Assembly (NCBI GenBank): GCA_945872825.1
Contig: CAMCBD010000027.1
Coordinates: 1-32,829 of the forward strand
Source of the DNA: Nitrosomonas ureae
GTDB taxonomy: Bacteria; Pseudomonadota; Gammaproteobacteria; Burkholderiales; Nitrosomonadaceae
DNA: 32,829 nt
Direction of reading: 5' to 3'
Program-made: the position numbers and the translations under genes
The notes under the pieces: generated by a model
What the model was told of the DNA's origin: nothing
The model's database searches: none
What the model saw: the letters and a program-made list of their open reading frames with translations, nothing else
Shown: positions 1 to 32,829 of the stretch, one piece after another
How the letters are laid out: each line of letters opens with the position of its first letter
How positions within the stretch are numbered: the first letter of the stretch is position 1

Positions 1-78
1 GGTTTCATCGCCCCGTATCGCAGCCAGCGCTATTTTTGCTTTGAATTCACTGGAATATTGTGTGCGTTTCTTGCTCAT
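1..78 (-). CDS. IS3-family transposase OrfA, N-terminal part, cut by window edge
   Basis: The first 26 codons of an OrfA (MSKKRTQYSSEFKAKIALAA...) are identical to the N-terminus of the complete OrfA at 32199-32480. The start ATG is at 78, with AGAGGA eight bases upstream as ribosome binding site. This is the beginning of the helix-turn-helix DNA-binding domain of IS3-type OrfA proteins. The gene continues beyond base 1, so whether this copy is intact cannot be judged. Confidence 0.85.
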   Translation of the reverse strand, partial: MSKKRTQYSSEFKAKIALAAIRGDET

Positions 79-145
79 GATTATGATCCTCTATAGTGTC
101 CATAACAGAGCTTAACAACCTGTCCAGTTTTGCGGTACCACTTCA
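1..145 (-). mobile_element. IS3-family insertion sequence, partial copy (orfA-proximal end)
   Basis: Bases 1-146 are identical to 32403-32548, which is the orfA end of the complete IS3-family element at the other end of the window, in the same orientation. The terminus is at 145, where the element ends in CTTCA (outer end TGAAGTGGT read on the minus strand). The match at base 146 is a chance G. The piece carries the first 26 codons of orfA, its ribosome binding site, a promoter (-10 at 90-95, -35 at 113-118) and the terminal inverted repeat. The rest lies outside the window. The element ends inside hsdR and supplies the stop codon of the truncated gene. Confidence 0.9.
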
Positions 146-2771
146 GAACTTCTCGCCGCTGCCGGCGTGGTGTTGCATGATCCAGCTTTGGAAGTTGCGG
201 CGCACGGTGTCGTCGAAGGGTGTTAGGGTTTTGTCCCAGCCGCATACACGGCGAATCAGTGCGACCAGTGTCGTGAGTTCATTGACTGGATTCCCGCCTG
301 CCTCCCGCCTTCGCGAGGGTGACAGGGAATGGCGGGATTCCAGTTGTTGATACGCCTGCCACACGCGCAGCGGCGCGAGTTTGGGTTTGTCGGCTTTGAG
401 TTTATCCAGCACTTGGCGGATCAGGGCATAGCTGAGTTCACGCCTGCGATACGGCTGGCTAAAAAAGATGGTCAGTGCGGCAATACTGTCTTGATTCGCT
501 TTCAGGTAACCGGCAAATTCATCGGTTAAAGCTTGCGCATTATTGGCGGCGTCTTTATCCCATTCGGCACGCAACACTGTGTCGATGTTGTCGTGGTCGA
601 TGGTTTGTTCCTTGTCGCGGCGGATGGATTCGATGAGTTCAACCAGTTCGCCGTTCAACACTTTCGCAGCTTCAGTCACTAATTGCTGTTGCGCCTGTTG
701 GCGTTTATCGTCGCCGGGATCTGAGCCGATGGGAAGTTTTGCCAGTTCCAACGCACGCGCTTCGATGTTGTCGGCATCGATTGCGCTGAATAATTTGCCG
801 GCAAATTGGGTGAGTTCCATGCCGCCTGCGAGTTCTCGGATACGGCGCTGGTCATCGGTATCGAGTTGTTTGTTGAGCCGCGCCAGGCGACCGGCGAGCG
901 AGCTGACGATATCTTCATCGGTTGCGCCCATCATCACGCTCATCGCCAAATCTTTGAGTGGCACGCTGGGTTTGGTGATCAGCGGCTGGCTGGCGGTCTT
1001 GAGCGATTGGGTGACGCCGATGGCATCCACAATCACATAGTGGGTCTTGGCGCTGACGGCGGAGGGCGTGACTTTTTTCAGGTCGTCTTTATCCAGCGTG
1101 CGCGTGCCACGGCCTTTCATCTGTTCGAAGTAGTTGCGGCTTTTCACATCGCGCATGAACACCAAACATTCCAGCGGCTTGACATCGGTGCCGGTGGCGA
1201 TCATGTCCACCGTGACGGCGATGCGCGGGTAATATTCATTGCGGAATTGCTGCAACACGGACTTGGGATCTTCCTCGGTTTTGTAGGTGAGCTTCTTGCA
1301 AAAGGCGTTGCCCTCGCCGAACTCCTCGCGCACGGTCTGGATGATGTCGTCGGCGTGACTGTCGGTTTTGGCGAAGATCAGCGTCTTGGGCACTTCGCGG
1401 CGGTAGGGAAAAATCTCCGGCAGTTTGTCGCGGAAAGTGCGGATGACGGTGCGGATTTGATCAAGATTGACGATATTGCGATCCAATTGCGTGGCGGAAT
1501 AGGCTTCGTCTTCGTCCTGCATTTCCCAGCGCTTTTTGCGCGTGAGCTTTTCGCGTTTTTCCACCTGTTGCTTGGCAGCGATTTGCACGCCTTGCTGGGT
1601 GATTTGTGTTTCGATCACATAAACTTCGTTACCAACGTTTACGCCATCCGCCACGGCCTTTTCGTGGCTGTAATCGCTGACTACGTTTTTCTTGAAGAAG
1701 CCGTAGGTGCGGTTGTCCGGCGTGGCGGTGAGGCCGATCAGGCTGGCATCGAAATAATCGATGACTTGTTGCCACAGGTTGTAGATGGAGCGGTGGCATT
1801 CGTCGATAAAGATGAAATCGAAAAATTCCGGCGGGACTTTTTCGTTATACACCACGGGCATCGGCGTTTTGGGTAGCGCCAATTCTGCGGGATTAATTTC
1901 TTCGGCGGCATCATCGAGTGGCGTGTCTTTCAGGATCGAATACAAGCGCTGGATGGTGCTGATGCACACTTGGCTATCCTTGGCGACGAAAGAAGATTTA
2001 AGCCGTTGCACGTTGTACAGCTCGGTAAACTTACGGTTATCGTCAAGCGGCACGTAGGACATCATTTCCTGTTCAGCCTGCTCGCCAAGATTTTTGGTAT
2101 CCACCAGAAACAGAATGCGCTTGGCATCCGCATATTTGAGCAGGCGGTAAATAGAGGTGATGGCGGTGTAGGTCTTGCCCGCGCCGGTTGCCATTTGAAT
2201 CAGTGCACGTGGTCGATCTGCCTTAAATGAGACTTCCAGATTGATGATGGCGATTTCCTGACAATCGCGCAGGTGCAATTCCCTCGCGGGCAAATGATTG
2301 GGATTGAGCACCGGAATATGATGCAGATGTTCGCGCAAACTTATACCTTGTGCAATCCATTCCCGCAGCGTTTCCGGGCGATGGAAGCAGAACACTTCAC
2401 GTGAGCGGGGTTTGGGGTCACGACCATCGGTGAAGCGGGTAATAATGCCGGTACTTTGGTAGAGAAAAGGTAACGGTTTTTTGTTATTGATCCACTTGAG
2501 TGTAGCCGCCGCGTAGTCTTCAGTTTGTGTTTCATGCGCAGTGAGCCGCTGACCTTCTTCTTCACGCTTGGCTTCGATTACGCCGATTGCTTTTTTATCC
2601 ACGAAGCACGTAATCCGCCGGACCGGCATCAGTCTGGTATTCGCGCACCGCCTGACCTAACCCAACATTCAGATCGATCTTCTTGGCTGATTGAACAACC
2701 CAGCCTGCTTGCCTAAGCAATGCATCAATGTTGTCACGGGCTTTTTGTTCTGGATTCTGGTTTTCAGTCAT
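143..2771 (-). pseudogene. hsdR: Type I restriction endonuclease subunit R (HsdR), frameshifted and 3'-truncated
   Basis: HsdR is the ATP-dependent translocase and nuclease subunit of type I restriction-modification complexes. The main frame (2629-143, 828 codons) shows the end of the PD-(D/E)xK nuclease core (VIEAKRE, residues 17-23), Walker A MATGAGKT (146-153), the DECH box (276-279), GLTATP, and motif VI around QMKGRGTR. The true N-terminus lies in another frame: ATG 2771 (MTENQNPEQKARDNIDALLR) through GPADYVL, which then runs into a stop near 2597. Joining the frames at about 2605-2612 needs one extra base, giving DYVL-x-FVDKK. At the 3' end the protein stops after GEKF in a TGA belonging to the IS end, so tens of C-terminal residues usual for the family are lost. 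A palindrome at 286-343 adds an in-frame insert. No hsdM or hsdS lies upstream; the other side is hidden by the IS. It is probably non-functional. Confidence 0.9.
286..343. repeat. REP-like palindromic repeat inserted in frame in hsdR
   Basis: CTGGATTCCCGCC at the left is mirrored by GGCGGGATTCCAG at the right (12 of 13 bases pair), with a second internal pairing (CCTTCGCGAGGG). The sequence resembles the dispersed GGATTCCCGCC...GGCGGGAATCC elements common in proteobacterial genomes. Read on the minus strand in the hsdR frame it encodes the peptide SRHSLSPSRRREAGGNP, the typical signature of such a repeat captured in a protein (RHS...GGNP). It sits between a conserved helix (YQQLE) and NELTTLVALIRR and does not break the frame. 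No second copy was seen in this window. Confidence 0.75.
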
Positions 2772-3111
2772 ATTTAAAACACACAAGAATCATATCTCTT
2801 GATCTGCTTCCATATCTTTATTCAACACATGATAGCGTACAGTGCTTAAAAAACCACGAAGTACCGTGCTGCAAATAGTTTGCTTAAATCTTGTACTGCG
2901 AAAACCTTAAATTCGTTGATACGGAATTTCTCTTTAGCAGCCCGCTGAACTTAAAGCTGAAGCACCTTCACTGAGAGCGGGGATCAATCAGTATTTATGC
3001 ATTTTCCTAAAGGAGATATTTCAAGCATATTTAAGGATTCATTGTGCAAACTACAAGTAATCCTTCTCTGTGAGTAAATCTGATAGTATTTTTATTTCAG
3101 GATGAGAACCC
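2772..3111. other. Intergenic region hsdR / yaaA, no recognised gene
   Basis: These 340 bases separate the divergent hsdR and yaaA. The sequence is AT-rich with stop codons in all frames. The only small ORF is a 26-codon one (2997-3077) starting inside an AAAGGAG-containing stretch, for which nothing supports coding. It presumably carries the promoters of both neighbours, but no convincing -35/-10 pair was identified. No tRNA or structured RNA was recognised. Confidence 0.5.
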
Positions 3112-3894
3112 ATGATTATTGTTATTTCGCCAGCAAAAACACTGAATTTTGAAACGCCAGCCATCACGCAGGAACATACGCAGCCTGGTTTTCTCGATGA
3201 TTCAGCCCAACTGATCGACCAGCTCAGAAAACTGGAACCGGATCAAGTCGGCAAGTTGATGTCTATCAGCCCTAAGCTCGCTGTTCTGAATTCAAACCGC
3301 TATTTCGCCTGGAATCGCCCATTTGACATGAAGAATGCCAAACAGGCAGTGCTCGCTTTCAAAGGAAATGTTTACACAGGTTTGGATGCAGACACACTGA
3401 CCGCTGCAGATTTGGCTTTTGCGCAGGATCATTTACGCATTCTGTCCGGATTGTATGGCATGTTGCATCCGCTGGATCTGATGCAGGCTTACCGGCTGGA
3501 AATGGGCACCCAGTTCAAGAATTCGCGCGGCAATAATCTGTACGAATTCTGGGGCGATAAAATTACTCAAGCACTCAATCAGGATCTAAAAAAACAAAAA
3601 TCAGATATTCTGATCAACTTGGCTTCCATTGAATATTTCCAATCCGTGCAAAAGAATAAATTAAATGCGCGCATCATCACCCCGGTCTTCAAAGACGAGA
3701 AAAACGGTGTTTACAAAATAATCAGCTTTTTCGCCAAGAAAGCGCGTGGCTTGATGAGCCGCTATATCATCCAGAACAAGCTGACAAACCATGAAGATAT
3801 CAAACACTTCACTAGTTCAGGTTATCAGTTTAGTGAAGATGCCAGCAGCCGGGATGAGTGGATTTTCACTCGCGCGGAATCAAAATCAGTGTGA
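3112..3894 (+). CDS. yaaA: Peroxide stress protein YaaA (DUF328/UPF0246)
   Basis: The 260-residue product has the full length of the YaaA family (about 258 in E. coli). It opens with the diagnostic MIIVISPAKTLNF, followed by FKGNVYTGLDADTL (about 84-97), HLRILSGLYGMLHPLDLMQAYRLEMG (about 107-132) and LINLASIEYF. In E. coli YaaA limits intracellular free iron and oxidative DNA damage during peroxide stress, and binds DNA; the same role is inferred here. The protein is cytoplasmic, with no signal or membrane segment. The start ATG follows AGGATGAGAACCC, a modest Shine-Dalgarno. It appears to be monocistronic, ending in a hairpin that begins at its stop codon. Confidence 0.93.
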   Translation: MIIVISPAKTLNFETPAITQEHTQPGFLDDSAQLIDQLRKLEPDQVGKLMSISPKLAVLNSNRYFAWNRPFDMKNAKQAVLAFKGNVYTGLDADTLTAADLAFAQDHLRILSGLYGMLHPLDLMQAYRLEMGTQFKNSRGNNLYEFWGDKITQALNQDLKKQKSDILINLASIEYFQSVQKNKLNARIITPVFKDEKNGVYKIISFFAKKARGLMSRYIIQNKLTNHEDIKHFTSSGYQFSEDASSRDEWIFTRAESKSV

Positions 3895-3923
3895 TTCGTA
3901 GCGAGCAGCGCTACGAATTTCTT
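3894..3923 (+). terminator. Probable terminator hairpin after yaaA
   Basis: A perfect 10-bp stem ATTCGTAGCG / CGCTACGAAT with a 5-base loop occupies 3894-3918, beginning at the last base of the yaaA stop codon, and is followed by TTCTT. The stem is strong but the T tract is short and interrupted, so termination efficiency is uncertain. Confidence 0.55.
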
Positions 3924-3938
3924 GACAGATAAAATGCA

Positions 3939-4305
3939 ATGGATACCAATAAATCAATTGAACTGGCAAAAAACTATGTGACGTTATCCAACGATCACAA
4001 TCTCCCGCTGATTCAACTCCTGTTCGCAGACGATGCCACCTACCATTCTGCTTATTTTGGTGAATACCAAGGCAGCACAGCGATTCATGCCATGATGACC
4101 AGCTTTTTTTATCCGCTTCCCTGATGCTTACTGGGAGGTAGCGAAATATCGTTGCATTGAAGATAATGGCGTGGAATTCGCGTTTGTAATGACCGGAATG
4201 GATGCCTCTTCCGGTGAGTAGGTGAAACGGCAAGGATTGGAGCGCATCTACTTCACTCCAGATGGTTTGATCAAGCATATTGCAGTTCTAAAGCCGCACA
4301 ATTAG
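3939..4305 (+). pseudogene. SnoaL-like / NTF2-fold protein, broken by frameshift and stop
   Basis: The ATG at 3939 starts a protein MDTNKSIELAKNYVTLSNDH that reads to AIHAMMTSFF, typical of small nuclear-transport-factor-2-fold (SnoaL-like) proteins, and then terminates early. A run of seven T (4104-4110) carries one base too many. Dropping one T continues the family sequence as FFIRFPDAYWEVAKYRCIED and then VEFAFVMTGMDASSGE, after which an in-frame TAG (4219-4221) stands where a lysine is expected. Beyond it the frame again reads family-like sequence (LERIYFTPDGLIKHIAV) to the TAG at 4303-4305. With two independent lesions, a pseudogene is more likely than a single sequencing error. The intact protein would be about 122 residues. 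No substrate can be assigned. Confidence 0.8.
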
Positions 4306-4481
4306 CTTGTGCTTATCAAACGATCACTTGTCTAATTTTGGTAATCATGCAATCAACAGAACTGTGAAAAGAAAATTTCACTGCCAGCATGTGATAAATA
4401 TCCAGAATGTCCGATTTGTGAATAATAATCCGGCGCATTAGGTTAAAATTTCACACATTCACTTCTGCCCCGCATCATGTT

Positions 4482-5594
4482 ATGCCACATCACAAAATCA
4501 AAGTAGTTCGAATTGAAGAAGGTCAGCAACAGACTTATCTTTCACCTGCACAGAAAAAATTTAATGGATTGATTCAGAAAATTGATGCGCAGAAGAAGCT
4601 ACTGGCCACGTGGCAGGAAGTAATGCCTCAATACCAGCAGGAAATTGCCGGGAAACTGATCCCGCTACGTAATTCATTCCACGATCATCAAGCTGAAATG
4701 GTGATGATGTTGGATACTTTGTATAGTACTCAGAAGCTCGCCCACAACCAGCGAGATAAAATTGCACATCTGATTACCAGCATATGCGAGGAACTGATCG
4801 GTCAACACGGGCGCGAAGATTTAAAGCCGATGTATGATTGTTACAGCGAGCAGGATTACGATGCCGCAGTTCAGGAAACCGATGAAATGGCCAGAGAATA
4901 TATGAAATCGATGTTCGAACAGGAATTCGGTGTCGAACTGGACGATGATGAATTTGACTGTTCCAACCCTGAAGAAATGGCGGCACGCTTGGCTGAGAAA
5001 ATGCAGGAGCGGCAGAAACAAGCCCAAGAATCCCGCTCCAAGCGGAAAAAATCCGCCAAACAATTGGAGAAGGAAGCACGTGAGCAGGAAGAGGAAGCCA
5101 ATGTCAGCAAATCAATCCAGGCAGTTTACCGGCAACTGGTAGCAGCGCTGCATCCGGACCGAGAGCTGGATCCAGCGGAGCGCGAACGTAAAACCGAATT
5201 AATGCAGAAAGTAACGGTTGCCTATGGAAAAAGAGATTTGCTGCAGCTGCTGGAATTACAATTGAGTGTCGAACAAATTGATCAGAGCAATATTAACAAT
5301 ATCGCCGATGATCGCTTAAAGCATTACAACAAAATCCTGCAAAGCCAATTGGAAGAACTTCAGCAAGAAATGACGCATATGGAATTGGATATCAGGAAAA
5401 TGGCCGGACTTGCACCGTATGAGCACTTGTCGCCGAAGCGGGTGTTTGCTCTGCTGAATGAAGACATGCGCACGTTACGGAATCAAATCAACTGCATTCA
5501 ACATGACCTGATGCTATTCAATGATGTGAAGCAGTTCAAATCATGGCTCAAAGACTATCGGATTCCAACATCTGGGTTTGATCCGTTTTTCTAA
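4482..5594 (+). CDS. J-domain-like, coiled-coil cytoplasmic protein
   Basis: The product has 370 residues. A J-like segment sits in the second half: SIQAVYRQLVAALHPDRELD (211-230), with the HPD tripeptide at 224-226, followed by a helix (ERKTELMQKVTVAYGKRDLLQL). HPD in such a helix-loop-helix is the hallmark for stimulating DnaK ATPase, so a co-chaperone role is inferred. The surroundings are unusual: a charged coiled coil (about 165-208, rich in E, K, Q and R) precedes the J segment, a second helical region (about 265-320) follows, and there is no G/F-rich linker or zinc finger as in DnaJ. There is no signal peptide or membrane segment. Such proteins are usually annotated only as 'J domain-containing' or 'DnaJ'. 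It stands alone between the NTF2-like pseudogene and rpiA. The partner is unknown. Confidence 0.75.
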   Translation: MPHHKIKVVRIEEGQQQTYLSPAQKKFNGLIQKIDAQKKLLATWQEVMPQYQQEIAGKLIPLRNSFHDHQAEMVMMLDTLYSTQKLAHNQRDKIAHLITSICEELIGQHGREDLKPMYDCYSEQDYDAAVQETDEMAREYMKSMFEQEFGVELDDDEFDCSNPEEMAARLAEKMQERQKQAQESRSKRKKSAKQLEKEAREQEEEANVSKSIQAVYRQLVAALHPDRELDPAERERKTELMQKVTVAYGKRDLLQLLELQLSVEQIDQSNINNIADDRLKHYNKILQSQLEELQQEMTHMELDIRKMAGLAPYEHLSPKRVFALLNEDMRTLRNQINCIQHDLMLFNDVKQFKSWLKDYRIPTSGFDPFF

Positions 5595-5800
5595 CGATTC
5601 ACTATGCTCGACTCAATCTTCACTTGCTGAAGTAACATTCAAATTAAAAGCGTGACCAATGTAATTATATCTTCATATAACTATGTAAAAATTCACTTTC
5701 TCAGTATCTCAAGCTTCAATCTTAAAAGCTTATTGCCGCAATAATTTTGTACATTCTTTTTCTCGAATTCTCCAAATTTTATTTTCGGTGGCTAGAAGCA

Positions 5801-5829
5801 TTGTTTAAATTTACAGATAACGCTATCCT
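5801..5829 (+). promoter_or_regulatory. Possible sigma-70 promoter for rpiA
   Basis: TTGTTT (5801-5806) and TATCCT (5824-5829) are separated by 17 bases and lie 39 bases before the rpiA start. Each hexamer is only a partial match, so this is a weak prediction. Confidence 0.35.
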
Positions 5830-5867
5830 GATAAGCGATATTAATTTTTTGTCAACATAAGGCCATA

Positions 5868-6527
5868 ATGACACAAGACGAACAAAAACGCGCTGCTGCA
5901 GCAGCTGCAATCCAGCATATTCCGGTTGGTTGTATTGTTGGCGTGGGCACAGGTTCTACCGCCAATTACTTTATCGATGAGCTGGCTAAAATCAAAAATA
6001 AAATTGAAGGCGCGGTCGCGAGTTCAGATACCACTGCACAACGCCTCAAGAGTCACGGTATCGAAGTGCTTGATCTCAATAATGTCATTGATCTGCCCGT
6101 TTATGTCGACGGCGCAGATGAGATTACAGAGCATTTGCACATGATCAAAGGTGGCGGTGGAGCTTTAACGCGGGAAAAAATTGTGGCTGCTGTCGCGCGA
6201 AAATTTATCTGTATTACAGACCAGAGCAAACTAGTGAATGTCCTTGGCAACTTTCCATTACCTGTTGAGGTCATACCCATGGCACGCAGCTATGTCGCAC
6301 GTGAAATTGTGCTACTGGGAGGGCAGCCGGCGTTACGCCAGGGATTTATCACTGATAATGGCAATGTGATTCTTGATGTGCATAACTTGCAAATCATGAA
6401 CCCTGTTGAACTGGAGGCGATACTGAATCAAATCACCGGTGTTGTAACGAATGGTCTTTTTGCCCGGCGCTCTGCAGATATTTTATTATTAGGCACAGAT
6501 AATGGGGTACGGACAATTACCATCTGA
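5868..6527 (+). CDS. rpiA: Ribose-5-phosphate isomerase A
   Basis: This enzyme interconverts ribose 5-phosphate and ribulose 5-phosphate in the non-oxidative pentose phosphate pathway (cytoplasm). At 219 residues it has the normal RpiA length. Signature motifs are present: GTGST (27-31, phosphate loop), SSDTT (52-56), DGADE (81-85, with the catalytic aspartate) and [11 protein letters not shown] (94-104, with the catalytic Glu and Lys). The C-terminus [11 protein letters not shown] is complete. The start ATG is preceded by AAGG seven bases upstream. phoU follows 69 bases downstream on the same strand, so the two may be co-transcribed. Confidence 0.97.
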
Positions 6528-6596
6528 TTTATAATGCTAATATTTAGCAGCCAAACTTGGCGCATCACATAATTCAATACCAACAAAAGGCATGCC

Positions 6597-7304
6597 ATGG
6601 TAACCAAAGAACATATTTCCAAGCAGTTTGATGCTGATCTTGAAGAAGTGCGCACACGTGTTTTGCAAATGGGTGGTTTTGTTGAAGAGCAAATCGAATA
6701 TGCTATTGAGGCGCTGACGACCGGCAATGAAGAGTTAATTGATCAAATCATTGCTCGTGACCATCGCGTTAACTCCATGGAAGTGTCAATTGATGAGATC
6801 TGCAATCAAATTATTGCACGCCGGCAGCCGACTGCAGGCGACTTACGCATGATCATGATGGTTATCAAAACCATTACCGATTTGGAGCGTATTGGCGACG
6901 AAGCTGCGAAAATTGCACGGATGGCAAAGTTGATCTATTCAACAGATCGTATGCACATACCGCGTTTTATTGAAATCAAGCATGTCGCCAGTATCGCTAT
7001 GGATATGCTGCATAAGGCGCTAGATTCCTTTGCCCGGTTAGACTTGAATGCAGCCGCGCAAATTGTACGGCAGGACGAATTTGTAGATGAAGAATTTCGT
7101 TCCATCTTACGGCAGTTGATTACTTTCATGATGGAAGACCCAAGAAAAATCTCCACTTGCCTGGAGATCGTGTTTATCGCCAAAGCAATCGAACGTATTG
7201 GCGATCATGCAAAAAACATGTCCGAGTACGTTGTTTACATGGTAAAGGGCAAGGATGTACGCCATGTAACAGCCGATCAGATTGAACAGGAAATTCGGGA
7301 ATAA
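6597..7304 (+). CDS. phoU: Phosphate transport system regulator PhoU
   Basis: PhoU is a peripheral cytoplasmic protein that links the PstSCAB phosphate transporter to the PhoR/PhoB two-component system, keeping the regulon off when phosphate is plentiful. The 235-residue product shows the two repeated three-helix bundles and their metal-binding motifs, DLERIGDEAAKIARMA (about 97-112) and AIERIGDHAKNMSEY (about 196-210). It begins VTKEHISKQFDADLEEVRTRVLQMGG, typical of proteobacterial PhoU. No pst or phoBR genes are in this window, so it is uncoupled from the usual pst operon here. It converges on the pilin operon. Confidence 0.95.
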   Translation: MVTKEHISKQFDADLEEVRTRVLQMGGFVEEQIEYAIEALTTGNEELIDQIIARDHRVNSMEVSIDEICNQIIARRQPTAGDLRMIMMVIKTITDLERIGDEAAKIARMAKLIYSTDRMHIPRFIEIKHVASIAMDMLHKALDSFARLDLNAAAQIVRQDEFVDEEFRSILRQLITFMMEDPRKISTCLEIVFIAKAIERIGDHAKNMSEYVVYMVKGKDVRHVTADQIEQEIRE

Positions 7305-7365
7305 CACCTCTCTGTCAGATTATTTGCGGATTCAGCCTACTACCCTATCAATCAGGATATTCAAG

Positions 7366-7941
7366 TCATGAGCAGGTGGTGATCTTGGCGATGCGCGATC
7401 TGCCGCTGCTGCTTAATATGATATCGCGCCCATTACCGGATGCTGCTGGCGCAGCTGGGCAAAGCGTGATTGTGCCAGATTGAAACCCACCAGTGGTAAG
7501 CTTTGGGATTCCTTGTGCATCATAAGAAATATAACTACTGACATTAGTATTCCCAGATAAACTAAAGCCAGTTGATAATGCAGACATCGTAGTAATTATC
7601 TGCTCGCCAGCATTAGCACTTGCATTATTGTCCAAATCAGCAAACACAATCCACCCTTGGCTCCAGTTACCCAAACTGGTGCATGTTGAACCATCAGAAC
7701 TTTTACAGATAACAACACGCGCATTACGTTTTACCGCTTCCGATCTAGCCAATGCCATATGTGAGAATAGCGTGTTAGCATAACTACTTAGACGAGTACT
7801 CGTAGTAAATTGACTGAAAGACGGTACGCCAATGGTCAATAAAATGGAAAATACCGACAGTGCGACCAGCAGCTCAATTAAGGTCACACCACGGCAACTT
7901 TGAACCATCTGGTCTGTAGAAATAATTCTCAATCTAATCAT
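7366..7941 (-). CDS. fimT: Minor pseudopilin, FimT/GspH family
   Basis: The 191-residue type IV pilus minor pilin has a long basic leader ending CRG before the processing site (cleavage between G18 and V19), then VTLIELLVALSVFSILLTIGV with the invariant Glu at mature position 5. The prepilin peptidase PilD would cleave and methylate it in the inner membrane. The C-terminal part fits the GspH/FimT pseudopilin domain (NARVVICKSSDG, then WSQGWIVFAD). FimT/FimU-type minor pilins help form the priming complex at the pilus tip. It is the last gene of the leftward pil operon, seven bases after pilY1. In Pseudomonas aeruginosa fimT and fimU lead the cluster instead. FimU is an alternative name. Confidence 0.85.
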   Translation of the reverse strand: MIRLRIISTDQMVQSCRGVTLIELLVALSVFSILLTIGVPSFSQFTTSTRLSSYANTLFSHMALARSEAVKRNARVVICKSSDGSTCTSLGNWSQGWIVFADLDNNASANAGEQIITTMSALSTGFSLSGNTNVSSYISYDAQGIPKLTTGGFQSGTITLCPAAPAASGNGRDIILSSSGRSRIAKITTCS

Positions 7942-7947
7942 TTTGTA

Positions 7948-10900
7948 TTAATGTTGAAGATACCAATAAACCCGACCCTTATAAGTAGTGGGGGATGCTA
8001 TAGGCCTAGGTGACGATCCTTCTAAAGGAGAATCCGAACTTGCTCCAATCACAAATGGTACTGTGATACTTTGACCCGTTGTCGGATGTATCACAGTCAC
8101 CATTCCTGCTACAGGTGACGGTGGCAACCCACCTCCTGTTATCGGCACAAATCTTGTAGTACCAACAGGGCGGCCATCCATAAACCCAAGGTTGTATACA
8201 CGCGCCAATCCCAAGTTTGATCCACAGATGTTTGGATCAGGTGGTGTTGGCGTGTGTGTGCTGAAGGTAACAACACCCATTACAGCAACTGCTGATGTTA
8301 CTACTTGCTCTTTATCATGGGTAGTTCCGGCAGTGCCAAATGGCATATACCAACCTTTCTTGGCAGCCAACTGTGACTCTGTTGGCAGAAGCGTACTATC
8401 CGGATTTATGGCAAGCAGTGAGTTAATACATGCCAATGCAAGCGACAGACAACTACCCGTTTCTGTTGACCACCAGGCAGCATCAGATGGTTTGTCTTTA
8501 ATCATAAAAAACGCATTGTCAACACTGGTCGCCGTCGTATGACTTAGGAGCGGATGTTCGCGATCCCCTGAACCTATTAAAATAATGTTGTAATCGGGTG
8601 ATACAACCACCTCAGGCGCGAACATGAATTTGCGATTGGCGACACCACCGGGACAATCGGTTGTGCTGCATCCCAGCGATGCAATTTTCGTAATTGTCCA
8701 ACTTGCAGGTGCAGCAGAACCTATTGTGACCCGGTAAACATTACCCCCCGTATCGGCCGCATAAGCATATTCAGCCAGCCCGGTCGCAGTGTTGGGTACA
8801 ACACAGTCACATCCCCCACTACACTTCGGTCAGTGGATAATGTGGTCAGTAGCGTGCCACTATTAGCATCCAGTACAAAAATTTTGTTTCCTTTAGGTGC
8901 AGAACAGGTATTCAGATCGCTCCCGCTTGAACCATCTTCACAGGTATCATACCCGCCGCCAAAAATAAGCATCGGCAAAGGTGTCGATCCTGAAACATAG
9001 CCCGATGATTTCAAATTAACGGCTGCTGACCAAGTCTGTCCGATACCACTGAAACTTGCTGAAGTACATCCGGTATCATTGGTTAAATTAGGGCAGCCCT
9101 GACGCCATTTCAAGCTTGGGCTCGTAGGTGTGCTGGCATCAAAAGCATAAATCATTCGTCCACCACGTCGTTGCGCAGCATAAATCCAGACTGTGCTGCC
9201 ACTTTTATAAGCCGTGATACGCCCATCGAAGAAATAGGGCTTGGCTGTCGCGTCATTCACACTGGGTAGTGTAATGGCGGGACTGTTGTCATAAATGCGT
9301 TTGAGCTGTCCATAATGCTCTGGCGCAACAAATGACCATAATTCAGTACCGGCAGCATAACTGCCAATGCTGCTCGACTGATTACCATTAATGGCATGAA
9401 GCATACCGTCACTGGCGCCATAAAACACTACCACACCGGTACCCCCGCCATAATCTACTGCGACTGGCCGGGAGTGGACAATATCTCCATGTGCAGATGA
9501 TCTCATCTCGGTAGTATTTGTATTCGTATTTTCCTCTTTCACATCTTGACCCCGCACCCAGTTGATCAAGTTAGTGCGTTCAGTACTATCAGCCACGCCC
9601 AATAACGTTTGTGTAATTGAAGTATTAGCATTATCAAAATTGCTTAATCCGGTACAACTGGCTGGATCACAAGTTTTAACAATACGTGACGCAGGAGCAG
9701 TTGCACGTAACATATAACCTGTAGCGCCTTTTTCCACAATATCGCCATCCGGAGTATTGGATTGATCCGAGTTAGCAATCGTGGTACATGAGCCTTGTGG
9801 TGCAAAAGACCAGTACGTATCCATACTCGCTGTACTGGGTGTCCAGAAGCTTCGAGCGCATTGCGTAATAAATCCGGTATTTTTATTAATTGCCAATACA
9901 CCATCAGCATCAACCAGACTTATCGCGACGGTATTATTTATTAAGCTTGGTTTAAATTGATATTGTTTAAGGTTTCCTGCCCAACGAGGATTTGCACTGG
10001 CATCTGGACGGAACATGCCAACAAATATTTGATTAAGATACGTACCTTGTGTGTTAACACTTACTGGCAGGCTTGCGGAAGCAAATACGGTGTTGACTGC
10101 TTGTATCTCAGTAAATATCTGATTTAATGCCTCCGCGATTTGAGATCCGCTATTAACCGAGGAATTGACTGAAAAATATTTACCTTTACCTTGAGTCGCC
10201 ATGCTTTTTAATAATGCAGTAAATCCAGGACCCTGCCCTGTAGTTCCAGGATCAACATCAACAGTGTAAGTCGTTATCTTAGTTGAAGCAGTCGTTGCCA
10301 TGAAACGTGCCCATTCATCGCTGGCTCCCGATTGTGATCCACTAGGAGAAAGTGAGATCTGTGTCGTATTTCCTCCCGCAGCAGACAACTTTGAATTAGC
10401 GGTTGAAGTATCCGAAGCATTATCCTGAACGGGACCATTACTGATATAAATAATAAAATTCTTTTGGCAACCCGAGCTCACCGGACTTTCATAACTTGTA
10501 TCACTGGATGATGATAATGCATTTCCGCTTAATGCATAAACTGCGTTAGACGCTGAGGCTCCTGATGTATTACCGGCATAATCCCGTTTAGCCTTATTAT
10601 GTCCTGCGTACGCACCCGCTCCAGAAAAATAGTAATACGCTTCAGCCATGGTCAAACCCAACTTACCGTTATTTGACTTATCTTCGAGTTTGCCCAAACT
10701 GTTTACCAGATTCTGATAAATCGGCTTGTTGGTAGCATCCATCAAACGTATCGCGGCACGCACATAACCGCCATCGGGATTGCTATTTCCTGATCCCGTT
10801 TCACTGAACATCATTAAACCAACTCTAAATTTGTTAACGGTCAGGCCACTAAGTACTGTGGATAGCGCATTGATTTCATTGACAAACGCAGTATTCCAGT

Positions 10901-11069
10901 TTGCCGTATTATCCAGCACAATCAATATATTAGGAATATCTGTAGAATTGGGAGGAGCAACACCGGTAAATAGATCTATGTCTTCTGCTGCAGAAATTGT
11001 GCTGACAAACGATAAAATTATCGCAACTAATAGATTATTCTTTGACGGCGTTAGCATAGATACTCTCAT
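7948..11069 (-). pseudogene. pilY1: Type IV pilus tip adhesin/assembly factor PilY1, split by one frameshift
   Basis: PilY1 primes pilus assembly with the minor pilins, acts as tip adhesin and tunes retraction through a calcium-binding beta-propeller. The likely start is ATG 11069 (MRVSMLTPSK), followed by a signal peptide ending in ISAA; an upstream ATG at 11111 would overlap pilX. A von Willebrand A-like region follows (ILIVLDNTANWN), then the propeller with GGTGVVVFYGASDGMLHAING and the FGGGYDTCED motif. The first frame ends at 8721. At about 8805-8812 it should change frame: the other frame reads TATGLAEYAYAADTGGNVYR, with no stop to 7948, and includes APEVVVSPDYNIILIGSGDREHP. Joined, the protein is about 1040 residues, normal for PilY1. 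A single-base lesion or consensus error is the simplest explanation. If real, the truncated product loses the propeller end. Confidence 0.88.
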
Positions 11070-11085
11070 CTCGGGATTTTGATTT

Positions 11086-11586
11086 TTAACATGCAGACAG
11101 TAGATACTCACTTTGTGTCAACTGTTTGCTGATACCTTGCTTAGCCACTACTGATGCACCTGTTGCCTGATTCTGTGCTGTCGCTTCAATTTCCCATAAA
11201 GTCAAATAATCAGACGAATTAGTTACATTGGAATTTATCCCGCTCAAAGCCAAAGGGTTAACAGGTGCTAATGTGGCTTTTATGCATAGAGGAGCCTTGA
11301 TACTCACAACATAATCTGTCGTATTATTCTGATCAATATCGATATCTATCGTCTCTGGATAATTTGCTGGATCAATTGCCACAAAGTTAATATTTATCGT
11401 CTGCTCAATGGCCATATTAGCTGCTGCAATAGCCTCATTCCTGAATTGCATGTTACTAACCGCTTTCAGATTCCCACCACTGAGTGAAAAAGCAGATATC
11501 ATCAGCAAAGTAATAGAAACTAGCATAATGAGCCCAACCACTAAAGTGGCACCACTTTGCCGTGATATAATCTGTTGACTTTTCAT
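11086..11586 (-). CDS. pilX: Type IV pilus minor pilin PilX
   Basis: The 166-residue protein has the PilX N-terminal domain: a short leader ending SG, then ATLVVGLIMLVSITLLMISA as hydrophobic helix, then NLKAVSNMQFRNEAIAAANMAIEQT, the conserved PilX block. Like other PilX proteins it lacks the Glu5 of classical pilins. It is thought to join PilV, PilW, PilE and PilY1 in the priming complex. Its ATG overlaps the pilW stop (ATGA, 11583-11586), implying translational coupling, and pilY1 follows 16 bases after its stop. Confidence 0.9.
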   Translation of the reverse strand: MKSQQIISRQSGATLVVGLIMLVSITLLMISAFSLSGGNLKAVSNMQFRNEAIAAANMAIEQTININFVAIDPANYPETIDIDIDQNNTTDYVVSIKAPLCIKATLAPVNPLALSGINSNVTNSSDYLTLWEIEATAQNQATGASVVAKQGISKQLTQSEYLLSAC

Positions 11587-12653
11587 GGTTTATCTCTTCT
11601 ACCCGACGGATTCACCAAACGAACATAGCTGGTATAAACATGACGCATAAAACCATCATTAAAAGGTCCTAATGTAGTTGATCCAAGTTGATAAGTTTTA
11701 CTCTCAACATACCCTGAAGAAGCCTCTAAGTTACGCGCCAGGACATGCACCTGCACGGCTACCACATTTGCCCAATCCAATGCTGTGCAGGATGCGCAGT
11801 CATCAAAAATATCCGCACTGCCATCTTCATCAGTATCCCGTCCGTATTCAAACTGAATACTTTGAATGCCTTCTATGATCGGTTGTGCTGATTGCATTTG
11901 GACAACGCCGCCACTCAAGTCAAAATCGGTGCGCATCAATGTTGGAATACCATCCCCTGAGGTGACGGAATAATTGCGCACGTAAAAAGCGGAAATTATT
12001 AATTTCCGTTTGTCAGCGACCGTGGCACAGTCTTTTTTATATACTGAAACGCCAGGCGTACCCAGTACAGGTGTTGTAGCGGCACTCGCAACATAATTGG
12101 CATGCCCCGTATTTCCACACGCCTGGGTTTGCAAGTACAATTTACCTGCACTATAGTTTTCACACCCCGCCACACCAGCGGCACAGGTTGACGCATAGCG
12201 AATCACCAACACATCAGAATCCGATTGCCGGTTCGTTACAATGCTAGAGCACTCAGTTGGCACAGAAACTCCTGTCACGTAGCCTTGTACAGGAATTGAG
12301 AACATGTTGTTAATGTAGATTGCATCCCAATCAGAGAATGCAATACATGGATTGGGCACTGCCGTAGGCGGCGTAATAGACGGTAAAGAGGGAACATAAG
12401 TATCCCAATAACCTGCGTGCCATAACTCTTTCTGCAATACCTGCAAGGTAAATCGGCCATTCTCAACCTGCCGGTTCATTCTTGCCAGATCTGCATTACT
12501 TTTTGTTAAATCCAAATATAGTGCAAGCACACCTGTCATGATCAACAATCCCAATGTAATTGAGATCATTAACTCAATCAGAGAAAAACCACCTTGCTGA
12601 CCGCGTACCCAGCAGTGTGAGGCAGCATCTAATTTTTCTGCACGTGCACTCAT
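11583..12653 (-). CDS. pilW: Type IV pilus minor pilin PilW
   Basis: The 356-residue minor pilin has an N-terminal 22-residue leader ending GG, then FSLIELMISITLGLLIMTGV (cleavage between G22 and F23; Glu at mature +5), and LALYLDLTKSNADLARMNRQVENGRFTLQVLQKEL, the typical PilW continuation. The large C-terminal domain contains several cysteines (for example FDDCASCTALDW) that probably form disulphides in the periplasm. It acts in the inner-membrane priming complex for pilus assembly. Both ends overlap neighbours by four bases (ATGA with pilV upstream and pilX downstream), so it is tightly coupled within the operon. Confidence 0.92.
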   Translation of the reverse strand: MSARAEKLDAASHCWVRGQQGGFSLIELMISITLGLLIMTGVLALYLDLTKSNADLARMNRQVENGRFTLQVLQKELWHAGYWDTYVPSLPSITPPTAVPNPCIAFSDWDAIYINNMFSIPVQGYVTGVSVPTECSSIVTNRQSDSDVLVIRYASTCAAGVAGCENYSAGKLYLQTQACGNTGHANYVASAATTPVLGTPGVSVYKKDCATVADKRKLIISAFYVRNYSVTSGDGIPTLMRTDFDLSGGVVQMQSAQPIIEGIQSIQFEYGRDTDEDGSADIFDDCASCTALDWANVVAVQVHVLARNLEASSGYVESKTYQLGSTTLGPFNDGFMRHVYTSYVRLVNPSGRRDKP

Positions 12654-13252
12654 GGTGATGCCAGATTAGCTATACGGACGATTGTACTCATAGTACGGCG
12701 GCACAAATCGTTAACACATTTTGCACCAGTTTCACCATCATATAGCCCGGTACCACAAGTTGAGGCTGGAGCTGAAATCGGAGTCATGCCCTGCCACGCC
12801 ACGGTAATCATGAATTGGTCACCAGTCCCAAGATCTTCGATACAGCCGCGTGCTCCTATCATTGCACCTACATTCGTTGATGTCGAAGATTGTTCACTAG
12901 CACCTTTTAAAGCATTGCTCCATTGACATGTATCAAAGCTCTGACCATTACCTGTGCAGGAAGTAGGCTGACTATCTCCTGTCCCTAGGGGATTTGCCGT
13001 TGCAGTAACATATGTTGCAGCAATCCTACGGTTAGAAGACAGCCTGTTCTCCATGTCCTCAAGCAAGATTAGTGCCTGTGTGCGTTGATATGATTCGAGC
13101 TCGGAAGATTGCAAGCGTACTTGCAATCCAGCCAATCCCAATAATCCAACAGCCAGAATAACCATAGTAACAAGAACCTCAATAAGCGACACACCACGCA
13201 TTGAAAGCACAGGATTTGAATTACATAAGATTCTCATTTCCTGAGCTACCAT
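12650..13252 (-). CDS. pilV: Type IV pilus minor pilin PilV
   Basis: The 200-residue product has a leader ending MRG, then VSLIEVLVTMVILAVGLLGLAGLQ (cleavage between G20 and V21), followed by SELESYQRTQALILLEDMENRL, the recognisable PilV block. The C-terminal half carries cysteine pairs. It is a minor pilin of the priming complex with PilW, PilX, PilE and PilY1. The start at 13252 overlaps the pilE stop (ATGGTAG). An internal ATG at 13237 preceded by AGGA is an alternative start that would shorten the leader to 15 residues. Confidence 0.9.
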   Translation of the reverse strand: MVAQEMRILCNSNPVLSMRGVSLIEVLVTMVILAVGLLGLAGLQVRLQSSELESYQRTQALILLEDMENRLSSNRRIAATYVTATANPLGTGDSQPTSCTGNGQSFDTCQWSNALKGASEQSSTSTNVGAMIGARGCIEDLGTGDQFMITVAWQGMTPISAPASTCGTGLYDGETGAKCVNDLCRRTMSTIVRIANLASP

Positions 13253-13662
13253 TTATCGGCAGGAGTTTTGGCGCCTTCGCTAGTGAGCATGAGATTCCCA
13301 TCACTTGCTTGTGGTCCAGTTGGAGTAAATGTAAGCGTATATGAAGGTACCGTTCCAGTTCCAATTACAATTACAATTGCATAACTGTACTTGCTACTTA
13401 CATCCGATGGAAGTGAATAGCCACTTGCTTCCAAGGTTGTTTTGCTCGCATAACCCCTATCAGTAAGCAGAAACTGTTGTTGGCGATTGGCAATATCCAT
13501 CATCTCTGCCTGAGCTGCCGCACGATTTGCTCTTATCATATATTGTGTATAGGATGGATAAGCAATGGCTGACAAAATACCAACAATGGCCACCGTGATC
13601 ATTAATTCAATCAGCGTAAAACCACGATAATTTAACCTTTCCATGACTTGTTTCTTCTTCAT
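13246..13662 (-). CDS. pilE: Type IV pilus minor pilin PilE
   Basis: The 138-residue pilin-like protein has a leader ending NYRG, then FTLIELMITVAIVGILSAIAYPSYTQY (cleavage between G14 and F15), followed by ANRAAAQAEMMDIANRQQQFLLTDRGYA, matching PilE/ComP-like minor pilins rather than the major PilA. It is the promoter-proximal gene of the operon here, whereas in P. aeruginosa pilE is at the other end of the cluster. A second in-frame ATG (13644) would give a shorter leader. The 231-base divergent gap to thiO must contain the operon promoter; no sigma-54 (GG-N10-GC) or clear sigma-70 site was found by eye. Confidence 0.9.
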   Translation of the reverse strand: MKKKQVMERLNYRGFTLIELMITVAIVGILSAIAYPSYTQYMIRANRAAAQAEMMDIANRQQQFLLTDRGYASKTTLEASGYSLPSDVSSKYSYAIVIVIGTGTVPSYTLTFTPTGPQASDGNLMLTSEGAKTPADKW

Positions 13663-13893
13663 TTACAAAATTCCCAAGAAATCTGCTTTTAACTCTGATC
13701 TATTTTATGCACTAGAAAGACCTCAGGTTTAACGGTTACTAGGTTAATTAACTTTAGCAATGAAACTCTATTTCATTTCCATTCAACTTAGTCGCTCACT
13801 CAATGTCGATCGCACTATGAGCAGCTTAGGTTACAATCACTCATATCAAGCATTTTCAATTCTCTGTAAGCATAAATAAGTAATCAATCCAGA

Positions 13894-15000
13894 ATGAAAC
13901 AAGATGTAATCGTCATTGGTGCTGGAATCATAGGGCTTGCAACGGCGGAACGCCTGTTATTACAAGGTGCGAAAGTTACGATACTTGAGCGCAATAAAGC
14001 TGGGCAAGAATCATCCTGGGCGGGCGGTGGTATTTTATCGCCGCTTTGTCCATGGGATTATTCTGATGATGTAACACGTCTTACTAGCTATAGCGTGAAA
14101 CAATTTCCCGCCTGGATTTCAGCTTTACATAAAGCATCTGGAATTGATCCAGAATATGAAATATCCGGCATGTTGATATTGCCACCCCACGATGTAGAAG
14201 CTGCACAGCAGTGGTGTTCAGAAAGAAAAATTAGAATAGAGCAACGGGGAATACTAGGTACCTCATCCATCGAAAACAACATTGAAATTCATATCAGCAA
14301 AATATTTGATCGCGCTTTATTCTTGCCTGATATTGCACAAGTACGTAATCCAAGATTATTACGCGCATTACTTAACCGAGTTGTGCAATTAGGCGGGGAA
14401 ATCATCGAAGGCTGTTCTGTGAATGGCCTGGAAACTGCACACAAGCAAATACAATCCGTTACTTCATCTTGTGGCGAGTTTATTGCAGATTACATCATTG
14501 TGAGTGCTGGTGCTTGGAGCAAAGAGATATTGGGAGAACATGCGCTCAAACTGGATATTAAGCCGATAAGAGGACAAATGCTGTTATTTAAGTTTGATAC
14601 ACCACCTGTACGCAGCATTCTTGTAAAAAATGATTTATATATCATCCCTCGCCGGGATGGTCATTTACTCATTGGCAGCACACTCGAAGATGTCGGTTTT
14701 GATAAACAGACGACAACATCAGCACGTGACAATCTGTTAATGCGTGCGCAGGCTATTCTGCCGATACTTCACAAAATACCCATCAAGCAACACTGGGCGG
14801 GATTACGTCCGGCTTCACCGGACAACATACCCATTATTGCTCGACACCCGTTGATCAATAATTTATTTATCAACAGCGGTCATTTCCGCTATGGCGTCAC
14901 AATGGCACCAGCCAGTGCTGAGATTCTGGTTAACGAGATAATGAGCATCCCACAACCATTTGATGCCACTCCCTATCAAATGGGATGGAATATAGATTAA
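13894..15000 (+). CDS. thiO: Glycine oxidase ThiO (FAD-dependent)
   Basis: The product is a 368-residue FAD-dependent amine oxidase of the DAO family. VIVIGAGIIGLATAERLL gives the dinucleotide-binding loop (G9, G11, G14), followed by ILERNKAGQESSWAGGGILSPL, characteristic of ThiO. Further family blocks are PIRGQMLLF, YIIPRRDGHLLIGSTLEDVGFD and WAGLRPASPDNIPIIA near the C-terminus, with HFRYGVTMAPASAEIL as the last FAD contact. ThiO oxidises glycine to the iminoacetate used for the thiazole half of thiamine. No other thi gene is nearby. Its place next to the minor-pilin genes matches the order seen in Pseudomonas, where a thiO homologue adjoins fimT. It converges on ispH with a three-base gap. 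Confidence 0.92.
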   Translation: MKQDVIVIGAGIIGLATAERLLLQGAKVTILERNKAGQESSWAGGGILSPLCPWDYSDDVTRLTSYSVKQFPAWISALHKASGIDPEYEISGMLILPPHDVEAAQQWCSERKIRIEQRGILGTSSIENNIEIHISKIFDRALFLPDIAQVRNPRLLRALLNRVVQLGGEIIEGCSVNGLETAHKQIQSVTSSCGEFIADYIIVSAGAWSKEILGEHALKLDIKPIRGQMLLFKFDTPPVRSILVKNDLYIIPRRDGHLLIGSTLEDVGFDKQTTTSARDNLLMRAQAILPILHKIPIKQHWAGLRPASPDNIPIIARHPLINNLFINSGHFRYGVTMAPASAEILVNEIMSIPQPFDATPYQMGWNID

Positions 15001-15003
15001 TTA

Positions 15004-15948
15004 TCAGGCCTTCGGTAATGGAAATACAACCGATTCAACAACACCACTTAACTCTTCTATCATCACATCTTCACCGATTTGCTCGGCTCCGATTTGCTTG
15101 AGCCGGGATATCACTTGCTGAACCAATATTTCAGGGGCCGAAGCTCCTGCCGTAATACCGATGATTTTCTTTCCAAGAAACCAGTCTTCTTGCAATTGTT
15201 CGGCGCGATCTACCATATAGGCTTCCACATTGGCATTTCTTGCCACTTCACATAACCGGTTAGAATTTGAACTATTGGGAGAACCCACTACAATGACCAA
15301 ATCGCATTGATCCACCATTTTTTTAACGGCATCCTGACGATTCTGCGTGGCGTAGCAAATATCGTCTTTCTTAGGGCCGGTGATCATAGGAAATCGCCTT
15401 TTCAAAGCATCGACAATGCGTGCAGCATCATCAACTGACAAAGTGGTTTGTGTCACATAAGCCAAGTTGCCCTCGTCCTTAACTTTCAGGGCATCAACAT
15501 CCTTCTCGGTTTCTACCAGATACATCCCTTTGTTCTCACCATCAATTTGCCCCATCGTACCTTCAACTTCCGGATGACCTTGATGGCCGATCATAATGAT
15601 TTCCTTTCCATCCTTGCGCATCTTGGCCACCTCCACATGAACCTTGGTAACCAGCGGGCAGGTCGCATCAAATACCTTCAATTTACGATCTGCAGCTTCT
15701 CGCCGGACAGCATGCGATACACCATGCGCACTAAAAATCAGAATACTATCCTGTGGTACTTCATCCAGATTCTCTACAAAAACAGCACCTTTTTTCTCCA
15801 GATTCTCAACCACAAAACGGTTATGCACAACTTCATGGCGCACATAAATCGGCGCGCCATGCATTGTGAGCGCACGTTCAACAATTTCTATCGCACGATC
15901 CACACCGGCACAAAAACCTCTGGGATTCGAAAGTAGTACTTTGATCAT
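15004..15948 (-). CDS. ispH: 4-hydroxy-3-methylbut-2-enyl diphosphate reductase IspH (LytB)
   Basis: This is the last enzyme of the MEP isoprenoid pathway, reducing HMBPP to IPP and DMAPP with an iron-sulphur cluster. At 314 residues it is full length. The three cluster cysteines are C13 (GFCAGVDRA), C97 (DATCPLV) and C198 ([10 protein letters not shown]). The catalytic glutamate region [11 protein letters not shown] (about 125-135) and the [15 protein letters not shown] block are present. The start ATG has a strong ribosome binding site, GGAGGA, seven bases upstream. In many gamma- and betaproteobacteria ispH sits next to the pil minor-pilin cluster; here only thiO separates them. Confidence 0.97.
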
Positions 15949-16051
15949 TTATTTATCCTCCGACAATGGATATTTTATCTAGACTGAATTCAGTGATAAG
16001 CGCATTCCGCATTCAATATCACAAATCTCAGGCATTGAAATTTAACAGCGT

Positions 16052-17170
16052 TTATATCTCTCGATAGCGTTTTGTCAATGCGACACGTTTTTCATAAGCT
16101 TCCCGTGCAATCTGAATATCTTCCAGAAATTGCGGCAGCTCTCTCATTAGCAGTGCTTGTGGCCCATCGACCAATGCTTTGCTGGGTACCGGATGAAAGT
16201 CGACCAATACCATATTAGCACCAGCTATGACGCCCTGAGCTGTTACATGCATTACGTCCAGAATACCATCCGGCGAGCTTGCGCGAGTACCCACTGAGTG
16301 CGAAGGATCAACACAAACCGGCATACGAGTTAACCGTTTGACAACAGGTACATGCGAAAAATCAACAAAATTACGATGCGGATCACCCATATTTGTTTTC
16401 ATACCGCGCAACCCGAAAACCACTTTGCGATTTCCCTCCGAAGCCAAATACTCTGCAGCATTCAATGATTCATCCAGAGTAATGCCAAAACCACGTTTTA
16501 TCAGTACTGGAAAATTCTGCTGACGGCCAACAATTTTCAGTAGCTCAAAATTCTGTGTATTCCTTGTTCCAATCTGCAGCATAACACCCGTTGCATTACC
16601 CGTCTGATACAGCGCATTACGTATTTCTTCCAAGTGGGACTCATGCGTAATCTCCATCGCGATAACTTTTATGCCGTACTTTCCTGCCACATCAAAAACA
16701 TAAGGAAGGCAGGTTTTACCATGCCCCTGAAATGAATAAGGACTGGTACGAGGCTTATAAGCACCCATCCGCGTACAAACCTGCCCATGATCACGCAATG
16801 CCTTCACCATCATTTCAACGTGTTCAATGGTATCAACCGCACATAATCCTGCGAACACATTCAGGGTATCCTGCCCAAAACGAACGCCGTTATAATCAAA
16901 ATGTGTCGGGCGATCATCATCCTTATGTCGTCCTAAAACACGATATTCCTCAGAAACCCGAACTACCCGGTCGACACAAGGAAGCGAGCTAACATCCTCA
17001 ATAGATAATACTTTAGTGTTACCTATTAAATATATCTCTGTCAGCGCTTGTTCAGTACCCACTTCAGTATGAACACGCGTCGATATCCCTGAAAAATTGG
17101 CAAGATGCGCCAACAACTGTTTATATTCAGGACTATCAAGCCGGGTATTTGGAACAAGGATAAGAATCAT
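16052..17170 (-). CDS. aroF: 3-deoxy-7-phosphoheptulonate (DAHP) synthase, type Iβ
   Basis: The enzyme catalyses the first step of the shikimate pathway, condensing PEP with erythrose 4-phosphate. In the 372-residue product residues 1 to about 75 form the N-terminal ferredoxin-like regulatory domain of the Iβ class. The barrel follows, with FAGLCAVD (C110, metal ligand), GAYKPRTSPYSFQGHG (136-151), IGTRNTQNFELL (200-211), LIKRGFG and CVDPSHSVG (H291, metal ligand). The region LVDFHPVPSKALVDG (322-336) aligns with family VEVHPEPEKALSDG, so the usual Glu metal ligand is Asp324 while the second (Asp335) is kept. The start has no clear Shine-Dalgarno. An 18-bp perfect dyad lies 21-38 bases upstream. 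The paralogue set of the organism is unknown, so the symbol is nominal. Confidence 0.9.
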   Translation of the reverse strand: MILILVPNTRLDSPEYKQLLAHLANFSGISTRVHTEVGTEQALTEIYLIGNTKVLSIEDVSSLPCVDRVVRVSEEYRVLGRHKDDDRPTHFDYNGVRFGQDTLNVFAGLCAVDTIEHVEMMVKALRDHGQVCTRMGAYKPRTSPYSFQGHGKTCLPYVFDVAGKYGIKVIAMEITHESHLEEIRNALYQTGNATGVMLQIGTRNTQNFELLKIVGRQQNFPVLIKRGFGITLDESLNAAEYLASEGNRKVVFGLRGMKTNMGDPHRNFVDFSHVPVVKRLTRMPVCVDPSHSVGTRASSPDGILDVMHVTAQGVIAGANMVLVDFHPVPSKALVDGPQALLMRELPQFLEDIQIAREAYEKRVALTKRYREI

Positions 17171-17476
17171 AAAATAATTTCAAAAAGATAATGCTAATTC
17201 ATTAGCATAAGATAAAATGGCACACGATTCTAACCGAAAAAACCATTGGTTACCATGATTCTGATAAACACTCACGCTGACTAAATCTCTCCAGAACCAG
17301 CGATTCTTCAGCAAAGCTACATAATCAAACAATCTTTAGCACGATAAAAAATAGCACTATGTAGTTGTATGTCATCAATTTACTTCGAAGTCCGCATTAC
17401 GAATAAAATTTCTGACACAGTTATTCAACTCCCCTGAGGCAATTTGCCACATGGCATTTCAAGAGAAATTAAGTTA
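17171..17476. other. Divergent intergenic region DAHP synthase / regB
   Basis: About 300 AT-rich bases lie between two divergent genes. Apart from the dyad at 17191-17208, no gene or structured RNA was recognised. A GAGG (17436-17439) precedes a TTG at 17444 that is in frame with regB and could be its start. Promoters for both genes must lie here, but no convincing hexamer pair was found. Confidence 0.45.
17191..17208. promoter_or_regulatory. Perfect inverted repeat upstream of DAHP synthase, possible operator
   Basis: ATGCTAAT-TC-ATTAGCAT is a perfect 8-bp dyad with a 2-base centre, 21-38 bases upstream of the DAHP synthase start. The symmetry and spacing suit a dimeric repressor site, but the 2-base centre is too short for an RNA hairpin without unpairing. 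No known regulator is matched. Confidence 0.35.
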
Positions 17477-18799
17477 ATGTTCAACGTTAGCTCGCAATTA
17501 AAAAAAGATTATTTACGATATCCTCCAATAATGTTCAGTGACCTCAGTCAATCACCTCTCAGCAAAAATTTACAACGTTTATTTTGGCTCCGGAATATTG
17601 CCATCGTTGCTCAGTGCCTGACATTTACAATTGTGTACTGGACCATCGATATTGTAATTCCATGGGCACAAATGATCTCTGTTGTCGCAATACTCTCTCT
17701 GTTAAATCTATTGACATGGGTACGGTTACACCGCAAATGGCCAGTATCCCATACGGAGTTCTTTTTGCAATTACTGATTGATGTTCTGGCATTGAGCACA
17801 TTATTGTATTTTAGTGGCGGCTCAACCAATCCATTTATCTCACTATATCTATTACCTTTGACGATCGCTGCTGCCACACTGCCTTGGCGTTATACATGGG
17901 TCATGGCTATTATCACAATTGCTTGTTATACGCTGCTATTATTCAATTATGTACCATTACCGCACGAACACAGCAATCATCTCATTGAATTTGCGTTACA
18001 TGTATCAGGAATGTGGTTAGCATTTGTATTAAGTACTGTCATCATTGCATGGTTTGTCGTTAAAATGAGCTCCTCGATTCGAGATCGGGATCGGGATCTT
18101 GCTAAAGCGCGAGAACAGGCATTACGCAATGAACAAATTATCGCTCTAGGAACACTGGCAGCCGGTGCGGCACACGAGCTTGGCACGCCGCTCTCAACAA
18201 TGGCTGTTGTGACCGGAGAATTACAGCAAGAATATAAAAATGATATTGAATTTCAGAACAATATTCATATCTTGCGTGATCAGATTGTCCACTGCAAGCA
18301 AACTTTGACCCAATTACTGGCCAAAGCAGGTCAAGACAGAACTGAGCACGGCAGCGAACTTCCTGTTGATGAATTTCTTGATCAGGTTCTTGACAAATGG
18401 AAGTTGATACGTCCTTCTGTTAAATTTACTTACCAATGTACCGGCACGCAGCCTGCACCCAGAATTATGGACAATCAACTATTGAGCCAATCCATACTCA
18501 ATCTACTTAATAACGCTGCAGATGCCTCTTCAAAATGCATAGAGATCAAGAGCCATTGGGAAAACTTGATGTTACATCTTGAAATTATTGATGATGGTGA
18601 AGGATTATCGGCAGAAGCCATACAACGCGCTGGCGAAGCTTTCTTTTCCAGCAAGATGCCTGGCCAAGGCTTTGGAATCGGTTTATTTCTGGCGAATGCA
18701 AATATTGAGCGATTTGGCGGCAGTGTTCGTTTGTTTAATCTTGAGAGTGGCGGCGCCTGTACACAGGTTGTCTTGCCGCTATTAGAACCAATATCATGA
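17477..18799 (+). CDS. regB: Redox sensor histidine kinase, RegB/PrrB family
   Basis: This membrane sensor kinase controls energy metabolism in response to quinone and redox state. From ATG 17477 (440 residues) it has about six hydrophobic segments (roughly residues 40-200). The RegB quinone-binding signature GGSTNPF (114-120) lies before a membrane segment. The H box ALGTLAAGAAHELGTPLS has the phospho-acceptor His233, then IVHCKQTL with Cys273, aligning with the redox-active cysteine of RegB. The ATPase domain follows (N box LLNNAADAS, G boxes DDGEGL and GFGIGL). An in-frame TTG at 17444 with GAGG upstream would add 11 residues, and ATG 17528 would remove 17. It overlaps regA by four bases (ATGA), so the two are translated together. 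Confidence 0.92.
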   Translation: MFNVSSQLKKDYLRYPPIMFSDLSQSPLSKNLQRLFWLRNIAIVAQCLTFTIVYWTIDIVIPWAQMISVVAILSLLNLLTWVRLHRKWPVSHTEFFLQLLIDVLALSTLLYFSGGSTNPFISLYLLPLTIAAATLPWRYTWVMAIITIACYTLLLFNYVPLPHEHSNHLIEFALHVSGMWLAFVLSTVIIAWFVVKMSSSIRDRDRDLAKAREQALRNEQIIALGTLAAGAAHELGTPLSTMAVVTGELQQEYKNDIEFQNNIHILRDQIVHCKQTLTQLLAKAGQDRTEHGSELPVDEFLDQVLDKWKLIRPSVKFTYQCTGTQPAPRIMDNQLLSQSILNLLNNAADASSKCIEIKSHWENLMLHLEIIDDGEGLSAEAIQRAGEAFFSSKMPGQGFGIGLFLANANIERFGGSVRLFNLESGGACTQVVLPLLEPIS

Positions 18800-19356
18800 C
18801 CGAGCCTTTATTAACCGACAACAACGAGTGCCCCAGTTTATTCATTGTCGACGACGATAAAGTTTTTTGTGATGTACTGGCAAAAGCGATGACAAAGCGT
18901 GGCTTCAGCGTAACGTGCGCATATTCTATTGAAGATGCATTGAAGTTGGCCGAAGCTTCAACACCTGAATATGCAATTGTCGATCTGAAATTATCCAGTG
19001 AATCCGGATTGGTTCTGGTTGAGAAACTGAAAACCTTGGATTCCGGTACCCGCATTGTCATGTTGACGGGCTATGCCAGTATCGCTACGGCGGTTGAGGC
19101 CATCAAACTCGGCGCTACCCATTATCTTGCAAAACCAGTCGACGCCGATGACATTATGGCTGCTTTTGAACGTACAGCTGGCGAATCGAATATAGCTATC
19201 AGCACACATCCATTATCGGTAGGGCGGCTTGAATGGGAATATATTCAGCGCGTCCTCACCGAGAATGATAACAATGTGTCAGTTACTGCCAGAATATTAA
19301 ATATGCATCGCCGCACATTACAGCGCAAGCTTGCCAAAAAACCGCTACGTGAATAA
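18796..19356 (+). CDS. regA: Response regulator, RegA/PrrA/ActR family
   Basis: The 186-residue two-domain regulator is partnered with the upstream RegB kinase. The receiver domain (about 14-130) has the acidic pocket IVDDDK (18-22), phospho-acceptor Asp63 (AIVDLKLSSESG), the Thr of MLTGYAS and the Lys of YLAKPVD. A short linker leads to a Fis-type helix-turn-helix at the C-terminus (VTARILNMHRRTLQRKLAKK). This simple receiver-plus-Fis architecture without a central ATPase domain is characteristic of RegA. In relatives it controls respiration, carbon and nitrogen functions; targets here are not visible. It converges on ribD with a 15-base gap. Confidence 0.93.
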   Translation: MTEPLLTDNNECPSLFIVDDDKVFCDVLAKAMTKRGFSVTCAYSIEDALKLAEASTPEYAIVDLKLSSESGLVLVEKLKTLDSGTRIVMLTGYASIATAVEAIKLGATHYLAKPVDADDIMAAFERTAGESNIAISTHPLSVGRLEWEYIQRVLTENDNNVSVTARILNMHRRTLQRKLAKKPLRE

Positions 19357-19371
19357 AGCAGGCAATCTATT

Positions 19372-20463
19372 TTATAGAAACCTTGCAATTACCCGGATAT
19401 CTTGCCCAATCATGCGTAAGTCATTTATTTTCAGCGCCTTCTTTTGTCCAAGATTCATTAATTCGGGTAACTGAATCATTCCCTGTGCATCGTCACCAAG
19501 CAAATACGGCGCAAGAAAAATAATCATTTCATTAACTAATCCAGCCTCAACTAAAGCGCCATTTAAGCCACACCCCGCTTCTACTAATACTTCATTCATT
19601 CCAAAATCTGCCAATGTCGTCATCATTTTCTCCAGATCAACTCGGCCTTTGGCATTGGGCAAAACAATGACCCGAACACCCATCTTACTCAGAGTGGCAT
19701 TTTTTTCTGGATTGCCCTCATTAGCGGTGAAGATAAACACTTCTTCTCCATCTTGCAGTAATTTAGCATCCAACGGAATTACAAAATGACTGTCTACGAC
19801 AATTTTTTTGGGTTGACGGCGTGTCTCGATGTGACGTACCGTTAATTGAGGATTATCGGATTTTACTGTACCGATACCTGTCATGATGGCGCATGAACGT
19901 GCGCGCCACCGATGTCCATCCTGTCGTGCAGATTCGCCGGTAATCCATTGACTAACACCATTATTCAACGCAATCTTACCATCCAGGCTTGCAGCAGTTT
20001 TTAACCTAATCCATGGTTTCTTATGAACCATACGCGTAACAAAACCCACATTCAGCGCATTCGCTTCTGCTTCTAACAAACCGACCTGCACGGCAATACC
20101 GGCCTGTTCCAATAAGGCTTTACCACGACCTGATACTAGTGGATTAGGATCTTCCATGGCTATGATGACCCTGGCAATACCCGCAGCAATCAAAGCATTA
20201 ACACACGGTGGGGTGCGTCCATAATGCCCACACGGTTCGAGCGTTACATAGGCTGTTGCGCCACGTGCGGCCTCTCCAGCATTATTTAATGCATTAATTT
20301 CAGCATGTGGTTGCCCAGCCTTTTCATGCCAACCGCGCCCGATTATCTGTTCATTATGGGTGATCACACAACCAACACGCGGATTGGGCGTAGTAGCGTA
20401 AAGCCCTTTCTCAGCTAACCGTAGCGCATGCGACATGAAAGCATAATCGGTGGGAGAGAACAT
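19372..20463 (-). CDS. ribD: Bifunctional riboflavin biosynthesis protein RibD
   Basis: The N-terminal domain (1 to about 145) is a zinc deaminase of the cytidine-deaminase fold, with H53-A-E55 and the PCG...PPC zinc motif (C78, C87). It deaminates the pyrimidine made from GTP by RibA. The C-terminal domain (about 146-363, beginning KPWIRLKTAASLDGKIAL) is the NADPH-dependent reductase acting on the ribose side chain. The 363-residue length is typical. There is no clear Shine-Dalgarno. It lies downstream of nrdR and glyA on the same strand, the common proteobacterial order glyA-nrdR-ribD. The 109-base gap to nrdR leaves room for its own promoter. Confidence 0.96.
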   Translation of the reverse strand: MFSPTDYAFMSHALRLAEKGLYATTPNPRVGCVITHNEQIIGRGWHEKAGQPHAEINALNNAGEAARGATAYVTLEPCGHYGRTPPCVNALIAAGIARVIIAMEDPNPLVSGRGKALLEQAGIAVQVGLLEAEANALNVGFVTRMVHKKPWIRLKTAASLDGKIALNNGVSQWITGESARQDGHRWRARSCAIMTGIGTVKSDNPQLTVRHIETRRQPKKIVVDSHFVIPLDAKLLQDGEEVFIFTANEGNPEKNATLSKMGVRVIVLPNAKGRVDLEKMMTTLADFGMNEVLVEAGCGLNGALVEAGLVNEMIIFLAPYLLGDDAQGMIQLPELMNLGQKKALKINDLRMIGQDIRVIARFL

Positions 20464-20572
20464 CTAAGGAATTGTGATATATGATTGCAATTGATCCGGT
20501 CTATCTGTACTGCCAATAAGTGGCCAGTAAAATAATCACCAGGCTGATTTAGGTTGCTTTCTTCGATCGCAA

Positions 20573-21031
20573 CTATTGATTCGGTTTTTGTACTTCTTTG
20601 ATCGCATCACGAAAATCATCCACATCCTGGAAGCTTTTATAAACGGATGCGAATCGGATATAGGCTACTTCATCAAGCTTATAAAGTTCTTGCATTACAC
20701 ACTCACCAATACTACGTGATGAAACTTCGTGCTCTCCCATACTTAAAAATTTTTGCACAATACGGTCGATCGCTGCATCTACATAGCTTGTAGGAACAGG
20801 GCGTTTATGAAGTGCACGCTTAAATCCCGTCAACAGCTTGTTTCGGTCAAACTCAGCTCGACTACCATCATGTTTTACAACTTGAGGCAAACGTAATTCA
20901 ACGGTTTCGTATGTTGTAAAACGCTTATCACAAGCCTGACACCGCCGCCGCCGCCGTATTTTTTGACCATCCTCACTCACGCGAGAGTCAATCACACTGG
21001 TGTCATCTGCACAGCAAAAAGGACATTTCAT
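20573..21031 (-). CDS. nrdR: Transcriptional repressor NrdR
   Basis: This is a 152-residue ATP/dATP-sensing repressor of ribonucleotide reductase genes. The N-terminal zinc ribbon has C3, C6, C31 and C34 (MKCPFC and CQAC) with the Arg-rich RRRRR stretch just before the second pair. The ATP-cone domain follows from about residue 49 ([24 protein letters not shown]) to about 139. Length and composition match the family. It lies between glyA and ribD as in many proteobacteria. No NrdR boxes or nrd genes occur in the window. Confidence 0.97.
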
Positions 21032-21099
21032 ACAGCAACTCAGCCAACAGTAATCAAGCCGAACAGATCATTTTTCAATATCTGTCCAACCTGACAAAG

Positions 21100-22347
21100 C
21101 TACCCATAAACTGGAAATTTTGCACACAACCGTTTTGCTTCAGTGGCCACTCGTGACAAAACTGCCGGATCCTCAGGTGCAGCAAGCACATCCGCTATCA
21201 GATTGGCCAATTGTTCCGCTTCCAATTCTTTGAAGCCTCGCGTGGTCATTGCCGGTGAGCCGACACGAATACCACTGGTAACAAATGGTTTTTGCGGATC
21301 ATTAGGTATGGCGTTCTTGTTAACCGTAATGTGTGCCAATTCAAGCGATTCTTCTGCCTTCTTACCTGTCAGGTTCATCGCACGCAAATCAACCAGAAAC
21401 ATATGACAGTCTGTTTGACCTGACACAATTCGCAAACCGCGACTGGTCAGAACTTTTGCCATTACACGAGCATTCTCAATGACCTGCTCTTGATAATCTT
21501 TAAATTCTTTACTGGCAGCTTCTTTAAATGCAACCGCTTTAGCCGCGATCACATGCATCAATGGGCCACCCTGAGTTTGTGGGAAAATAGCAGAATTCAA
21601 TGCTTTCTCGTGCTCAGGTTTGGCCATAATAATACCGCCACGCGGACCGCGCAGTGTTTTATGCGTAGTGCTTGTAACAAAATCCGCAATGCCAACCGGA
21701 TTAGGATAAAAACCAGCAGCCACCAATCCGGCATAATGAGCCATATCGACAAACAGATAGGCTCCTACAGCATCAGCAATTTTGCGGAAACGTTTCCAGT
21801 CAATGACTCTCGCATAAGAGGAAGCGCCTGCAACTATCATTTTTGGCTTATGTTCATGAGCTAATTGCTCAACTTGATCATAATCAAGCAACTCAGTTTC
21901 CGGATGCAAGCCGTAAGAAATCGAATTAAAAATCTTTCCGCTCATACTAACGCTAGAACCATGCGTTAAGTGACCTCCGTGTGCTAACGACATGCCCAGC
22001 AGAGTATCTCCAGGCTTTAGCACTGAAAGATAGACCGCTGCATTGGCTTGCGAACCTGAATGCGGCTGCACATTGACATACTCAGCACCAAAGAGCGCCT
22101 TTAATCGATCAATAGCTAGTTGTTCAACCTGGTCAGCATACATACAACCGCCGTAATAGCGTTTTGTCGGATAACCTTCGGCATATTTATTCGTTAGAAC
22201 AGAACCCTGAGCTTGCATAACTGCGGGGCTTGCATAATTTTCCGATGCGATTAATTCAATATATTCTTCCTGGCGCTGTATCTCGCCTTTAATCGCTTGC
22301 CATACTTCTGGGTCAACATTATCTATCGTTTGTTTCTGCGAAAACAT
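21100..22347 (-). CDS. glyA: Serine hydroxymethyltransferase GlyA
   Basis: This PLP enzyme converts serine and tetrahydrofolate to glycine and 5,10-methylene-THF, the main source of one-carbon units. The start at 22347 ([19 protein letters not shown]) gives 415 residues, the usual length, and has AAAGGA 11 bases upstream; an ATG at 22377 would add ten unconserved residues. Family blocks are [13 protein letters not shown] (31-43), the GYP/KRYYGGC region, HGGHLTHG (123-130), DMAHYAGL (201-208) and the PLP-binding Lys230 in [14 protein letters not shown]. It is the first gene of glyA-nrdR-ribD. Confidence 0.97.
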
Positions 22348-22952
22348 GGTGATACCAATCCTTTGAAATATTTTCAAACCGAGAAAATACGTATATTACC
22401 ATTACCTGTCGAAACGCAGATAGCTGATCACAAGCAGTAGGATAAAAAAGAGAAGAATTTATCTTAATTGCAAGTAATCTTCATCAGTGATTTTGTACCA
22501 GTCTTTGCACTTACTGAAAAATTCTAGCAAATCTGCGGAAAGATAGGAATTTTAACGTCACTTTTTTCTTTATCAATACCAATATTTATTGCCGTCTAAT
22601 TCATCCCAAACGGGGTAGTTGTAAAAAAGTGAGGAGACTACTTCTTGTAATGTAAAGTTGCATGGAAAATTCCAGGTGGCGCTTCTTGACTACCGAGCGC
22701 ATCTACGCTGATGCGTATGCGACCGGCTGATATTTTTCCACATTACCAACAAAGCGCTCTGCGACAGTATGTAGCATCGGCATGCCTTTGGGTCAAGACA
22801 CCGCCAATCGCCACCGGTAAGTTTGAACGGAAGCAGTCCGTGCTAAGAATAAAAAAACAGTGCAGCAAAATTCATACCTCATAGCATATAGCCGGCTTCT
22901 CCAGAACAGTGAAGCAATCGAACAGTTTTTCTGTATGTGTCTCAGCTATCGA
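22348..22952. other. 605-bp intergenic region between glyA and clpA; possible decayed coding trace
   Basis: No intact gene was recognised. On the minus strand, between about 22830 and 22638, the reading changes frame between protein-like stretches: LPVAIGGVLTQRHADATY, then TVAERFVGNVEKYQP in the next frame, then GRIRISVDALGSQEAPPGIF and a stop at 22638-22640. This could be the remains of a gene or chance. It does not match a family I recognise. The left half (22378-22620) is AT-rich and presumably holds the glyA promoter. No riboswitch or tRNA was recognised. Confidence 0.4.
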
Positions 22953-25211
22953 TCAAATAATTGCGGCCTCTTCTTCAAAGAGAAGTTTTACTTTCTCATT
23001 ACTGTCAATATCAACAGTTACTTTACCGCCATTGACTAGGCGTCCGAACAATAATTCATCAGCCAATGCACTACGAATCGTATCTTGGATAAGCCGCTCC
23101 ATAGGCCGGGCACCCATAAGCGGATCAAAACCATGTTTTGCAAGATACTTACGCAATTGTTCCGTAAACGTTGCTTCTACTTTCTTTTCATGAAGTTGTG
23201 TTTCAAGTTGAATCAGGAACTTATCGGTTACTTGCAAAATAATTTCCTGATCTAAAGAAGCAAATGAAATAATCGCATCTAACCGATTACGAAACTCAGG
23301 AGTAAATAGTTTTTTGATATCAATTAATTCATCTCCTGCAAATTTTGATTTTGTAAACCCCATCGAAGATTTAGCAAGGGATTCAGCACCTGCATTGGTA
23401 GTCATAATAATGATAACATTGCGAAAATCTGCTTTACGCCCATTATTATCTGTCAGCGTTCCATAATCCATGACCTGCAACAGAATATTGAAAATATCTG
23501 TATGCGCTTTCTCGATTTCATCCAATAATAAAACCGAATAGGGATGTTTAATCACTATTTCTGTCAACAATCCACCCTGATCATAGCCCACATATCCCGG
23601 TGGTGCGCCAATCAGGCGGGATACTGCATGACGTTCCATATATTCCGACATATCGAAGCGATGCAAATGAATACCAAGCGCATAGGCTAATTGCCTTGCC
23701 ACCTCGGTTTTCCCGACACCTGTTGGCCCTGAAAAAAGAAAAGAACCCACGGGTTTCCGCGGATTACCCAATCCACTTCTTGCCATTTTGATGGCCGCAG
23801 TCAGTGCATTTATAGCATTGTCCTGCCCAAAAACAACGGCCTTCATATCACGGCCCAATGTTTTCAATTTATTGCGATCGTCTGTAGAAATATTTTGCGG
23901 GGGAATTCGCGCAATCTTGGCTACCACATTCTCAATCTCACTTTTACCGATCACTTTCCGTTTCTTCGATTTTGGCAATATGCGTTGCGCGGCACCAGCT
24001 TCATCAAGCACATCAATTGCTTTATCCGGTAAATGCCTATCATTAATATAACGCTCCGATAATTCTGCTGCAGAAACTAATGCACCGGCAGTATATTTAA
24101 CCTTATGGTGCTGTTCATAACGAGATTTCAAACCACGTAAAATAGCTACTGTTTCATCTACACTGGGTTCGTTAACTTCTATCTGTTGGAAACGCCTTGA
24201 TAGTGCATGATCTTTTTCAAAGATCCCGCGGTACTCCCTAAAAGTTGTGGCACCGATACATCGTAGCTGCCCAGTACTTAGAACCGGTTTCAACAGATTG
24301 GATGCATCCAGAACGCCACCTGAAGCAGCGCCAGCACCAATGAGTGTATGGATCTCATCTATAAACAAGATAGCCGTTGGATTATCAGTTAACTGTTTTA
24401 GCAATGTTTTTAAGCGTTGTTCAAAATCTCCGCGATATTTGGTGCCCGCCAATAAAGCGCCCATATCAAGCGAATAAATTTGATGCTTCAGAAGTAAATC
24501 AGGTACATCTTCTTCAACAATGCGTTTTGCCAAACCTTCTGCAATTGCAGTTTTTCCTACACCGGCCTCACCAACCAATAAAGGATTATTTTTACGGCGT
24601 CGGCACAACGTTTGTATAACGCGCTCAATCTCCTTCTCACGCCCCACCAAGGGATCTATTTTATTAATTAACGCCAGGTGATTGAGATTTACCGTATAAC
24701 TCTCGAGCACGCCTCCGCTCGAATTGGATTCGTGTTCACTATCCCCTTCATTTCCAGTTTTAGCGTCATTCTCGTGCGGCACTTTCCGAATATTATGTGA
24801 GATGTAATTCACTACATCCAAACGTGTCACACCTCTCTGATGTAAGAAATAGACGGCATGTGAATCTTTCTCACCAAAAATTGATACCAAAACATTGGCG
24901 CCGGTAACTTCTTTCTTTCCAGATGATTGCACATGCAGTATCGCTCGTTGAATAACGCGCTGAAAACCTATTGTAGGTTGCGTATCAACTTCTTCTTTAC
25001 CATTAATCACCGGTGTATGGCGTGTAATATGGTCCGCTAATACTGATCGCAAACCTTCAATCTCTACCAAGCAAGCATTTAATACTTCAGCGGCACTTGC
25101 ATTATCCAACATTGCTAACAGCAAGTGTTCTACTGTAATGAATTCATAGCGTTTTTGTCTGGACTCTACAAACGCCATATGTAAACTGACTTCTAAATCC
25201 GGCGCAATCAT
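22953..25211 (-). CDS. clpA: ATP-dependent Clp protease ATP-binding subunit ClpA
   Basis: This hexameric AAA+ unfoldase feeds substrates to ClpP and, through ClpS, degrades N-end-rule proteins. In the 752-residue product the Clp N-domain (1 to about 145) is followed by two AAA modules. D1 has Walker A GEAGVGKT (214-221) and Walker B ILFIDEIH (281-288); D2 has Walker A GPTGVGKT (495-502) and a later [10 protein letters not shown] Walker B. MGF in SSMGFTKSK corresponds to the ClpP-docking IGL/IGF loop. GGAGGAAAAC before the ATG is a strong ribosome binding site lying inside the end of clpS. clpS ends one base before it, so the two form an operon. clpP is not in this window. Confidence 0.96.
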
Positions 25212-25212
25212 T

Positions 25213-25521
25213 TCAGTTTTCCTCCATTATACACCTAAGTGGATGCTGATTTTTTCTCGCAAATTCAACCACCTGACTCACCTTTGTACTTGCAATATCA
25301 CTTGGGTATACACCACACACACCAGCCCCCTGCATATGCACCTCTAACATTGTTCGCGTTGCCTGTTCTTGATTCATGGAAAAAAACATTTTCAACACCT
25401 CGATCACAAATTCCATTGGTGTAAAATCATCATTCAATAATAAAATTTTGTACATGGAAGGAGGTTTTCGTTCAATTTTCTCCTGCACAAGCATAACGGC
25501 TTCTGAGTTACTCTCCGTCAT
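25213..25521 (-). CDS. clpS: ATP-dependent Clp protease adaptor ClpS
   Basis: The 102-residue adaptor presents N-end-rule (N-degron) substrates to ClpA. It has a flexible acidic N-terminus, then [24 protein letters not shown] (about 18-41), which contains the NDDFT substrate-pocket motif, and the conserved helix region [24 protein letters not shown] with the CGVY element. The start ATG is preceded by AGGGAAAACAGTT. It forms a two-gene operon with clpA. Confidence 0.96.
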
Positions 25522-25574
25522 AACTGTTTTCCCTACTCATTCTTTCTATAAAAATATATTGTACTAAATACTTC

Positions 25575-25603
25575 ATTATCGACATCTTTGACGATTACGA
25601 CAA
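25575..25603 (-). promoter_or_regulatory. Possible sigma-70 promoter for clpS-clpA
   Basis: On the minus strand TTGTCG (25603-25598) and GATAAT (25580-25575) are separated by 17 bases and lie 54 bases before the clpS start. Each hexamer differs from consensus in one or two positions. This is a plausible housekeeping promoter predicted from sequence alone. Confidence 0.42.
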
Positions 25604-25662
25604 AATTTTCAAGTATCTTGAGACAATTACCCAATTCTTGCACACAAATATTTTGTAACGGC

Positions 25663-25691
25663 TTGACTTTAACCCTGTATTTGCGTAAAAT
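25663..25691 (+). promoter_or_regulatory. Sigma-70 promoter of the cold-shock gene
   Basis: TTGACT (25663-25668) and TAAAAT (25686-25691) with an exact 17-base spacer form the best promoter in the window. It predicts transcription from about 25698, leaving an untranslated leader of about 107 bases before the csp start. Long leaders are a feature of cspA-type genes. Confidence 0.7.
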
Positions 25692-25697
25692 TGCAGG

Positions 25698-25804
25698 TGG
25701 CGTTTTGGCTTCAAGTTCTCTGCGGTACCAGTTTTATCCGTCAATGGTCTTGAAATTCAAATAGTGTTAGGGTTTCCGGCCCAGTTTTTATATAGGAAGT
25801 AGAA
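25698..25804 (+). other. Long 5' leader of cold-shock mRNA
   Basis: The roughly 107-base untranslated leader is predicted between the promoter and the csp start. It ends in TATAGGAAGTAGAA, giving an AGGA ribosome binding site seven bases before ATG. In cspA of enterobacteria a long leader acts as a temperature-responsive RNA. Here no specific fold or cold-box match could be shown by eye, so that function is only a suggestion. Confidence 0.4.
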
Positions 25805-26008
25805 ATGGCAACAGGTACAGTAAAATGGTTCAACGATTCCAAAGGTTTTGGTTTTATTACTCCCGACGATGGCAGCGAAGATTTGTTTGCGCACTTCTCA
25901 GCAATCAATATGTCTGGATTTAAAACTCTTAAAGAAGGGCAAAAAGTGAGTTTTGATGTCACTCAAGGACCGAAGGGAAAACAAGCCTCTAATATCCAAT
26001 CCGCTTAA
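25805..26008 (+). CDS. Cold-shock protein (CspA family)
   Basis: The 67-residue single cold-shock domain begins [23 protein letters not shown]-binding motif RNP1 is KGFGFI (13-18) and RNP2 is DLFAHF (26-31), followed by [13 protein letters not shown] and KGKQASNIQ at the C-terminus. Such proteins melt RNA secondary structure as RNA chaperones. The name may be cspA, cspC or cspD; which paralogue it is cannot be told from one window. It has a strong promoter, a long leader and a downstream terminator, so it is a monocistronic, probably highly expressed gene. Confidence 0.95.
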
Positions 26009-26094
26009 CTTTCGTAAAAATACTGGCTTAAACCGCTTTATTGGCAATAACATTACAATAGCAAATAAAGTAAGAAGGATATAATCTTATATTA

Positions 26095-26131
26095 CCCCCT
26101 TTGTTAGTATGGCGAGGGGGTTTTCTTTTTT
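26095..26131 (+). terminator. Rho-independent terminator after the cold-shock gene
   Basis: CCCCCT (26095-26100) pairs with AGGGGG (26115-26120), followed at once by TTTTCTTTTTT. The GC stem plus U-rich tail is a classical intrinsic terminator on the plus strand, about 90 bases after the csp stop and before the convergent icd. Confidence 0.75.
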
Positions 26132-26204
26132 CTGTTTTTACTCCCCTGTTAGGAACAAATGGTGCTTTCGCTCCCTACAGCTTGCTTCGGCAACACAGAC
26201 ACTA

Positions 26205-27452
26205 CTACATACGCTCAATCATTGCACTACCAAAATCCGAAGAAGAAACCTGTTTAGCATCAGTCATCTGTCGCGCAAAGTCATAGGTAACTATCTTGTT
26301 CTGAATAGTTGTTTCCATCGCTTTGATAATCAAATCGGCTGCCTCTACCCAACCTAAATGCCGCAACATCATTTCCGCTGATAATATGATTGAACCAGGA
26401 TTTACTTGATCTTTTCCCGCATATTTAGGTGCTGTGCCGTGTGTTGCCTCAAAGATGGCGATAGAATCGCTAAGATTTGCTCCTGGCGCAATCCCAATTC
26501 CACCTACCTGCGCAGCCAATGCATCAGAAATATAATCACCATTTAAGTTCAGAGTAGCTACCACATCATACTCTTCTGGACGTAACAAGATTTGCTGCAA
26601 GAAAGCATCCGCAATCACATCTTTAATAATAATCCCGCCTTTTTCTAACGGCAATTTCATCCACGGCCCCCCATCCAGCAATTCTGCTCCAAATTCTTTA
26701 GCAGCCAAAGCATAGCCCCATTTCTTGAATGCGCCTTCAGTAAACTTCATAATATTGCCTTTATGCACTAAAGTAACCGATTGACACTTATTATCAATAG
26801 CATACTGAATTGCCTTCCGAACAAGACGCTCTGTCCCCTCTTTCGAAACAGGTTTGATGCCAATACCAGAAGTCTGAGGAAAACGTATACTGGTCACCCC
26901 CATATCCTTAACCAGGAAATCAATTACCTTCTTGGCGGACTCTGATTCTGCTTCCCATTCTATACCCGCATAGATATCTTCAGAATTTTCTCTGAAAATA
27001 ACCATGTCTGTCTTTTCCGGATGCTTCACTGGGCTAGGTACACCACTAAAATAACGTACTGGCCGTAAACAAATGTATAAATCCAGCAATTGACGAAGCG
27101 CAACATTAATCGAGCGTATACCACCACCAACCGGTGTTGTCAGCGGACCTTTAATGGAAACCACAAACTCCTTAGCGGCTTGCAAAGTCTCTTCCGGCAA
27201 CCACACATCAGGTCCATAAACTCGTGTTGATTTCTCGCCCGCGTAGATTTCCATCCACGAAATTTTGCGTTGCCCGCCATACGCTTTCTTAACTGCTGAA
27301 TCGACGACTCTCCGCATTACCGGAGTAATATCAACACCAATACCATCACCTTCAATAAAAGGAATTATTGGATTATCAGGCACATTTAACGAATTATCAT
27401 CATTAACCTGAATCCTTTCTCCATCACTAGGTATTCTTATATGCTGATACAT
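26205..27452 (-). CDS. icd: Isocitrate dehydrogenase, NADP-dependent
   Basis: This TCA-cycle enzyme oxidises isocitrate to 2-oxoglutarate with NADP. The 415-residue product aligns along its length with E. coli Icd. The substrate site [13 protein letters not shown] (109-121) has Ser114, the residue equivalent to the one phosphorylated by AceK, with Arg120, Arg130 and Arg154 ([11 protein letters not shown]). The cofactor region is [16 protein letters not shown], with the Lys-Tyr pair typical of the NADP type. GGAG nine bases before ATG is a good ribosome binding site. A 274-base gap separates it from the divergent COG4255 gene. Confidence 0.97.
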
Positions 27453-27726
27453 GACATCTCCAAGTGTTCGAATACAAATGCAATTAATAAATATATCCTG
27501 GCCAGCTAAACATCATTGGATGAGAATGTGGTGATTTTCCTTCTTCATTGCAAGATAAATCTTCTCAAACTAAAATAAAATTCTGTGTTTCGACTATTAT
27601 ACGTGTAAACACGACGCCTTTCCACGCGACTGGCAAACCCGTTGCTGCTTAATGTAAATCGCTACGTCGGATAAATGGCATTTCACTCAATTTCCAGAAT
27701 CACGCAACACCAACCCGGCCCTCACG

Positions 27727-28770
27727 ATGAATCTAAACCTTCTCATTCCCAATCTATTCTGGCCTGATATCTTACAAACAGAAATCTATAATGACCTATC
27801 AGCGCCTTCTTTAGAAGTACTGTTATCAAAAAGTACCACTACGACGACTCCTCCACAGGAAATAGAAGCATGGCTATGTAAGGAGTTTAATGTAGCAAAG
27901 CAGAAAAATGACTGGCCTATTGCACCGCTCATGCTAACCACTGACGCACCTGCTTTGGCAAAAACAAGTAAAGATTTCTGGATGCGTGCCGATCCTGTTC
28001 ACCTACGTATCGAACAAAACCATATCATGTTAGCTAATAGCCAAGCTTTCAAAATTTCTATAGAAGAAGCCGAGCAAATAGTGCAGGATCTTAATCACAA
28101 TCTGGGCAATCAAAGTTTCTCTTTCTTCCCATTACATCCTGACCGTTGGTATATCCGAACCCCAAAAGCACCGGAGATCTTCACACACACACTCAGTCAT
28201 GTCACATGCAAGAACATTAATAATTTTTTGCCGGCAGGCGCTGAAAGTATCGTATGGCATCGAATTTTTAATGAGATTCAGATGCTGCTTTATGAACACC
28301 CAGTTAATCAAGCTCGTGAATCTCGTGGAGAATTGGCTATTAATAGTGTTTGGTTCTGGGGAGGAGGAAATATGCCGCAATCAACACAATCTCCTTATAC
28401 GCATGTATGGAGTGATGATGGCCTACCGCGCGCATTGGCATTAGCCAGTAACACAAACCATTCAAAGTTAACTGCTAACGCGCAGGAATGGCTCCAAACC
28501 CAAAGATCCGGGAATCATCTTGTGATATTGGATGCCTTGCACGGAAAAGCCAACTATAGGAATGCTTATGGCTGGCGTGAAGCGCTCGTGAACATGGAAC
28601 AAAATTGGTTCTTACCTTTATATACGGCACTTAAGAAAGGAAAAATCAACCAATTGACCATCACAGCGCTTAACGAAACTTCATCTCATCGTTTTGAAAT
28701 AACACGCTCTGATTTATGGAAATTCTGGCGTATAACTAAACCACTTTCCGCTCATATAGAAACACACTAG
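27727..28770 (+). CDS. Conserved protein of the COG4255/RpfE-like family
   Basis: The 347-residue cytoplasmic protein has no signal or membrane segment. Recognisable blocks are DFWMRADPVHLRIEQNHIML (about 83-102), FFPLHPDRWYIR (about 133-144), NSVWFWGGGNMP (about 217-228) and AYGWREALVNMEQNWFLPLY (about 279-298). These match a family found in many beta- and gammaproteobacteria, often beside recJ, named RpfE in the Xanthomonas rpf cluster and sometimes annotated as a phosphoglycerate mutase-like protein. Its biochemical function is not established and I assign none. Here it precedes a PAS-EAL signalling gene by 18 bases, so the two are probably co-transcribed. Confidence 0.75.
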   Translation: MNLNLLIPNLFWPDILQTEIYNDLSAPSLEVLLSKSTTTTTPPQEIEAWLCKEFNVAKQKNDWPIAPLMLTTDAPALAKTSKDFWMRADPVHLRIEQNHIMLANSQAFKISIEEAEQIVQDLNHNLGNQSFSFFPLHPDRWYIRTPKAPEIFTHTLSHVTCKNINNFLPAGAESIVWHRIFNEIQMLLYEHPVNQARESRGELAINSVWFWGGGNMPQSTQSPYTHVWSDDGLPRALALASNTNHSKLTANAQEWLQTQRSGNHLVILDALHGKANYRNAYGWREALVNMEQNWFLPLYTALKKGKINQLTITALNETSSHRFEITRSDLWKFWRITKPLSAHIETH

Positions 28771-28788
28771 CAAGAATAAGGAAACATC

Positions 28789-30290
28789 GTGCAAAAAATC
28801 TCTCTCCTTAATAACGTTAAACCTTATCTCGCAATTTGCGTTGCGTTAATACTTGCAATCGTTTTGATAGCTGACACCTATTTTATCAATGAAATACCTT
28901 CACACTTGCTAGCAGCATTATGGTTTTCCTTGGTCTTTGCAATACTAATCGCAATGATCCAAGTAGCGGGTTCAGAAAAAAATGTCAAAAACTTTTCCGA
29001 TCAACTCCATGTTAGCAAGGAAAGACTCGGGAATGAGATTAAGCACCGGTTATGGGCTGAGAAAACAGCTTCTGAAGGCAAAATAAAGTCACAGTTTGTT
29101 GATGAAAACATGCCTGTCATGCTGGCATATTTTAATGCTGATCTTCGTTGCCGTTACCACAACAGAATATTTCGCCGATGGTTTGGATTAAAACCAGATC
29201 AAATAGATGGCCGGCTTTTAAAAGAGTTCTCAAATGAAGAGTTTTTCTCTGATATTCAAAATAGTATCGAAGAAATACTAGCCGGAGAAACCGTACATAA
29301 CGAACGTGTTCTTAAGTCGACCAAGGGCTTCCCTTATATTTTTACGGAGCAATATCTTCCTCATCTTGATAGCAAGGGAAAGACTGTTGGCTTCTACACG
29401 TTACACACCCCTCGGGCGCAAGAAAAAAACCGTGATTCTTCAAAAAAGAAATTAGAGAATCCAACCAAACCAGAACCAGAAAAATCCAACAAAATACTGA
29501 CTAAAGGCAATACAAACCCGCCACCGAGTACTCAAACATCCAAATCAGGGATTACCGCTGCACGCATTACTCAAGCAATTGAGGGGGAGAATTTAATCTT
29601 TATTGCCAGGAAATAATCCCTATCAAATCTTCTATCACGTCAGTTTCACATTATGAGATTCTCATTCGCATGCATGAGGAAGAAAATAACTTGATGCCAC
29701 CTGGCTCATTTCTACCCCTTGTCGATCAATTTAAAATGATGCCAAAATTGGACCGGTGGATAATCAATCACATCGTCCAATGGTTAGCAGCTCACCCAAA
29801 ATCCAACTCGGTTTTTTATATTAATGTCGCTAAAGATACATTAAGTGACCGGGCCTTTCCTGGCTTTATTCAAGATCAATTACAAAAAATAAAAGCCCCG
29901 GCTACCAATCTTTGCTTTGAGGTTGAAGTGTCAGACGCAGAAGCCAATACAGCCGATACACTTATTTTTACGCAGAAAATTCGAGAGCTGGGCTGCTTGG
30001 TTTCACTATGCAGTTTTAGCGGTAGCCCTGAATCATTAAATTTACTCGACAAAATGAAAGTCGATTTCCTGAAAATTGATGGAAGTTTAGTCTGCAATAT
30101 CCTGCGTGATGAGGAAGATCTCGATAAAGTAAAGACTATCAATCAACTCGCGCACAAAGCGGAAATGAAAACAATAGCCGAATTAGTTGAATCCGATGAC
30201 ATCATCGTAAAACTACAGGAAATTGGCGTCGATTATGCGCAAGGATTTGGTGTTGCTAAGCCCCATCCTTTCAAAGATCTTGAGTCATAG
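28789..30290 (+). pseudogene. Membrane PAS-EAL signalling protein, split by a frameshift; EAL degenerate
   Basis: A GTG start (28789, AAGGAAAC upstream) opens a protein with two membrane helices (about 12-32 and 38-58), a coiled linker, a PAS fold (about 100-210: PVMLAYFNADLRCRYHNRIF) and a Pro/Lys/Ser-rich linker, ending at 29616. The EAL domain is in another frame and begins before the ATG at 29670: reading back gives GEFNLYCQEIIPIKSSIT, then HYEILIR. One extra G in the GGGGG at 29583-29587 joins the frames to a protein of about 500 residues. The EAL keeps HYEILIR, INVAKD, KIDGS, AELVE and QGFGVAKP, but the metal-binding DDFG motif is CSFS (LVSLCSFSGS) and EITE is EVEV. It is thus unlikely to hydrolyse c-di-GMP even if intact, and may bind it or a partner instead. 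Confidence 0.8.
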
Positions 30291-30349
30291 GCCTGAGTGG
30301 CAGGAAATTTTTGTAAAACCCTGCCTCTAAAATCCAAATCCAGACTATT

Positions 30350-31018
30350 CTACAAAGCAGGATCAATCATTTTCGTCGGCTTACAGGCACGGTATAAAGC
30401 AATCGTGCCGACCACAGCACGATAATGAGCAGTCTCTTCTACCGGATGAAATCCGGCATCCATCATAAAAACCGGCAAGCGACCCAGAATGTGATCGTGA
30501 ATTTCTTCAAACCAGCGCATCATCCAAGAGATTAGCCACATAACAAAATCGTGCGGCTCGCCGAAATCCGCGACATGCAGTTCGCCGCCGGACTTCAATA
30601 CGCGAAATGCTTCTCTGAGCATTTGCTGTTTATCCTGCCACGTTAAATGATGCAACATCAGACTGGTGAATACACGGTCGAAGCTTCCATCCGGGTAGGG
30701 CAGGCAAGTCGCTGTGCCCTGTTGCAGGATGATGGCTTCTCCTGCTTGCCCGGCCTTCCTTCGCGCAATGTCCAACACCTGAGGATCGACATCGAGTCCA
30801 TAAACTATGGCATCCGGTTCGGTTTGTTTGATCAACATAGCGAGCGTTCCGGTACCGCACCCCAGATCCAGCACGGTTTGTCCGGATTGAAGGCGGGCTT
30901 GTGCGATCAATGCAGTCTTAATTCCCGATTCAGGAAACAAGCACCGCATCACCGGATCGTACCAGCGCGTCAGCCAGTGGAAATGGAGGGCTGGGATAAA
31001 ATGTGAAGGCTTTTTCAT
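30350..31018 (-). CDS. Class I SAM-dependent methyltransferase (UbiE-like)
   Basis: The 222-residue product has the SAM-binding motif I VLDLGCGTGTLA (49-60), an acidic residue at the end of strand 2 (VYGLDVDP) and the motif YPDGSFDRVFTSLMLHHL (about 108-125), typical of small-molecule methyltransferases of the Methyltransf_11/25 type. A C-terminal amphipathic region (FVMWLISWMMRWFEEIHDHI) may contact the membrane. The substrate cannot be inferred. It is G+C richer than its left neighbours and adjoins the mobile-element zone, hinting at acquisition. It converges on the PAS-EAL gene. Confidence 0.85.
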   Translation of the reverse strand: MKKPSHFIPALHFHWLTRWYDPVMRCLFPESGIKTALIAQARLQSGQTVLDLGCGTGTLAMLIKQTEPDAIVYGLDVDPQVLDIARRKAGQAGEAIILQQGTATCLPYPDGSFDRVFTSLMLHHLTWQDKQQMLREAFRVLKSGGELHVADFGEPHDFVMWLISWMMRWFEEIHDHILGRLPVFMMDAGFHPVEETAHYRAVVGTIALYRACKPTKMIDPAL

Positions 31019-31128
31019 GACAAATAGTTTTCCAATTTTTTATGAAATCTTTAGGCAGCAAGTCTGGTTTTTTTGTGTGCAAAGTGTCGTGCTTTATCGA
31101 TCAGCACCGGCCAGAAACTAAGCTTTTG

Positions 31129-31281
31129 CTATTTTTCTGTGGAATTGCTATTGCTTAACGCTTGCAACAGAGCTTCCCAGTGAAGAGAATCATTGGTCTT
31201 AATGATGGAAAGTAGATCATTGACTACGTGCTCCAATTCAAAGATAAGGTCGTTGTTTCCAGCCATACGGTCAATGCTGTT
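31129..31281 (-). pseudogene. Truncated ORF remnant at the IS edge, function unknown
   Basis: A minus-strand open frame runs from the IS border at 31281 to a TAG at 31129-31131. From its first ATG (31266) it is 45 codons, beginning MAGNNDLIFELEHVVNDLLS. It is acidic and helical-looking and has the character of a protein C-terminus. The frame stays open into the IS end, so its native 5' part was probably removed by the insertion. It has no similarity to the IS256 fragment on the other side of the element. I do not recognise a family. Confidence 0.4.
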
Positions 31282-31350
31282 TGAAGTGGTCTCCTGCACC
31301 TGTCCAACCTGAGAGTAGAATTAAGCTCTGATATGGGTAGTTAATCAAGC

Positions 31351-32181
31351 TCAGGCAGCCTGATGAATTGCTTGATATTGATAATAAACCTCATTGGGAG
31401 TTTGGTTATCAAGACCTTGATGAAAGCGTTTCTGATTGTACCAATCAAACCACTGAGTCAAATTTTCCCTTACCTCCTTTAAGTCACTAAATGCCCTGGT
31501 GTATAAGAGTTCATACTTTACTGTACGCCATAGCCGTTCAACAAAAATATTATCATGGTAACAACCCTTTCCATCCATGCTGACCTGGACATCTTGATTC
31601 TTCAAAACAGCTATCCATGCTTCGCTGGTGAACTGAGCACCCTGATCGGTATTGAATATCTGCGGACAACCGTGGTCTTGAATGGCAGCCTCCAATGCCT
31701 GAACGCAGAAATCCGCATCCATCGTGTTGGATAAGCGCCAGCTCAGCACCTTACGGGAATGCCAGTCCATGATGGCAACCAAATAGCCAAAGCCTTTTTC
31801 CATCGGCACATAGGTAATATCAGCAGCCCAAACTTGATTAGGCTGGTTTATTACCTTATTTTTGAGCAGGTAAGGATATATTTTGTGTTGCTTAGCCAGA
31901 ATACTAGTTCTGGGCTTGGGCGCTGTGCTGATAATACCTAGAGTCTTCATCATGGATGCTGCTTTCTTGCGACCAATCAGTATCCCCTGACGCAGAAACC
32001 ACGTGGCGTAGCTGCGCGAACCATATTGTGGTGTTTTCAGGTATTGCTCGTCCATCTTTCGTAGCATAACCAGTTCAACATCACTTGCCGATTGAGGCTG
32101 ATAATAATAAGTCGAGCGTGCCAAACCCAGTAAGTAGCATTGGCGAACATGACTCAGTTTGTCGTGGCGCTCAATCATCAT
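31351..32181 (-). CDS. IS3-family transposase OrfB (DDE integrase domain)
   Basis: The 276-residue product has the rve integrase core with catalytic D121 (WAADITYVP), D179 (NTDQGAQFTS) and E215 (NIFVERLWRTVKYE), spaced D-35-E as in IS3. The N-terminal HTH_21 region is VRQCYLLGLARSTYYY. It is probably made mainly as an OrfAB fusion through a -1 frameshift at the end of orfA. Upstream of its ATG the frame reads SQKARSLSTTERK, the normal linker of such fusions. It looks intact and potentially active. Confidence 0.95.
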   Translation of the reverse strand: MMIERHDKLSHVRQCYLLGLARSTYYYQPQSASDVELVMLRKMDEQYLKTPQYGSRSYATWFLRQGILIGRKKAASMMKTLGIISTAPKPRTSILAKQHKIYPYLLKNKVINQPNQVWAADITYVPMEKGFGYLVAIMDWHSRKVLSWRLSNTMDADFCVQALEAAIQDHGCPQIFNTDQGAQFTSEAWIAVLKNQDVQVSMDGKGCYHDNIFVERLWRTVKYELLYTRAFSDLKEVRENLTQWFDWYNQKRFHQGLDNQTPNEVYYQYQAIHQAA

Positions 32182-32198
32182 CTTGCGTTCCGTTGTGC

Positions 32199-32480
32199 TT
32201 AATGATCGAGCTTTCTGACTAAAAAATCGCGTTCCACCGTCAGTTGCCCGATGACACGATGCAAATCATCTGTGGTTTGTCCGTTCTCTTTGCTAGCAAC
32301 GGTATTTCTGGAAAACAACTCAGCCGCCTGTTCAATGAGTTGCCGTTTCCAGCTATTGATCTGTGTGGGATGAATTCCATAACGAGCTGCCAGTTGGGGA
32401 ATGGTTTCATCGCCCCGTATCGCAGCCAGCGCTATTTTTGCTTTGAATTCACTGGAATATTGTGTGCGTTTCTTGCTCAT
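32199..32480 (-). CDS. IS3-family transposase OrfA (helix-turn-helix)
   Basis: The 93-residue DNA-binding protein has a HTH_Tnp_1 domain (SSEFKAKIALAAIRGDETIPQLAARYGIHPTQINSWKRQLIEQA), then a helix with spaced hydrophobics (VIGQLTVERDFLVRK) like the leucine-zipper segment that pairs OrfA with OrfAB. AGAGGA lies eight bases before the ATG. The stop TAA comes just after the slippery sequence that gives the fusion product. Confidence 0.93.
   Translation of the reverse strand: MSKKRTQYSSEFKAKIALAAIRGDETIPQLAARYGIHPTQINSWKRQLIEQAAELFSRNTVASKENGQTTDDLHRVIGQLTVERDFLVRKLDH
32220..32226 (-). promoter_or_regulatory. Probable programmed -1 frameshift site (T TTT TTA) in transposase
   Basis: In the orfA frame the minus strand reads GAT TTT TTA GTC, giving the heptamer T TTT TTA, a consensus -1 slippery sequence. 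Slipping here continues as AGT CAG AAA GCT, giving VERDFL-SQKARSLSTTERK and then OrfB in one frame. IS3 elements usually slip at A6G, so U6A is a variant. No downstream pseudoknot was modelled. Confidence 0.7.
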
Positions 32481-32491
32481 GATTATGATCC

Positions 32492-32520
32492 TCTATAGTG
32501 TCCATAACAGAGCTTAACAA
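32492..32520 (-). promoter_or_regulatory. IS3-family element promoter for orfA
   Basis: On the minus strand TTGTTA (32520-32515), a 17-base spacer and TATAGA (32497-32492) lie just upstream of orfA, with AGAGGA (32494-32489) as ribosome binding site overlapping the -10. The same sequence is present in the left copy at 90-118. If this promoter is correct, the leader would be only a few bases long. Confidence 0.5.
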
Positions 32521-32547
32521 CCTGTCCAGTTTTGCGGTACCACTTCA

Positions 32548-32829
32548 GCTTGGGGTCAAAGTGCTAAAGGCTCGAGATCGCTCCAACTCTGTCATCAAGT
32601 TTAATACCGCCTTACTTGAAGCGCGCCAAGAATATTGAGGAGTTTTTACCCTGGCTTTACCTGAGGGGCATTTCAACGGAGGATTTTTCAGAAACACTGA
32701 GGCATCTTTTGGGTGCGAATGCAACGGGACTGTCGGCAGTCACGATTAGCCGTTTAAAGCAGGACTGTCAGGAATGGAGCCGGCGTGATTTAAGTAAGAA
32801 GCATTACGTTTATGTTTGGGCTGATGACG
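32548..32829 (+). pseudogene. IS256-family (Mutator) transposase fragment, frame-broken and cut by window edge
   Basis: Plus-strand sequence right of the IS3 element reads KARDRSNSVIKFNTA in one frame (from 32567), then PPYLKRAKNIEEFLPWLYLR and the rest in another, continuing GISTEDFSETLRHLLG, GLSAVTISRLK, RRDLSKKHYVYVWADD to the window end. These are the N-proximal blocks of IS256-type transposases, normally IKF..-LPPYLKR without a break. The joint near 32604-32615 has lost bases, shifting the frame. The 5' part is missing, replaced by the IS3 element. YVYVWAD would hold the first catalytic Asp of the DDE triad. It is probably an inactive relic, interrupted by the insertion sequence. Confidence 0.75.

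Follow-up and report, generated by a model that had tools for sequence, protein, structure and literature searches.

The window analysed here, 32,829 nucleotides of Nitrosomonas ureae DNA, is the entire contig C27 of a draft assembly (2.76 Mb, 151 contigs, 97.67% complete). Near its left end lies an hsdR gene on the minus strand, which starts with the ATG at 2771, runs down to 143, and is split over two overlapping frames (2595-2786 and 143-2629). In the following, G, L and C numbers denote genomes, fetched loci and contigs, respectively. G000 is the source genome of the window, and G038 is the same as L038 (Nitrosomonas record NZ_JAIEME010000025.1, 106,550 bases). The relevant features are:

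1..145, minus strand: end of an IS3-family element, including the start of orfA (from 78), which runs on past the contig (sequence matches)
143..2629, minus strand: main frame of hsdR, 828 amino acids, with ResIII, Helicase_C and truncated EcoEI_R_C domains (open reading frame and Pfam)
287..334, minus strand: compound CGTC-1-type REP, in frame, 16 codons (sequence and alignments)
2598..2771, minus strand: 5' part of hsdR, codons 1-58 up to frame closure (open reading frames; collinear with the L038 hsdR)
2604..2607, minus strand: frameshift, two bases missing compared with five relatives (alignment)
31282..32547, minus strand: complete copy of the same IS, with orfA at 32199-32480 and orfB at 31351-32181 (transpos_IS3)

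The restriction subunit and its truncation

In Pfam searches with the long hsdR frame, ResIII, EcoEI_R_C and Helicase_C all scored above cut-off. The helicase/translocase motor is present (PF04851, E 2.9e-38; PF00271, E 7.7e-7), whereas EcoEI_R_C aligns only to position 100 of 163, owing to the truncation. The protein resembles type I restriction subunits with an EcoEI_R_C domain and is type IB-like by domain, but differs from them in being frameshifted and truncated and in carrying a REP. Moreover, relatives keep hsdR in an operon with hsdS and hsdM, whereas the window locus has neither. The intact HsdR of G017 scores under the NCBIfam equivalog cut-offs for PRK11448 and EcoAI. The EAK motif in VDKKAIGVIEAK of the window protein is a putative nuclease motif of the typical kind. 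A PDB sequence search with HsdR gave two matches to the motor domain, 3h1t and 7clg, neither of which covers the insert described below, and the structure predicted for the window protein from 28 sequences had low confidence (mean pLDDT 49.8, pTM 0.32).

At about 2605/2606, the window hsdR lacks two bases that are present in all five aligned relatives (L038, L097, L039, L056 and L046; L097 is the N. mobilis record NZ_FMWO01000111.1, 42,454 bases), and the L038 gene passes this point in a single frame. A homopolymer error was rejected as the cause, because the site is not a homopolymer. The original prediction of a frameshift near codon 55 appears, from this alignment, to be correct.

At its other end, hsdR meets the terminus of the IS3-family element at base 145. 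The residues GEKF are followed directly by TGA (145-143), a stop codon that the IS supplies with its first three bases. Relatives read on past GEKF, for 61 residues in G017, G076, G013 and G035, and for 55 residues with an altered end in L038, so that none of these homologues ends naturally at this point and the truncation by an IS, which had also been proposed, holds. The element is assigned to the IS3 family, at family level and without a group, on the basis of its orfA/orfB organization, its rve domain, the transpos_IS3 model and TGAAGTGG at both ends. The complete copy spans 1266 bp, and its orfB scores 252.5 bits against NF033516 (transpos_IS3; cut-off 160). There are at least 40 matches to the element in the source genome (40 of 70 candidates scored). 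Of the 30 matches that could be placed relative to contig ends, 29 sit at a contig end, which is why the contig stops at hsdR. The flanks of the complete copy lack matching short direct repeats, and this could reflect recombination between copies.

The palindrome inside hsdR

The CGTC-1 REPs form a family that includes dRS3 of Neisseria and RPE-6 of Rickettsia, and Di Nocera et al. (2013, PMC3733652) define them by a CGTC tag, a stem, a four-base loop and a CCA-type tail. Single copies that fit this definition in tag, stem, loop and tail are present in G035 and G084, at the same hsdR codon as the insert in the window. The window copy differs in being compound, with the tag CGCC, and exceeds the single G035 REP by 21 bases. 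The palindrome had originally been placed at 286-343, a range that takes in flanking bases which lengthen it; the REP-derived codons are those at 287-334. Compared with uninserted homologues, the insert adds a net 30 bases, or 10 residues.

When six HsdR proteins are aligned, G038, G017 and G076 show an equally long insert at the same codon, G035 has a shorter one, and G013 has none. All 15 pairs of the six genes have dN/dS ratios between 0.074 and 0.103, and purifying selection has therefore acted on HsdR with the insert. For the 18 codons of the insert alone the ratios are higher (0.2-0.8, six pairs), with too few changes to say more. Among the 80 hsdR loci listed, this insert occurs in L038 only, and several others are length-variable at the same spot. 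The REP unit is open in five of its six reading frames.

In-frame REPs inside genes are known, many of them in genes for DNA synthesis and repair (main text of PMC3733652). The palindromic elements of Rickettsia, as presented there, resemble the window insert as palindromes in frame inside a constrained gene, but they belong to a different organism and a different gene class.

Loss of the partner genes and decay of the locus

In related genomes, hsdR is followed by hsdS and hsdM. The order is hsdR, hsdS, fic, hsdM in L038 (with hsdM in two frames), hsdR, hsdS, darT, darG, hsdM in G017 and G035, and hsdR, hsdS, a different cargo gene, hsdM in G076. The slot between hsdS and hsdM thus varies, and can hold a DarT-DarG toxin-antitoxin pair, a Fic protein or another gene (L166 10227-11942; L170 10930-12645; L038 14300-15346; G076, which is L167 reversed). 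The split hsdM of L038, the nearest relative, lies at 15738-17242. Together with the altered hsdR end, this may indicate that the L038 system is also decaying, or that there are metagenome assembly errors in this region. A second palindromic repeat, of the CCCCCTTT/AAAGGGGG type, is in frame in the hsdS linker of L038 (13440-13530), and has matches in G000 on C41, on C4 and at several places around the type I locus of C55 (L132).

A DNA search of the window's own assembly with L038:12380-17300, from the hsdR end to the hsdM end, gave 16 matches. The hsdR end matched C27, the far end matched C114:165-301 (97%), and the other matches were short repeats on C41, C4, C55 and C19. The approximately 4.7 kb of L038 between the two edges had no other match in this draft assembly. 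According to tblastn, the C-terminal 25 residues of HsdM are encoded at C114:166-240, and beyond this stub C114 is collinear with L038 and G017. Apart from these 25 codons, the searches of the assembly detected neither hsdS nor hsdM of this system. The stretch C114:1-164 represents the end of a different element that recurs at C140 and C133 and is presumably IS21-like, judging by its repeated terminal sequence. With the partner genes absent, the locus has therefore lost specificity and methylation as well.

We conclude that the window very probably holds what is left of a type I restriction-modification (R-M) operon that was constrained until recently and now neither restricts nor methylates. 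The dN/dS ratio of 0.074 against G038 suggests that hsdR would have been constrained through most of the time since the two diverged. A CGTC-1-type REP would have entered the part of hsdR that codes for the C-terminal domain, at a position where length varies, and was apparently tolerated there. Later, in this lineage, hsdR would have suffered the two-base deletion, and mobile-element activity would have taken its last 61 codons, hsdS, the cargo and all of hsdM but the last 25 codons, with the IS3-family element at the hsdR-side edge and the different, IS21-like element at the hsdM-side edge. Different elements at the two edges call for a minimum of two events. C27 and C114 would then be neighbours by way of mobile elements, and the gap between them stands open in the draft assembly.

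Two other accounts of the locus have to be considered. The palindrome was originally listed among the lesions of hsdR, and it is indeed real and in frame. That it was a damaging insertion that helped to kill the gene is nevertheless very unlikely. The added residues make the protein longer than its uninserted homologues, but three relatives with an open, constrained hsdR have an insert of identical length at the identical codon, and G035 and G084 have the single REP there. The insert was therefore rejected as a lesion, being inherited, older than the loss of the gene, and tolerated. It had also been suggested that hsdM and hsdS survive beyond the IS, so that the cell could still methylate but no longer restrict. 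In this account, the two genes persist on an unassembled segment between the IS3-family and IS21-like ends, which would agree with a draft assembly that is broken at IS copies and with the different elements at the two edges. However, hsdM is well conserved among relatives (86.6-94.7% DNA identity between L038 and G017 or G076), yet only its 3' end was found, and Pfam searches of the genome gave other type I loci only (C19, C55 and C3, with 25-41% HsdM identity over the aligned segments). The suggestion thus fails in the present assembly, where the search beyond the IS returned edges, short repeats and the stub on C114, and we regard the survival of both genes as improbable. The prediction that the restriction gene itself is lost agrees with the frameshift and the IS truncation. 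A lost hsdR is by itself ordinary, but the inherited REP inside it points to a pattern worth testing.

CGTC-1 REPs in restriction-modification genes of the genus

Near-perfect CGTC-1 REPs (at most one mismatch) number 83 in 32 of 85 genomes of the genus, compared with none for the reversed control. Of these copies, 39 sit in frame within R-M genes, a further 24 are no more than 3 kb from such a gene, and 20 are elsewhere. The R-M genes that hold REPs are hsdR, hsdM, hsdS, type ISP and mod-type genes. By reading of the flanking residues, the 39 in-frame copies fall into about ten sites, and copies at one site are not independent:

HsdM families: four sites, 16 copies
HsdR: two sites, 3 copies
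HsdS linker: one site, 3 copies
Type ISP proteins: two sites, 8 copies
Mod-type methylase: one REP pair, 9 copies

Eight genomes have the most frequent HsdM site in common, with a median dN/dS of 0.078 (range 0.059-0.158, 28 pairs). Some of the REP-bearing R-M frames are fragmentary (L169, L227). In the examples tested, the type ISP, HsdM and mod-type labels agree with Pfam; a mod-type fragment (L202) and another frame (L197) gave no Pfam match, and the remaining labels rest on BLAST matches. The type ISP, mod-type and some HsdM genes joined the reference set because REPs lay in or beside them, and their labels are thus post hoc. In the binomial calculations, the R-M share of the genome (1.2, 3 and 5%) and the figure of 10 of 11 sites are estimates. 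Three frames other than R-M genes carry a REP, namely a 369-residue frame in L267 (internal REP), a 293-residue frame in L238 (which starts at the REP) and a 172-residue frame in L227. The last is on the minus strand, beside type ISP DNA. The L267 frame is the one other plausible gene with an internal copy. Several REPs each are found in the type ISP genes of L228 (2102-7292), L226, L229 and L264; in L229 and L264 they lie in single frames of 1614 and 1718 residues, respectively.

The window's own genome has only two near-perfect REPs, one in frame in the hsdM of C19 and the other on C4 at a distance from any R-M gene, which weighs against a special tie of these repeats to R-M genes. In the C19 type I locus, the space separating hsdS from hsdR is occupied by a gene that resembles REP-associated tyrosine transposases (L130 9530-10165; NF047646, 60.1 bits, under the cut-off of 80).

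Among the integrase-family genes listed for the REP-bearing genomes, 56 in number and putatively of xer type, none has any of the 83 REPs within 10 kb. A sister palindrome with a CCGG stem is present in 36 copies in 28 loci, a non-exhaustive set in which two loci were picked for hsdR and places such as G008, G038:C2 and G056:C1 were left out. Four of these copies are in R-M genes, all in the hsdR of two genomes, 5 are near R-M genes, and 27 are elsewhere. A first enrichment test, superseded by the 83-copy survey, placed 16 of 97 REP clusters within 10 kb of an hsdR place, compared with at most 0.74 expected under random placing. It used 150 REP rows (genomes up to G066) and 53 hsdR-like places from the same range of genomes, each gene being counted by one stretch and matches being taken down to about 1e-9.

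In the literature searched, which covered few subscription papers, we came across no account of a REP concentration in R-M genes. The main text of PMC3733652 is silent on such a concentration, with no occurrence of 'restriction', 'hsd' or 'Nitrosomonas'.

It is conceivable, though rather doubtful, that in Nitrosomonas CGTC-1 REPs lodge in frame, at recurrent sites and mainly in R-M genes, rather than as general intergenic repeats. The chances are about even that they instead hitchhiked, in the sense that mobile R-M genes brought them into a REP-poor genus from REP-rich donors. Nitrosomonas is indeed poor in these repeats (0-11 near-perfect copies per genome), and R-M genes are mobile, so that import from donors may explain much of the pattern. 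Moreover, the 80 hsdR loci listed span many taxa, REPs are present in 8 of them (16 copies at up to three mismatches), and 13 of the 16 copies lie within about 4.1 kb downstream of hsdR. However, L038, the one locus among these 80 that has the hsdR insert, is itself from Nitrosomonas, which suggests insertion within the genus. Furthermore, most REPs are intergenic (PMC3733652, section 15), whereas here nearly half of the near-perfect copies are inside R-M genes.

According to the abstract of PMC3733652, CGTC REPs apparently lack a dedicated transposase. The small set of insertions in a REP-poor genus makes donor, target and frame preference testable. If insertion is aimed at R-M genes, or if copies are kept because they are useful, then the finding that 63 of 83 near-perfect REPs are in, or at most 3 kb from, R-M genes of several unrelated types would tie a mobile palindrome to bacterial immunity genes. 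Retained copies might provide shared homology for the swapping of specificity parts, or hairpins that damp expression. The insert in the window hsdR would then be one such immunity-linked REP copy.
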